Below are positions 1 to 55,584 of a stretch of DNA of 55,584 nucleotides, one piece after another. The notes under the pieces were generated by a model. That model saw nothing but the letters and a program-made list of their open reading frames with translations. It ran no database searches and was not told where the DNA came from. Within the stretch, counting starts at the first letter, position 1, and every line of letters starts with the position of its first letter. The stretch comes from an uncultured Caryophanales bacterium. Its GTDB lineage: Bacteria; Bacillota_I; Bacilli_A; RF39; UBA660. Location of the stretch: the NCBI GenBank assembly GCA_946628005.1, contig CAMOWA010000007.1:1-55584 (forward strand), in the 5' to 3' direction. The position numbers and the translations under genes were made by a program.

Positions 1-36
1 ATAAATAGAAATTTAAATATTATATAAAATTATTAA

Positions 37-66
37 TTGACAAATTAACAAACTTATTATTATAAT
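37..66 (+). promoter_or_regulatory. Predicted sigma-A promoter of rpmH-rnpA
   Basis: A perfect -35 box TTGACA (37-42) and a perfect -10 box TATAAT (61-66) are separated by 18 bases, and the rpmH start codon follows 31 bases later. This is one of the clearest housekeeping promoters in the window and probably drives the rpmH-rnpA-yidC-jag group. Confidence 0.75.
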
Positions 67-96
67 AATGTAGATTTATGTCTGGAGGTGGAAGAA

Positions 97-219
97 ATGA
101 AAAGAACATATCAACCAAATAATAGAAAAAAATCAAAAAGACTTGGATTTTTTGCACGTAAAAAGTCAAATATATTAAATCGTCGTCGTCGCAAAGGAAG
201 AAAAGTTCTTTGCAAGTAA
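97..219 (+). CDS. rpmH: 50S ribosomal protein L34
   Basis: This is a 40-residue, very basic protein that begins MKRTYQPNNRKKSK and ends RRRRKGRKVLCK, the signature of bacterial L34, a component of the large ribosomal subunit. The strong Shine-Dalgarno GGAGGTG lies at 84-90. It is about four residues shorter than the usual 44, the missing residues being in the linker between the two basic halves. It is the first gene of the conserved rpmH-rnpA-yidC-jag cluster next to oriC, so the origin and dnaA probably lie just upstream of the window. Confidence 0.97.
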   Translation: MKRTYQPNNRKKSKRLGFFARKKSNILNRRRRKGRKVLCK

Positions 220-221
220 AT

Positions 222-245
222 CCGCTGCTTTACAGTGGTTTTTTT
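222..245 (+). terminator. Hairpin with T-run after rpmH
   Basis: The arms CCGCTG (222-227) and CAGTGG (233-238) pair and are followed by seven T. It sits between rpmH and rnpA and probably attenuates rather than abolishes read-through, which would give more L34 than RNase P protein. Confidence 0.7.
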
Positions 246-262
246 ACTATAAAGGAAAAAAT

Positions 263-688
263 ATGAAAAAAAAGTATAGAGTTAAACAAACAAGAGAATT
301 TGAAGATATAATAAAAAATGGAAATTGTATAAAAAATAAATTTTACGTGATACATTTCAAAAAAAGCAAGTTTGATTATGACAGGTACGGAATATCCGTA
401 AGTAAAAAATTAGGGAATTCTGTTTTTAGAAATCATTATAAGAGAAAAATAAGAGAAATTATAAATAATTATAAAAAAAACTATATAAATGGAATAGATT
501 ATATTATAATATTAAGGAAAGGAGCTATAAATAAACCTCATCAAACTCTAGAAATTGAGTTTAATAAGTTAATGAAAAAAATAAATGAAGGGAAAAGTAA
601 CAATGAAGGAAAAAAAAATTTCAAAGATAATAATTATTCTACTAATAATCTTTACAGCAACAGGTTGTACAAAGACGCTAACGGATAA
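263..688 (+). CDS. rnpA: Ribonuclease P protein component
   Basis: RnpA is the protein subunit that binds RNase P RNA and helps to mature the 5' ends of tRNAs. The conserved block near residues 46-66 reads KKLGNSVFRNHYKRKIREI; the usual RNR signature is RNH here. The first 110 residues or so match the normal family length. The frame then stays open to residue 141 because no stop occurs before yidC begins, so the last 86 bases of rnpA overlap yidC in another frame. The extra C-terminal tail is low complexity and looks like run-on translation. A weak ribosome-binding site (AAAGGAA) precedes the ATG. Confidence 0.93.
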   Translation: MKKKYRVKQTREFEDIIKNGNCIKNKFYVIHFKKSKFDYDRYGISVSKKLGNSVFRNHYKRKIREIINNYKKNYINGIDYIIILRKGAINKPHQTLEIEFNKLMKKINEGKSNNEGKKNFKDNNYSTNNLYSNRLYKDANG

Positions 689-1535
689 TAATAAAAAACC
701 AATAAAGAATAATAAAACCGGTCAAACATTAACGGAAAACATACTTTGCCAACCAACTAATACATATACTTTTCAAATATATAAAGATAATAATGTAGAT
801 ATTGAAAAATTGCCTAAATGTTCAGAATATAAAATTACATCAGGAAAATATGAGGGATTATGGACAAGCATATTTGTAAAGCCATTGGCATTTATTCTTT
901 TAAAAATAGGAAAAATAGTTAAAAACTATGGTTTATCTGTAATAATAGTAAGTTTAATGATTCGTTTAATAGCATTTCCTATAACTAAAAAAACTGCTAT
1001 GCAATCAGAATTAATGAAAAAAGCTCAACCAGAATTAAATAGAATACAAAAAAAATATGAGAATAAGCAAGATCAAGAATCATTAATAAAACAAAATCAG
1101 GAAATGATGGCAGTATATAAGAAATATAATATTAATCCTATGTCTGGATGTTTATTTGCTTTTCTACAACTACCAATATTTATAGCATTTTTTGAAGCCG
1201 TACAAAGAATTCCTGTAATATTTGAAGATAAATTCTTAGGCTTACAGTTAGGAACAACTCCATCTGTCGGAATAGGATCTTCTACATTTTATGCTTACTT
1301 AATTTTAATGATATTAATTGCTGCAACTACATTTTTCTCATTTAAAATGAATTCAACTGGAAATATGGAAGACCCTTCAATGAAAATGATGCCAGGAATG
1401 ATGTCTGTTATGATAGTATTTACAGCAATTTTTATGCCAACTGGACTAGGAATATATTGGGTTACTTCTAATTTATTTACCATAATTCAAAATATAATAG
1501 TTAAAAGGAGTAAAGAAGCATATGGAAAAATATAG
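603..1535 (+). CDS. yidC: YidC/Oxa1-family membrane protein insertase (lipoprotein type)
   Basis: This is a 310-residue YidC/SpoIIIJ-type insertase that integrates and folds inner-membrane proteins, alone or with SecYEG. It starts MKEKKISK, followed by a hydrophobic signal and a lipobox ending TATGC near residue 22, as in Firmicutes YidC lipoproteins. The 60KD_IMP core follows, with the groove arginine in MIRLIAFPITKK and the conserved GCLFAFLQLPIFIAFFEAV segment. An in-frame ATG at 585 exists, but GAAGGG is better spaced for 603. The gene overlaps rnpA by 86 bases and the next gene, jag, by 14. Confidence 0.95.
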   Translation: MKEKKISKIIIILLIIFTATGCTKTLTDNNKKPIKNNKTGQTLTENILCQPTNTYTFQIYKDNNVDIEKLPKCSEYKITSGKYEGLWTSIFVKPLAFILLKIGKIVKNYGLSVIIVSLMIRLIAFPITKKTAMQSELMKKAQPELNRIQKKYENKQDQESLIKQNQEMMAVYKKYNINPMSGCLFAFLQLPIFIAFFEAVQRIPVIFEDKFLGLQLGTTPSVGIGSSTFYAYLILMILIAATTFFSFKMNSTGNMEDPSMKMMPGMMSVMIVFTAIFMPTGLGIYWVTSNLFTIIQNIIVKRSKEAYGKI

Positions 1536-2145
1536 ATTTATTGGAAAAACAAAAGATGAAGCAATTCAACAAGCAAAAGAAAAACTACAAGAAACTGAGA
1601 ATAATTTAATTATTAGAGAATTAGAAACAGTTAAAGGTGGACTTTTTAAAAGCAAAAAAGTTGAGATAGAGGTTATTGAAAAAAGAGAAGTAATAAAATC
1701 AATAAAAGATTATATTTATAAAATTACTAAATTAATGGGAATTAATTCGAATATAGAAATAAAAAATAAAGAAGAAGTTCCAAAGTTTGTTATTTTTTCT
1801 GACAATGATGCTATGTTAATTGGAAAAAATGGCAAGAATTTAAAAGCTTTATCAACTATAGTAAGTGCATACGTTAATGTAGAAACAGGAAGTAATTATA
1901 AATTTTTAATTGATATAAATGAATATAAAGAAAAAAGGGAACAAACTTTAGAAAGAATGGCAAAAAAAATAGCTAGAGAAGTAGCTGCAACGAATATTGA
2001 AGCTAAGCTCGATTCTATGAACTCTTATGAAAGACGAATTATTCATAATGTTCTTACAAACCATAAAAAAGTATATACAGAAAGTGAAGGAGAAGAACCA
2101 AACCGTTATGTGGTTATAAAGCCAAAAAATTCTTCTGATGAATAA
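1522..2145 (+). CDS. khpB: RNA-binding protein KhpB/Jag (SpoIIIJ-associated)
   Basis: The protein has 207 residues. An N-terminal Jag domain (MEKYRFIGKTKDEAIQQA) is followed by a KH domain with the GKNGKNLKAL loop near residue 96 and a C-terminal R3H domain (SYERRIIHNVL...). In Firmicutes this protein binds RNA together with KhpA and affects cell elongation and envelope genes. The ATG overlaps the end of yidC by 14 bases and is preceded by AAAGGAG, so the two genes are translationally coupled. Confidence 0.93.
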   Translation: MEKYRFIGKTKDEAIQQAKEKLQETENNLIIRELETVKGGLFKSKKVEIEVIEKREVIKSIKDYIYKITKLMGINSNIEIKNKEEVPKFVIFSDNDAMLIGKNGKNLKALSTIVSAYVNVETGSNYKFLIDINEYKEKREQTLERMAKKIAREVAATNIEAKLDSMNSYERRIIHNVLTNHKKVYTESEGEEPNRYVVIKPKNSSDE

Positions 2146-2186
2146 TTATTTATAAACAAAAAATAATAGGAGAAGCTCAAGTATTT

Positions 2187-2305
2187 AAAAAAAATTAAAA
2201 AAAGCAAAAGATGATTTAGCAAGACTAAAGAATAGACAAAAAGAAATAGGTGAGATGCTTAATAATAGAGAAACAGAAGGAAAAGAAAGAGGTATAATAA
2301 AATAA
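2187..2305 (+). other. Possible small ORF or remnant between jag and mnmE
   Basis: A ribosome-binding-like AGGAG lies at 2168-2172, and an open frame of about 38 codons reads KKLKKAKDDLARLKNRQK then EIGEMLNNRETEGKERGIIK before TAA. No ATG, GTG or TTG starts this frame, and poly-A tracts sit where a start would be needed, so it may be a frameshifted or degraded small gene, or not coding at all. It resembles a charged coiled helix; I do not recognise a family. Confidence 0.25.
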
Positions 2306-2318
2306 ACCTCTTTTTATA
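2290..2318 (+). terminator. Terminator before mnmE
   Basis: GAGGT near 2291 pairs with ACCTC near 2307 and is followed by a T-run. It ends the rpmH-jag transcript ahead of mnmE. Confidence 0.55.
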
Positions 2319-2374
2319 TTTTGAAAATAATTAATATATGATATAATACTACAAGAAAAAAGAGGTGTAACTTT

Positions 2375-3736
2375 ATGAACGATACAATTTGTGCAATTTC
2401 AACAAGTCAAGGAGTAGGGGCAATAGCAATAATTAGAATAAGTGGAGAAGAAGCAATAAATATAGTGAATAGCATATTTAAAGGTAAAAATCTTGAAAAA
2501 GTAAATTCTCATACTATTAACTATGGGCATATCATAGATAAGGATGAAATAATTGATGAAGTTTTAGTTTCAGTAATGAAGGCTCCAAGAACGTTTACAA
2601 AAGAAGATATAGTAGAAATAAACACACATGGAGGAATTGCACCTACTAATAGAGTGTTAGAATTGTTATTAGAAAAAGGATGCCGTTTAGCAGAGCCAGG
2701 AGAATTTACAAAAAGAGCTTTTTTAAATGGAAGAATTGATTTATTAGAAGCAGAAGCTATAATGGATATGATAGAAGCAAAAACAGAAACTCAAAGGAAA
2801 TTGGCTACAAATCAGATTGAAGGAAAAACTTCTACACTAATAAATGAATTAAGAAATGATATGATTCAGATTATAAGTAATATAAATGTTAACATTGATT
2901 ATCCTGAATATGACGATGTAGATATTATAACTAATGATATATTAATTCCTAAAATAAATAAACTAAAAGAAAAAATAAACAAAATATTAAAAGAATCAGA
3001 GAATGGAAAAATAATAAAAAATGGTATCAATACATCTATTATAGGAAAACCAAATGTGGGAAAAAGTTCATTACTTAACGCTTTATTACAAGAAGATAAA
3101 GCAATTGTAACAAATATAGCAGGCACAACAAGAGACATAGTTGAAGGGCAAATATCAATTAATGGAATATTATTAAATATGATAGATACTGCTGGTATAA
3201 GAGAAACAGAAGATATAGTTGAAGCAAAAGGGGTTGAGAAAAGTTTAAAAATAATGGAAGAATCAGATTTAATATTATTTATGCTTAATAATAATGAAGA
3301 GCTTTCAAGAGAAACCTTAGATTTGCTAAAAAAAATATCAAATAAAAAATATTTAATATTAATAAATAAAATTGATTTAGAAAAAAAACTAGATATAAAA
3401 GATATTAATATTGATAAAGATAAGATAATTGAACTAAGTATTATAAATAATAAAGGATTAGATGAATTAAAAGAAAAAATTCAAAAATTATTCAATTTAA
3501 ATGAATTAGAAACAAAAGATCCAACTTATTTAAGCAATGCTAGAAGTATAAGTATTCTAAAAAGATGTTTAAAAAGTATAGAAGATATTGAAAAATCATT
3601 AAAAAATCAAATACCAATCGATATGATTGAATTAGATATAAAAAACATATGGGAAGAGCTTGGAAAAATAAATGGTTCTTCATACGAAGAAGAATTATTA
3701 GATGAAATGTTTTCTAGATTTTGCTTAGGAAAATAA
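2375..3736 (+). CDS. mnmE: tRNA modification GTPase MnmE
   Basis: MnmE is a 453-residue GTPase that works with MnmG to place carboxymethylaminomethyl groups on U34 of tRNAs. The N-terminal folate-binding domain contains GAIAIIRISGEEA. The G domain shows G1 GKPNVGKSSLLNAL (about residue 225), G3 DTAGIRET and G4 NKID. The C-terminus ends FCLGK, which carries the conserved cysteine. Length is normal. The ATG is preceded by AGAGGTG. mnmG follows 23 bases downstream and rsmG after that, the usual Firmicutes order. Confidence 0.97.
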   Translation: MNDTICAISTSQGVGAIAIIRISGEEAINIVNSIFKGKNLEKVNSHTINYGHIIDKDEIIDEVLVSVMKAPRTFTKEDIVEINTHGGIAPTNRVLELLLEKGCRLAEPGEFTKRAFLNGRIDLLEAEAIMDMIEAKTETQRKLATNQIEGKTSTLINELRNDMIQIISNINVNIDYPEYDDVDIITNDILIPKINKLKEKINKILKESENGKIIKNGINTSIIGKPNVGKSSLLNALLQEDKAIVTNIAGTTRDIVEGQISINGILLNMIDTAGIRETEDIVEAKGVEKSLKIMEESDLILFMLNNNEELSRETLDLLKKISNKKYLILINKIDLEKKLDIKDINIDKDKIIELSIINNKGLDELKEKIQKLFNLNELETKDPTYLSNARSISILKRCLKSIEDIEKSLKNQIPIDMIELDIKNIWEELGKINGSSYEEELLDEMFSRFCLGK

Positions 3737-3759
3737 AAAAGGAAAATAAAGGTGATATT

Positions 3760-5628
3760 ATGTATGAAATTATTGTAGTAGGTGGAGGACATGCTGGGTG
3801 TGAAGCAGCATATGCTTCAGCAAAAAAAGGACACAAAACTCTATTAATTACAAGCAATATAAAAAATATAGCAGATATGCCATGTAATCCACATATAGGA
3901 GGAAGTGCCAAAGGAATTGTAGTTAGAGAAATAGATGCTCTAGGCGGAATTATGGGAAAAATTGCTGATAAAACTCATCTTCAAATAAAAATGTTAAATA
4001 GTGCTAAAGGTCCAGCAGTTCAATCATTAAGAGCACAAGGAGATAAAGTAGCATATCCAAAAGAAATGTTAAAAGCATTAAAAAGCTTAAAAAAATTAAA
4101 AATAAAAGAAGCTATGGTAGAAGATTTAATAGTAAAAGAAAATAAAGTAATGGGAGTAGTTTTGGAAGATGGAACAAAAATAGAATCAAAAATAGTAATT
4201 TTAACAACAGGAACATATTTAAAAGCGGATATTTTAGTAGGAAATACAAGAACTAGACAGGGGCCTCATGGAGAAAAAGCATCAAACTTTTTAAGTGATA
4301 AACTAAAAGAATATGGATTTGAAATAAAGAGGTTAAAGACAGGAACTCCACAAAGAATTGATAAAAAAACCATAGATTTTTCAAAAACAAAAATAGAACC
4401 AGGTGATAATAAATATTTAACATTCAGTTTTGATTTAGAACCCCAGTATAAAATAGAAAATCAAATTCCTTGTCACTTAACATATACAACAAAGGAAACT
4501 CACAAAATAATATTAGATAATTTGAATAAATCAAGTATGTATGGAGCTTTAGATGATATAGAAGGAATAGGACCAAGATATTGTCCATCAATTGAAGACA
4601 AGGTTGTAAGATTTAAAGATAAAGAAAGACATCAATTATTCATTGAGCCTGAAAGTAAATATTATGATGATATGTACTTGCAAGGATTTTCAACTTCAAT
4701 GCCTCCAGATGTACAGGAAAAAATGGTTCATAGTCTACCAGGATTTGAAAAAGCAAAAATAATAAAATATGGATATGCTATTGAATATGATGCTATATAT
4801 CCAACACAACTAAAAGCATCACTAGAAACCAAAATTTTAGAAAATCTATTTACCGCCGGACAAATTAATGGGACTAGTGGCTATGAAGAAGCAGCATGTC
4901 AAGGTTTAATAGCGGGAATAAATGCTTCATTAAAACTTGAAAAGAAAAATCCCTTAGTTTTAAAAAGAAACGAAGCATATATAGGGGTATTGATTGATGA
5001 TTTAATTACAAAAGGAATAAGAGATCCATATCGATTATTAACAAGTCGAGCAGAATTTAGGCTTTTGCTCAGAAGTGATAATGCTGATTTAAGAATAAGA
5101 AAATATGGATATGAAGTTGGCTTAATTGATGAGACTCAAATGCAGAAGTTAAGAAAGAAAGAAGAAAAAATAGAAGAAATAAAGACCTATGCTAAAGATA
5201 ATAAAATAAAAATAACAAAAGAAAATAAAAAAATATTTGAAGACAATGGAATAGATTTACCAACATCAACAATGTCAATTGAGCAACTTTTAAAAAGACC
5301 AGAAATAAACATAGAATTTTTGGAAAAAATAATAGAAATACCATTTGAAAAAGAAGTAAAAGAGCAATTAGAAATTCATCTAAAATATGAAGGGTACATT
5401 AATAAAGCATATAAAGAAGCTGAAAAACTATTAAAGTTAGAAAAAAAACAGATTCCTAAAGATATTGATTATAATAAAATAAAAAACCTAGCATCAGAGG
5501 CAAGGCAAAAATTGAATGAAGTAAAACCAGAAACAATAGCTCAAGCAATAAGAATAAGTGGAGTAAATCCTACAGATATATCAATATTATCCGTGTATTT
5601 AAAAAAGGAGTATAGTAAAGATGAGTGA
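3760..5628 (+). CDS. mnmG: tRNA uridine-5-carboxymethylaminomethyl(34) synthesis enzyme MnmG (GidA)
   Basis: This 622-residue FAD-dependent partner of MnmE modifies the wobble uridine of several tRNAs. The N-terminal dinucleotide fold reads IIVVGGGHAGCEAAYA, and the family signatures PCNPHIGGSAKGI and GQINGTSGYEEAACQGLIAGINA are present. The frame is open upstream from 3721, but AAAGGTGATATT placed before 3760 and the family N-terminus (MYEIIVVGGG) fix the start there. The end overlaps rsmG by 8 bases. Confidence 0.97.
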   Translation: MYEIIVVGGGHAGCEAAYASAKKGHKTLLITSNIKNIADMPCNPHIGGSAKGIVVREIDALGGIMGKIADKTHLQIKMLNSAKGPAVQSLRAQGDKVAYPKEMLKALKSLKKLKIKEAMVEDLIVKENKVMGVVLEDGTKIESKIVILTTGTYLKADILVGNTRTRQGPHGEKASNFLSDKLKEYGFEIKRLKTGTPQRIDKKTIDFSKTKIEPGDNKYLTFSFDLEPQYKIENQIPCHLTYTTKETHKIILDNLNKSSMYGALDDIEGIGPRYCPSIEDKVVRFKDKERHQLFIEPESKYYDDMYLQGFSTSMPPDVQEKMVHSLPGFEKAKIIKYGYAIEYDAIYPTQLKASLETKILENLFTAGQINGTSGYEEAACQGLIAGINASLKLEKKNPLVLKRNEAYIGVLIDDLITKGIRDPYRLLTSRAEFRLLLRSDNADLRIRKYGYEVGLIDETQMQKLRKKEEKIEEIKTYAKDNKIKITKENKKIFEDNGIDLPTSTMSIEQLLKRPEINIEFLEKIIEIPFEKEVKEQLEIHLKYEGYINKAYKEAEKLLKLEKKQIPKDIDYNKIKNLASEARQKLNEVKPETIAQAIRISGVNPTDISILSVYLKKEYSKDE

Positions 5629-6256
5629 AAAAGAATTTCTTGAGGAATTAGAAAAACTTGATATATATCCTACAAAAAATCAATTAAGTCAATTAGAAAA
5701 ATATTTTAATTTATTAGTAGAATGGAATTCTAAAATAAATTTAACAAGAATAATTGAAAAAAAAGAGGTTTATTTAAAACATTTTTATGACAGTTTAACC
5801 ATTGTAAAAGCTGTAAACCTAGAAAAAATAAATAATCTTTGTGACATAGGAACAGGAGCAGGATTTCCAGGAATTGTATTAAAAATAATGTATCCACATC
5901 TTAATATTACCCTAGTAGATTCCTTACAAAAGAGAATTAATTTTTTAAATATAGTAATAAATACACTAAATTTAAAAGATATTAAAACAATCCATGCAAG
6001 AAGTGAAGATTTTAGAGGACAATTTGATATAGTTGTATCACGCGCTGTTGCTAACATAGAAAAACTACTAGCAATTAGTATGCATTTAATTAAGCCTAAT
6101 GGAATGCTTGTAGCTATGAAAGGAAATATTGATAAAGAACTCACTCCAACAATCAAAACAAAAATAGAAAAAAAATATGTAATAGAAAAAATTGAAAAAT
6201 TTATTTTACCAATAGAGAATAGTTGTCGAAGTATTATATTAGTAAAAAATAAATAA
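5621..6256 (+). CDS. rsmG: 16S rRNA (guanine527-N7)-methyltransferase
   Basis: RsmG methylates G527 of 16S rRNA using S-adenosylmethionine. The 211-residue protein shows the SAM-binding loop DIGTGAGFPGIVLKI near residue 76, the second acidic loop LVDSLQKRINFL, and the VVSRAVANIEKLL block. AAGGAG lies shortly before the ATG, which overlaps the mnmG stop. Loss of RsmG in other bacteria gives low-level streptomycin resistance (known for the family). A U-rich hairpin around 6284-6316 follows. Confidence 0.95.
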   Translation: MSEKEFLEELEKLDIYPTKNQLSQLEKYFNLLVEWNSKINLTRIIEKKEVYLKHFYDSLTIVKAVNLEKINNLCDIGTGAGFPGIVLKIMYPHLNITLVDSLQKRINFLNIVINTLNLKDIKTIHARSEDFRGQFDIVVSRAVANIEKLLAISMHLIKPNGMLVAMKGNIDKELTPTIKTKIEKKYVIEKIEKFILPIENSCRSIILVKNK

Positions 6257-6283
6257 TTAGAAGTTATATATTTACAAGAAGAA

Positions 6284-6316
6284 AATAAGAAAAAAAAGAG
6301 CTTTCTTTTTTTTTAA
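6284..6316 (+). terminator. A/U-only terminator after rsmG
   Basis: The A-rich arm ending AAAAAAAGA and the T-rich arm TCTTTTTTT flank a short GCT loop and run into more T. It separates mnmE-mnmG-rsmG from noc. Confidence 0.5.
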
Positions 6317-6370
6317 AACTAATATATAATGTTAACATAGGGATAGTAAAGAATAAAGTGAGGGGATAAA

Positions 6371-7714
6371 ATGTATCCAGATGCAAAAGAAGAAATAGTT
6401 CAATTATATTTAGAAGACATTATACCAAATAGATATCAACCTCGCGTTGTTTTTGATGAAAAAGCGTTAAAAGAACTAGCTATTTCCATAAAAGAGCATG
6501 GAGTAATAGAGCCAATTATTGTTAGACCTGTGAAAAATGGAAAATATGAAATTATTGCAGGGGAAAGAAGATGTAAAGCATCAGCTTTAGCTGGAAAGAC
6601 AAAAATTCCAGCAATTATTAGAGACTTAGATGATAAGGAAAGTTCTAAAGTAGCACTAATTGAAAATTTACAAAGAAAAAATTTAAATCCGATTGAAGAA
6701 GCAAGAACATATCAAAAAATACTAGAAATTGACCAAATGACTCAAGAAGAATTAGCTAAAACAATGGGGAAAAGTCAGTCAGCAGTAGCGAATAAAATTA
6801 GATTACTTACTCTACCAGAAGAAATACAAGATGCTTTACTTAAAGAAAAAATTTCTGAACGGCATGCAAGAAGTTTACTAACAGTACCAAATATACAAGA
6901 ACAGAAAGATTTATTAAAAAAAGTAATCGATAATAAAATGAGTGTAAAATCACTTGAAGAAGAAATAAAAAATAAATATCCAAAAGTGGAAGAAGAAAAA
7001 GAGATTAAAGAAGAATCGAATGAAAAGAAAGAGCAAACAGTATCGAGCAATGTATTTGTTAATAATAATCCTCTCATGCCAACAGCAGAATTGCCAAAAG
7101 ATACATCAAATTATGGAAAAGTTACTATTGCACCACCAGAAGGGGATGAAAAAGAAATGGGAAAATTTATCAATTATGGAGATTTGGATAGTAATGATGA
7201 TACAGAAAGTTCTGATGAAGGAACAGGAAGTATATTTGATATGCCACCAACTGTGACTAGCCTAAATATTAATAATGCATCTTCTAATGATATTACATCT
7301 TCAAAAGGTGGAGCAGCTCTTGATAATTTACTAAATTTAGGTAATCCAACCTCATCAATTCCATCAAATGATTTTATAACTCCAGCGGAAAAGATAGTTA
7401 AAACAGACCCTGGAGAAGAAATAGCAGATGTTTCTTCAGACTATTTTAAATTACCTGATATGGAAAATATAGAGAAAGCCTCAAGTATCATCAATCCAAT
7501 GGATAATAACATGTTTTTATCTTCTCCAACTGTAAACACAGAAGAACCAAAGATACCAGAAGAAGATCGAGAAGAAATATTTACTATAGAGACTGCATCC
7601 AAAAAAATTACAGAGTTGATAGAAGAAATAAAAAATCATGGTATAGATATAAGCTCAAATGTAATGAATTTTGAAAAATCTATACAAATAATAATTAAAA
7701 TCGAAAAAAATTAA
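6371..7714 (+). CDS. noc: Noc-like ParB-family nucleoid occlusion protein with long acidic C-terminal extension
   Basis: Residues 1-210 are a ParB/Noc core: NRYQPR, the CTP-binding box GERRCKA near residue 63, and a helix-turn-helix reading GKSQSAVANKIRLLTLP then ISERHAR. Gln in SQS, Lys in VANK and Arg in ERHAR match residues that distinguish Noc from ParB, and the position between rsmG and soj is that of Bacillus noc. It lacks the short N-terminal amphipathic helix that Bacillus Noc uses to bind membrane. Instead it has about 235 extra residues, rich in Ser, Asn, Asp and Glu, probably disordered. GAGGGG precedes the ATG. The core call is firm; that it works as Noc is inferred. Confidence 0.8.
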   Translation: MYPDAKEEIVQLYLEDIIPNRYQPRVVFDEKALKELAISIKEHGVIEPIIVRPVKNGKYEIIAGERRCKASALAGKTKIPAIIRDLDDKESSKVALIENLQRKNLNPIEEARTYQKILEIDQMTQEELAKTMGKSQSAVANKIRLLTLPEEIQDALLKEKISERHARSLLTVPNIQEQKDLLKKVIDNKMSVKSLEEEIKNKYPKVEEEKEIKEESNEKKEQTVSSNVFVNNNPLMPTAELPKDTSNYGKVTIAPPEGDEKEMGKFINYGDLDSNDDTESSDEGTGSIFDMPPTVTSLNINNASSNDITSSKGGAALDNLLNLGNPTSSIPSNDFITPAEKIVKTDPGEEIADVSSDYFKLPDMENIEKASSIINPMDNNMFLSSPTVNTEEPKIPEEDREEIFTIETASKKITELIEEIKNHGIDISSNVMNFEKSIQIIIKIEKN

Positions 7715-7723
7715 AAAATAAAA

Positions 7724-7755
7724 ACATTATTTAAAATAAATAGTGTTTTTTATTC
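7724..7755 (+). terminator. Terminator after noc
   Basis: AAAACATTATTTA pairs with TAAATAGTGTTTT (one G-T wobble) around a three-base loop, followed by T residues. It separates noc from the soj-parB operon. Confidence 0.65.
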
Positions 7756-7808
7756 AAAATTATTTTAAATTTTGGTACAATATAAGTAATATGAAAATGG
7801 GTGATTAG

Positions 7809-8597
7809 ATGGGAAAGGTTATATCATTAGTAAATCAAAAAGGTGGAGTTGGAAAGACGACTACAAGCATAAATCTTTCTGCATCATTAGCAGTATTAGG
7901 AAAAAAAGTATTATTAATTGACTTAGATCCTCAAGGAAATACAACTACTGGTGTAGGAATAAACAAAGGTGAAATAGAAAGAAGTATCTATGATGTTTTA
8001 ATAGGAGAATGTAATATCACAGAGGCCATGATTAAAACAAAATACAAAAATCTCTATGTTTTGCCAGCAACAATTAATTTAGCTGGATTAGAATATGAAT
8101 TAAACGAAAAAAGTAGAATCGAAAAAGGTTTTCAAAAAGGAGAACAATTAAAAAATAAAATGATAGATATAAAAGATAGCTTTGATTTTATTATACTAGA
8201 TTGTCCTCCATCATTAGGTATTATAACGACAAATGCATTAACAGCATCAAATTCTGTTATTATTCCAGTTCAATGCGAATTTTTTGCATTAGAGGGAATA
8301 ACCCAGTTATTAAAAACTATAATGCTTGCTCAAAAAAGTTTAAATCCAACTTTAGATATTGAAGGAGTATTATTAACAATGCTAGATTCTAGAACAAATT
8401 TAGGATTTGAGGTAGTAGAAGATATAAGAAAATTTTTCAAAGAAAAAGTTTATAATACAATAATTCCAAGACTAGTAAGGTTAACAGAAGCTCCATCTCA
8501 TGGGGAACCAATAATAGTATATGATCCAAAAAGTAGAGGTTCAGAAGCCTATATAAACTTAGCAAAGGAAGTGATTGAAAGAAATGGAAACAAATAA
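7809..8597 (+). CDS. soj: Chromosome partitioning ATPase Soj (ParA)
   Basis: Soj/ParA is a deviant-Walker ATPase that acts with ParB at parS to segregate origins and to regulate DnaA. The 262-residue protein starts GKVISLVNQKGGVGKTTTSIN, the full deviant P-loop, and has the Walker B-like IILDCPPSLG near residue 125. No N-terminal DNA-binding extension is present, so it is the short chromosomal type. The end overlaps parB by 14 bases. Confidence 0.96.
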   Translation: MGKVISLVNQKGGVGKTTTSINLSASLAVLGKKVLLIDLDPQGNTTTGVGINKGEIERSIYDVLIGECNITEAMIKTKYKNLYVLPATINLAGLEYELNEKSRIEKGFQKGEQLKNKMIDIKDSFDFIILDCPPSLGIITTNALTASNSVIIPVQCEFFALEGITQLLKTIMLAQKSLNPTLDIEGVLLTMLDSRTNLGFEVVEDIRKFFKEKVYNTIIPRLVRLTEAPSHGEPIIVYDPKSRGSEAYINLAKEVIERNGNK

Positions 8598-9495
8598 TTT
8601 ATCAGAAAGCTCAATCCCAAAAAGAAGAGCATTAGGAAGAGGATTAGAAGAATTATTTAATAGTGAGGTATTAGACTATAATACGGTAGAAGAAACAATT
8701 GTAAATGAAACTCCAAAAGAAAAAATAACAATGGTAAAATTAAGCGAATTGAGAAGCAATCCATATCAGCCAAGAAAAATTTTTAAAGAAGAAGCTCTTG
8801 AAGAACTAGCCAATTCAATCAAGGAACACGGAGTTTTTCAACCGATTATTGTAAAAAAAGCAATAAAAGGATATGAAATAATAGCAGGAGAAAGACGAGT
8901 AAAAGCTTCTCTTATGGCAGGAAAAGAAGACATTCCAGCAATAGTTAGAGATTTTAATGATACTCAGATGATGGAAATCGCTCTATTAGAAAATTTACAA
9001 AGAGAAAATTTAACACCAATTGAAGAGGCAAATGCTTATAAAAAATTACAAGATACATTGAAGTTAACTCAGGAAGAATTAGCAAAGAGACTAGGAAAAA
9101 GTCGTAGTCATATCACCAATATGATAGGACTCTTAAATTTACCAGATAAAATTCAAGAAGAAATAAGTATAAATAATATTTCAATGGGACACGCAAGAGT
9201 ATTAAGTAAACTAGATAACCAGTCTCAACAACAAGAACTTATCGAAAGAATAGTAAATGATAACCTAAGTGTTCGAGATTTAGAGGAGTTAACAAAAGAA
9301 CCTACGATAATAAAAACAAATCCCCAAAAAATAAAAAAACCAAACAATAATAAGTTTCAATATTTACAAGAAGAATTAAGTGAAAAATTAGGTACGAAAG
9401 TATCTATTAAAAAAAATAAAATAGAAATTAGTTTTGTAAATGAAAATGATTTAAATAGATTATTGGAATATATGAATATAGAGGTAGAAAAATAA
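8584..9495 (+). CDS. parB: Chromosome partitioning protein ParB (Spo0J)
   Basis: ParB is a CTP-dependent DNA clamp loaded at parS. The 303-residue protein begins with an RRALGRGLEELF segment that normally contacts ParA, followed by NPYQPR, the CTP box GERRVKA, the helix-turn-helix GKSRSHITNMIGLLNLP and SMGHAR. The Arg in KSRS and Gly in MGHAR are the ParB-type residues, in contrast to the Noc paralogue upstream. ATG 8584 is preferred over TTG 8575 because AAAGGAAGTG is ten bases upstream of it. No parS palindrome was seen in this window. Confidence 0.96.
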   Translation: METNNLSESSIPKRRALGRGLEELFNSEVLDYNTVEETIVNETPKEKITMVKLSELRSNPYQPRKIFKEEALEELANSIKEHGVFQPIIVKKAIKGYEIIAGERRVKASLMAGKEDIPAIVRDFNDTQMMEIALLENLQRENLTPIEEANAYKKLQDTLKLTQEELAKRLGKSRSHITNMIGLLNLPDKIQEEISINNISMGHARVLSKLDNQSQQQELIERIVNDNLSVRDLEELTKEPTIIKTNPQKIKKPNNNKFQYLQEELSEKLGTKVSIKKNKIEISFVNENDLNRLLEYMNIEVEK

Positions 9496-9496
9496 T

Positions 9497-10312
9497 ATGT
9501 TTTTCACTATTTTTAATATAAAAATAAACATATCTCATATACTTTTACCTATTATTTATATAATAATTGGTATAAGTATATTTAAGTTATTAAAAAACTT
9601 GATAATAAAAACTATAGATAAAAGAAAAAACTTAAAGGTAACTCAGAAACAGAGAGTAAAAACCCTAGGATACTTAATTATTAATATTGTAAAATATATA
9701 ATTGTAGTTTTTGTAATTTTAGGAATTTTATCTGTATATGGATTTAATGTAAAATCAATATTAGCAGGATTAGGAATAGGGACAGCTATTATAGGATTAG
9801 CTTTTCAAGATTTAGCAAAAGATATTATAGCCGGTTTTTCGATTATAACAGAAGGAGAATATGAAATAGGAGACACAATAGAAATAGATGGTTTTATGGG
9901 TGAAGTAGTCTTTATCGGACTTAGAACAACAAGAATTAGAAATTATAAAGGAGCTACTAAAATAATAGCAAATCACTATATGGATAATATTATAAATTAT
10001 AGTGATAATAATTCTTTAGCCGTAGTAGATGTTTCTATAGCATACGAAGAAAAAGAAGAAAAAATAGAAGAAACTTTTTATAAACTATTTGATGATTTAA
10101 ATAAAAAGTTAGAATATGCAACAAAAGATATTGAATTATGGGGAGTAAATGAACTATCTGATTCATCTGTAGTTTATAGAGTTGCTGTTGAAACAAAACC
10201 AATGAAACATATTATAACCGAAAGACAATTGAAAAAAGAAATAAAAAAAGCATTTGATAAAGCTAATATAAAGATACCGTATAATCAAATAGAGGTGCAT
10301 AATGGAAAATAA
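9497..10312 (+). CDS. MscS-family small-conductance mechanosensitive channel
   Basis: This 271-residue membrane protein has three predicted hydrophobic helices. The pore-lining TM3 carries the Gly/Ala pattern SILAGLGIGTAIIGLAFQD, followed by the cytoplasmic beta domain (EGEYEIGDTIEIDGFMGEV) and an alpha/beta C-terminal domain. Such channels open under hypo-osmotic tension and release solutes. It starts one base after the parB stop and overlaps the next gene by 11 bases, so it is in the soj-parB operon, as in several Bacilli. Confidence 0.92.
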   Translation: MFFTIFNIKINISHILLPIIYIIIGISIFKLLKNLIIKTIDKRKNLKVTQKQRVKTLGYLIINIVKYIIVVFVILGILSVYGFNVKSILAGLGIGTAIIGLAFQDLAKDIIAGFSIITEGEYEIGDTIEIDGFMGEVVFIGLRTTRIRNYKGATKIIANHYMDNIINYSDNNSLAVVDVSIAYEEKEEKIEETFYKLFDDLNKKLEYATKDIELWGVNELSDSSVVYRVAVETKPMKHIITERQLKKEIKKAFDKANIKIPYNQIEVHNGK

Positions 10313-10502
10313 AAATTATGAATTAGGTTCAATCGTAACAATGAAAAAGGCTCATCCTTGTGGAACTAATGAATGGGAAATAGTAAGAATAGGAGCAGAT
10401 ATAAAAATTAAATGTATAAAGTGTGGAAGAATAGTTATGATTCCACGAATAGAATTCAACAAGAAATTAAAAAAAGTAATAAAACGCGAGGAAACAGTAT
10501 GA
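10302..10502 (+). CDS. DUF951 small zinc-finger-like protein
   Basis: This 66-residue protein has the DUF951 pattern: LGSIVTMKKAHPCGTNEWEI, then IKCIKCGRIVMIPR with a CxxC. It is the homologue of Bacillus YyzM, which sits at the same place between the partition genes and ychF. The function is unknown; nucleic-acid binding is possible. The stop overlaps the next start (ATGA). Confidence 0.9.
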   Translation: MENKNYELGSIVTMKKAHPCGTNEWEIVRIGADIKIKCIKCGRIVMIPRIEFNKKLKKVIKREETV

Positions 10503-12094
10503 ATGATAGAAAAAAATTAAAATTAAAAAAGTTTTATTTTCATCCAGTCACAGTTTTTTTATTCTTAACTTTTATAGTAATGATTTTAAGTGGAATATTA
10601 AGTGCTTTTCAAACTCAAGCAACATATAATGAAATAAATATAATATCAAAAGAGTTAGATCCAACATTAATAACAATAGATAATTTGCTATCTTTTGATG
10701 GAATAAAATATACAATAAGCAATGCAGTTAAAAACTTTTTAAGTTTTGGCCCATTAGGAACATTATTGGTTTCCTTACTAGGGATAACAATTGCTGAAGG
10801 AACGGGATTTATAGAAACAATCTCTAAAAGACATATAAGTAAGATTCCAAACAACATTATTACATTTATAGTCCTTTTTTTAGCAACTATATCATCCCTA
10901 ATAAATGAAGTGGGGTATGCTATTTTAATTCCAATAGTTGCTTTAGTATATTTTATAAATAAAAGAAATCCTATATTAGGTATTGTAACTTCATTTTGTG
11001 GTGTATCTTTTGGATACGGAGTCTCAATTTTTGTAGGTTCTATGGAAGTATCTTTGATGAATTACACCCAAAGTGCAGCAAGATTAATTGATGAAAATAT
11101 CCATATTTCCTTAACTTCAAATTTGATTTTCATTATTATAGCTTCTTTAATACTATCAATAGTAGGAACTATAGTAATTGAAAAGATAATTGCTCCAAAA
11201 ATAGGAAAATATAAAAGAGAAGAGGAATTTTCAAAGACTGAACAATATAGAGTGATTGATTTAGAAGAAGAAGAACAAAAAAGTATTGAAAAAAGCAAAA
11301 ATGAAAAAAGAGGATTACGATTTGCGTTAATTGTATCAATTATTGTACTTTTAAGTTTTATTTATTCATTAATACCTAACCTACCTTTTTCAGGAATGCT
11401 TTTAGATATGAAAGAAACAACATATGTAAATCAATTATTTGGAGAAAATTCATATTTTCAAGATAGTTTCACCTATTTAGTATCTTTAGTATTAATCTTA
11501 TCTGGAATTGCTTATGGGATTGGAAGCAAGTCCATAAAAAATGACAAAGAAATAATAGAAAATGCCAGTAAAAAATATGCAAATTTAGGAAGTTTATTTA
11601 TACTAATATTTGTTACAAGTCAATTTATAGCAGTATTTAGAAAAAGTAATATTGGAATGATAATAACAGCTTGGCTAGCCAGCTTACTTGAACATTTAAG
11701 TTTAACAGGCATTCCATTAATAGTAATAACTTTATTATTAATAGCTATTTCAAATTTATTTTTAACTTCTTCTGCAAGTAAATGGATGATATTTTCTCCT
11801 GTAGTTGTACCAATGTTTATGCAGTCTAATATTTCTCCTCAATTTGCTCAAATAGTGATGAGAGCAGGAGATTCAATGACAAAAGGATATACTCCTATGT
11901 TAGCATCATTTGTATTATATATAGGATATTTAAATATTTATAATTTAAATAAAGAAAAACCTTATACAATAAAAAATTCCTTAAAATTAATAAGACCATA
12001 TTTCTTAATAATTTCTTTAACATGGATCTTATTAATAGTAGGATGGTACTTAATAGGACTTCCAATTGGTCCAGGAGTAAGTCCAACTTTATAA
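10499..12094 (+). CDS. AbgT-family transporter
   Basis: This polytopic membrane protein of 531 residues has about 10-13 hydrophobic segments. The C-terminal signature SASKWMIFSPVVVPMF, then RAGDSMTKGYTPMLASF, and the segment GTLLVSLLGITIAEGTGFIE, are characteristic of AbgT proteins. Members carry p-aminobenzoyl-glutamate or act as efflux pumps for sulfonamide-like drugs; which applies here cannot be told. The open frame extends upstream to 10412, but GAGGAAAC and the ATGA overlap fix the start at 10499. The gene is unusual at this position next to partition genes. Confidence 0.88.
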   Translation: MNDRKKLKLKKFYFHPVTVFLFLTFIVMILSGILSAFQTQATYNEINIISKELDPTLITIDNLLSFDGIKYTISNAVKNFLSFGPLGTLLVSLLGITIAEGTGFIETISKRHISKIPNNIITFIVLFLATISSLINEVGYAILIPIVALVYFINKRNPILGIVTSFCGVSFGYGVSIFVGSMEVSLMNYTQSAARLIDENIHISLTSNLIFIIIASLILSIVGTIVIEKIIAPKIGKYKREEEFSKTEQYRVIDLEEEEQKSIEKSKNEKRGLRFALIVSIIVLLSFIYSLIPNLPFSGMLLDMKETTYVNQLFGENSYFQDSFTYLVSLVLILSGIAYGIGSKSIKNDKEIIENASKKYANLGSLFILIFVTSQFIAVFRKSNIGMIITAWLASLLEHLSLTGIPLIVITLLLIAISNLFLTSSASKWMIFSPVVVPMFMQSNISPQFAQIVMRAGDSMTKGYTPMLASFVLYIGYLNIYNLNKEKPYTIKNSLKLIRPYFLIISLTWILLIVGWYLIGLPIGPGVSPTL

Positions 12095-12099
12095 AAAAA

Positions 12100-12131
12100 T
12101 TCTAGTTCATTTGTTAGACTAGTTTTTTTTT
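12100..12131 (+). terminator. Short-stem terminator after abgT-like gene
   Basis: CTAGT (12102-12106) and ACTAG (12118-12122) pair and are followed by nine or more T. The stem is short but the T-run is long. Confidence 0.5.
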
Positions 12132-12189
12132 ATATACTATACAGGTTTTATGGTGTTATTAAATTCATATTAAATCTTTATTAGATAAG

Positions 12190-12236
12190 GAGAAAAATAG
12201 TATTTTTATAATACTCAAAAATTTTCTCTTTTTTTT
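12190..12236 (+). terminator. Second hairpin with T-run upstream of ychF
   Basis: GAGAAAA (12190-12196) pairs with TTTTCTC (12222-12228) and the inner arms AGTATT (12199-12204) and AATACT (12210-12215) also pair; eight T follow. It lies upstream of a TATAAT-like -10 near 12245, so it insulates ychF from upstream transcription. Confidence 0.6.
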
Positions 12237-12274
12237 CATCTTATGTTATAATAAGTGAAGAAAAGAGGGATATT

Positions 12275-13375
12275 ATGAGTTTAACAGCTGGGATTGTAGG
12301 ATTACCCAACGTTGGAAAATCAACATTATTTAATGCAATAACAAATCAAAAAATTTTAGCAGAGAATTATCCATTTGCTACAATAGAACCAAATGTTGGT
12401 GTAGTGACTGTGCCAGATGAAAGAATGGAAAGATTAAAAGACATGTATCAACCCGAAAGATTTATACCTACAGCTTATGAGTTTACTGATATAGCTGGTC
12501 TAGTAAAAGGTGCATCGAAAGGAGAGGGGCTAGGTAATAAATTTTTATCTCATATAAGAGAAACTGATGCCATTGTAGAAGTTGTTAGATGCTTTGATGA
12601 TGGAAAAATAATACATGTAGAAGGGGATATAGATCCAATAAGAGATATAGAAACAATAAATCTTGAATTAGCTATATCAGATTTAGATATCATTAATAGC
12701 AGATTAGAAAGAGTATCTAAAAAAGCTAAGACAACAAAAAATAAAGATGATATATTAGAAACAGAAGTATTAGAAAAATGTAAAAAATCTCTATTGGAAA
12801 ACATTCCATTGAGACAAATTGATTTGTCTGATGAAGAAAAAAAGATAATTAAATCATATAGCTTTTTAACTCTGAAACCAATCATCTATCTAGCTAATAT
12901 AAAAGAAAGTGAATTAGGAAATGAAGATAATGAATATGTAAAAAAAGTAAAGGAATATGCAGAAAAGGAAAATGCTAAAGTAGTAAGTCTATGTGCTAAA
13001 GTTGAAGAAGAACTTAGCGAACTAGATTTTGAAGATAAAAAAGAAATGTTAGATGGATTAGGACTAGATGGAAGTGGATTAGACAAATTAATTAAAGCAA
13101 CATATGATATTTTGGGACTAGCAACATACTTTACAGTTGGAAAAGATGAGGTAAGAGCTTGGACATTTAGAAAAGGAATGAATGCTAAACAATGTGCAGG
13201 TATAATTCATACCGATTTTGAAAAAGGATTTATTAGAGCAGAAGTTATTTCTTATGAAGATTTAATAAATTGCGGCAGTGAACTAAAAGTAAAAGAAGCA
13301 GGAAAAGCTAGACTAGAAGGAAAAGATTATTTAATGCAAGACGGAGATATTTGTCATTTTAGATTCAATGTTTAA
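12275..13375 (+). CDS. ychF: Redox-regulated ATPase YchF
   Basis: YchF/OLA1 is a TRAFAC-class P-loop ATPase that associates with ribosomes and modulates stress responses. The 366-residue protein has GLPNVGKSTLFNAIT at the N-terminus and DIAGLVKGASKGEGLGNKFL. The G4 motif NIKESE has replaced NKxD, which explains ATP rather than GTP preference. A C-terminal TGS domain includes FTVGKDEVRAWTFRKG. AAGAGGG precedes the ATG. It is monocistronic, between two terminators upstream and the rpsF leader downstream. Confidence 0.97.
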   Translation: MSLTAGIVGLPNVGKSTLFNAITNQKILAENYPFATIEPNVGVVTVPDERMERLKDMYQPERFIPTAYEFTDIAGLVKGASKGEGLGNKFLSHIRETDAIVEVVRCFDDGKIIHVEGDIDPIRDIETINLELAISDLDIINSRLERVSKKAKTTKNKDDILETEVLEKCKKSLLENIPLRQIDLSDEEKKIIKSYSFLTLKPIIYLANIKESELGNEDNEYVKKVKEYAEKENAKVVSLCAKVEEELSELDFEDKKEMLDGLGLDGSGLDKLIKATYDILGLATYFTVGKDEVRAWTFRKGMNAKQCAGIIHTDFEKGFIRAEVISYEDLINCGSELKVKEAGKARLEGKDYLMQDGDICHFRFNV

Positions 13376-13602
13376 AAATACAATATCAATTACCAAAGTA
13401 AAACTTATTAGTTACTAATAATAGTGACTAGAAATCAATTATTTGAACATAACTGCTTTTATAATATATTATTTTTAAAAAGATTACTAAAAAAGCAACT
13501 GCAAGTTTGAAAGGTAAAATGCAACTATTGTATTTTTTAGGGATACATTTAGTTTTATAAGTAAGAAAAAGATATTAAAAACAAAAGACAATAAAAAGGA
13601 AC
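13376..13602. other. Intergenic stretch between ychF and the rpsF promoter
   Basis: The whole gap to rpsF is 322 bases. The first 227 hold no open frame with a ribosome-binding site and no strong hairpin that I can see. The remainder contains the rpsF promoter and leader RNA described separately. Confidence 0.5.
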
Positions 13603-13631
13603 TAGACAATTAAAAAAATTTTTGTTATAAT
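13603..13631 (+). promoter_or_regulatory. Promoter of the rpsF-ssb-rpsR operon
   Basis: TAGACA (13603-13608) and a perfect TATAAT (13626-13631) are separated by 17 bases. Transcription would begin around 13638, exactly where the leader hairpin starts. Confidence 0.75.
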
Positions 13632-13637
13632 ACCTTC

Positions 13638-13697
13638 GAGTATTTTGAATACTCCTTGCTATAGATATAGCCGATATGACCAAAAGGAGGTGTAAAA
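13638..13697 (+). ncRNA. Candidate ribosomal S6:S18 leader RNA
   Basis: The 60-base leader before rpsF folds into GAGTATT (13638-13644) with AATACTC (13648-13654), then GCTAT (13658-13662) with ATAGC (13667-13671), and presents CCG at 13671-13673 before a strong ribosome-binding site AAAGGAGGTG. A leader with a conserved CCG that binds the S6:S18 heterodimer and represses rpsF-ssb-rpsR is known in many bacteria. The assignment rests on position, the CCG and the paired arms; a covariance-model search was not possible. Confidence 0.55.
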
Positions 13698-13985
13698 ATG
13701 AATAAGTATGAAATAATGTTCATTGTTAGACCAGATATGGAAGAAGCAGATATTAGAAAAACTGCTGAAAGTATGAAAAAGGTACTAACAGATGGAAAAG
13801 CAAAAGTAATTGAAGAAAAAGCAATGGGGCAAAGAGAACTAGCTTATGAAATTAAAAAATTTAATACAGGATACTATTTCTTATACATAGTTGAAGCTAG
13901 TAAAGAAACTCAACAAGAATTTAATCGTGTTGCAAGAATTAATGAAAATATTATTCGACATTTAATTGTAAAAGTAGAAGATTAA
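13698..13985 (+). CDS. rpsF: 30S ribosomal protein S6
   Basis: The 95-residue protein starts MNKYEIMFIVRPDMEEADI and contains GQRELAYEIKKFNTGYYFLY and RHLIVKVED, the standard S6 fold and length. S6 binds 16S rRNA as a heterodimer with S18. It leads the rpsF-ssb-rpsR operon. Confidence 0.98.
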   Translation: MNKYEIMFIVRPDMEEADIRKTAESMKKVLTDGKAKVIEEKAMGQRELAYEIKKFNTGYYFLYIVEASKETQQEFNRVARINENIIRHLIVKVED

Positions 13986-13999
13986 AAAAGAGGTAATTT

Positions 14000-14479
14000 A
14001 TGAATAAAGTTGTATTAATAGGAAGATTAACAAGAGATCCTGAATTAAGATATACTGGTAGTAATACTGCAGTAGCATCATTTTCTCTAGCTGTAAATAG
14101 AAACTTTACAAATCAACAAGGAGAAAGAGAAGCGGATTTTATTAATATAGTTGTTTGGAGAAAACAAGCTGAAAATGTAAAGAATTATCTTTCTCAAGGC
14201 AGTCAAGTAGCTGTAGAAGGAAGAATACAAACAAGAAGCTACGATGATAATAATGGACAAAAAAGATATATAACAGAAGTTGTAGCTGATAATGTTGAAT
14301 TTTTAGGTTCAAAAAATTCCTCAACTCCATCAAATGGTGGAAACAATAGTCAACTTTCAGAGCCAACCCCTTATGATTTTGGGCCAGCTCCAGAGCCAAA
14401 AGGAACGAATGTTGACTCTAATCCATTTGCAGATTTTGGTGCTAGTATAGAAGTAAATGATGATGAATTACCATTCTAA
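14000..14479 (+). CDS. ssb: Single-stranded DNA-binding protein
   Basis: The N-terminal OB fold starts MNKVVLIGRLTRDPELRYT and includes DFINIVVWRKQAENV and EGRIQTRSYDD. A flexible Ser/Asn/Pro linker follows, ending in the acidic tip DDELPF that recruits replication and repair partners. Its 159 residues are normal. It lies between rpsF and rpsR as in most Firmicutes, indicating that this is the essential replicative SSB. Confidence 0.97.
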   Translation: MNKVVLIGRLTRDPELRYTGSNTAVASFSLAVNRNFTNQQGEREADFINIVVWRKQAENVKNYLSQGSQVAVEGRIQTRSYDDNNGQKRYITEVVADNVEFLGSKNSSTPSNGGNNSQLSEPTPYDFGPAPEPKGTNVDSNPFADFGASIEVNDDELPF

Positions 14480-14497
14480 TAAAAAAAGGAGGATACA

Positions 14498-14716
14498 ATG
14501 GCAGAGTTTAATAATCGTAGAAGAAAAAAAGTATGTATGATGTGCACAGGTAAAACAGTAGACTATAAAGATCCTGAAACTCTTAAAAGATATACAAATG
14601 AAAGATACAAAATTGTTTCTAGAAGAGTATCTGGAAATTGCGCAAAACATCAAAGATATATTGCAACTCAAATAAAAAGAGCTCGTGCAATAGCTTTAAT
14701 GCCATACACAAAATAG
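14498..14716 (+). CDS. rpsR: 30S ribosomal protein S18
   Basis: The 72-residue basic protein has [21 protein letters not shown] and [22 protein letters not shown], the S18 signature. Two N-terminal cysteines and one later cysteine with a histidine suggest the zinc-binding form, though this is inference. AAAAGGAGG precedes the ATG. Confidence 0.98.
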
Positions 14717-14726
14717 GAAAATTATT

Positions 14727-14751
14727 ATCCGTTATAATAACGGATTTTTTT
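14727..14751 (+). terminator. Terminator after rpsR
   Basis: ATCCGTTA (14727-14734) pairs with TAACGGAT (14738-14745) around a three-base loop, followed by seven T. Confidence 0.85.
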
Positions 14752-14761
14752 ATTTTTTAGG

Positions 14762-14793
14762 AGTGTTCTTTTATTAGACAAAAGAACACTTTT
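14762..14793 (+). terminator. Second hairpin between rpsR and the DHH gene
   Basis: AGTGTTCTTTT (14762-14772) and AAAAGAACACT (14780-14790) form an 11-bp perfect stem with a seven-base loop and a TTTT tail. It stands directly behind the rpsR terminator, so the DHH gene must have its own promoter just downstream or depend on read-through. Confidence 0.65.
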
Positions 14794-14829
14794 ATTATAT
14801 AATTATATTGATACTTTATAGGAGGAAAT

Positions 14830-15813
14830 ATGAGTATTTTAAAAGAACGAAGAAAATTGAATCGAATATTAAAAAAGGCAAATACAATTTTTTTGATGGC
14901 TCATAAAAATTTAGATTTAGATGCTTTAGGAAGTTCTATAGGAATGTATCAAATATTAAAAAAAAGAAGAAAGAAATGCTACATAATAATAGATGACAAA
15001 AATAATGAGCGTGGGGTAGAAAAAGTATTAAGAGAATTAGAAGGGTGTATAAATATAATAACCTCAGAAGAAATAGATGAAAAAAAGAATCCAAGAAATA
15101 ATAAGAATTTATTAATAATATTAGATACTAATAAAACAGATCTTGTTCAAAGCAAAGAAGCACTAAAAAAAATAGATCAAAAGTTAGTCATTGATCATCA
15201 TGAATTAGGAAAAACAACAATTAAGGATGCTACAATCATAGATGACTGCAAGGTATCTAGTACATGTGAAATGATAACTAGTCTAATAGAGTATTATGAT
15301 GTAGAAATTGACTCATACTATGCCACAATAATATTATCAGGAATTGTATTAGATACTAATAATTATACATTAAATACAACAGCTGAAACATATTATTCAT
15401 CTTATTATTTAGCATCACTAGGGGCTAGTGCAAAAAAAGTTCAATACTTACTAAAACAAGATATAGAAGATTATACTGAAAGACAAAAGTTATTATCAGA
15501 TATTGAGACAATTAATAAGCAAATTGCTTTTACAAAAGCAACCCCATATACAATATACCGTAGAGAAGACTTAGCTAAAGTTGCTGATACATTATTATTT
15601 TTTAATAACATAGAAGCCTCATTTGTAATAGGCAAGATTGGGAAAGATACCATCGGACTAAGTGCTAGAAGCCTTGGAAATTTTAATATATTAAAAATAT
15701 TAGAAAAACTTGGCGGAGGAGGAGATGCTGCTGGAGGAGCAGCAAAATTTGAAAATACTACAATTAGTAAAGTTGAACAAGAACTAAAAAAACTACTAAA
15801 AGAAGGAGAGTAA
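14830..15813 (+). CDS. DHH-DHHA1 phosphodiesterase at the GdpP position
   Basis: This 327-residue protein consists only of a DHH domain (FLMAHKNLDLDALGSSIGM, ILDTNK, VIDHHELG) and a DHHA1 domain ending LGGGGDAAGGAAKFE. GdpP, which cleaves cyclic di-AMP, normally sits between rpsR and rplI but has in addition two transmembrane helices, a PAS domain and a degenerate GGDEF domain. All of these are missing, and the start is clear (AGGAGGAAAT ATG). It is therefore either a soluble cyclic di-AMP or pApA phosphodiesterase or a related oligoribonuclease; synteny favours the first. Confidence 0.85.
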   Translation: MSILKERRKLNRILKKANTIFLMAHKNLDLDALGSSIGMYQILKKRRKKCYIIIDDKNNERGVEKVLRELEGCINIITSEEIDEKKNPRNNKNLLIILDTNKTDLVQSKEALKKIDQKLVIDHHELGKTTIKDATIIDDCKVSSTCEMITSLIEYYDVEIDSYYATIILSGIVLDTNNYTLNTTAETYYSSYYLASLGASAKKVQYLLKQDIEDYTERQKLLSDIETINKQIAFTKATPYTIYRREDLAKVADTLLFFNNIEASFVIGKIGKDTIGLSARSLGNFNILKILEKLGGGGDAAGGAAKFENTTISKVEQELKKLLKEGE

Positions 15814-15814
15814 A

Positions 15815-16255
15815 ATGGAAGTAATTTTTATCAAAGATTTAAAAAATCAAGGTAAAAAGGGGCAAATAAAAGAAGTGAAAGATGGCTATGCTGAAAATTT
15901 TTTAATAAAAAATGGATATGCAATTAAAAAAAATAAAGAAAATATTTCTAAACTTAATCATGAGATTGCCAAAAAGGAAAAAGAGACAGAAGAAAAAATA
16001 AAAGAGGCAACAGAATTAAAAGAAAAATTATCCAAAGAAATTTTAGAATTCAAGGTAAAGACAGGAAACGGCGATAAGGTTTTCGGCAGTATTAGCATAA
16101 AACAAATAAAAGAGGAATTAACAAAAAAAGGATATAAAATTGAAAAAAGTATGATTAACATTAATAATGCTATTGACTCTTTAGGATTTCATAATATTGA
16201 TATAAATCTTTATCCTAATATAACCGCAATAGTTAAAGTTCATGTTATAAAATAG
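15815..16255 (+). CDS. rplI: 50S ribosomal protein L9
   Basis: The N-terminal domain starts MEVIFIKDLKNQGKKGQIKEVKDGYAENFLIKNGYA. A long connecting helix rich in Lys and Glu follows (about residues 40-75), then the C-terminal domain. The 146 residues are typical. L9 extends from the large subunit and helps keep the reading frame. It starts one base after the DHH gene stops and is followed at 10 bases by dnaB. Confidence 0.96.
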   Translation: MEVIFIKDLKNQGKKGQIKEVKDGYAENFLIKNGYAIKKNKENISKLNHEIAKKEKETEEKIKEATELKEKLSKEILEFKVKTGNGDKVFGSISIKQIKEELTKKGYKIEKSMININNAIDSLGFHNIDINLYPNITAIVKVHVIK

Positions 16256-16265
16256 AGGTGAAAAA

Positions 16266-17627
16266 ATGGCAGGACGGGTATTACCAAATAACACAGAAGC
16301 AGAACAATCTGTTTTAGGAGCATGCTTTTTATCAAAATATGCTTTACAAAAAGCTTCAGAAAGTTTATCTCCTGATTCATTTTATACAGAAAAAAATGGC
16401 AAAATATTTGCATCGATGATTAATCTAATGGAAGAAAAAATTCCTATAGATATAACAACAATTACCAGTGATCTAAATAAAAAAAATGAATTAAACGAAG
16501 TTGGAGGCTTAGAATACTTAACGGAACTTATTAATTATGTTCCAACTGCAAGTAATATAGATTATTATATAAAAAATGTTGAAGAATCATATATTTTGAG
16601 AAATTTAATACAGACAGCTGAAGACATAGCACAAGAAGGATATCGAACCGATGAAACTGTAAATGAAATATTAGATAACTCAGAAAAGAAAATATTAAAC
16701 ATAGTAAAAAATAGAAAAGCTAGTGAATTTCGCTCAATAAAAGATGTATTAATTAAGACCCAATCTGATTTGGAAAGACTATCAGAAAATAAAGGAGAAA
16801 TAACGGGTCTAGCAACAGGATGGTATGATTTTGACCACTTAACAACAGGACTTCACCCAAATGAATTTATTATAATAGCTGCAAGACCAGCAATGGGGAA
16901 AACAGCTTTTGCCCTAAATCTTGCAACACATGTTGCTATGGAGCAAGATAAATCAGTAGCATTATTTAATCTTGAAATGAGTGCTGAACAATTAGCTATG
17001 CGTATTTTATCTTCTCTTGGACAATTAGAAGGTTTTAAATTGAGAACTGGTAATTTAATGAATCAAGATTGGAAAAGAATAAATGAAGCGGTATCTCAAC
17101 TATCAAACACTAACTTAGTAATTGATGATACCCCAGGTATTACAATTGGCGAAATTAGAGCAAAATGTAGAAGATTAGCAAGTAGCGAAAAAGGACTTGC
17201 CTTAGTTGTAATTGATTATTTACAATTGATTTCTGGCGGAAGAAATTATGGTTCTAATAGACAACAAGAAGTATCAGATATTTCAAGAAGTTTAAAAACT
17301 CTTGCAATGGAGCTTGGAGTTCCTGTAATTGCACTTTCTCAACTATCTCGTGGGGTAGAAGCTAGAGAAGACAAAAGACCACTTATGAGTGATTTAAGAG
17401 AGTCCGGTTCAATTGAACAAGATGCTGATATCGTAATGTTCTTATATAGAGATGATTATTATAATAAAGAGGCAAGAACGGAAGATAATACAAGTATAAG
17501 TGAGTTAATAATTGGAAAACATCGTAATGGACCTACAAAAACAATAGAATTATTATTCAAGAAAAACACTTCAACTTTTGTTAATTTAAGAAAAGAATAC
17601 AATAAGGAGGAAAATACTAATGCTTAA
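16266..17627 (+). CDS. dnaB: Replicative DNA helicase DnaB (DnaC in Bacillus)
   Basis: The 453-residue hexameric helicase unwinds DNA at the fork. The N-terminal primase-interaction domain begins LPNNTEAEQSVLGACFLSK. The RecA-like domain has Walker A ARPAMGKTAFALN near residue 204, Walker B LVVIDYLQLI, and SQLSRGVEAREDKRPLMSDLRESGSIEQDAD. No intein is present. The last 8 bases overlap the next gene. Confidence 0.97.
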   Translation: MAGRVLPNNTEAEQSVLGACFLSKYALQKASESLSPDSFYTEKNGKIFASMINLMEEKIPIDITTITSDLNKKNELNEVGGLEYLTELINYVPTASNIDYYIKNVEESYILRNLIQTAEDIAQEGYRTDETVNEILDNSEKKILNIVKNRKASEFRSIKDVLIKTQSDLERLSENKGEITGLATGWYDFDHLTTGLHPNEFIIIAARPAMGKTAFALNLATHVAMEQDKSVALFNLEMSAEQLAMRILSSLGQLEGFKLRTGNLMNQDWKRINEAVSQLSNTNLVIDDTPGITIGEIRAKCRRLASSEKGLALVVIDYLQLISGGRNYGSNRQQEVSDISRSLKTLAMELGVPVIALSQLSRGVEAREDKRPLMSDLRESGSIEQDADIVMFLYRDDYYNKEARTEDNTSISELIIGKHRNGPTKTIELLFKKNTSTFVNLRKEYNKEENTNA

Positions 17628-19113
17628 GCATAAGATACTATTAGTATGCATACTTTTTCTTTCATTTTTTATTAATACAGGTTTTTCAAACATTTCCCAA
17701 AAGCCAAAAACTGTTTACAAAGTTTACTTAAAGGGAAAAGTATTAGGAAACATAGAGTCCAAAGAATCATTTGAAAAATATATAGATAATAAACAAGAAG
17801 AAATAAAGAAAAAATATCAAGTTAATAAAGTTTATGTACCTGAAGATCTTGATATTATAAAACAAATAACATTTGAAGATAATGTAAAAACTAATGAAGA
17901 AATATATAAAAAAATAAAAGATATATCGCCATTTACTATTAATGGATACGTAATAAAAATTAAAAGTATTGATTCAAAAGATGATAATGATAAGAAAAGC
18001 AAATATCAATCATTATATGTAATAAAGAAAGATATTTTTACAAAATCTATAGAAAAAACAGTTAAATCATTTATTGCACCAGAAGAATATGATAATTATG
18101 CAAATGATACTCAAAAAGAAATTCAAGATACTGGTAAAATAATAGAGAATATATACATAAAAAATAAAATAACAATAAAAAAAGATAAAATACCTATAGA
18201 CAAAGTAATATATCAAAATATTGATGAATTAAGCAAATATTTATTATTTGGGACAACAGATCCTCAAGCTACTTATACGATTAAAGAAGGAGACACAATA
18301 AGTGATGTAGCCTTTAATAATAAAATATCTGTTGAAGAATTTTTAATTGCTAATCCAGATCTACAAGATGAAAATAGTTTATTATCCCCAGGACAAGTAG
18401 TAACTTTAGGAATACTAAAACCACAATTTAGTCTAGTAGAAGAAGATCATGTTGTTTTCAGAGAGGAAAAAAACTTTACTACCGAAACAAGATATGATAA
18501 TGATAAATTAGTTGGTTATGAAGAAGTTATTCAAGCAGGAATAAAAGGTGAAAATAAAGTTACTCAAAAAATTCAAAAAGTAAATGGTGAAATTGTAAAT
18601 ACAGTTTCAACATCGACAGAAATTATTAAAGAACCTGTAACAGAGATAATAGTAAAAGGTGGAAAACATGAAAGTTATTCTAGTTATTATGGAAATGGAT
18701 ATGGTTCTGTTGTAGCAACGAAAGGACAATGGGGCTGGCCAGCATCTTGCTCTACAGTATCATCTGGATTTGGATGGAGATGGGGAGTATTGCATGATGG
18801 AACCGATATTGCTGGTTGTGGATATGGTTCAAATATTTTTGCTGCACAATCAGGAACAGTTGCTGTATCTTCATCTAAAGTTGATAATGGTCAATATATA
18901 GTTATAGATCATCATAATGGATATTATACTATGTATGCCCATCTATGTGTAGGCTGCCGATATGTAAAAGAAGGAGATTATGTAGAAAAAGGACAGGTAA
19001 TCGGAGGAATGGGACAAACAGGAGCAGCAACAGGAGTTCATCTACATTTTGCCATATGGAATGGATATCCATATCGTGGAGGCGTTGCATTGAATGCAAT
19101 GAATTTCTATTAA
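17620..19113 (+). CDS. LysM-G5-M23 cell-wall endopeptidase
   Basis: The 497-residue secreted or membrane-anchored protein has an N-terminal hydrophobic signal (ILLVCILFLSFFINTGFS). A LysM domain (TYTIKEGDTISDVAF, about residues 220-265) is followed by a G5 domain (FREEKNFTTETRYDNDKLVG, about 280-345) and a C-terminal M23 zinc peptidase with HDGTDI, then HHNGYYTMYAHL and VHLHF, so the metal ligands are intact. It probably cuts peptidoglycan cross-bridges during elongation. It overlaps dnaB by 8 bases, and walJ follows at one base. Confidence 0.92.
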   Translation: MLKHKILLVCILFLSFFINTGFSNISQKPKTVYKVYLKGKVLGNIESKESFEKYIDNKQEEIKKKYQVNKVYVPEDLDIIKQITFEDNVKTNEEIYKKIKDISPFTINGYVIKIKSIDSKDDNDKKSKYQSLYVIKKDIFTKSIEKTVKSFIAPEEYDNYANDTQKEIQDTGKIIENIYIKNKITIKKDKIPIDKVIYQNIDELSKYLLFGTTDPQATYTIKEGDTISDVAFNNKISVEEFLIANPDLQDENSLLSPGQVVTLGILKPQFSLVEEDHVVFREEKNFTTETRYDNDKLVGYEEVIQAGIKGENKVTQKIQKVNGEIVNTVSTSTEIIKEPVTEIIVKGGKHESYSSYYGNGYGSVVATKGQWGWPASCSTVSSGFGWRWGVLHDGTDIAGCGYGSNIFAAQSGTVAVSSSKVDNGQYIVIDHHNGYYTMYAHLCVGCRYVKEGDYVEKGQVIGGMGQTGAATGVHLHFAIWNGYPYRGGVALNAMNFY

Positions 19114-19114
19114 T

Positions 19115-19867
19115 ATGAAGTTTAAAACAATAGCAAGTGGTTCAAAAGGAAATTGTACGATAGTATTATGCAATGAAACAAATATAATTATAGATATGGG
19201 AATTTCTTTTTTAACTTTAAAAAAAAGTATAGAAGAGAATTCCCTTTCTTTTGAAGATTTTTCAGCTATATTAATTACTCATTGTCATAAAGATCATACA
19301 AAAGGATTATCTTCATTAATAAAAAAAACAAAATTAAATGTCTATATACCAAAAGACATGTATGAAAGTATTAAAGAATATGTCCCATTTCAAAGATGTG
19401 TATTCATCGATGATATTTTTATAATAAATGATGTAAAAATAGAGTTGATACATACATCTCATGATGCCCCATCATCAGTAGGTTATATCATAGAACATAA
19501 TGATAAAAGTTTAGTATATGTTACAGATACAGGGTACATAAATAGAAAATATTTAAATAAAATGATAGGAAAAGATGCTTATATAATAGAAAGTAATCAT
19601 GATGAAATAATGTTAATGGATGGTCCATATCCAAGATTTTTAAAAGAAAGAGTTATTAGTGATAAGGGACATCTATCAAATAACACAACTGCAAAGTATT
19701 TAAAAAAAATAATTGGTAATAATACAAAAACAATTGTATTAGCCCACTTAAGTGAGAAAAATAATACTGAAGAAAAGGCCTTAGAAGCAATGAAAAATGA
19801 AGGACTAGATAAACTAAATATAATAATAGCTAAACAATATGAAGAAAGTAAAATAATTGAAGTGTAA
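19115..19867 (+). CDS. walJ: Metallo-beta-lactamase-fold hydrolase WalJ/YycJ
   Basis: The 250-residue protein carries the zinc motif HCHKDHTKG near residue 57, HTSHDA and an aspartate in VTDTGY, with SNHD downstream. YycJ proteins are MBL-fold exonucleases linked to the WalRK regulon and to DNA repair in Firmicutes. The walRK genes that normally accompany it are absent here, while rlmH follows as in Bacillus. Confidence 0.9.
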   Translation: MKFKTIASGSKGNCTIVLCNETNIIIDMGISFLTLKKSIEENSLSFEDFSAILITHCHKDHTKGLSSLIKKTKLNVYIPKDMYESIKEYVPFQRCVFIDDIFIINDVKIELIHTSHDAPSSVGYIIEHNDKSLVYVTDTGYINRKYLNKMIGKDAYIIESNHDEIMLMDGPYPRFLKERVISDKGHLSNNTTAKYLKKIIGNNTKTIVLAHLSEKNNTEEKALEAMKNEGLDKLNIIIAKQYEESKIIEV

Positions 19868-19905
19868 AGAATGATTATATTAATTAAATAAACAGAAGGA
19901 AGAAT

Positions 19906-20361
19906 ATGATAAAAATAATAACAATAGGTTCGATAAAAGAAAATTATTTAAAAGAAGCAATTGAAGAATATAAAAAAAGAATAAGTAAATATACTAAGAT
20001 AGAAATAATAGAGTTGAAGGATGAAGGCCTAGTAGAAGAAGAAAAAGCAAAAAAGCTAGAATCAGAAAAAATAGTTAAATATATAAATGAAAAAGATTAT
20101 GTAATAACACTAGAAATAGAAGGAAAAGAATATAATTCAATAGAATTAGCTGAAAAATTAAGAATTATTCAAATCCAATTTAGTAATATTATATTTATTA
20201 TAGGAGGGAGCTATGGACTAGATAATTCAATAAAAGAAAAAGCAAAGTTACATCTTTCCTTTTCAAAGCTAACATTTCCTCATCAATTATTTCGTGTATT
20301 GTTACTAGAACAAATATATCGTTCATTTAAGATTAATAATAATGAAAAATATCATAAATAA
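19906..20361 (+). CDS. rlmH: 23S rRNA (pseudouridine1915-N3)-methyltransferase RlmH
   Basis: This SPOUT-family methyltransferase of 151 residues modifies helix 69 of 23S rRNA. It has IIGGSYGLDNSIKEKA with the knotted SAM site and the C-terminal HQLFRVLLLEQIYRSFKI block, ending YHK. The usual length is 155-160 residues. AGAAGGAAG precedes the ATG. Confidence 0.96.
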   Translation: MIKIITIGSIKENYLKEAIEEYKKRISKYTKIEIIELKDEGLVEEEKAKKLESEKIVKYINEKDYVITLEIEGKEYNSIELAEKLRIIQIQFSNIIFIIGGSYGLDNSIKEKAKLHLSFSKLTFPHQLFRVLLLEQIYRSFKINNNEKYHK

Positions 20362-20440
20362 ATAATAAAATATAGTAGAAAGGATTAATCAATTAAAAAA
20401 ATAAATTAAAATTTGTATAAATTGATTATATGATAAAAAA

Positions 20441-21103
20441 ATGATTGGTAATAAATGGGATATAGTATTAAAAGATGAAATAAAAAAAGAATACTTTGAA
20501 AACTTAATGAATTTTATAAAAAAAGAATATAAGACAAAGACAATTTACCCAAAAGAAAATGAAGTATTTAATGCATTTCGATATACTGATTTTGAAAATA
20601 TAAAAGTAGTAATATTAGGACAAGATCCTTATCATGGACCTAACCAAGCAGAGGGATTATCATTTTCAGTTAGTGATAAAGTACTAAAACCACCATCTTT
20701 AAAAAACATTTTTAAGGAACTAGAAAGTGATTTATCAATCCCTTTTCCAGAACATAATTCACTTAAACCATGGGCAAAACAAGGAGTTTTATTATTAAAT
20801 GCCGTATTAACTGTAGAAGAACATAAACCAACATCCCATAAAGGAATGGGATGGGAAATATTTACTGATAGTGTAATCAAAAAGATTAATGAAAAGGAAA
20901 AACCAGTAGTTTTTATATTATGGGGATCATACGCTCGAGATAAAAAGAAACTTATTACAAATCCCAATCACTTAATAATTGAATCAGCTCATCCTTCCCC
21001 TTTTTCTGCGAGAAATGGTTTTTTTGGCAGTAAACCATTTTCAAAAACAAATAGTTTTTTAAAAAGAAATGGTATAAGGGAAATTGATTGGAGAATAGAA
21101 TGA
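20441..21103 (+). CDS. ung: Uracil-DNA glycosylase, family 1
   Basis: The 220-residue enzyme removes uracil from DNA. It has the water-activating motif GQDPYHGPNQAEGLSFSV near residue 66, LLNAVLTVEEHKP, and the DNA-intercalating HPSPFSARNGFFG near residue 187. I see no convincing ribosome-binding site before the ATG at 20441, yet the family N-terminus (WDIVLKDE) fits this start. The stop overlaps the next start (ATGA). Confidence 0.96.
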   Translation: MIGNKWDIVLKDEIKKEYFENLMNFIKKEYKTKTIYPKENEVFNAFRYTDFENIKVVILGQDPYHGPNQAEGLSFSVSDKVLKPPSLKNIFKELESDLSIPFPEHNSLKPWAKQGVLLLNAVLTVEEHKPTSHKGMGWEIFTDSVIKKINEKEKPVVFILWGSYARDKKKLITNPNHLIIESAHPSPFSARNGFFGSKPFSKTNSFLKRNGIREIDWRIE

Positions 21104-21846
21104 TGAAAATAGTTAATAAAATCAGAGATTCTTATTTAATATTTTGCATTTATGCACTAATTGGATGGTTATATGAAGTACTTTGGATGAGATTTGTAGT
21201 CCCACCATTTAAATGGATAAATAGAGGAGTATTGATAGGACCTTTTTTACCGATATATGGTTTTGGAATGTTAATTCTTTGGATTTTATTAAAAAAAATA
21301 AAAATAAAAAAACATACTACCAATAATTATTTATATTTAATTATATCTACAATTGTAATAACTACTTTTATTTTTATTACTATAATAGAATATACTACTC
21401 CTAAAATATATCATGTTGATATCTTTTTTAAAAAATATGGAATAATCCTAATTATTTGTAATATTATTTTTATCGGATTATCATATTTAATTGTAAAAAT
21501 AAATAAAAAATTACGAAGAGTAGATATAACATGGATCTTAATATTTTTATTAATATGGATTATTACTACATTAATAGAATATGTTTCTCATTATATGATT
21601 GAAACATATAGTAATAAGTTATTATGGGATTACACAAAGGATTTTTTAAATATAAATAGGAGAGTAAATTGGGATGCCTCCAGGAATTTTGCTATAGGGG
21701 GAACATTTTTATTATATTTTATTCAACCAAAAATAGATAAATATATAATACAAAATAAAAATGTAATTAAAAATATAATAACCATAGTAATAGGTATACC
21801 AATGCTACTAGATTTAATTTTTCATGTTATTTTAAAAATAGTTTAA
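21100..21846 (+). CDS. CmpB-like putative ABC transporter permease (PF06541 type)
   Basis: This integral membrane protein of about 248 residues has around six hydrophobic segments. It shows the family hallmarks IYALIGWLYEVLW, NRGVLIGPFLPIYGFGM, and late in the chain WDYTKDFLNINRRVNW. Members are annotated as putative permeases, but the substrate is unknown. GGAG at 21090-21093 supports ATG 21100 (or 21103) rather than the upstream TTG 21088, and the start is coupled to the ung stop. Confidence 0.85.
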   Translation: MMKIVNKIRDSYLIFCIYALIGWLYEVLWMRFVVPPFKWINRGVLIGPFLPIYGFGMLILWILLKKIKIKKHTTNNYLYLIISTIVITTFIFITIIEYTTPKIYHVDIFFKKYGIILIICNIIFIGLSYLIVKINKKLRRVDITWILIFLLIWIITTLIEYVSHYMIETYSNKLLWDYTKDFLNINRRVNWDASRNFAIGGTFLLYFIQPKIDKYIIQNKNVIKNIITIVIGIPMLLDLIFHVILKIV

Positions 21847-21906
21847 TTCACAAAACATGTGGATTAAACTATTTTTTATATAAAAAATCCACAATAATTG
21901 TGGATT
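21841..21906. terminator. Two back-to-back terminators between convergent genes
   Basis: GTTTAATTCAC (21841-21851) pairs with GTGGATTAAAC (21859-21869), followed by T, and ends the plus-strand transcript. AATCCACAA (21886-21894) pairs with TTGTGGATT (21898-21906), and on the minus strand runs into T residues, ending the minus-strand operon. The two hairpins share the GTGGATTAA sequence. Confidence 0.8.
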
Positions 21907-21909
21907 AAA

Positions 21910-22728
21910 TTAAAAACTATGGCCACCGCCACCACCAGAGCTACCTCCTCCTCCGCCTCCACCGGAGCTACCACCACTAGAGCTATCAGAGACAGGACTA
22001 TAGACTCTATGACTTCCTGTTTTATCAGCATGAACATTACTAATATTAAAAGTAATATCGCAGTTTTTTGAGACGTCTTGAACAGAAGCTTTTTTTATTT
22101 TAGATTTAGATAATACATATAAAAAACCTATAAAAAATGAAAGAGTTAACGCTATAAAAACATTACTAGTATAACGCATTGGTTCATTTATTTTTCCGCC
22201 CTCTAAAAGACTTTGCATTTGTTTAAAAGAAGATTCTGCACAAGAATAATAATCATCATCAGATGCGTATCTATAACTATTATCGGTAATAGAATAAGCT
22301 TTAGAACTAGTAATAACATTATAGTTAGCACCATCAGAAAAAATATAAATTTTTCGATTAGACATATCAATAACGAATATAGAACCACTAGAAGTACCAA
22401 AATGTTCATGATAATAATTTCTAGAAAACTCTTCTGTACTATTTAAATTATTATCTGTAGATACAAAAGCAATATTACCATATTTTGTTAATGGAATCAT
22501 AACATCAAGAAGTTTTTTTCCTTCACTATCATTTAAAAGCTTCGCTTTATCATCAATGAATGCTACATAATTTGTTGAGTTGCTTTTGTAACTATTAGAA
22601 TCAATTAAGTTAGAATCCTCACTCTCTTCACTAGAAGCAACACTAGGTTCAACATCTAATGCAAAACAAGAAAAAGGAATTATTAATAGTATAAAAAGAA
22701 AAACTATAATTTTTTTATACACTTTCAT
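21910..22728 (-). CDS. TPM-domain (YgcG-like) membrane protein with glycine-rich tail
   Basis: An N-terminal signal (KKIIVFLFILLIIPFSCFA) leads into a TPM domain around residues 50-170 (FIDDKAKLLNDSEGKKL; FVIDMSNRKIYIFSDG). A transmembrane helix near residue 195 follows, and then a tail of Gly and Ser ending GGGGGHSF. This architecture is common in YgcG/LemA-associated proteins of unknown function. The start may be ATG 22728 or GTG 22722; the run AGGGGG is ideally spaced for the latter. It is the last gene of the minus-strand operon that also contains lemA. Confidence 0.82.
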   Translation of the reverse strand: MKVYKKIIVFLFILLIIPFSCFALDVEPSVASSEESEDSNLIDSNSYKSNSTNYVAFIDDKAKLLNDSEGKKLLDVMIPLTKYGNIAFVSTDNNLNSTEEFSRNYYHEHFGTSSGSIFVIDMSNRKIYIFSDGANYNVITSSKAYSITDNSYRYASDDDYYSCAESSFKQMQSLLEGGKINEPMRYTSNVFIALTLSFFIGFLYVLSKSKIKKASVQDVSKNCDITFNISNVHADKTGSHRVYSPVSDSSSGGSSGGGGGGGSSGGGGGHSF

Positions 22729-24082
22729 CACCCCCTCTTTTATCTAATTGTGGAATTGGTCTAGATACAGTTAAATTATATGTTGTTATTAAATCTTTAA
22801 AAAACCATAATATAAATATAAGACCAATTATTGAACTTCCATAGTAGTAGTAATCTTCCACGGGTGAAGTAATGATAACAAAAAACGATAATAAAATAGA
22901 AATAAGAAATTTAATAACATAGGAAAATTTCATATTTTTTTTACTCTTCTTTTTATTTATCTCCTGCTTAGAGAACCCCTTATCATTAAAATGATTATCT
23001 TTTTTATTTAATTTATCAAGTTCAATACTATAAATAATAAATGCAACTATAGACATTATAATGGTAAAAATATTAATATGAACCGGTAAAAATACAGGCA
23101 TAGAATTTAGTAAGAAAAAAATTGGAACAGCTAAAACAACCGAAAAAATAATATACTTGAAAAAGTCAATAGGCATATCAGCAGCAACTTTTCCTGTCTG
23201 CCCATTAATAACTGCATAATGAATATGTTCTTTATCTTTATCCATTATTGAAACAAAATAAACAGGAAACAATCCAATTTTTTTATCTTTTACCTGAAAC
23301 GAAACCGTTGGATGATGACAAGAATATTTAGAATAAATTGAATGCTTTTTAAAAAAACGACTAGAGTCATCCATAGCAATTTTTTTTGCATCATTTAAGT
23401 AAGTATCTATATCAACATCTTTAGAATCAGCATAAAATCCTGGTAAATAGTTTGGATTAAAATCTTCTGCCTCTTTATAGTTAAATGGAATTGATACACT
23501 GTAATCATCATAAAATTTAGAAAGCAAATCATAAGAAATTCCATCATAAGTTGCATCAACATTCGCATGAATTGTATAGTCATCATAGTAAACATAATCT
23601 CCACTTCTATGATTATACTTCTGCCCTTTATTAGTATTATCTCCATGATGTTCAAAATAATAAATACCATATGGCATATATATTCCTCGGAATTTTTTTA
23701 TAATAACATCTGATTTCATATAACCTGGACAAAAAAGAAAACTAGATATTTTTTTCTTATAATTTGCTATACATTGATCTTTTGTTTTAGAAAAAGGAAT
23801 TATAAAATCAGGAGCAGTTTGTCCAATCATTTTTTCCTCAATCATATTTTGAGAACCACAGTAACTACAAAAAGTAACAGCAGTTTCATCAAAAGAAAGC
23901 AAAGTTGCTCCACATTGAGTACAAGAAAAAGCTCGACCATCCAATGTTTTTTCATTTTTAGCTTTTTTTATATCTGTTTTTAATTCTTTTGGATTAAAAT
24001 CAGACCCACAATATTCACAATGAACATTTTTACTTTTTGGATTAAACTGTATTTCAGCTCCGCAATGTGGACATTTACTCAT
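22715..24082 (-). CDS. Zinc-ribbon (TFIIB-type) membrane protein
   Basis: The 455-residue protein begins with two zinc ribbons: CPHCGAEIQFNPKSK with CEYCG, then CTQCGATLL with CSYCGSQN. A long soluble domain (about residues 90-300) and two pairs of transmembrane helices near 310-360 and 395-440 follow. It resembles the TFIIB-type zinc-ribbon proteins often encoded beside TPM proteins, presumably part of a membrane quality-control or envelope-stress unit (inference). GAAGGAGGA precedes the ATG, which overlaps the pta end by 8 bases. Confidence 0.75.
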   Translation of the reverse strand: MSKCPHCGAEIQFNPKSKNVHCEYCGSDFNPKELKTDIKKAKNEKTLDGRAFSCTQCGATLLSFDETAVTFCSYCGSQNMIEEKMIGQTAPDFIIPFSKTKDQCIANYKKKISSFLFCPGYMKSDVIIKKFRGIYMPYGIYYFEHHGDNTNKGQKYNHRSGDYVYYDDYTIHANVDATYDGISYDLLSKFYDDYSVSIPFNYKEAEDFNPNYLPGFYADSKDVDIDTYLNDAKKIAMDDSSRFFKKHSIYSKYSCHHPTVSFQVKDKKIGLFPVYFVSIMDKDKEHIHYAVINGQTGKVAADMPIDFFKYIIFSVVLAVPIFFLLNSMPVFLPVHINIFTIIMSIVAFIIYSIELDKLNKKDNHFNDKGFSKQEINKKKSKKNMKFSYVIKFLISILLSFFVIITSPVEDYYYYGSSIIGLIFILWFFKDLITTYNLTVSRPIPQLDKRGGDESV

Positions 24083-25088
24083 CTTTATCCTCCTTCATTT
24101 TCTTGGCTTGTAAAGCTGTTATAGCTACAACTCCAACTATATCATCAGCACTACACCCTCTACTTAAGTCATTTACTGGGGCGGCGATTCCTTGAGTAAT
24201 TGGACCATATGCTTCCGCCTTAGCAAGTCTTTGAACAAGTTTATAACCAATATTTCCTGCATCTAAATCTGGAAATATTAAAACATTGGCATGTCCCGCA
24301 ACTTCACTATCTGGGGCTTTCATCTCAGCAACACTAGGAACAATAGCTGCATCAAGTTGTAATTCTCCATCTACATGTATGTGTGGAAATCTTTTTTTTA
24401 CCAAATTAGTTGCTTCAATAACTTTATCAACATCGGCATGTTTTGCACTACCAAGAGTTGAATGAGATAACATAGCAACCTTTGCTTCTTCTTCAACTAA
24501 CAATTCAAAACTTTCTGCACTACTACATGCAATAGAAGATAATTTTAAAGGATCAGGATTTTGTTCAAGACCACTATCCGCAAATAAGAATATTCCATTT
24601 TCTCCATATTCACAATTTGGAACAATCATTAAAAAAAAGGCAGAAACTAAATCAACATTTTTAGCTGTTTTTATTATTTGCAATGCAGGTCGAAGAGTGT
24701 TAGAAGTAGAGTGACATGCTCCCGATACGATACCATCTGCCATTCCTAATTTAACAAGCATACAAGCATAATACATATAGTCAGATAACAGAATATTTTT
24801 AGCTTGATCATATGTCATTCCCTTTGCTTTTCTTAAATCAACAAATTCATGAATTATACTTTCTGTATTATCTGATGTAAACGGATTAATAATAGTAGCC
24901 TTGCTAATATCATATTTATTAGAATAACGTGTTATCTCTTCATCTTTACCAATCAAAATAATATTAGCAATATCTTCTTTTAATATTTTCTCAGTTGCAA
25001 TAAAGATTCTTTCATCCATAACCTCTGGTAAAATTATAGTCATTTTACATTCTTTAGCTCGTATTTTTAATTTTTCAATAAAACTCAT
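24075..25088 (-). CDS. pta: Phosphate acetyltransferase
   Basis: Pta interconverts acetyl-CoA and acetyl phosphate, the first step of acetate fermentation. The 337-residue enzyme is the short form without N-terminal DRTGG domains, with the motifs GMADGIVSGACHSTSNTLRPALQ, LLSHSTLGSAKH-like MLSHSTLGSA, and QGIAAPVNDLSRGCSADDIV. GAGGT precedes the ATG. Its position inside a lemA/TPM operon is unusual; no ackA is visible in the window. Confidence 0.96.
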   Translation of the reverse strand: MSFIEKLKIRAKECKMTIILPEVMDERIFIATEKILKEDIANIILIGKDEEITRYSNKYDISKATIINPFTSDNTESIIHEFVDLRKAKGMTYDQAKNILLSDYMYYACMLVKLGMADGIVSGACHSTSNTLRPALQIIKTAKNVDLVSAFFLMIVPNCEYGENGIFLFADSGLEQNPDPLKLSSIACSSAESFELLVEEEAKVAMLSHSTLGSAKHADVDKVIEATNLVKKRFPHIHVDGELQLDAAIVPSVAEMKAPDSEVAGHANVLIFPDLDAGNIGYKLVQRLAKAEAYGPITQGIAAPVNDLSRGCSADDIVGVVAITALQAKKMKEDKDE

Positions 25089-25099
25089 AATTAAAACCT

Positions 25100-25630
25100 C
25101 TAATCATTATTTAATATTTCAAATATTTCTCGTTTTTCATTATTATAAAATTCTAATTTTTTATATTTTTTAAAAAATCCAATAATAGAAGAAGGAAAAG
25201 AAACAACCAACTGATTAAATTCAACAACAGTATCATTATAAAATTTAATTGATCCAACTATATTTTCTTCATTAGTATTAAGATTTTCTAGTAACTGAAC
25301 CAAAGATTCACTTTTAAGAAGCTTTTCATTTTCATCCATAACTTTAAATAATTCATTATAATTTCTTTTTAAAATATCATGAAGCTCAAAATTATTAAAG
25401 TCTTCATTAATCTCCTCTAAACTAGACAAATAATAATCTTTTTTTAATTCTTTTTTTAAAATTGGTTTTACCCTTTCTAATAGTTCTTGTTTTCTTTGTA
25501 AATATAATGAAATATCTTCCTCTGCTTTATCTATTTTAATAATAACTAATTGATATTTATTATAATAAATGGTAAATATAAATAAAATAAATGAAATAAT
25601 AACAATAATAAGTATAATTAATTCTAACAT
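25100..25630 (-). CDS. LemA-family membrane protein
   Basis: An N-terminal transmembrane helix (MLELIILIIVIISFILFIF) is followed by long alpha-helices with the LemA ending VEFNQLVVSFPSSIIGFF. The length is 176 residues from the ATG at 25630, chosen because GGAGAAGATTT precedes it; the frame is open further upstream without a ribosome-binding site. LemA proteins commonly occur with TPM/YgcG proteins, as in this operon. The biochemical function is not known. Confidence 0.8.
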   Translation of the reverse strand: MLELIILIIVIISFILFIFTIYYNKYQLVIIKIDKAEEDISLYLQRKQELLERVKPILKKELKKDYYLSSLEEINEDFNNFELHDILKRNYNELFKVMDENEKLLKSESLVQLLENLNTNEENIVGSIKFYNDTVVEFNQLVVSFPSSIIGFFKKYKKLEFYNNEKREIFEILNND

Positions 25631-25711
25631 AAATCTTCTCCATTCTATTAAAATTATAACAAAATTATTTTTTAAATACAATAAATAGTAAAAATAAAAA
25701 GAACCATATAT

Positions 25712-27682
25712 TTATGATTCTTCACTATCAATTATTTCATCAAAAGTAGGGTCAGTTATATGAGGCTCTGTTCCTTTTAAAAAATATACTAACTTAGTAT
25801 TTTTACTACTATCGGATAAAGGTTTACCAGAAATTGGCTCAACAAGAACTCCAACTACATTTTTTGGCTTTTCATACCAACCATCATTGGGATCTATATT
25901 TTCTTCAATTTTTTCAACAGTATTGTACCAAATGTTTTGAGCATATTTATAATCTTTAGTAGTGAGGGAATCATTATTATCATACCCTACCCAAACAGAG
26001 CATAATATATTTTTATTAAAACCAATATTCCAATTATCTGAATTAGTCGTTCCACTCTTTAATGCATATTTATGTTTTAATTTTGAAGATAAACTAATTG
26101 CAGTAGGATAATTATAGTCAATATAAAGAGGATCATATGTAGCAGTTAAAAGATTATTTAAAATAAATACTAAACTACTATTAAGTACTAGTTCAGGATT
26201 GTATTCTTTTTTATACAAGACATTGTTATTACCATCAGTTACCTTTGTAATAAAATGAGGTGATACTTTATATCCCAAATTTGCAAAAGAAGCATATCCA
26301 GCAGACATATTTAAAATATTTATTTCATTTGTTCCGAGCGGTAAAGAAGCTATACTTTCAAGCTTTTCTGGAATGCCAACTCTTTTAGCTACTTGTATTA
26401 ATGCATCATATCCTAAAAACATATGAGTTTTAATAGCATAAATATTTTCACTATATGCAATAGCAGTTGCCATAGAAATAGGTTTATTTCCATATTTATT
26501 ATTGTAATTACTAGGAGTATATGTTTTTTTATCTTGTGTTGGAAAAGTAGTAGGCTCACTTAAAAAAGCCGAACTAGCAGTAAAACCATTCTCTAAGGCA
26601 GCATAATACAAATATGGTTTCATTGTAGAACCAACTTGCCTAGAAGAAGAAATTGCTCGATTGTATGTAGATTGATTATAAGCTCTTCCACCAATAAGGG
26701 CATATACTCCTCCAGTTTTAGGATCCATAACAACACTTGCTGTTTGCAAATTAGTTTTATTTTGAAAAGCTTCACGAATATTATCTTCTAGTATTTTTTG
26801 CATAGAATAATCTAAAGTAGTATATATTTTTAAACCATTGATATTTGAATAGTTTTTAGGAATTGTATCTAATGTATTTAATTCCTCTAAAACCGCATCT
26901 TGATAATAACGGATACTACTTAAATCATCAGAATTATCTTCTTTTCCAATAAGATTAATTTCAAGTTTATAGGCTTCATTTTCTTCTTTTTCAGTAATAA
27001 TATTATTCTTCTTTAAGTTCTCTAAAATTAATAATTGTCGCTCTTTAGCTGCTTGATAATCAATTAATGGTGAATATTTACTAGGAGCTTTTGGAATAGC
27101 AGCTAACATAGATGCTTCAGACAAAGATAAATCTTTAGCTTTTTTTCCAAAATAATATTTACTAGCATTTTCAATTCCATATTTTCCATGACCATAGTTA
27201 ATAGTATTTAAATATCCCTCTAATATTTCATCTTTACTATAATTAGCTTCAATTCTAAGGGTATACAATGCCTCTTCCCATTTTCTTTTAAATGTTTTAT
27301 CGAAATCTAAAAATAAATTTTTAGCATATTGTTGAGTAATTGTAGAAGCCCCTTGAACCATTTTCTTATTTTTTATATTTGTTAAAAAAGCTTTCCCAAT
27401 TCTTAGAAAATCAAATCCAAAATGTTTATAAAAATATTTATCTTCAGTATATATTGTAGATTGGATAAGATATGGACTAATCTCCTCTAAAGAAACCCAT
27501 TCTTTCTTATTGTTACCCTTAAAAAAAACATTGTCATTTTTATCATATAATGTAATATTATTTGCACTATTAATTAATATTTTAGGAGATACTTTTGCAT
27601 ATACATAAAATGCTAAACCAATAACTATAGATAAACCAAATAGAATAATAAATAAACGAAAAAAATGTTTTAGATATTTCAT
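25712..27682 (-). CDS. Class A penicillin-binding protein (PBP1A type)
   Basis: The 656-residue bifunctional peptidoglycan synthase has one N-terminal transmembrane helix. Its glycosyltransferase-51 domain shows EDKYFYKHFGFDFLRIGKAF, QGASTITQQYAKNLFL and KDEILEGYLNTINYGHG. Its transpeptidase domain has catalytic STMK (about residue 390), SEN and the KSGT box in LKSGTTNSDNWN. The start at 27682 (MKYLKHFF) follows GGTGAGG; the frame is open up to 27802 without support. It leads the minus-strand operon and is divergent from the next gene. Confidence 0.95.
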   Translation of the reverse strand: MKYLKHFFRLFIILFGLSIVIGLAFYVYAKVSPKILINSANNITLYDKNDNVFFKGNNKKEWVSLEEISPYLIQSTIYTEDKYFYKHFGFDFLRIGKAFLTNIKNKKMVQGASTITQQYAKNLFLDFDKTFKRKWEEALYTLRIEANYSKDEILEGYLNTINYGHGKYGIENASKYYFGKKAKDLSLSEASMLAAIPKAPSKYSPLIDYQAAKERQLLILENLKKNNIITEKEENEAYKLEINLIGKEDNSDDLSSIRYYQDAVLEELNTLDTIPKNYSNINGLKIYTTLDYSMQKILEDNIREAFQNKTNLQTASVVMDPKTGGVYALIGGRAYNQSTYNRAISSSRQVGSTMKPYLYYAALENGFTASSAFLSEPTTFPTQDKKTYTPSNYNNKYGNKPISMATAIAYSENIYAIKTHMFLGYDALIQVAKRVGIPEKLESIASLPLGTNEINILNMSAGYASFANLGYKVSPHFITKVTDGNNNVLYKKEYNPELVLNSSLVFILNNLLTATYDPLYIDYNYPTAISLSSKLKHKYALKSGTTNSDNWNIGFNKNILCSVWVGYDNNDSLTTKDYKYAQNIWYNTVEKIEENIDPNDGWYEKPKNVVGVLVEPISGKPLSDSSKNTKLVYFLKGTEPHITDPTFDEIIDSEES

Positions 27683-27778
27683 AAGCCTCACCATTTTTAG
27701 TATGATTAATATTATGAAAAATATGTATAAAAAAAATAATATGTTATAATATAAAAAAACGCGAGAGGAGATTATCAT

Positions 27779-28252
27779 ATGAAAGAGGAAAAAAATAGAC
27801 AAATGGATGAAGATCTAACAATAAATAATAAAAATAATTTTAGAACAATACTTTTAGCAATATATTTAACCTTATATAAACGTGGATATGAAAATATTTC
27901 CCTAAAAGAAGAAGACATAGAGAAATATATAAAAAATCTTGAAAGCATCTTTGATGATTATAATATAAATAGTGAAGATTTATTTGTTAGAACACCTGTA
28001 TTAGAAACTTATGATAGATATGGAGACTATTTAATGCAACTTTTTTTATCGATTAATATTGGATATATGAACGAGAAATATGATACTATTATTATAAATT
28101 GTAAAGACTTTTTTATAAAAAAGTTCTTAGAACAAAAAAAAGAATATGATGCTATTATAAATGATTGTTGCAATGCAATAATAGGCATAGACGATATAGA
28201 TGAGTCAGCCCAAGTAAAAGAAAAAAACAAGCAAAAAAATATTATAAAATAA
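27779..28252 (+). CDS. Hypothetical protein of 157 residues
   Basis: I do not recognise this gene. It has a clear ribosome-binding site (GAGAGGAG) and a TATAAT-like box a little upstream, so it is probably expressed. The product is soluble and predicted alpha-helical, with a lysine-rich tail (EKNKQKNIIK). A segment reads RTILLAIYLTLYKRGYENISLKE, and a CC pair occurs near residue 130. It lies between a divergent PBP gene and DUF1934-argS, so a lineage-specific housekeeping role is possible. Confidence 0.7.
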   Translation: MKEEKNRQMDEDLTINNKNNFRTILLAIYLTLYKRGYENISLKEEDIEKYIKNLESIFDDYNINSEDLFVRTPVLETYDRYGDYLMQLFLSINIGYMNEKYDTIIINCKDFFIKKFLEQKKEYDAIINDCCNAIIGIDDIDESAQVKEKNKQKNIIK

Positions 28253-28326
28253 TATTCATTAGACAATTATAAAAGCTTATAGTAAGTATGATATAATATG
28301 TTATTAAATGAGAAGTTGGTGATATC

Positions 28327-28677
28327 ATGTCAAAAATAAAAATCAACGTTATTATCAAAAACAATAATGACAAAATAAATTTTAATAAAGCCGCAATTCT
28401 TAGAGAAAACAAGATTGAATATATAGAAGAAAATAATACAATTACAATATTTGACTTTGAAAAAAAACAACTGATAAGAAACAATGATAATATTAAAATG
28501 GTATACCATTTTAATAAAAATAAAAAAACAGAGGGATTAATAACTCTGAAAGATAATAATGCAACAGTAACGATTATTATTACAACGAATAAAATAGAAA
28601 GAAAGGATCATGATATAAGAATTGAGTATTCTATAGAAGGCGAAAAGTTTTTATATCAAATAAAAGAAATAAAATGA
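28327..28677 (+). CDS. DUF1934 beta-barrel protein (YwiB family)
   Basis: The 116-residue protein has the alternating beta pattern of DUF1934 and ends EIEYSIEGEKFLYQIKEIK-like (RIEYSIEGEKFLYQIKEIK). In Bacillus the homologue ywiB also precedes argS and rpoE, which supports the call. The stop overlaps the argS start (ATGA). The function is unknown. Confidence 0.8.
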   Translation: MSKIKINVIIKNNNDKINFNKAAILRENKIEYIEENNTITIFDFEKKQLIRNNDNIKMVYHFNKNKKTEGLITLKDNNATVTIIITTNKIERKDHDIRIEYSIEGEKFLYQIKEIK

Positions 28678-30422
28678 GTATAATAAAGGATTTAGAAAAA
28701 GATATCAAAAAAATTGTTAAAGAAGCAGGATATGACATAGATAAATTATCGATGGAACCTTCTAATAGAAGAGATTTAGGAGAGTATCAATTAAATGACG
28801 CTATGCAATTAGCAAAAGCCTACCATGAAAATCCAAGAGTAATTGCCGAAAAAATAGTAAAAGAGTTATCAAAAGACAAAAGATTTGAAAATATTAATAT
28901 AGCAGGACCGGGGTTTATTAATTTTAGTCTACAATTAGAATACTGTTATGAAATTTTAAATAAAATGCAAAAAGACATATTTTCAAATATAGATAAAAGA
29001 GAAAACAAAAAAGTAATATTAGATTATGGGGGAGCAAACGTAGCAAAATCCTTGCATGTAGGTCATTTAAGAAGTGCTAATATAGGAGAATCATTAAAGA
29101 GACTAGCAAATACTATGGGATATGAAGCAATAGGAGATGCCCACCTAGGTGACTATGGAAGACCTCTGGGACTTGTAATAAATGAAATAAAAAGACAATA
29201 TCCAATTCTTCCATATTTTGATGAAAACTACAATGGAAGTTATGATAACCTAGATTTACCAATTACCAATGAAGATTTAGAAAAAATATATCCCATTGCT
29301 TCTCTTAAAGCAAAAGAAGATGAGAAGTATTTGGAAGAAAGTCGTACAATAACAGCAAAAATTCAACAAAAAGAAAAAGGATACTATGACTTATGGAAAA
29401 AAATAGTAGAAATATCAAAAGAAGATATAAAAAAAACATATTCTAAACTAAATGTTAATTTTGAAATATGGAACGGCGAAAGCGATGAAATGGAATATTT
29501 TGATGAATTATATAAAATATGCCAGGAAAGAAATATTCTTCAACAAAGTGAAGGAGCTCAAATCATTGATATATCAAAAGAAGATGACAAAAGTCCAATA
29601 CCACCACTTTTATTTATTAAATCTAATAATTCAGTATCATATGAAACAACCGATTTAGCAACCATTCTAGAAAGAATAAAAAACTATAATCCAGATGAGA
29701 TATGGTATGTTGTAGATGCAAGACAAGAACTACATTTTGAACAAGTATTCCGTGCAAGCAAAAAAATAGGAATAATAGATGATAATACAAAACTAGAATA
29801 TATAGGCTTTGGGACAATGAATGGACAAGATGGAAAACCATTTAAAACAAGAGATGGTGGAGTGATGACACTAAAAAAATTAATAGATTTAGTAAAAGCT
29901 GAAACAAAAAAGAAAATTACAAATGAATCAATAAAAGAAGAAGAAAAAGAAAGTATTTCAAATGATGTTGCTATAGCGACAATAAAATATGCTGATTTAT
30001 TGCCTTTTAGAAATACAGATTATGTATTTGAAATTGATAAATTTTCAGATTTAGAAGGAAAAACAGGCCCATATTTATTATATTCCACTATTAGGATGCG
30101 TTCCTTAATTAATAAAGCAAATATAAATAATTTAAAACCAGTTTCAAAACTAATAGGAGAAAAAGAAAAAGATATTATTTTAACCCTTTTAAATTTACCA
30201 TTTATATTAGATAAAGCATTAGATACAAAATCATTAAATGAAATAGCAGAATATTTATTCAAGTTAACATCAGCATATAATAAGTTTTATGCAGAAAATA
30301 GAATTTTAACAGAAAAAGATGAACAATTAAGAGACTCATGGATTACACTCACAGAGATTGTATATAGATTAAATTGCTTACTACTTGATATATTAGGAAT
30401 AACTATCCCAAATAAAATGTAA
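28674..30422 (+). CDS. argS: Arginyl-tRNA synthetase
   Basis: The 582-residue class I synthetase charges tRNA-Arg. It has an N-terminal Add1 domain, the HIGH-type motif HVGHLRSANIGESL near residue 128, GDAHLGDYGRPLG, a diverged KMSK region (FGTMNGQDGKPFKTRDGG), and a DALR anticodon-binding domain that ends LLDILGITIPNKM. The start overlaps DUF1934 by four bases. Confidence 0.97.
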   Translation: MSIIKDLEKDIKKIVKEAGYDIDKLSMEPSNRRDLGEYQLNDAMQLAKAYHENPRVIAEKIVKELSKDKRFENINIAGPGFINFSLQLEYCYEILNKMQKDIFSNIDKRENKKVILDYGGANVAKSLHVGHLRSANIGESLKRLANTMGYEAIGDAHLGDYGRPLGLVINEIKRQYPILPYFDENYNGSYDNLDLPITNEDLEKIYPIASLKAKEDEKYLEESRTITAKIQQKEKGYYDLWKKIVEISKEDIKKTYSKLNVNFEIWNGESDEMEYFDELYKICQERNILQQSEGAQIIDISKEDDKSPIPPLLFIKSNNSVSYETTDLATILERIKNYNPDEIWYVVDARQELHFEQVFRASKKIGIIDDNTKLEYIGFGTMNGQDGKPFKTRDGGVMTLKKLIDLVKAETKKKITNESIKEEEKESISNDVAIATIKYADLLPFRNTDYVFEIDKFSDLEGKTGPYLLYSTIRMRSLINKANINNLKPVSKLIGEKEKDIILTLLNLPFILDKALDTKSLNEIAEYLFKLTSAYNKFYAENRILTEKDEQLRDSWITLTEIVYRLNCLLLDILGITIPNKM

Positions 30423-30507
30423 AAAAAGTGTTGCTAATAATGAAGATATATGTTATAAAATTAATGGGTTTTTTGAAAAAAATGTTATTTAAACAGGAGG
30501 ACTATTT

Positions 30508-30948
30508 ATGAGTCTAAAGACAATGAAAAAGGAAGAGTTAGAACTACTTTCGAATAAAGATATTGCATACATGATATTAGAAGAATCTAATAAAAAAATG
30601 AATACTGCAGATTTATTTAAAAAAATAATAAAACTATTAGAACTTCCAGATAGTGTATTTGAAAGTAAAATAGCTGATTTTTATACTGCACTATCAACCG
30701 ATAAAAGATTTATTTTATTAGACAATGGGAAATGGGATTTAAGAAATAATCATACATCAGATAAAGTTATAAAGATATCAGATGAAGAAGAAGATGAAGA
30801 CGAAGAAGAGATAGAAAACGATAAACCGGAAGAAATAGAAGAAGATAGTTTTGATGATACAGAAAATGAAGACTATGATGATGAAACAAATGAAGAGTTA
30901 AAAGACTTAGTTGTCATAGATGAAGATGAATTGGAACTAGAAGAATAA
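30508..30948 (+). CDS. rpoE: DNA-directed RNA polymerase delta subunit
   Basis: The 146-residue delta subunit is specific to Firmicutes, especially Bacilli. The N-terminal HARE-HTH domain (residues about 1-85) contains DIAYMILEESNKKMNTADLFKKI. A highly acidic, disordered tail of Asp and Glu follows (about 90-146). Delta speeds recycling of RNA polymerase from DNA. ACAGGAGGA precedes the ATG. Its place after argS is conserved. Confidence 0.93.
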   Translation: MSLKTMKKEELELLSNKDIAYMILEESNKKMNTADLFKKIIKLLELPDSVFESKIADFYTALSTDKRFILLDNGKWDLRNNHTSDKVIKISDEEEDEDEEEIENDKPEEIEEDSFDDTENEDYDDETNEELKDLVVIDEDELELEE

Positions 30949-30956
30949 AAAATATA

Positions 30957-30982
30957 AAAGAGGAAATTGCTTTCTCTTTTTC
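30957..30982 (+). terminator. Terminator after rpoE
   Basis: AGAGGAAA pairs with TTTCTCT (one bulge) around TTGC and is followed by TTTTT. Confidence 0.6.
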
Positions 30983-31032
30983 TTGTTAATTATGTTATAA
31001 TAGGACTGATTACGAAAGAATAGGTGAAAAAA

Positions 31033-32097
31033 ATGATAGACAGATTAGAAGCAACACTTGAAAAATATAATTATTTGCAAGAAGAATTAACAAAAACTGA
31101 GGTATTAAGTGATATAAAGAAAACAAGGGAGTATTCAAAAGAAGTAAGTGAATTAGAAGATATTGTTAATTGTTATAAAAAATATAAAAAAGTTATTAAT
31201 GAAATAACTGATGCTAAAGAAATGATAAAAGATCCAGACTTAGGAGAAATGGCTAAAGAGGAATTAAAAACTTTAGAAGAAGAAAAAGAACAATTAGAAA
31301 AAGAGTTAGAAATATTATTAATACCAAAAGATCCAAATGATAATAAAAATATTATTATGGAAATAAGAGGTGCAGCAGGCGGAGATGAAGCAAATATATT
31401 TGCAGGTGATTTATTTAGAATGTATACAAGATATGCAGAAAAGCAGGGATTTACTTATAATGTATATAACTCCATTGACGGTACAGCAGGAGGTTTTAGC
31501 CAAATAGAACTTGTTATAAGAGGAAAAGGTGTTTATTCTAAATTAAAATATGAAAGTGGATCACATAGAGTTCAAAGAGTCCCAGTAACAGAATCAAACG
31601 GGAGACTGCAAACATCAACTGCAACTGTATTAGTTATGCCAGAAGCTGATGATGATGTTGAAATAGAAATTAATCAAAACGATTTAAGAATTGATATTTA
31701 TCGATCAAGCGGATGTGGAGGACAAGGTGTAAATACAACAGATTCAGCTGTTAGAATTACCCATTTACCAACAGGTCTAGTTGTTACATGTCAAAATGAA
31801 AGAAGTCAAATACAAAATAAAGAACAAGCTATGAAAGTATTAAAATCAAGACTTTATGAATTACAAGAGCAAGAAAGAGCTGAAAAAGAAGGAAACGAAA
31901 GACGCAGCAAAATAGGAACAGGAGATCGTGCAGAAAAAATAAGAACATATAATTATCCTCAAAATAGAGTAACAGATCATAGAATAGGTTATACAACCAA
32001 CAGTTTAGATAGAGTAATGGATGGAGCATTAGATGATATCATTTTAGCACTTCAACAAGAAGACCAAAAAAGAAAACTACAAGGTACAGAAGAATAA
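31033..32097 (+). CDS. prfA: Peptide chain release factor 1
   Basis: RF1 terminates translation at UAA and UAG. The 354-residue protein contains the catalytic GGQ in SSGCGGQGVNTTDSAVRITH near residue 230 and the decoding region AGGFSQIELVIRGKGVYSKL to VPVTESNGR. The ATG at 31033 is chosen because AGGTGA at its upstream GTG (31024) is the ribosome-binding site. prmC, which methylates the GGQ glutamine, starts immediately after the stop. Confidence 0.97.
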   Translation: MIDRLEATLEKYNYLQEELTKTEVLSDIKKTREYSKEVSELEDIVNCYKKYKKVINEITDAKEMIKDPDLGEMAKEELKTLEEEKEQLEKELEILLIPKDPNDNKNIIMEIRGAAGGDEANIFAGDLFRMYTRYAEKQGFTYNVYNSIDGTAGGFSQIELVIRGKGVYSKLKYESGSHRVQRVPVTESNGRLQTSTATVLVMPEADDDVEIEINQNDLRIDIYRSSGCGGQGVNTTDSAVRITHLPTGLVVTCQNERSQIQNKEQAMKVLKSRLYELQEQERAEKEGNERRSKIGTGDRAEKIRTYNYPQNRVTDHRIGYTTNSLDRVMDGALDDIILALQQEDQKRKLQGTEE

Positions 32098-32922
32098 ATG
32101 AAAATAGAAGAATTATTAATTTATGGAAAAAGTCATTGTCACTCAGAACATGCAAAAATACTTTTAGCTGAGTTGATAGGAAAGAATCCTTTAGAATTAT
32201 TAAATCATTTAAATGACATTGTATCAGATGAAAAAATAGAAATATACAAAAGAGAAATAGATGCTTTAGAAAAAGGAATACCTATTCAGTATATATTAGG
32301 AACAGTAAACTTTTACGGCAATATATTTGATATAGATAAAAGAGTCTTAATACCAAGATTTGAAACAGAAGAATTAGTTGAACAAACTATTAATTATATA
32401 CAAAAATATTTCACAAATCCTGTGGATATAGCTGATTTAGGATGTGGAAGTGGAGTAATAGGACTGACTCTTGAAAAAAAAATTCCCACAAAAACTGTGG
32501 ATTTAATAGATATTTCAGAAGAAGCCCTTAAAGTTACTCACAAAAATTGTGAAAAACTATCATCAAAAGCCAATATCATTCATAATGACTTTTTAGATAA
32601 TATTGAAAAAAAGTATGATATCATTATAAGCAATCCTCCTTATATTAAATCAAATGAAGAAATAGAAGACATTGTTAAAAAGAACGAACCAGAAATTGCC
32701 CTGTATGCTGGTGATGATGGATTAGACTGTTATAAGAAAATTTTAAAAGATATCAAAAAGAATATGAAAGAAAAATGTCTAATTGCTTTTGAAATAGGTT
32801 ATGACCAAAAAAATGATATTATTAATCTAGCAAATAAATATTTAGACAACATAAAAATAGAGTGTAAAAAAGACCTGTCAGGAAAAGACCGTATGATATT
32901 TATATTTAAAAATAATGAATAA
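32098..32922 (+). CDS. prmC: Release factor glutamine methyltransferase
   Basis: PrmC transfers a methyl group from SAM to the glutamine of the release-factor GGQ. It has the SAM loop DLGCGSGVIGLTLEKK near residue 113 and the catalytic NPPY in IISNPPYIKS. The length of 274 residues is normal. It follows prfA with no gap; translation is probably coupled, since no separate strong ribosome-binding site is evident. Confidence 0.96.
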   Translation: MKIEELLIYGKSHCHSEHAKILLAELIGKNPLELLNHLNDIVSDEKIEIYKREIDALEKGIPIQYILGTVNFYGNIFDIDKRVLIPRFETEELVEQTINYIQKYFTNPVDIADLGCGSGVIGLTLEKKIPTKTVDLIDISEEALKVTHKNCEKLSSKANIIHNDFLDNIEKKYDIIISNPPYIKSNEEIEDIVKKNEPEIALYAGDDGLDCYKKILKDIKKNMKEKCLIAFEIGYDQKNDIINLANKYLDNIKIECKKDLSGKDRMIFIFKNNE

Positions 32923-32931
32923 AATCTAAGA

Positions 32932-32966
32932 AAAAACCTCACTACTATATTGAAAGTGAGGTTTTT
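32932..32966 (+). terminator. Terminator hairpin containing the spoIIR ribosome-binding site
   Basis: AAAAACCTCAC (32932-32942) pairs perfectly with GTGAGGTTTTT (32956-32966) around a 13-base loop. The spoIIR ATG is the next base, and GTGAGG in the descending arm is its only visible ribosome-binding site. The hairpin therefore both terminates prmC transcripts and hides the spoIIR start in any read-through RNA. Confidence 0.8.
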
Positions 32967-33476
32967 ATGAAGAAAATAATTATTCTAACAAGTATTATAT
33001 TATTATTTTTATCTATTAATAAACAACAAAAAGAAAAAGTAATACCACAAGAATCAATAAGATTCAGGATTATTGCTAATAGTAATTCAAATGAAGACCA
33101 AATATTAAAAATGAGGATTGTTAATAATTTAAAAAAAGAATTAATCCATACAGAACAACTTCATTCAATAAAAGAAACAAGAACATATATAGAAAAGAAA
33201 TTACCAAAACTAAAAAAAATTGTGGAAAAAACAATAATAGATAATAATAGTAATAATACTTTCCACATAAACTATGGAAAAAACTTTTTTCCAGAAAAAG
33301 AATATAAAAATCAAAAATATAAAAGTGGAAATTATGAATCATTGGTAATTGAACTAGGTAAAGCTTCTGGTGAAAATTTTTGGTGTGTATTATTTCCACC
33401 ACTATGTTTCACAGATAAAGAAGATAATATAGAATATAAATCAATCATAAAAGAAATAATAGATAAGTATTTTTAA
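32967..33476 (+). CDS. spoIIR: Stage II sporulation protein R
   Basis: SpoIIR is secreted from the forespore and triggers SpoIIGA to activate sigma-E in the mother cell. The 169-residue protein has an N-terminal hydrophobic signal (IIILTSIILLFLSI) followed by the family motifs IRFRIIANSNSNEDQILKMRI and GENFWCVLFPPLCF. It is close to prfA-prmC as in Bacillus. It is somewhat shorter than Bacillus SpoIIR. Its presence implies a sporulation programme, at least historically. Confidence 0.9.
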   Translation: MKKIIILTSIILLFLSINKQQKEKVIPQESIRFRIIANSNSNEDQILKMRIVNNLKKELIHTEQLHSIKETRTYIEKKLPKLKKIVEKTIIDNNSNNTFHINYGKNFFPEKEYKNQKYKSGNYESLVIELGKASGENFWCVLFPPLCFTDKEDNIEYKSIIKEIIDKYF

Positions 33477-33510
33477 TAAAAAGTAAGAATATTATATATA
33501 AGGTGATACT

Positions 33511-34041
33511 ATGTCAAAAATCCTTATATATTTTTTTATAGGAATAAGCCTAAGTATTGATGCTTTCTCATTATCTTTAGCGATAGGAACGATTATAAAG
33601 AAGAGAAACAAAATAACTCTTTTCCCTATAATAGTAGGAATATTTCATTTTATTATGACAAATACAGGAAATAAAATTGGTTATTTACTTTCAAAAATAT
33701 CAAAACTTCCTTTAAAAAAAATATCAGGGATAATTTTTATATATTTAGCTATTGAAACATATCAAAATAAAAATACAAATGAAGAAATAAAAAAATTTTC
33801 ATTATTTAAACAAATATGTATTGCTTTTTTAGTAAGTATAGATAGTATTTTAGTAGGATTAGCATATGGAATAAAAAAAGAAAATATATTTTTAGCAGCC
33901 ATTATTTTTTTAGTAGAAAGTTCATTTTTTACTTATCTTGGTCTAAAAATTGGAGATAAAATTCAGAAAAGGATTGATAACTATAGTATTTACTTTGGAA
34001 CTATTATTTTGCTAGTAATAGGAATCTATTATCTATTTTAA
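33511..34041 (+). CDS. MntP/YtaF-family membrane protein
   Basis: The 176-residue protein has six predicted transmembrane helices in two related halves, with the conserved acidic helices SLSIDAFSLSLAIG and VSIDSILVGLAYG. The family includes the manganese exporter MntP and the sporulation protein YtaF. Position near prfA-spoIIR-rpiB recalls Bacillus mntP; the neighbouring spoIIR would also fit YtaF. AAGGTGATACT precedes the ATG. Confidence 0.8.
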   Translation: MSKILIYFFIGISLSIDAFSLSLAIGTIIKKRNKITLFPIIVGIFHFIMTNTGNKIGYLLSKISKLPLKKISGIIFIYLAIETYQNKNTNEEIKKFSLFKQICIAFLVSIDSILVGLAYGIKKENIFLAAIIFLVESSFFTYLGLKIGDKIQKRIDNYSIYFGTIILLVIGIYYLF

Positions 34042-34080
34042 CTATTTACGACAAATATAAATTAGAATAAAAGGAAATAA

Positions 34081-34109
34081 TTGACAAAAATAATAGAATT
34101 TCCTATGAT
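34081..34109 (+). promoter_or_regulatory. Predicted sigma-A promoter of murA
   Basis: TTGACA (34081-34086) and TATGAT (34104-34109) are spaced by 17 bases and lie 38 bases before the murA start. Confidence 0.75.
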
Positions 34110-34146
34110 AAAATAAAGAAATCAAAAAATCTGAAAGGAGTAAAAA

Positions 34147-35403
34147 ATGAAAATAATAGAAATAGAAGGTAATAGAGAACTTAGCGGGACAATTAGAGTA
34201 AGTGGAGCAAAAAATGCCACAGTTGCTTTAATTCCAGCTGCTATACTTACAGATGAAGAAGCAACTATTTGTAATATACCTGAAATTACAGACACAGATG
34301 CTCTATGTGATTTATTAAGCTCTTTAAATGTAAAAATAAATCGTTCAACGGAAAGTATAATAATTGATCCAAAGGAAATGATAAACACAGAAATTGAAGA
34401 GTCTCTTTCAAAAAAATTAAGAGCATCATACTATTTTATGGGAGCCTTACTAGGAAAATTTAAAAAAGCAGTGATGCACTTTCCAGGAGGATGTTCAATT
34501 GGGGCAAGGCCAATAGACTTACACTTAAAAGGATTTGAAGCATTAGGAGCAAAAGTCACAATAGAAGGAGATAAATACATAGTAGAAGCAGATGAATTGA
34601 CAGGAGCAAATATTTATTTAGACTTTGCATCTGTAGGAGCAACAATTAATATTATGCTAGCAGCAGTAAAAGCAAAAGGAACAACAATAATAGACAATGC
34701 TGCAAAAGAGCCTGAAATAGTTAATGTTGCTACATTTTTGAATAATATGGGAGCTAAAATAACGGGATCAGGAACGTCTACTATTAAAATAGAAGGGGTA
34801 GATTACCTTCATCAATGCTTTCATGAAGTAATACCAGATAGAATTGAAACAGGAACATATATAATTATCGGAGCATTATGCGGAAAAATGCTAAAAGTGG
34901 ATAATATCATCCCAGAGCATGTAGATTCATTGATATCAAAACTAGAAGAAATGGGAGTAGAATTAGAAATGGGAACTGACTATGTAACGATATTAAGTAG
35001 CAACAATCCTATAAAAGCAACAAATATAAAGACAGCTGTATATCCAGGATTTCCAACGGATTTACAACAACCAATAACAGTACTACTTACTCAGGCATCT
35101 GGTACAAGTAAAGTTACAGAAACAATATTTGAAAACAGATTTATGCATATTCCATATCTAAAATCACTCGGTGCAAATATAGAAATAAAAAATCAAACTG
35201 CAACGATTATAGGACCAAAAAAATTAAAAGGAACAGAAGTTGTAGCAACAGACTTACGAGCAGGAGCAGCCATGGTTGCAGCTGGATTAAAGGCAGAAGG
35301 AAAAACAACTATAACTAATGCAGAACATATTTTAAGAGGATATGAACAAATCGTAGAGAAACTAACTAATGTAGGTGCTAAAATCTCAATAAAAGAAATA
35401 TAA
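34147..35403 (+). CDS. murA: UDP-N-acetylglucosamine 1-carboxyvinyltransferase
   Basis: MurA transfers enolpyruvate to UDP-GlcNAc, the first committed step of peptidoglycan synthesis and the target of fosfomycin. The 418-residue enzyme has GAKNATVALIPA at the N-terminus and the active-site cysteine in FPGGCSIGARPIDLHL near residue 117, so it should be fosfomycin-sensitive by that criterion. The RAGAAMVAAGL block is also present. AAAGGAG precedes the ATG. Confidence 0.97.
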   Translation: MKIIEIEGNRELSGTIRVSGAKNATVALIPAAILTDEEATICNIPEITDTDALCDLLSSLNVKINRSTESIIIDPKEMINTEIEESLSKKLRASYYFMGALLGKFKKAVMHFPGGCSIGARPIDLHLKGFEALGAKVTIEGDKYIVEADELTGANIYLDFASVGATINIMLAAVKAKGTTIIDNAAKEPEIVNVATFLNNMGAKITGSGTSTIKIEGVDYLHQCFHEVIPDRIETGTYIIIGALCGKMLKVDNIIPEHVDSLISKLEEMGVELEMGTDYVTILSSNNPIKATNIKTAVYPGFPTDLQQPITVLLTQASGTSKVTETIFENRFMHIPYLKSLGANIEIKNQTATIIGPKKLKGTEVVATDLRAGAAMVAAGLKAEGKTTITNAEHILRGYEQIVEKLTNVGAKISIKEI

Positions 35404-35426
35404 TATACAAAGATATTTCTTTTTTT
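35392..35426 (+). terminator. Terminator overlapping the murA stop
   Basis: AAAGAAATAT within the last murA codons pairs with ATATTTCTTT, followed by T residues. The ribosome-binding site of the next gene lies just beyond (GGAGG). Confidence 0.6.
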
Positions 35427-35436
35427 TGGAGGTAAA

Positions 35437-36120
35437 ATGAATAAAAAAATAAAACTATTATCAATAATAGTGTTAAGTTGTTCAGTTTTCTTTATCTATA
35501 AAAATGTAGATAAAAAAATTTTAATTCTAAATATTGGAGATAGTATTAGTTTAGGAATTAATTCTTTTGGAATAAAAGAGTATAGCCCAGTAGACTATTA
35601 TAAAGATTATTTGATCAGTCAACAAAAAAAAGTATTTTTAAATAATTATTATTCAAAAAAAGATATGACAATAGAAAAACTAAGAGAAAAAATAAAAAAC
35701 ACCTCCAAAATAAAGAAAAGTTTAATTGAATCGCATATTTTATTTCTCTCATTAGGATATAATGACATAGTATATGAAACAAATATAGAAGAAGAAATAA
35801 ATGAAAAGAAAAATAATAAAATAATAAAAAAAATTAAAAATAATTACAAAAATCTATTAAAAGAAATTAGAAAATACTATAAAAATAAAATAGTAATAAT
35901 AGGAATACATGAGTCTAAAATAGATAATTATTACATAAAAAAAAGTATTAGAGAAATTAATAAGTATTTAGAAAACAATAAAAATATTATTTTTATCAAT
36001 ACAAATAATATTTTAAATTCTAACAATGACTATTATTCCAATCCAAATAATAGTTATCCTAATTATTTAGGGTATAGAAAAATTGCGGAAAATATAATAA
36101 AAAGCCTTGAAAATAAATAA
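35437..36120 (+). CDS. SGNH/GDSL-hydrolase-like secreted protein lacking the catalytic His
   Basis: The 227-residue protein has an N-terminal signal or anchor (IKLLSIIVLSCSVFFIY). Block I, NIGDSISLGIN, carries the nucleophile Ser, and block III has the Asn in SLGYNDIVYE. The usual DxxH of block V is NxxY here (NNSYPNYLGY), so the catalytic His is missing. It could be an inactive or divergent esterase, or use another residue. It lies between murA and rpmE, where related genomes have sporulation or envelope genes. Confidence 0.7.
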   Translation: MNKKIKLLSIIVLSCSVFFIYKNVDKKILILNIGDSISLGINSFGIKEYSPVDYYKDYLISQQKKVFLNNYYSKKDMTIEKLREKIKNTSKIKKSLIESHILFLSLGYNDIVYETNIEEEINEKKNNKIIKKIKNNYKNLLKEIRKYYKNKIVIIGIHESKIDNYYIKKSIREINKYLENNKNIIFINTNNILNSNNDYYSNPNNSYPNYLGYRKIAENIIKSLENK

Positions 36121-36190
36121 ATTATTTGGTATATTAATAACGCATTAAATTACTATGGCAAAAAAATGTCATGGCGGAAGGAGAGATAGA

Positions 36191-36409
36191 ATGAAAAAAA
36201 ATATTCATCCAGAAATGAAAGATTGTACTGTAACATGTGCATGTGGAAATACTTTTACTTGCAAATCAACAAAATCTGAAATAAATGTTGAAGTATGCTC
36301 TGAATGTCATCCATTTTATACAGGAAAACAAAGTAGAGCTTCTCGTGCAGGTAGAGTTGATAAATTTAATAAAAAATATGGATTTGATAAAAAAGAAGCT
36401 GCTGAATAG
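36191..36409 (+). CDS. rpmE: 50S ribosomal protein L31, zinc-binding type
   Basis: The 72-residue protein starts [22 protein letters not shown] and contains [12 protein letters not shown], so it has the four-cysteine C+ form that binds zinc. The upstream in-frame ATG at 36155 would add 12 residues, but GGAAGGAG ahead of 36191 and the family N-terminus decide for the shorter form. The stop lies in a terminator hairpin. Confidence 0.97.
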
Positions 36410-36420
36410 TAGCTTTTTAT
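36396..36420 (+). terminator. Terminator overlapping the rpmE stop
   Basis: AAGCTGCT in the last rpmE codons pairs with AGTAGCTT (one G-T wobble) around a four-base loop, followed by TTTTT. Confidence 0.65.
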
Positions 36421-36438
36421 TATACGAGGAGAAATAAA

Positions 36439-36882
36439 ATGAGAATAGGTATAGCAAGTGATCATAGGGGATTTAAGTTAAAAGAACAAATAAAAAGTTA
36501 TTTCACAAATGTTGATATAGAAATAATTGATTATGGGACGAATAGTGAAGAATCAACAGATTATCCAGATTATGCATTTAAAGTCAGTGAAGCTGTTAGA
36601 GATAAAAAAGTAGATTTTGGAGTTGCAATATGTGGTTCTGGAATAGGAATTAGTATTGCCTGCAATAAAGTAAAAGGAATAAGATGCGCTAAAGTAGATA
36701 GTATAGATGATGTCGTTGCAACCAGAAAAGATAATGATGCTAATGTAATAGCATTCAGTGAAAAAACACCTGTTAGGGATGCAATAGATTTTGTTAATAC
36801 ATTTATACACACACCTTGTTCTTTAGAAGAAAAGCATGTAAGAAGAAGAAATAAAATAAAAGATTATGAGGAACAATTATGA
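36439..36882 (+). CDS. rpiB: Ribose-5-phosphate isomerase B
   Basis: RpiB interconverts ribose-5-phosphate and ribulose-5-phosphate in the pentose phosphate pathway. The 147-residue protein has IASDHRGFKLKEQI, the active-site cysteine in AICGSGIGISIACNKVKGIRCA near residue 66, and the C-terminal EKHVRRRNKI. GAGGAGA precedes the ATG and the gene overlaps the next by four bases. Confidence 0.95.
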   Translation: MRIGIASDHRGFKLKEQIKSYFTNVDIEIIDYGTNSEESTDYPDYAFKVSEAVRDKKVDFGVAICGSGIGISIACNKVKGIRCAKVDSIDDVVATRKDNDANVIAFSEKTPVRDAIDFVNTFIHTPCSLEEKHVRRRNKIKDYEEQL

Positions 36883-37076
36883 GTGGAAAGTTTTTTCTAT
36901 ATGTTATTATTACCATACTAGTCATATGGGCAATGGACTCCATTAATATAAACGGAATATTTAAAAAAAATAGAATTATACAAGCTAGAGTATTCTATTT
37001 TCTATTAGGAATATCTATGATATATTTAGTAACAAATTTTATATGGGATTTATTTACAACAGTTAATTTGTTTTAA
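36879..37076 (+). CDS. DUF1146 membrane protein (YwzB family)
   Basis: The 65-residue protein has two transmembrane helices separated by the conserved loop KKNRIIQARVFYFLLGISM. Bacillus YwzB is similarly located near murA and spoIIQ. Function unknown. The start overlaps the rpiB stop (ATGA), so the two are coupled. Confidence 0.8.
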   Translation: MSGKFFLYVIITILVIWAMDSININGIFKKNRIIQARVFYFLLGISMIYLVTNFIWDLFTTVNLF

Positions 37077-37102
37077 AAAAGAAGTATAAATTCTTTTTTT
37101 TT
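37076..37102 (+). terminator. Terminator after DUF1146 gene
   Basis: AAAAGAA pairs with TTCTTTT around GTATAAA, followed by further T. Confidence 0.55.
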
Positions 37103-37128
37103 GTCCAAACTTATAATGAGGTGAGGAT

Positions 37129-37764
37129 ATGACAAGAACAAAAATAAAGTTTCAAAATGTATTTTTACTAATAGGTGCACTAATAATACTTCCCTTAATC
37201 ATGTTTGCAACAATATCTCAAACAAACTTAAAAGATGATAATGTAGATGAAACTGACTATGTAACAGAAGAAGTTATAACTGATTCTCTACCGGTAGTAA
37301 ATACAACAACACGTATAATAGATCCATATACGGATAAAAGTGTTACAGTAGGGAAGTCCTTTTATGACTATAAAGGCGAAGAAACAACACAAATTAACTC
37401 TATTCTGAAGCAGGAAGACACATATATACAAAATAAAGGAATAGATTTTGTAAGTGAAAACAAATTTGAAGTAATAGCTATTTTAGATGGAACAGTTCAG
37501 GAAGTAAATGAAGATTCCGAGAAAGGAAAATCAATAGAAATTAAACATGATAATGGCTTCATTTCTGTTTATCAAAGTTTGAGTGAGATAAATGTAAAAA
37601 AAGGAGATATTGTAAATCAAGGACAAGTATTAGGATTAAGTGGAACAACAGAATTATATCAAGATTTAGGGAATCATTTGCATTTTGAAATCTATGAAAA
37701 TTCAGTTGCAGTAAACCCAGAAAATTATCTAAATAAAGAAGTATCATTAAAAAAAGGAAATTAA
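37129..37764 (+). CDS. spoIIQ: SpoIIQ-like M23-fold protein with degenerate zinc site
   Basis: The 211-residue protein has one N-terminal transmembrane helix (FLLIGALIILPLIMFA) and a C-terminal M23/LytM domain with GTVQEV, GFISVYQSL and the last zinc motif NHLHFEIY. The first zinc ligand is lost: the expected HxxxD reads NKGID. Bacillus SpoIIQ is likewise a degenerate LytM protein, which bridges to SpoIIIAH across the forespore membranes. The position between DUF1146 and an mreB/mbl gene also fits spoIIQ. Another envelope M23-like scaffold remains possible. Confidence 0.75.
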   Translation: MTRTKIKFQNVFLLIGALIILPLIMFATISQTNLKDDNVDETDYVTEEVITDSLPVVNTTTRIIDPYTDKSVTVGKSFYDYKGEETTQINSILKQEDTYIQNKGIDFVSENKFEVIAILDGTVQEVNEDSEKGKSIEIKHDNGFISVYQSLSEINVKKGDIVNQGQVLGLSGTTELYQDLGNHLHFEIYENSVAVNPENYLNKEVSLKKGN

Positions 37765-37782
37765 TTCCTTCTTTTTTTTCAA
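37753..37782 (+). terminator. Terminator after spoIIQ-like gene
   Basis: AAAGGAA overlapping the stop pairs with TTCCTT around ATTAA, followed by a T-run. Confidence 0.65.
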
Positions 37783-37849
37783 AATGATATATATTTTATG
37801 GTTTTAGAATAAAATTATGGTAAAATAATAAAAGGAAGGAAGAGATATT

Positions 37850-38845
37850 ATGCTTGCAAAAGATATTGGAATAGATTTAGGAACTGCAAATGTTTTAATA
37901 TATATAAAAGGAAGAGGAATAGTACTTAATGAACCTAGTGTGGTTGTAATAGATACAGAAACAAAAAAAGTATTGTCAGTTGGAAAAGAAGCAAATGAAG
38001 TATTAGGAAGAACGCCTGGAAAAGTAAAAGCAATAAAGCCAATGAAAGACGGAGTAATAGCTGATTTTGAATTAACTGAAATCATGTTAAATGAATTTAT
38101 AAAAAAAGCTAAAGCTAGAAAAGTCATAACAAGACCAAGAATTTTAATTTGCTGTCCAACAAATATTACCCCTGTTGAAAAAAATGCTATAAAAGAAGCA
38201 GCAGAAAGAACAGGCGCAAGAAAAGTATATTTAGAAGAAGAACCTAAAGTGGCCGCGATAGGGGCAGGTATGAATATACAAGAGGCTAAAGCTAATATGG
38301 TCTTAGACATAGGAGGAGGAACAACAGATATTGCTATCCTTTCAATGAATGGAATAGTTTTATCCTCATCAATAAAAGTAGCTGGAAATGAATTAGATCA
38401 AGAAATAATAAGATATATTAGAGATAAATATAAATTATTAATCGGAGAAAAAACAGCTGAAGATATTAAAATAAACTTTTCTAATGTATATAAACCAAAT
38501 AGAGGAGAAAAATTAGAGATTAGAGGAAGAGATTTAATAACAGGGTTACCAAAGGCAATAGAAATAAATCAAGAAGAAACAAAAGAAGCAATGAAAGAAG
38601 GAGTAGAAAAAATAATTAAAGCTTGTCAAAGTCTTCTTGAGCAAACTCCACCAGAGTTATCTGCTGATATAGTAGAAAAAGGTGTAATTTTAACTGGAGG
38701 AGGAGCACTTCTTAATGGATTAGCAGATAGAATGGAAGAAGAACTTACCATTCCTGTTTTAATAGCAGAAACTCCACTTACATGCGTCGCTGAAGGATGC
38801 GGAATTTTATTAAATAATATTAAACAATTAGAAGAAGACCAATAA
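37850..38845 (+). CDS. mbl: MreB/Mbl-type rod-shape actin homologue
   Basis: The 331-residue actin-fold protein polymerises along the membrane and guides the elongation machinery. Phosphate 1 is DLGTANVLIYIKGRGIVLNEPS, phosphate 2 DIGGGTTDIAILSMNG, and the adenosine motif GVILTGGGALLNGL. Context next to a spoIIQ-like gene matches Bacillus mbl, but the sequence alone does not separate Mbl, MreB and MreBH. AAGGAAGAGA precedes the ATG. spoIIID, which normally sits beside mbl, is not present. Confidence 0.92.
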   Translation: MLAKDIGIDLGTANVLIYIKGRGIVLNEPSVVVIDTETKKVLSVGKEANEVLGRTPGKVKAIKPMKDGVIADFELTEIMLNEFIKKAKARKVITRPRILICCPTNITPVEKNAIKEAAERTGARKVYLEEEPKVAAIGAGMNIQEAKANMVLDIGGGTTDIAILSMNGIVLSSSIKVAGNELDQEIIRYIRDKYKLLIGEKTAEDIKINFSNVYKPNRGEKLEIRGRDLITGLPKAIEINQEETKEAMKEGVEKIIKACQSLLEQTPPELSADIVEKGVILTGGGALLNGLADRMEEELTIPVLIAETPLTCVAEGCGILLNNIKQLEEDQ

Positions 38846-38899
38846 TATGGTTTTTTTTATTTTTATTTGTTATAATTAAACTAGAAAGAAGTGAAAAAA

Positions 38900-39991
38900 A
38901 TGAAGTTACAACTTTTAAATGCTTCTAGAATAGTGGTAGTTACCTTTCTTTTTTCTGCAATAGTCATGTTTTTAATGAGAAAAGTAGCTATTCACATAGG
39001 AGCAATGGATATTCCCACTACGGAAGAGGGAAACAGACACATACATAAGAAAAAAATGCCTAAACTTGGAGGAGTAGGAATATTCCTAGCTTTTCTATTT
39101 GGATATATTCTTTTTGGAGAACAAAGCATAAGAATGAATTCAATTTTAATTGGAAGCTTTATTATAATATTAATGGGTATTGTAGATGACATAAACCCAG
39201 TAAAAAACTATTATCGCTTTTTAGTCCATATAATAGCTGCTATGGTAATAGTATTTTATGGCGGAATTTTACTCGATAATATAACAGCTTTTGGTTTTTC
39301 TATAAATTTTGGAATATTAGCATATCCAATAACCATATTATTTTTAGTAGCCTGTACAGACATAATAGATTTAATTGATGGACTAGATGGATTAAGTGGT
39401 GGAATATGTAGCATTTTTTATTTAACAATTGCTATAATAGGATTTTTCCAAGGAAGAGCAGGAAGTCTAGTAATGATTCTATCATTAATAATGTTAGGCT
39501 CAACTCTAGGATTCTTGGTTCATAATTTTAATCCAGCTAAAATATTTGCAGGGGACTGTGTTACATTTATGGGATTTTTAATAGGAATTATAACGTTATT
39601 AGAGTTTAAAGGACCAGCCCTAATATCATTCTTTGTACCAGTATCAATTATAGGAATACCAATATTAGATACACTATTTGCAATAATAAGGAGATTATTA
39701 AAAGGACAACCTCCATTCCAAGCGGATAAACAGCATTTGCATCATCAACTATTAGGAATGAACCTAAGTCAAAAAGCAACAGTATTAATTATATATGGAT
39801 TTGATATTTTATTTGCCGCAGCATCTATCTTCTATGCATTAGTAGATCCAATAATTGGAGAAGTTATATATATTATAATATTCATTATAGTTGTTTGGAT
39901 AGTATTACATACAACAATTATTTCAGAAAAAAATCCAAAACGCACAAAAAAAATTATGAATAAATTAAAATTTAAAAAAAATAGTAGATGA
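38900..39991 (+). CDS. tagO: TagO/WecA-type undecaprenyl-phosphate sugar-1-phosphate transferase
   Basis: This polytopic glycosyl-1-phosphate transferase (363 residues, about eleven helices) starts lipid-linked polymer synthesis such as wall teichoic acid. The catalytic aspartates appear in GIVDDINPV, DLIDGLDGLSGG and FAGDCVTFMGF, and the HIS motif reads KQHLHHQLLG. That motif and the sugar-binding loop favour TagO/WecA over MraY. GTG 38891 is also open, but GAAGAAG supports ATG 38900. No other teichoic acid genes are in the window. Confidence 0.88.
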   Translation: MKLQLLNASRIVVVTFLFSAIVMFLMRKVAIHIGAMDIPTTEEGNRHIHKKKMPKLGGVGIFLAFLFGYILFGEQSIRMNSILIGSFIIILMGIVDDINPVKNYYRFLVHIIAAMVIVFYGGILLDNITAFGFSINFGILAYPITILFLVACTDIIDLIDGLDGLSGGICSIFYLTIAIIGFFQGRAGSLVMILSLIMLGSTLGFLVHNFNPAKIFAGDCVTFMGFLIGIITLLEFKGPALISFFVPVSIIGIPILDTLFAIIRRLLKGQPPFQADKQHLHHQLLGMNLSQKATVLIIYGFDILFAAASIFYALVDPIIGEVIYIIIFIIVVWIVLHTTIISEKNPKRTKKIMNKLKFKKNSR

Positions 39992-40006
39992 AAAATCTAC
40001 TTTTTA
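39982..40006 (+). terminator. Hairpin over the tagO stop
   Basis: GTAGA pairs with TCTAC around TGAAAAA, followed by TTTTT. The stem is only five base pairs. Confidence 0.5.
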
Positions 40007-40018
40007 AATGGAGGAAAA

Positions 40019-40744
40019 ATGATAGATTATTTAATAATGGAAGATAATATAAATGACTTATTAACATATAAAAACATCATAGATAAAGTAATGATGAATT
40101 ATGACATTAACTACAATATATCAATCATAGATAGATATACAAAGATACTAAATAAATTTTTAGAAAATGATTCTTTTAAAGTATATTTATTACATTTAGA
40201 AAAACATAAAAAAACAAAAGAACTAATAAAAAAAATTAGAGAAGATTTAGATGATTGGAAATCATTAATAATAGTTATATATGACAACATTGAAATTTTA
40301 AGAGAAATACAAGAAGAAAATTTTTTTATAATTCACTACTTAAATAAAAATACTAATATAAGTAATAGTTTATATAGAGATATTCAAATATGTATGAAAA
40401 ATTATGATCAACGACCTAATAGTTTAAAATACTGCTATAAAAAAACATTTTATAATATTGAATATAGAAATATAATTTATATTGAAAAAGAAAAGGATAA
40501 TAAGATATGTACAATAAAAACAAAAGAAAATAAATACTATTTTCCAGGGTCATTAAAAAAAATAGAACAAAAATTAGATAAAAGATTCATAAAATGCAAT
40601 AAAAGCTACCTAATAAATATGGAACAAGTGGAAGAATACAACACAAAAGAGAATATAATTATTTTTAAAAACAGAGAAAAAGTTAATATGATATCTCGTA
40701 CTAAAAAGAAAGATATAGAAAATTATTTTAGAAAAATAATCTAA
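40019..40744 (+). CDS. LytTR-type transcriptional regulator with degenerate receiver domain
   Basis: The 241-residue protein looks like an AgrA/ComE response regulator. The C-terminal LytTR domain (about 150-240) has YRNIIYIEKEKDNKICTI and RFIKCNKSYLINMEQVEEY. The N-terminal receiver keeps the acidic pair in YLIMEDN, but the phosphoacceptor region reads VYLLHLEKHKKTKELIKKI, with His where Asp is expected. No histidine kinase, peptide exporter or peptide precursor is adjacent, so it is an orphan and probably works without phosphorylation. GGAGG precedes the ATG. Confidence 0.8.
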   Translation: MIDYLIMEDNINDLLTYKNIIDKVMMNYDINYNISIIDRYTKILNKFLENDSFKVYLLHLEKHKKTKELIKKIREDLDDWKSLIIVIYDNIEILREIQEENFFIIHYLNKNTNISNSLYRDIQICMKNYDQRPNSLKYCYKKTFYNIEYRNIIYIEKEKDNKICTIKTKENKYYFPGSLKKIEQKLDKRFIKCNKSYLINMEQVEEYNTKENIIIFKNREKVNMISRTKKKDIENYFRKII

Positions 40745-40889
40745 TAATGTCGAAAATATAACATTAATTGCAAAATTATTATAAAAATAATACATTTAAC
40801 GGAAAAAATAATAATAAAGTACATATTTTGATAAACTAATTTTACCAAGAAAAGAATTAATGGTAGAATGTGAGGTGTTAAATTAATTG

Positions 40890-41105
40890 ATGACTGGACG
40901 CGTGAAATGGTTTAATAATGATAAAGGTTATGGATTCATAGGTTTTAAAGAAAATGAAGATATATTTGTTCATTATTCTGCAATAGAAATAAATGGATAT
41001 AAAACATTATCAGAAAATCAATTAGTTGAATTTAAACTTATTGAGACAAGTAAAGGATATCAAGCTATTAATGTAAGACTTTTAAAAGAAAAAGCTGCTG
41101 CATAA
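40890..41105 (+). CDS. Cold-shock protein
   Basis: A single cold-shock domain of 71 residues with RNP1 KWFNNDKGYGFIGF and RNP2 DIFVHYSAI; these proteins bind single-stranded RNA and DNA as chaperones. The ATG at 40890 is taken; an in-frame TTG at 40887 is slightly better spaced from GTGAGGTG. A 145-base A+T-rich leader region precedes it. The last codons (AAAGCTGCTGCA) form the 5' arm of a terminator. Confidence 0.93.
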   Translation: MTGRVKWFNNDKGYGFIGFKENEDIFVHYSAIEINGYKTLSENQLVEFKLIETSKGYQAINVRLLKEKAAA

Positions 41106-41121
41106 AAGTAGTGGTTTTTTT
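41090..41121 (+). terminator. Terminator overlapping csp stop
   Basis: GCTGC within the final csp codons can pair with GTAGT/GTGG sequences just after the stop (G-T wobbles), followed by eight T. Confidence 0.5.
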
Positions 41122-41162
41122 TCTGTGGTTATGTTATAATCAAAGTACAAGGAGGTGATGGT

Positions 41163-41693
41163 ATGGAAATTATTATTCATGGAGATAAAATTAAAATTAC
41201 TGAAGCCATGAAAGATTATTTAAAAGAAAAATTAGCTAAGTTAGAAAAATACTTAGAAAATAGCGAAAACGTTCGCGCAAATGTTATGGTAAAAGTAAAA
41301 AATCGTGAGCAAACAGTAGAAATAACCATACCACTAAAATCATTTATACTAAGATCGGAGGAAACAAAAGAAGATTATTATGCTGCAGTAGATAAGACAA
41401 TTGATAAATTAGAAAGACAAATAAGAAAAAATAAAACTAAATTAATGTCTAAGCATAATAAAAATAATCAAGATTTTAATTTCTCAGAAATAGAATCTGA
41501 AGAAGATAAAAACACATCTAAAATTGTTAAGAGAAAAACAATAGAAGTTAAACCAATGAATGAAGAAGAAGCAATTCTTCAAATGGAATTACTAGGGCAT
41601 GAATTTTACATGTATAAGGACGAAGAAACCGGATTGCCAGCAGTAGTATATAAAAGAAATGATGGCAACTATGGTATTATTGAGTCTGAATAA
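41163..41693 (+). CDS. hpf: Ribosome hibernation promoting factor, long form
   Basis: The 176-residue long HPF dimerises ribosomes into inactive 100S particles in stationary phase. The N-terminal S30AE domain starts EIIIHGDKIKITEAMKDYLKEKL. A charged linker (about 100-120) joins it to the C-terminal dimerisation domain (RKTIEVKPMNEEEAILQMELLGHEFYMY...). AAGGAGGTG precedes the start. hpf directly before secA is the standard Bacilli arrangement. Confidence 0.95.
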   Translation: MEIIIHGDKIKITEAMKDYLKEKLAKLEKYLENSENVRANVMVKVKNREQTVEITIPLKSFILRSEETKEDYYAAVDKTIDKLERQIRKNKTKLMSKHNKNNQDFNFSEIESEEDKNTSKIVKRKTIEVKPMNEEEAILQMELLGHEFYMYKDEETGLPAVVYKRNDGNYGIIESE

Positions 41694-41699
41694 AAGAAA

Positions 41700-41733
41700 A
41701 AACGAGAAACTCTTTTAAATCTCGTTTTTTTTT
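41700..41733 (+). terminator. Terminator between hpf and secA
   Basis: AAAACGAGA pairs with TCTCGTTTT around a 12-base loop, and a long T-run follows. Confidence 0.75.
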
Positions 41734-41764
41734 GATAAAATAAAATGTTAGAGGAGAAGATTAC

Positions 41765-44257
41765 ATGAATATATTAAGAAAATTATTTGATCATGAATAT
41801 AAAGAATTAAAAAGATTTCATAAAATTGCTGATGAAGTAATGAATCTTGAAGAAGAATATTCAAAACTAACAGATACTGAGTTACAAAATAAAACTCAAG
41901 AATTTAAAGATAGATTACGAGATGGAGAAACATTAGATGATATTCTTGTGGAAGCTTTTGCAACTGCAAGAGAAGCATCATTTAGAGTTATAGGAGAAAA
42001 ACATTTCTACGTTCAAATTTTAGGAGGACTAGCCATACATTATGGTAATATAGCAGAAATGAAAACAGGTGAAGGAAAAACATTAACATCTGTATTACCA
42101 GCATATTTAAATGCATTAACTGGAGAAGGAGTACATATTATTACAGTAAATGAATATCTTGCTGGACGTGATGCAGAATGGATGGGTGGAATTCATAAAT
42201 TTTTAGGATTAACAGTTGGCGTAAACACAAGAGATTTATCTACAGAAGAAAAACAAGAAGCATACAGTTGTGATATTTTATATTCTACAAACAATGAAAT
42301 TGGATTTGATTATTTAAGAGATAATATGGTTACTCATAAAGAAGAAAGAGTACAAAGAAAACTAAATTTTGCTATTATAGATGAAGTCGATTCAGTATTA
42401 ATTGATGAAGCTAGAACCCCACTAATTATTTCAGGTGGAGAAATGTCTAATTCAAATCTTTATATACAAGCAGATAAATATGCTAAGAGCTTAACTCAAG
42501 AAGAAGATTTTATCTATGATGAAAAAACAAAAAGTGTAAATTTAACAGAAAAAGGAGCAGATAAAGCAGAAAGTACTTTCCATATTAATAATTTATATGA
42601 TATTGATAACGCAACTCTTCTTCATTTCATAAATCAAGCATTACGTGCAAATTATTCTATGAAAAATGACGTAGATTATGTTGTACAAGATGGAGAAATA
42701 GTAATAGTAGACCAGTTTACAGGAAGATTAATGAAAGGAAGAGCATATTCAGATGGACTTCATCAAGCCATTGAAGCTAAAGAAGGAGTTAATATTAATC
42801 AAGAAACAAAAACTCTCGCAACAATTACCTTTCAAAATCTATTTCGTATGTATAAAAAATTATCTGGTATGACTGGTACAGCAAAAACAGAGGAAGAAGA
42901 ATTTAGAAACATATATAATATGTATGTAATAGAAATACCTACTAATAAAGAAGTCATAAGAGTAGATGCTCCAGATTTAGTATATGCAACAAAAGAAGCT
43001 AAATATAAAGCAATTATCAACTTTGTAAAAGAAAAATATGAAAAGGGGCAACCCGTTCTAATTGGAACAATTGCTATTGAAACAAGTGAATTAATAAGTA
43101 GTTTATTAAAACAAGCACATATTCCACATGAAGTTTTAAATGCAAAGAATCATGAAAGAGAAGCTGAAATAATTTCCAAAATAGGATTAGGTAAATCAGT
43201 TACAATTGCTACAAATATGGCTGGTCGTGGAACAGATATCAAATTATCTGATGAAGTAAGAAAACTAGGGGGATTATGCGTAGTTGGAACAGAAAGACAC
43301 GAATCTCGACGTATTGATAACCAATTAAGAGGACGTTCAGGACGTCAAGGAGATCCAGGATATACTCAATTCTTTGTTTCAATGAAAGATGATTTAATGG
43401 TAAGATTTGGTTCAGATAGAATAGGTGCTTTAATGGAAAATATGGGATTAGGTGATCAAGCCATTCAAAGTAAAACCTTTACTAGATCTATAGGAACCGC
43501 TCAAAAAAGAGTAGAAGGAAATAACTTTGATATACGTAAAAGTCTACTTCAATACGATGATGTAATGAATAACCAAAGAGAAATCATATACGATAAAAGA
43601 AATAGAATACTAGATAATGAATCAATTCACGATATGGTTCTTACTACTTTTAGACATCACATAGAAGATTTAGTAAAATCTCATATTCCACCAGAAGGAT
43701 ATTTAACAGAAAAAGATTATAGTGAAATAAGAGAATTTCTAAATGAAAATCTATTAAAAAAAGATGCTAAAGAAAAAGACATTAATGGAAAACAGCCAGA
43801 AGAATTAATAGATTACTTATCAAAAATAGTTATTAAAGAATATGAAGATAAAATAAAAGATGCTCCAAAAGAAATAACAGATGAATTTGAAAAAGTTATT
43901 TCACTTCAAGTATTAGATAACTATTGGATGGAACATATAAATACAATGTCTCATTTAAGAGAAGGAATTCACTTAAGAGGATATGCTCAAGAAGATCCAT
44001 TAAGAGCATATACTATGGAAGGATTTGATTTATTTGATTCAATGTTACAGAAAGTAGATAAAGATATATCAATTTTCTTATTAAAAGCAGAAATAAGACA
44101 AAACATCGAAAGAAAAGAACAAACAAAAAAAATGATAACAAATGATTCAGAGGAAAAAGTAGCTAAAAAGAAACCAGTGAAAAAGCAAAAAATAGGAAGA
44201 AATGATCCATGCCCATGTGGGTCTGGTAAGAAATATAAGCAATGTCATGGCAAGTAG
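41765..44257 (+). CDS. secA: Preprotein translocase ATPase SecA
   Basis: SecA is the motor that pushes preproteins through SecYEG. The 830-residue protein shows Walker A MKTGEGKTLTS near residue 100, DEVDSVLIDEARTPLIISG, TNMAGRGTDIKL, QLRGRSGRQGDPG, and a C-terminal SEC-C zinc motif CPCGSGKKYKQCHGK immediately before the stop. The last 44 bases are the left attachment site of a mobile element, so the terminal codons of SecA may be element-derived. prfB, which normally follows, has been displaced beyond the element. Confidence 0.97.
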   Translation: MNILRKLFDHEYKELKRFHKIADEVMNLEEEYSKLTDTELQNKTQEFKDRLRDGETLDDILVEAFATAREASFRVIGEKHFYVQILGGLAIHYGNIAEMKTGEGKTLTSVLPAYLNALTGEGVHIITVNEYLAGRDAEWMGGIHKFLGLTVGVNTRDLSTEEKQEAYSCDILYSTNNEIGFDYLRDNMVTHKEERVQRKLNFAIIDEVDSVLIDEARTPLIISGGEMSNSNLYIQADKYAKSLTQEEDFIYDEKTKSVNLTEKGADKAESTFHINNLYDIDNATLLHFINQALRANYSMKNDVDYVVQDGEIVIVDQFTGRLMKGRAYSDGLHQAIEAKEGVNINQETKTLATITFQNLFRMYKKLSGMTGTAKTEEEEFRNIYNMYVIEIPTNKEVIRVDAPDLVYATKEAKYKAIINFVKEKYEKGQPVLIGTIAIETSELISSLLKQAHIPHEVLNAKNHEREAEIISKIGLGKSVTIATNMAGRGTDIKLSDEVRKLGGLCVVGTERHESRRIDNQLRGRSGRQGDPGYTQFFVSMKDDLMVRFGSDRIGALMENMGLGDQAIQSKTFTRSIGTAQKRVEGNNFDIRKSLLQYDDVMNNQREIIYDKRNRILDNESIHDMVLTTFRHHIEDLVKSHIPPEGYLTEKDYSEIREFLNENLLKKDAKEKDINGKQPEELIDYLSKIVIKEYEDKIKDAPKEITDEFEKVISLQVLDNYWMEHINTMSHLREGIHLRGYAQEDPLRAYTMEGFDLFDSMLQKVDKDISIFLLKAEIRQNIERKEQTKKMITNDSEEKVAKKKPVKKQKIGRNDPCPCGSGKKYKQCHGK
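44214..44257 (+). repeat. attL: secA 3' end, left copy
   Basis: This copy encodes the CGSGKKYKQCHGK tail of SecA. It shares CATGTGG (44214-44220) and TGTCATGGCAA (44243-44253) exactly with the right copy. The differences between are mainly synonymous. Homology ceases abruptly 5' of CATGTGG. Confidence 0.82.
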
Positions 44258-44285
44258 CCCAAAAATAAAGGGTTTGCGAGAATTC

Positions 44286-44405
44286 TGTTCGCATAGAATT
44301 TGTTCGCAAAAGGCCAAATGTTCGCAAAATGTTCGCATAAAAATATAGTTTTTAATATTTAATATCTATTTTCCTTATAAAATAAGGGCTTCTTAAATGC
44401 GAACA
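44286..44405. repeat. Left arm-type integrase sites (TGTTCGCA repeats)
   Basis: TGTTCGCA occurs in direct orientation at 44286-44293, 44301-44308, 44319-44326 and 44330-44337, and inverted (TGCGAACA) at 44398-44405. The 8-mer contains CG, rare in such AT-rich DNA. The last direct pair is spaced 11 bases, exactly like the pair at the right end. Confidence 0.7.
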
Positions 44406-44422
44406 ATTTTAACAAAAATACA

Positions 44423-44449
44423 AAACTAGCACAATGATGCTAGTTTTTT
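44423..44449 (+). terminator. Hairpin and T-run before the first integrase
   Basis: ACTAGCA (44425-44431) pairs with TGCTAGT (44438-44444), followed by T. It would stop transcription entering int from secA. Confidence 0.75.
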
Positions 44450-44478
44450 GTATTTATGAAAGAAAGGTGTGGGAACAT

Positions 44479-45792
44479 ATGGCTGATATTAGAATATACA
44501 AAAGAGGAAAAGTATATCAATATCAATTTGAAATTGCCTCTGTAGAAGGCAAAAGAAAGTATATCAACAAGAGTGGGTTTAAAACTAGAGCAGAAGCTCA
44601 TAAGGAAGGAGTAATAGCATATAATAATTATTACAATGTTGGGAAGAGGATTCAGACACAAGATATGTCTTATTCAGACTTTTTAGATTATTGGTTAGAT
44701 ACATACTCTAACTTAAATTGTAAGTATGCAACGATAATGACTTATAACAACATTATTAAGAATCATTTGAAACCAAATCTAGGGTATTATAGAATTTCTC
44801 AAATAGATTCTAAAACGATTCAAGAATTTATAAATAATCTATATGTGAAACATGGATTTTCAAAATGGTATTTAAAGAATATATTAAAAGTTATCAAAGG
44901 CTCATTTAAGTATGCTTATTATAATTTGGGGTATATTCCAGATAATCCAGCTGAAAGAGTTCATATTCCTAAATATGATGTAGTAACAGGAGATCCAGCA
45001 CATATATTTACTCAAGAAGAAATAGAAAGGATATTAGAAAGATTTAAAGATTCTCATTCAATATATTATTCATTCTTAACAGCATATTATACAGGGATGA
45101 GAGTATCAGAAGTGTATGCTTTAACTTGGGATTGTGTAGATTTTGAAAATAAGACAATAACAATCAATAAGAACATTATTAAAAAGAATCAATTTGGCTT
45201 ACCTAAAAGGAAGAATATTACAAAAGGTCATTCAGTTGGAGTTTGGTATTATGGTACATGTAAAAATGAACAGAGTAGAAGAACTATATCTATAGGAGAT
45301 AAATTAGTAAAAGCATTGAAAGAATATAAAAAAGAACAAGAAGATAATAGAAAATTTTATGGAGATTCCTATCTGAAGCATTATGAGAAAAAAGTAATAA
45401 ATGAAATCACAAATAAGGAAGAAATAAAGATAGTAGATGCCAAAGCAGAACTTGAATTAGCATTACCAGAAGCACAATTAGTTTTTGTAAAAGAAAACGG
45501 ACAATTTCTAGGAACTGATTCATGTAAGTATGCCTTTAAAGTAATGCATTATGAGTTAGGAATACCATGCAGATTCCATGACTTTAGAGATACACATGCT
45601 ACAAGACTAATCGAGCAAGGTGCAGATATTAAAGCGGTATCAAAAAGATTAGGACATTCAACTATAATGACAACATACAATATCTATGTAAGAGTAACCG
45701 ATAAAATGGAAACTGATACAGTTGATAAATTTGAAGAATATACAAATACATTAGATATCCCCAATACTGTGGATAAACCTTATTTAGACTAA
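44479..45792 (+). CDS. Tyrosine recombinase/integrase (Tn916-Int type), attL-proximal
   Basis: The 437-residue protein has an N-terminal AP2-like arm-binding domain (IRIYKRGKVYQYQFEIASVE), a SAM-like core-binding domain (about 60-160) and a catalytic domain with Arg in TGMRVSEVYALTW near residue 205, HDFRDTHATRL near 366, LGHST, and the nucleophilic Tyr in TTYNIYVRV near 403. All catalytic residues are present. The start at 44479 has GAAAGGTG upstream; the frame is open further 5'. It sits beside attL, the usual place of the integrase that recognises this site. It is related to the second integrase at 49234. Confidence 0.92.
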   Translation: MADIRIYKRGKVYQYQFEIASVEGKRKYINKSGFKTRAEAHKEGVIAYNNYYNVGKRIQTQDMSYSDFLDYWLDTYSNLNCKYATIMTYNNIIKNHLKPNLGYYRISQIDSKTIQEFINNLYVKHGFSKWYLKNILKVIKGSFKYAYYNLGYIPDNPAERVHIPKYDVVTGDPAHIFTQEEIERILERFKDSHSIYYSFLTAYYTGMRVSEVYALTWDCVDFENKTITINKNIIKKNQFGLPKRKNITKGHSVGVWYYGTCKNEQSRRTISIGDKLVKALKEYKKEQEDNRKFYGDSYLKHYEKKVINEITNKEEIKIVDAKAELELALPEAQLVFVKENGQFLGTDSCKYAFKVMHYELGIPCRFHDFRDTHATRLIEQGADIKAVSKRLGHSTIMTTYNIYVRVTDKMETDTVDKFEEYTNTLDIPNTVDKPYLD

Positions 45793-45831
45793 TAACTATA
45801 TTTATGATAAAATAAAAAAAGAGGTGTACTT

Positions 45832-47499
45832 ATGAAAAAAGAAATTGATGAATTAAATCTTATATTAGATGAATTACTTAAAAATTCAGAAAACGAATGT
45901 GTAGAATTTAAAAAAGCAGAAAATGGTTTTGATACAGATGAATTAGGAAAGTATTTTTCAGCCCTTAGTAATGAAGCTAATCTAAATAATAAACAATACT
46001 CTTGGATGGTCTTTGGAATTAGTAATAGTACACATGAAATCGTAGGAACAAATTATTACAATGATAATAATTTTAATAAAATTAAAAAGCAAATAACAGA
46101 TAATACTACTGATGGAATAGGTTTTATTGAAATTTATCCTTTTCAAAAAAATGGTAGAAGAGTAGTAATGTTTCAAATTCCAGCAGCATCAGGAACACCT
46201 GTATCTTGGAAAGGATTTTCATACGGTAGATCTGGAGAATCATTAATACCATTAGCCCAAAATAAGATAGAACAAATTAAGGCAACTGCAAATTATGATT
46301 GGTCAAGACAAATTATAGATAATGCTACAATTGATAATTTAGATAAAGACGCAATAAAAATAGCAAGAGAACAGTTTAAAATAAAATATAAAGGAAAAGA
46401 AATAGCAGAAGAAATAGATGAGTTATCTGATTTGGATTTCCTAAATAAAGCTAAAATTACAATTAAAGGACAAATAACTATGGCATGTATGCTTTTACTT
46501 GGAAAGAATGATGACGATTATTTAATGAATGGTTATACACCAAGAATGACATGGAAATTATATGATGACACCAATGTTGTTGACTACGAGCACTTTGGAA
46601 TACCTTTTATAATTAATGTTGAAAAAATAAAATCAAAAATTAGAAATTTAAGATATAGATACATGGTTAATGAAAATACATTATTTCCACAAGAAGTAGA
46701 TCAATATGATAACTATATATTACGTGAGATAATAAATAACTGCATAGTCCACCAAGATTACAAATTAAGAGGAAATATTAATATAATGGAATATAAAGAT
46801 AGATTAATTATTACTAATGAGGGCTCTTTTATTCCAGAAACTGTTGAAAATGTGTTAAAAGATGGATATTCATCACCATATTATAGAAATCCATTTTTAG
46901 CTAATGCAATGGTAAACTTAAATATGATTGATACAGTTGGAAGTGGTATAAGAAGAGTATATGACATCCAAAAGAAAAAATTTTTTCCATTGCCAGATTA
47001 TGATTTATCAATAAATAATAGAGTAAAAGTAACATTATATGGAAAAATAATTGATGAAAATTATAGTAAGATTCTATTTGAAAAGACAAATTTAGATATA
47101 GGAAAAGTAATATTACTTGATAGAGTTCAAAAGGGACAAAGTATTACAAAAGAGCAAAGCGTATATTTAAGAAAAGAAGAATTAATAGAAGGAAGATATC
47201 CAAATATTTATATATCATCTAAAATAGCAAAAATAACAGATGAAAAAGAAAAATACATATATAATTCCGGATTAGAGAATGATTACTACAAAGAGATGAT
47301 TATTAAATACATTAAAGAATATGGACAAGCAAGTAAAAAAGAAATATTGAATTTTTTGAAAGATAAGTTACCCGATTCATTAAACGAAAAAAATAAAGTA
47401 AGTAGAGTAAGATATTTATTAGCTTTGTTAAAAGAAGAGGGAATAATATATAATGAGGGAACAAGAGGAACTTCATGTTGGAAAATTAATAGCAAATAA
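45832..47499 (+). CDS. AlbA_2 domain and HATPase protein (RecG-like/Schlafen-like regulator)
   Basis: The 555-residue protein begins with an AlbA_2 (Schlafen-like) domain: ENECVEFKKAENGFDTDELGKY, then WMVFGISNST. An HATPase_c_4-like domain follows near residues 290-380 (LREIINNCIVHQDYKLRG, TNEGSFIPETVENVL, DTVGSGIRRVYDIQ), and a winged-helix C-terminus ends the protein. Such proteins are common cargo on mobile elements, annotated as transcriptional regulators or ATP-binding proteins; some relatives take part in phage defence. AGAGGTG precedes the ATG. It is separated from int1 by only 39 bases. Confidence 0.82.
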   Translation: MKKEIDELNLILDELLKNSENECVEFKKAENGFDTDELGKYFSALSNEANLNNKQYSWMVFGISNSTHEIVGTNYYNDNNFNKIKKQITDNTTDGIGFIEIYPFQKNGRRVVMFQIPAASGTPVSWKGFSYGRSGESLIPLAQNKIEQIKATANYDWSRQIIDNATIDNLDKDAIKIAREQFKIKYKGKEIAEEIDELSDLDFLNKAKITIKGQITMACMLLLGKNDDDYLMNGYTPRMTWKLYDDTNVVDYEHFGIPFIINVEKIKSKIRNLRYRYMVNENTLFPQEVDQYDNYILREIINNCIVHQDYKLRGNINIMEYKDRLIITNEGSFIPETVENVLKDGYSSPYYRNPFLANAMVNLNMIDTVGSGIRRVYDIQKKKFFPLPDYDLSINNRVKVTLYGKIIDENYSKILFEKTNLDIGKVILLDRVQKGQSITKEQSVYLRKEELIEGRYPNIYISSKIAKITDEKEKYIYNSGLENDYYKEMIIKYIKEYGQASKKEILNFLKDKLPDSLNEKNKVSRVRYLLALLKEEGIIYNEGTRGTSCWKINSK

Positions 47500-47506
47500 G
47501 TAATTA

Positions 47507-47565
47507 GCAACTTGCAACTTTTTGCCACTTTTTTGCCACTTTTTGCTACTTTTTTGCCACTTTTT
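47507..47565. repeat. Helically phased T-tract repeats (GCCACTTTTTT type)
   Basis: Units beginning GCAAC, GCCAC, GCCAC, GCTAC and GCCAC start at 47514, 47524, 47535, 47545 and 47556, that is at spacings of 10, 11, 10 and 11 bases, with T5-6 tracts between them; a further GCAAC starts at 47507. The period equals one helical turn, so the DNA should be intrinsically curved. They may also be protein-binding iterons (replication or recombination). They lie immediately upstream of a predicted promoter. Confidence 0.75.
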
Positions 47566-47587
47566 AAAAAAGTTTTTAAAAAAGTTC

Positions 47588-47615
47588 TTGAAAAACATAC
47601 AAAAAGTGCTATTAT
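47588..47615 (+). promoter_or_regulatory. Predicted promoter of the element's regulatory-mobilization operon
   Basis: TTGAAA (47588-47593) and TATTAT (47610-47615) are 16 bases apart, just downstream of the phased T-tracts and before the leader ORF. Confidence 0.5.
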
Positions 47616-47644
47616 AGAAAGCAATTAATTGGAGCTGATGTCTA

Positions 47645-47722
47645 ATGAGAAATAAAGCACTTTTAATTTATACACGAAAACAATTTAGTTTATTAATTAA
47701 TGGATTCAATGAGAGAAATTGA
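47645..47722 (+). CDS. 25-residue leader peptide
   Basis: A small ORF with a good ribosome-binding site (GGAG at 47631-47634) encodes 25 residues beginning MRNKALLIYTRKQF and ending NERN. Its last four codons (GAG AGA AAT TGA) overlap the 5' arm of an intrinsic terminator. Translation to the stop would place a ribosome on that arm. This is the design of leader-peptide attenuators, such as that known upstream of tet(M) in Tn916. The sequence itself has no recognised family. Confidence 0.5.
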   Translation: MRNKALLIYTRKQFSLLINGFNERN

Positions 47723-47748
47723 CTTTGCCGTCTTTTTCTCTCTTTTTT
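47711..47748 (+). terminator. Attenuator terminator after the leader ORF
   Basis: GAGAGAAA (47711-47718) pairs with TTTCTCTC (47735-47742), followed by six T. The 5' arm belongs to the leader reading frame, and the next gene's ribosome-binding site (GGGAGG) follows at once. Confidence 0.7.
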
Positions 47749-47763
47749 GTTGGGAGGTTTGGA

Positions 47764-48375
47764 ATGATAAAGAAAAATGATAAAGGAAAAATAGATGTAT
47801 CATTACTAGAAATACAACGACCACTACCAGTGAAAATTATAGAAGAATACAATCATAAGGATGCAATTAAAGAGATTCACAATATATTTGATCAACTAAC
47901 TGATAATTATTTTTATCAGGTTGCATATCAGGAATATTTAAAATATGCAATTAATGAAAATTTAGAGTTTATTATACTAGAAGATCCTTCATTACATATA
48001 AAAACAGTTAACGTTAACAATATAATTCTAAAAGATGACATTTCATTTAAGAAATTTAATAAACATGATTATAGAAAATCGATAGACTTATGTGAAATGC
48101 TTTTAAAAAGAGTAAAGGATGCATTTGATAATCTTGATGAATTTGAAAGATTCATAATTAAGAATTTTGAATATGATAATCCAAAAGACTATGTGGATGA
48201 ATCATTATATTATGAGATGCATATACATAAAGACAAATACTATATTTCAAAGAAAAGTGCATATTTAAAAATGGCAATTCAATTAGGATTAATGGTAGAT
48301 ACACAAATAGATTCATTAATAATAAGTGAATTAAAAAGACAAATAGGAAAAAATATAATTACTATAGGAAAATAG
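47764..48375 (+). CDS. ArpU-like putative transcriptional regulator
   Basis: The 203-residue protein starts at ATG 47764 (GGGAGG upstream; the open frame extends to a TTG at 47719 inside the terminator). The C-terminal half has a pattern like ArpU/sigma-70 region-4 relatives: LDEFERFIIKNFEYDNPKD, then YISKKSAYLKMAIQLGL, which resembles a helix-turn-helix. ArpU-type proteins regulate late genes in phages and occur in mobile elements of Firmicutes. The family call is tentative. A strong terminator follows, so later genes must have a separate promoter or read-through. Confidence 0.45.
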   Translation: MIKKNDKGKIDVSLLEIQRPLPVKIIEEYNHKDAIKEIHNIFDQLTDNYFYQVAYQEYLKYAINENLEFIILEDPSLHIKTVNVNNIILKDDISFKKFNKHDYRKSIDLCEMLLKRVKDAFDNLDEFERFIIKNFEYDNPKDYVDESLYYEMHIHKDKYYISKKSAYLKMAIQLGLMVDTQIDSLIISELKRQIGKNIITIGK

Positions 48376-48402
48376 TTCGGAGAAAAATCGGACAAAATAT
48401 AG

Positions 48403-48432
48403 AACTCTACAAGACAATTTGTAGAGTTTTTT
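48403..48432 (+). terminator. Terminator after the ArpU-like gene
   Basis: AACTCTACAA (48403-48412) pairs with TTGTAGAGTT (48419-48428) around a six-base loop, followed by T. Confidence 0.85.
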
Positions 48433-48513
48433 CGCATGGTTTAAATAATCGTTCTCCTAGATAATGGTATTGAACAGAGGCCAAAGTTCAGTAATTTAAA
48501 AAGGAGAGATAAA

Positions 48514-49002
48514 ATGAAAGATGATTATATTGTGATATATGCGGTTGTTCCGAGATATATCTATGAAACAAAACTATTAACACCAGAAGAAAAGCTTATT
48601 GCTGAACGTATTATTTATTTATGCAAAAAGGAAGGATATTGTTGGATAACAAATAAATCTTTAGCAGAAATGTACCATATAACAGTAGATACAGCTTCTA
48701 AACATATTAAGAAACTAGAAAAAATAGGATTAATTAAGTGTATCTATGATCATAATGATAAGAACACTAAACGTATCATCCAATTAGTAGAGGACATATG
48801 GAATAGTTGGTCTATAAGAGATAGATCAAATGAACGAGATAATATAGATTATTCAAACAAACATAATAATAAATATAATAAAAAGATAGAATATGAAGAT
48901 AATAGACCTAAATGGATGAATCATCCAGAAATGTGTAAGTCAGAACCAATGACTCCAAAAGAACTTGCCGAGTTTGAGGAATTATTAGCGAAGTTTAAAT
49001 AA
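48514..49002 (+). CDS. Helix-turn-helix replication-initiator-like protein
   Basis: The 162-residue protein has a winged-helix domain (about residues 20-95) with LTPEEKLIAERIIYLCKKEGYCWITNKSLAEMYHI and TVDTASKHIKKLEKIGLIK, the HTH_36 pattern seen in many plasmid and IME replication or regulatory proteins. The C-terminal part is charged and low complexity, ending in an acidic helix. AAAAAGGAGAG precedes the ATG. Its stop shares a base with the excisionase start, so it is coupled to the recombination genes. Whether it starts replication or regulates transcription is not decided by sequence. Confidence 0.6.
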   Translation: MKDDYIVIYAVVPRYIYETKLLTPEEKLIAERIIYLCKKEGYCWITNKSLAEMYHITVDTASKHIKKLEKIGLIKCIYDHNDKNTKRIIQLVEDIWNSWSIRDRSNERDNIDYSNKHNNKYNKKIEYEDNRPKWMNHPEMCKSEPMTPKELAEFEELLAKFK

Positions 49003-49241
49003 TGGAAGAAAGATTAATATATACAGTACAAGAAGTTGCTAGTATTCTTCATTCAAGTCCAAATTATATTTATGAATTAATTAGAAAAGGATATTTACCA
49101 GCAATTAAACTAGGTAGTTTAAAGGTACTTAAAACCACTCTAGAAAGATTTTTAATACAAAATGAGGGAAAAGACTTATCAGATATTAATAACATAAAGA
49201 AGTTAGTTACTAATATCGAAATAGAGGTACAAAATGGCTAA
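49002..49241 (+). CDS. xis: Excisionase-family DNA-binding protein
   Basis: The 79-residue protein has a MerR/excisionase helix-turn-helix: LIYTVQEVASILHSSPNYIYELIRKGYLPAIKLGSLKVLKTTLERFL. It overlaps both neighbours (1 base with the HTH gene, 8 with int2). Such proteins bend DNA at att sites and direct tyrosine integrases toward excision. Confidence 0.85.
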   Translation: MEERLIYTVQEVASILHSSPNYIYELIRKGYLPAIKLGSLKVLKTTLERFLIQNEGKDLSDINNIKKLVTNIEIEVQNG

Positions 49242-50520
49242 TGTAAGAATAATTAAAAGAGGAGAGGTATATCAATACCAATTTGAAATAGCACCCGTAA
49301 ATGGGACTAGAAAATACATAAATAAAAGTGGATTTAGAACTAAAGCAGAAGCTATTGAAGCAGGAAATGTTGCCTATACAGAATATATAAATGCTGGAAA
49401 ACCTTTTAAAGAATCAAAACTATCCTATAGTGATTATTTAGACTATTGGCTAGATAACTATTGTAAGAATAATCTTAAATACAATACTGTAGAAGCATAT
49501 AAAACACTAATAAATAAATATATAAAACCTAAAATAGGAAAATATAAAATATCATCATTAACAAGTGTAGCATTAAATAATTTCATAACTGAAATAGTAA
49601 ATGAACATAATTTTTCTAGAGAGTACTTTAAGAATCTTTTAAAGGTTCTTAAAGGCTCATTTAGAGAAGCAACTAATCTATATGGAATCATAAAATATAA
49701 TCCAACACTAACAATAAGGTTACCTAAAACAGATAAAGTTGAGGAAAGCATTAAACACTTATATACACAAGAAGAAATAGATAAAATTCTAGAAAGATTT
49801 AAAGAGAATAATACCTTCATATGTGCTTTTCTAACATCGTGTTTTACAGGAATGAGGACAGGAGAAGTATTTGCGCTAACTTGGGAAGATATAGATTTAG
49901 AAAATGGAATAATTAGTATAAAACATAATGTTTATGATAAAGCCAAAGATAAATTTGGAAGATGGTATATAGGATCAACGAAAACCATAACAGGAACTAG
50001 AAAAATATTTATAGGTGAAACACTTAAAACTGCTTTAATTAATTTTAAGAAGTATCAAGAAGAAACTAAAAGACTATATGGAAGAGACTATAAGTATTAT
50101 CATGTTGAAGAAGTAAAAAATGAATATGGTAAAGTTGTTGAAAACAGAATTGTTATTAACAAGAACAATATTGAATACGAGAACATAAATTTAGTATTTA
50201 CAAAAAGAGATGGAACTTATGTAGGTACAGATTTAATTCGATATCCATTTAAAGTAATTCACGAAGAATTAGGAATAAAGAAATGTAGATTCTATGATTT
50301 GAGAGGAACATATGCGACTAAAGTTTTAAATAATGGTACAGAGATAAAAGATGTAGCTAATCTATTAGGGCATAGAAATATAGAAACGACTGAAAACTAT
50401 TACATTAGAAGTATAGAAGATAATAGAAGATTAGCAGTAAATGAATTTGATAGTAAAAATACAACTGAAGTTATAAAAAATGTAATAGAATTTCAAATTA
50501 AAGAAGGTGAAACAATATGA
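49234..50520 (+). CDS. int: Second tyrosine recombinase/integrase (Tn916-Int type), coupled to xis
   Basis: The 428-residue protein is a paralogue of the integrase at 44479, with the same N-terminal arm-binding domain (VRIIKRGEVYQYQFEIAPVN; about half identical there). Catalytic Arg is in TGMRTGEVFALTWED near residue 206, the second Arg in FYDLRGTYATKVL near 354, then LGHRN and Tyr in TTENYYIRS. The His of the HxxR motif is Tyr here (YDLR), which may be normal for this subfamily. It overlaps xis by 8 bases and the relaxase by 4, giving an xis-int-mob operon. Confidence 0.9.
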   Translation: MANVRIIKRGEVYQYQFEIAPVNGTRKYINKSGFRTKAEAIEAGNVAYTEYINAGKPFKESKLSYSDYLDYWLDNYCKNNLKYNTVEAYKTLINKYIKPKIGKYKISSLTSVALNNFITEIVNEHNFSREYFKNLLKVLKGSFREATNLYGIIKYNPTLTIRLPKTDKVEESIKHLYTQEEIDKILERFKENNTFICAFLTSCFTGMRTGEVFALTWEDIDLENGIISIKHNVYDKAKDKFGRWYIGSTKTITGTRKIFIGETLKTALINFKKYQEETKRLYGRDYKYYHVEEVKNEYGKVVENRIVINKNNIEYENINLVFTKRDGTYVGTDLIRYPFKVIHEELGIKKCRFYDLRGTYATKVLNNGTEIKDVANLLGHRNIETTENYYIRSIEDNRRLAVNEFDSKNTTEVIKNVIEFQIKEGETI

Positions 50521-51803
50521 ATTATGCAATATTCAGAAGCAAACCTATCTATACATTAAATGATTTAGCTCAAATTGGATCTCACAATAAAAGAGAAAAG
50601 AAAGCATACAACTCAAATCCTGATATAAAAAAAGAATTGAGTAGTAATAATATTGAAATAGTACCATTAAAAGAAAAATATGTAAAAGGTTTTTATGAAT
50701 TAACATCAGACTATAAAAAGGAACACGAAGAGAGAATGAAAACAGAAAGAGAAGATAGAAAGAAAACCTTTAGACAAATGTTAGATAGTTCAAAAAACTG
50801 CGTAGCTGATGAGTTGTTATTCACAGCTACAAACACGTTTTTTCAGAATATGAAAAGAGAAGATATAAAAGAATGGGCAGATACATGTATGGAATTTGTC
50901 TATAATGATCTAGGATACAAGAAAGAACAAGTTTTACATGCAACAGTTCATATGGATGAAAAAACTCCTCATATTCATTGTGTGGTAGTTCCATTAGTTA
51001 GAAAATTTGATAAAAGAACTAATACAGAAAGATACACAATAACAAAAAAACAGTATATAAAAGATAAGATTCATTTATCTGAATTACAAGATAAATACCA
51101 CAAAAGATTAACTGAAAAAGGCTATGATTTGGAAAGAGGAATTAAGAATAGTGATACAAAACACATTGAAATAAAGGAATATAAAAAAATAAATAGAAGT
51201 TTAGAGCAGAAAATAAAAAATAGAACTGAAACTCTTAATAAAGAAATAAATGAATTAGATGAAAAAATGAAAAAATCTAAAAGTCTGCCATTTGATAAAA
51301 AACATATTATAGTTGAAAAAGAAACATTTGATAGTATGAATAAGGTAATAGACGAATCAAAAAAGATTAAAGAAATAGAACCCAAAATTAAAACAATATT
51401 TGAAGAAATAAATACTTTTTCAACAAACTATAAAACAATGGAAAAAGCAAATCAAAAATATAAAAGGGAAGTAAATAAATTAAAAGAAGATAATAATAAA
51501 CTAGAAAGAGAAAATAATTCCTTAATATATCAATTAAGTCAATTATTTGAATTATTAAAGAAGTTTTTAAGAAAACTATTATTAAGAGGTAATGAGTTTG
51601 CAAAAGAAGAATCATCTAATATAGTTAAAGAATGTTATAATAATGAAGATTTTAAAATGATAGATGTAGTTCATATTTCAAGAGGTACAACAAAACAAGA
51701 AGAATTATTTGATTATGTAAATGCACCAGAGGATTATAAAGAAAGAGTAAGGAGTAAAAATGAAAAAGTAGAGCAAGAAAAAGAAGATGATTTGAGTTTA
51801 TAA
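50517..51803 (+). CDS. mobV: MobV-family relaxase (Mob/Pre)
   Basis: The 428-residue protein nicks oriT and pilots the single strand during conjugative mobilization. Motif I includes QIGSHNKREKKAYNSNPDI with the His homologous to the catalytic His of MobM. Motif III is HATVHMDEKTPHIHCVVVPL, the metal-binding HxDExxPHxH. Residues about 225-360 form a long coiled coil, as in other Mob/Pre proteins. The start is coupled to int2 (ATGA). No coupling protein or type IV secretion genes are present, so a helper conjugative element is needed. Confidence 0.95.
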   Translation: MNYAIFRSKPIYTLNDLAQIGSHNKREKKAYNSNPDIKKELSSNNIEIVPLKEKYVKGFYELTSDYKKEHEERMKTEREDRKKTFRQMLDSSKNCVADELLFTATNTFFQNMKREDIKEWADTCMEFVYNDLGYKKEQVLHATVHMDEKTPHIHCVVVPLVRKFDKRTNTERYTITKKQYIKDKIHLSELQDKYHKRLTEKGYDLERGIKNSDTKHIEIKEYKKINRSLEQKIKNRTETLNKEINELDEKMKKSKSLPFDKKHIIVEKETFDSMNKVIDESKKIKEIEPKIKTIFEEINTFSTNYKTMEKANQKYKREVNKLKEDNNKLERENNSLIYQLSQLFELLKKFLRKLLLRGNEFAKEESSNIVKECYNNEDFKMIDVVHISRGTTKQEELFDYVNAPEDYKERVRSKNEKVEQEKEDDLSL

Positions 51804-51834
51804 AAAAGTAGAAATAGAATTATAATCTTTTATT
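51796..51834 (+). other. Inverted repeat after mobV
   Basis: GTAGAAATA and TATTTCTAC flank a loop of 14 bases right after the mobV stop. There is no T-run behind it, so it may be an RNA-stabilising hairpin or a binding site rather than a terminator. Confidence 0.45.
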
Positions 51835-51873
51835 TCTACAAGACTGTAGGTATAATATGATTAGGTGATAACA

Positions 51874-52713
51874 GTGGGAAGTTGGGGAACTAAACTATAT
51901 CAAAATGATTTAGCACAGGATTTGAAAGAAGAATATAGAACTTATCTAAAAATAGGATATTCAGACTTAGAAGTCGAAAATTTGATGATAAATTCATTTG
52001 AAGAAGAGTTCGAAGAAGAGGATAAAGAAAAAATATTCTGGCTAGTGTTAGCAGATCAAGAATTTAAACTAGGAAGACTATCAACCAAAGTAAAGGGGAA
52101 GGCACTTAATTATCTAGAAAACACAGAAACAAAAGAATTAGTTGAATTAAAGAATAGAATAGAATCTGAACCATTACAAAGAAAGAAATTGGGAAAGTTT
52201 TACATGAAAAGGTCTTTATACAATGTTGGAGATATATTAGCATATAAAATCAAAACCTCTTCATCATCGGATAAAATAGTAAGTAGTGATTTAATAGATA
52301 AATACGTTTTGTTTAAGGTTACAGGTATGGTAAGGTTTAATATTGGATATTTACCAATAGATGAGTTTTATAATGAATACCCTGTTGTCACACTGCTAGA
52401 TTGGATTGGAAATGAGATGCCGGATATAGAACAATTAACTAATATACATCAAAAGAAAAGAAAAAAATTGGAAGAGAAAACAATTATCAATTATCTTCCT
52501 GATAAAATCGAAAATGGAATAGTCAAGTGGAAAAAGAAGAACTTTGATACAATACAATATGTATTTTCTCTTTCCAAAAAAGAAATAAAAGAATTGAATA
52601 TATCAAGAGTTTATGTAAATGTTAGACCAGAGTATGTAGAGGTATCTAGTGAGGGAATCCCATTCTTGAATGATAAAAACATTAATAATAGTATTACATT
52701 GGAGTTTAAATAA
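51874..52713 (+). CDS. Hypothetical protein with GSWGTKLYQND N-terminus (DUF4259-like)
   Basis: The 279-residue protein starts at GTG 51874, because AGGTGA is correctly spaced and homologues I recall begin M-G-[SA]-W-G. The GTG at 51865 has no ribosome-binding site. The N-terminus GSWGTKLYQNDLAQDLKEEY resembles a widespread family of unknown function in Firmicutes that recalls DUF4259 (GxWGxxxxxND). The middle contains FWLVLADQEFKLGRL. No membrane segments. It may be a regulatory or immunity-type protein; I cannot assign a function. Confidence 0.6.
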   Translation: MGSWGTKLYQNDLAQDLKEEYRTYLKIGYSDLEVENLMINSFEEEFEEEDKEKIFWLVLADQEFKLGRLSTKVKGKALNYLENTETKELVELKNRIESEPLQRKKLGKFYMKRSLYNVGDILAYKIKTSSSSDKIVSSDLIDKYVLFKVTGMVRFNIGYLPIDEFYNEYPVVTLLDWIGNEMPDIEQLTNIHQKKRKKLEEKTIINYLPDKIENGIVKWKKKNFDTIQYVFSLSKKEIKELNISRVYVNVRPEYVEVSSEGIPFLNDKNINNSITLEFK

Positions 52714-52762
52714 AAGGTTGCAAAGAAGTTAATAAAAACATTAATCCATAGAAAGGAATAAT

Positions 52763-53698
52763 ATGAATAACGAAGAAAAAAGAGTAATAAAAGAATGTTA
52801 TAATCTAAGGTATCCGCCAGGAACACATGAACTTAATTTGGATGTATTATTCGATTATTATGCAGGGTTATTTGATAAGGCATTACACAACAAAAAAAAC
52901 TTAGAATATAGTCCAAAAGCAATAGATGAATCTGACGTAAAAAAGATTACAGATTATATTAGTAAAAATAAAGATAACAATAATGGAAAAGAGATGGAAA
53001 TCTACTATCAACAATTTAAAGAAGCAATTAGTATTCTTAATAAATATTATGATACAAGTGGAAATTATAAAGAGATCGTATCCAAAAATATACATAATGC
53101 TATTAAGCAAGATACAATTAGGCTAATACTATTATTAATTCAATGTTCAATAGCAGTACCTTTGTTTTTGTATTCAAAAGAAAATGAAATAATCTTTAAT
53201 AGCAAAGATATAAGAGAAACAATACTAATTTTCAGTTTTTTCTTTGGATGCATTTCATTAACAACATTAATAATAAAAATATTCTATTATATTAGATTAA
53301 TTAGAATCAAATACTACTTAAAGAGAAAAAATGAAAATCAGATAATATGGTGGAATAGAAAAGATTGCATCTTAACTTCAGATGAGATAATTATATATAA
53401 ATGGAAAATAGAAACCTTTAACTATTCAAAAATAAAAAGCATATGTGTTGAAAAAGTAATGAAAGCATATGCAAGCAAAGTTCGTGTCAACCATATTCAA
53501 AAAGACTATATAAATATATCCATTGATGATAATAAAAAGTATAAAGTGTTTATGAATGAAACGACAAGTGCTCCACAAAAGTACTTTAAACCATATGAAG
53601 AGATTACTGATATTAGCAAAATATTATTAGAAAAGAATAAGAATATAAAAGTCCAAGAAGAAATTATCCATTCAGAAAAAGAAAAAATATTGTTTTAA
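52763..53698 (+). CDS. Hypothetical membrane protein with two central transmembrane helices
   Basis: I do not recognise this 311-residue protein. The N-terminal 110 residues are soluble and helical. Two hydrophobic segments lie near residues 119-136 (LILLLIQCSIAVPLFLY) and 153-173 (ILIFSFFFGCISLTTLIIKIF). The C-terminal soluble half, with WWNRKDCILTSDEIIIYKWKIETFNYSKIKSICVEK, has the beta pattern of a bacterial PH-like domain. AAAGGAA precedes the ATG. It converges with another membrane protein gene, the oriT-like region lying between. Confidence 0.6.
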   Translation: MNNEEKRVIKECYNLRYPPGTHELNLDVLFDYYAGLFDKALHNKKNLEYSPKAIDESDVKKITDYISKNKDNNNGKEMEIYYQQFKEAISILNKYYDTSGNYKEIVSKNIHNAIKQDTIRLILLLIQCSIAVPLFLYSKENEIIFNSKDIRETILIFSFFFGCISLTTLIIKIFYYIRLIRIKYYLKRKNENQIIWWNRKDCILTSDEIIIYKWKIETFNYSKIKSICVEKVMKAYASKVRVNHIQKDYINISIDDNKKYKVFMNETTSAPQKYFKPYEEITDISKILLEKNKNIKVQEEIIHSEKEKILF

Positions 53699-53705
53699 TT
53701 TATAG

Positions 53706-53766
53706 ACTATCTTTAAGACAAGATAGTAACACACTATGATATTGGCAGAGCCAATAACAATGTGTG
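53706..53766 (-). other. oriT: oriT with MobV-type nic site
   Basis: On the minus strand, 53736-53727 reads TAGTGTGTTA, identical to the pMV158 MobM nic core (cut after TAGTGTG). The inverted repeat ATAGT/ACTAT (53723-53727, 53733-53737) flanks it. Further pairing arms are ACTATCTT with AAGATAGT (53706-53713, 53720-53727) and ATTGGC with GCCAAT (53741-53746, 53750-53755), the latter inside CACAC/GTGTG (53730-53734, 53762-53766). This matches the MobV relaxase encoded 1.9 kb upstream. Confidence 0.75.
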
Positions 53767-53841
53767 CCAAGGGTAAACCCTTTGGAAACCCAATTTGCAC
53801 CAATACTACAAACATTCGTAAGTAGTAAAGGTGCTTTTTTT
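53767..53841 (+). other. Structured region next to oriT, ending in a terminator-like hairpin
   Basis: CCAAGGG (53767-53773) pairs with CCCTTTGG (53778-53785). GCACC (53797-53801) pairs with GGTGC (53830-53834) and encloses TACTAC/GTAGTA (53804-53809, 53822-53827); a run of seven T follows. Together with the oriT stems this is a succession of four to five hairpins in 135 bases with no open frame. It may be part of oriT or an RNA. Confidence 0.6.
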
Positions 53842-53861
53842 ATTTCATCATTTAGATTCAT

Positions 53862-53885
53862 AAAAAAACACTTATTACTAAGTGT
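53862..53885 (-). terminator. Terminator of the minus-strand gene
   Basis: ACACTT (53868-53873) pairs with AAGTGT (53880-53885); on the minus strand seven T follow. It lies just beyond the stop at 53894. Confidence 0.7.
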
Positions 53886-53893
53886 TAAAACGA

Positions 53894-55201
53894 CTAATTT
53901 CTGATATCAGAAAGTGTGTATTCATGTATTTCTAGATGATTTGAAATAATATCATAAGTAAATACATAGTTAGTACCTTTTTTCTTATTAAATACATTTG
54001 TTTCGTTATTAGTTTGATCATATTTAAAAATGTATGTATGATTATTCGTTTTTAATTTCAATGGTAATGAATCGACATATTCGCGGTCAACATTATCGCT
54101 AACAATCCATTTATCTGAAGATTTTATTGAATTAGCAAATTCTATACCATCATTTTTTGTAAAATCAGTAACAATCAAATTATAATGCCAAATGTATTTT
54201 TCCTCTTCAAAGCCATAAATACAGTTTTCTGCTCTAATAGTTTTATCAGGAATTTGTATATCAATATATTTTTCATAAGGATTTAAAAGTTGACTATTAT
54301 CTGCAGGAATAAAATAGTGCTCACCCATTAGAAATAGAATAATAAAAACAGCAAAGCCACCAATTATATTTATGTTTGTATTTAGACTATTATTATCAGT
54401 CTTTGTATTCTTAAAATACAATCCAAATATAATTGAAATAAATGGAAGTATGAGGCAATATAAATAAACCCAATCATTACACATAAGTGTATTTCTATGC
54501 ATATTATCAAATACAACCTCCATAATAATTCCAATGAAAAAACTTAAAATTGATAATATAAATAATAAAATAGAAAGAGTTGTTATCAATTTAGGATGTT
54601 TAGTTATTTTTTTGTTATCTTCTATTGTATTTATAATTGAAGCTTTATCACTTAATCTAATAATATCGATATTAATTTTTTCTTTTTCTAAAGCATTTAA
54701 TAAATCTTTTTCATATTCTATTGGCATAACAATAGGTAAACATTTTATATCTTTTGGAAATATTACCATTGCATATTTACCAATTGCCAAAGCAAATATG
54801 TTATCAGTTTTAATTGTATTTTTATTTCCACTTGATTTAGAAAGAGTTATCTCTTGTTTGTCAATAATGAAAAAATCTTCCTCACCTCTGTCGTTAGATT
54901 TTACAGTTGCTCTTTTTACTTGTATTACAAGAAATAGTGAATATAACATCAATAAAATAACTATTAGATAAGGTACAATAAATAAATGCCAACTAATCAT
55001 AGATGAAAAAATAATAGAAGTTAAAGCAAAAAATAAAACAATTAATAGACAAACTTTTTTTACTTCAGAAGCGTATGTGGATTTTAAATAAAAACGTTTT
55101 TCTTTCAATAATGAAGTTTTTCTTTGCGAAATAATCATTACTGATTCATAGCAATATTCTTTGCAATTTTCAATTGACTTATCATTTTTAATTTTAACCA
55201 T
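53894..55201 (-). CDS. Hypothetical polytopic membrane protein with YcxB-like domain
   Basis: The 435-residue protein has two early hydrophobic helices (about 48-65, 70-92), two or three in the middle (about 208-230, 245-265) and one near 285-300. Residues about 30-180 (LLKEKRFYLKSTYASEV, then EEDFFIIDKQEITLSKS and KTDNIFALAIGKYAMVIFPK) fit the YcxB-like/PH-type pattern. The C-terminal 130 residues are extracellular or soluble. GGTGAATAA precedes the ATG. It is the only minus-strand gene of the element, cargo of unknown function. Confidence 0.55.
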   Translation of the reverse strand: MVKIKNDKSIENCKEYCYESVMIISQRKTSLLKEKRFYLKSTYASEVKKVCLLIVLFFALTSIIFSSMISWHLFIVPYLIVILLMLYSLFLVIQVKRATVKSNDRGEEDFFIIDKQEITLSKSSGNKNTIKTDNIFALAIGKYAMVIFPKDIKCLPIVMPIEYEKDLLNALEKEKINIDIIRLSDKASIINTIEDNKKITKHPKLITTLSILLFILSILSFFIGIIMEVVFDNMHRNTLMCNDWVYLYCLILPFISIIFGLYFKNTKTDNNSLNTNINIIGGFAVFIILFLMGEHYFIPADNSQLLNPYEKYIDIQIPDKTIRAENCIYGFEEEKYIWHYNLIVTDFTKNDGIEFANSIKSSDKWIVSDNVDREYVDSLPLKLKTNNHTYIFKYDQTNNETNVFNKKKGTNYVFTYDIISNHLEIHEYTLSDIRN

Positions 55202-55446
55202 TTATTCACCAACTTTATTTATATATATTATATCATATATTAGAAAATATAATACTTTAGAAAAAAAGTTAATACAATATATTAAAGAAAAAGAAAAGTA
55301 ATATTGAATAAACAAACTATATATTATACAATAAAAGTACAAAAACGAATTGTGTCATGATGTGTTATTGTTTTGTAAATGTTCGCAATTTGTTCGCAGA
55401 AGAATAATTCTTTATATAAAAATAGACAGATTTAATATTAAAAATT
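55202..55446. other. Right-end intergenic region of the element
   Basis: This 245-base stretch holds no gene with a ribosome-binding site. It contains a TATAAT box on the minus strand near 55235, suitable for the membrane protein gene, and the two right-arm repeats. Confidence 0.5.
55380..55398 (+). repeat. Right arm-type integrase sites (TGTTCGCA repeats)
   Basis: TGTTCGCA occurs at 55380-55387 and 55391-55398, spaced by 11 bases as in the left pair at 44319-44337. The contexts are AAATGTTCGCAA and TTTGTTCGCAGAA. Confidence 0.7.
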
Positions 55447-55575
55447 ATGAATGTTACCATAGCCAAAAGCCTTGAAAATATAATAAATATTGATAATATG
55501 TATAGTATTGATAATACTTACATTGAGGCAGCATGTGGCAGTGGATTGAAGTATAAAAACTGTCATGGCAAATAG
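55447..55575 (+). pseudogene. SEC-C tail remnant of secA in a 42-codon frame
   Basis: The last 15 codons read AACGSGLKYKNCHGK and stop, a divergent copy of the SecA C-terminus. Upstream the frame is open to ATG 55447 (MNVTIAKSLENIIN...) but with no ribosome-binding site, so this fusion is probably accidental. Most differences from secA are synonymous, which shows that both tails evolved as coding sequence. Confidence 0.7.
55532..55575 (+). repeat. attR: secA 3' end, right copy
   Basis: This is the right partner of attL. CATGTGG (55532-55538) and TGTCATGGCAA (55561-55571) are identical to the left copy. After the TAG the sequence should be the original chromosomal flank of secA. Confidence 0.82.
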
Positions 55576-55584
55576 TCTCGTAAA

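Follow-up and report, generated by a model that had tools for sequence, protein, structure and literature searches.

The window (the whole stretch of DNA that was analysed, 55,584 nucleotides) contains the direct repeat TGTCATGGCAA at 44243-44253 and again at 55561-55571, and on its right side the C-terminal tail of SecA is encoded a second time. These repeats and this tail show that the interval is an insertion of ~11.3 kb in the 3' end of secA by which secA was restored. The inserted DNA encodes two tyrosine integrases, a HATPase_c_4 protein with TTTTTGCCAC repeats, the putatively attenuated regulator described below, an HTH_36 protein, an excisionase, a MobV relaxase and three uncharacterised genes. 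No conjugation pore genes or T4SS family were found among its ten main ORFs, nor was a resistance gene identified in this element. Judged by its relaxase, its integrases and its att repeats, it is a MobV integrative mobilizable element. Arm-type repeats TGTTCGCA are found near both of its ends. Two other genomes, G190 and G017, appear from their ORF layout to carry the same backbone with different cargo after secA; the layout also indicates that they share the two paralogous tyrosine integrases per element, and the end repeats differ (TGTGCACA-like in G190, TTTGTCCAC in G017). In a part of the window that belongs to the host, Rfam recognises an L31-Firmicutes ribosomal protein leader before rpmE (36153-36183). 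The features of the element that matter for the following are:

44434-45792, plus strand: tyrosine integrase 1, which in many relatives lies next to the leader on its upstream side.
47588-47615, plus strand: P1, a predicted sigma-A-type promoter by consensus match only, with -35 TTGAAA (47588-47593), a 16-nt spacer and an extended -10 TG-n-TATTAT (TATTAT at 47610-47615).
47631-47634, plus strand: Shine-Dalgarno sequence GGAG of the leader ORF, recognised by sequence and invariant among class A relatives.
47645-47722, plus strand: leader ORF of 25 codons, MRNKALLIYTRKQFSLLINGFNERN, with its TGA at 47720-47722.
47711-47748, plus strand: intrinsic terminator, with a hairpin at 47711-47742 followed by T6 at 47743-47748.
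47764-48375, plus strand: the gene proposed to be attenuated, a 203-aa regulator with a sigma-region-4/ArpU-like C-terminal half.
48403-48432, plus strand: terminator at the end of the leader-activator unit, AACTCTACAA gacaat TTGTAGAGTT TTTT, kept in many relatives.
48460-48490, plus strand: P2, with a -10-like GATAAT (48460-48465), no recognisable -35, and then a palindrome.
48471-48490: the palindrome TGAACAGAGGCCAAAGTTCA, a candidate operator of the HTH-xis-int-mob operon.
48514-49002, plus strand: HTH_36 winged-helix protein (Pfam, E=5.3e-7).
49002-49241, plus strand: excisionase-like HTH_17 protein (TIGR01764, above cut-off).
49234-50520, plus strand: tyrosine integrase 2 (Pfam PF00589, E=7e-19).
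50517-51803, plus strand: MobV relaxase (NCBIfam NF041497, 113.9 bits vs a cut-off of 100).

The initial annotation had proposed, for 47588-47764, a predicted promoter and a 25-codon ORF with its own ribosome-binding site, the end and stop of which overlap the 5' arm of an 8-bp stem with a T-run, just before the next gene, and all of these are present there. The GGAG is separated from the ATG at 47645 by 10 nt, a distance near the upper limit of what is usual; another ATG, at 47638, is out of frame with the leader and opens an ORF of 5 codons. In the terminator stem, the 8-bp 5' arm GAGAGAAA (47711-47718) pairs with the 3' arm TTTCTCTC (47735-47742), and an inner 3-bp GAC/GTC helix lies beyond a TT/TT internal loop, the whole hairpin being worth about -14 kcal/mol. 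The 5' arm is inside the leader ORF, at its final codons and stop, and the TGA straddles the internal loop directly 3' of the 8-bp arm. Only 21 nt separate the end of the hairpin from the regulator ATG at 47764, the regulator Shine-Dalgarno sequence GGGAGG (47752-47757) among them, and because this gap is so short the regulator gene must depend on read-through, barring an undetected start. The hairpin is absent from the list produced by a consensus terminator scan because the loop limit of that scan is 8. Rfam gave no match at the leader region, and the leader codons hold no run for one amino acid that could serve as a starvation sensor. At 47512-47595, in the interval that separates P1 from the cargo HATPase_c_4 gene, there are tandem TTTTTGCCACTT (about 10-11 nt) and TTTTTAAAAAAG repeats; they also occur in the closest relative (L050) and were not seen where the integrase directly precedes P1.

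When the hairpin was held fixed and the 111 nt upstream were dinucleotide-shuffled, an ORF of at least 10 codons with a Shine-Dalgarno sequence and ATG stopped in the 5' arm in 56 of 5000 shuffles (1.1%, for one locus). In about 157 kb (the window plus seven contigs from relatives), scanned on both strands, we counted 63 terminators, of which 22 immediately precede a gene; within this sample, an attenuator-like combination was seen at the present locus and its orthologues and nowhere else.

Homologues of the 203-aa gene were gathered from whole genomes, and 32 loci had a scorable upstream region (three more, truncated or masked, stand outside this number). The initial annotation had looked to related elements for conservation of the overlap, and indeed, in 26 of the 32 scorable loci, the leader stops inside the terminator, 9-17 nt into the hairpin, which is where the 5' arm ends. 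Three mutually unrelated leader peptides stop there, before homologues of one gene:

Class A: MRNKALLIYTRKQFSLLINGFNERN, 14 loci and the window.
Class B: MKWKSYDLYLNLLLREC or MANISYYLYLDLLSREC, 5 loci.
Class C: MKKQSKLINLYNELFRGVGSI, 7 loci.

Further class B variants, L118 and L119, have GTC/GAC in place of GTG/CAC in the stem and a stop shifted into the loop, and in L101, a distant homologue, a fourth leader, 38 codons long, stops within the terminator. A -10 element, extended or plain, lies at the same position in relatives of leader classes A-D, and the leaders A-D have no common motif. A hairpin kept without a conserved leader start or frame had been named beforehand as evidence against an attenuator, and this was seen in part. 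L062, L073 (upstream of 3980) and L074 keep promoter and hairpin and have no leader ORF, so the terminator can exist leaderless; in L079 the leader frame is shifted, with the stop still within the hairpin; and a 5-nt deletion common to L080 and L084, whose genes are broken or decayed, moves the stop to the arm's base. Upstream of the gene in another distant homologue, L098 (reverse strand), AAGCTCATAT is complementary to ATATGAGCTT in the terminator 5' arm, possibly an RNA antiterminator in place of a leader, and in L106 (reverse strand) a possible fifth leader, MLSIYNFISNKRKLLER, stops in the terminator stem, with a weakly related gene next. All homologues in the sampled genomes lie inside the host's family, and a class-wide search gave no additional genomes outside it. 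The 203-aa protein had no match in phages or plasmids, the leader DNA none in plasmids, and neither the protein nor a degenerate leader pattern had one among viral contigs; the phage matches of the leader DNA were confined to an AT-rich segment of 39 nt in Prevotella phages, which we judged to be chance.

The stem itself varies in a way that preserves pairing. In class A, 3 of 8 distinct sequences have G-C in place of A-U at one pair, both sides having changed, and in class B a different pair changes from G-C to C-G; both changes are compensatory, with covariation counts that are modest because the sequences are few. A folding test, run on class A and on two class B loci, gave no conserved antiterminator in class A: the 5' arm has a mean predicted pairing of 0.17-0.71 there, with partners that vary. 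Three candidate structures were rejected. In the window and L058 the 5' arm is predicted to pair with codons 13-20, which the other class A members do not share; the 3' arm can alternatively pair with GAGAAA in the start region, a possibility that is gone in the GAGGGAAA types; and a long AU helix of the Shine-Dalgarno region and codons 13-20 is predicted for some class A RNAs and not for all. Folded as a whole, the 155-nt leader has no excess structure over shuffles (z -0.79), and the terminator alone stands out. The shared stop position, the three unrelated leaders, the compensatory stems and the lack of a conserved antiterminator speak for an attenuator with the ribosome-occlusion geometry first suggested for this locus.

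Behind the terminator, the C-terminal half of the 203-aa protein matches the ArpU model TIGR01637 (E=2.7e-5, 24.4 bits vs a curated cut-off of 43.1, and thus below it), and some members match phrog_248, a PHROG transcription activator (best 3.7e-4). Compared with the PDB, its AlphaFold model (pLDDT 82, pTM 0.81) had mostly sigma region 4 domains as top matches, each with a weak E-value, and it also matched phage transcription regulators. The protein is probably an ArpU-like or sigma4-like regulator acting as a transcription activator, one that stays under the threshold for ArpU membership. The attenuator had been assigned to the element's genes at large; this holds for the regulator gene, which is the whole of the attenuated unit. 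Since that unit is one gene, with its own terminator and a probable activator as its product, the attenuator would reach the element's other genes only indirectly. Further downstream, the GATAAT of P2 is conserved, and in most relatives so is the palindrome upstream of the HTH-xis-int-mob operon, which varies symmetrically (GAACT..AGTTC in L052; a TAGCGCTA core in L073). The lack of a -35 would fit P2 as a candidate activator-dependent promoter.

We consider it likely that a ribosome-dependent transcription attenuator governs the sigma4/ArpU-like activator gene of this MobV mobilizable element. The layout of the parts and its conservation are established; we infer ribosome occlusion as the event that would control read-through and, through the activator, P2. 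Once P1 is transcribed, the hairpin at 47711-47742 would fold and the polymerase would halt at the T-run if no ribosome reached the end of the leader in time, while a ribosome on the final leader codons or the stop would cover the 5' arm, block the hairpin and let the polymerase enter the activator gene, whose product would then probably turn on P2 and the HTH-xis-int-MobV operon. Occlusion is the most direct model because a ribosome at the stop would cover the whole 5' arm; the leader ORF would serve as a ruler that sets the ribosome onto the arm, with the peptide sequence being of little weight. As to the sign of the response, slow elongation or drugs that keep ribosomes late in the leader would be expected to give more read-through, and loss of leader initiation less. 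In B. subtilis the polymerase runs ahead of the ribosomes (PMC9226507), and occlusion would therefore call for a pause or for a leader that is slow in its late part; the known Gram-positive systems show that this requirement can be satisfied. Elongation-slowing drugs could increase read-through, as in Tn916 (PMC9632896), but the sign varies by system, bmrB terminating under efficient translation (PMC4191407).

Would the peptide itself matter? Class A leaders are 87-100% identical while the regulator gene drops to 55% nucleotide identity, which could reflect either constraint or module exchange. Codons 1-8 are identical in all 15 class A loci, and the C-termini of class B (REC) and class C (FRGVGSI) are fixed, as might be expected of an arrest peptide or amino-acid sensor in which ribosomes stall at set residues or codons for a specific drug or shortage (cf. 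the ermC and trp leaders). We find this reading unlikely, since RNA constraint accounts for the fixed ends: the invariant C-termini lie on the hairpin arm, and in the class A N-terminus even the silent sites do not vary. The remaining changes, moreover, are mostly nonsynonymous: variant codons in the three classes comprise 5 synonymous vs 27 nonsynonymous, with low substitution counts, about 30% synonymous being expected free of selection, and close pairs of the regulator gene are about 2:1 synonymous. The missing common motif and the missing one-amino-acid codon run also argue against it. Kept are the Shine-Dalgarno sequence, the start, the open frame, the stop position and the hairpin, and residue identity is not kept; because frame, start and stop are conserved and amino acids are not, a specific arrest peptide is disfavoured and a ribosome-placing leader favoured. 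A peptide free of purifying selection could equally belong to an untranslated ORF, which seems unlikely because ORFs led by a Shine-Dalgarno sequence recur with their stop at the same place.

The good Shine-Dalgarno sequence and the leader's own promoter and terminator would also suit a functional 25-aa micro-protein, the activator being expressed from elsewhere, but we regard this as very improbable given that unrelated peptides replace it in relatives, that purifying selection is absent and that the 21 nt before the regulator gene are too short for a promoter. More can be said for a fixed terminator or small RNA, in which P1 yields an RNA of about 125 nt, the hairpin lets a low, unvarying level of transcription through to the activator and the ORF is incidental: the leaderless L062, L073 and L074 are just such pairs of promoter and hairpin, and the nucleotide-level constraint in class A includes silent sites. 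We nevertheless give it a small probability, as four unrelated leaders with good Shine-Dalgarno sequences stop at or inside the arm, at a chance of about 1% per one locus, and we retain the ribosome-dependent attenuator as our preferred reading.

How mobilizable elements that have no conjugation machinery of their own time their excision is largely unknown. With the decision gene physically behind a probably translation-gated terminator, the attenuator makes a testable prediction on mobilization, namely that ribosome-targeting drugs or translation stress would mobilize such gut-bacterial elements even where no resistance gene is identified. A broader proposal, which we put forward tentatively and hold to be possible rather than probable, is that this element family uses interchangeable, sequence-unconstrained leaders, repeatedly recruited and replaced, as translation-state gates on the activator, so that ribosome status directly sets mobilization. 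If true, the status of the host's ribosomes, and not DNA damage, a resistance gene or a partner signal, would decide, and the swapped leaders would be a natural experiment on whether leader peptides must have a sequence at all.

The closest likeness is to the tet(M) leader of Tn916, where, according to Su, He and Clewell (1992) as cited in PMC9632896, a promoter, orf12 and a terminator precede tet(M), and where translation inhibitors relieve attenuation and also stimulate excision and transfer (PMC9632896, PMC9154091). The comparison with tet(M) made in the initial annotation stands for the kind of attenuator, since both loci place a promoter, a short leader ORF and a terminator before a gene of an integrated mobile element, but tet(M) is not downstream here: whereas in Tn916 tet(M) comes first and element activation follows, the gene proposed to be attenuated here is a sigma4/ArpU-like regulator in a MobV mobilizable element with no resistance gene identified. 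In bmrB-bmrCD of B. subtilis, likewise a ribosome-mediated system of a low-GC Gram-positive, the leader coding region holds an intrinsic terminator, and slowed translation leads to antiterminator pairing that opens the transporter operon (PMC4191407); the present locus differs in having no conserved antiterminator and an element activator as its target. The mef(E)/mel leader (PMC4335068) and the vmlR uORF (PMC9226507) also govern read-through by a uORF and a Rho-independent terminator, but their uORFs are very short and drug-responsive, with antiterminators and with resistance genes downstream. A conserved alternative pairing of the 5' arm, as in the antiterminator-type systems trp, bmrB and vmlR, was not found in class A. 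The controlled protein shares a C-terminal sigma-region-4-like fold with ArpU-type phage late activators (TIGR01637), and differs from them in scoring below the family cut-off, in its additional N-terminal half and in belonging to a mobilizable element, not a phage. Full-text searches of open-access papers turned up no account of a switch like this one in mobilizable elements, and a search through the text of a major review of these elements (PMC5704250) gave no mention of attenuation. Most likely, then, the locus works as kin of the tet(M) attenuator, and what is new about it is the activator as target, the lack of a conserved antiterminator and the replaceable leaders.
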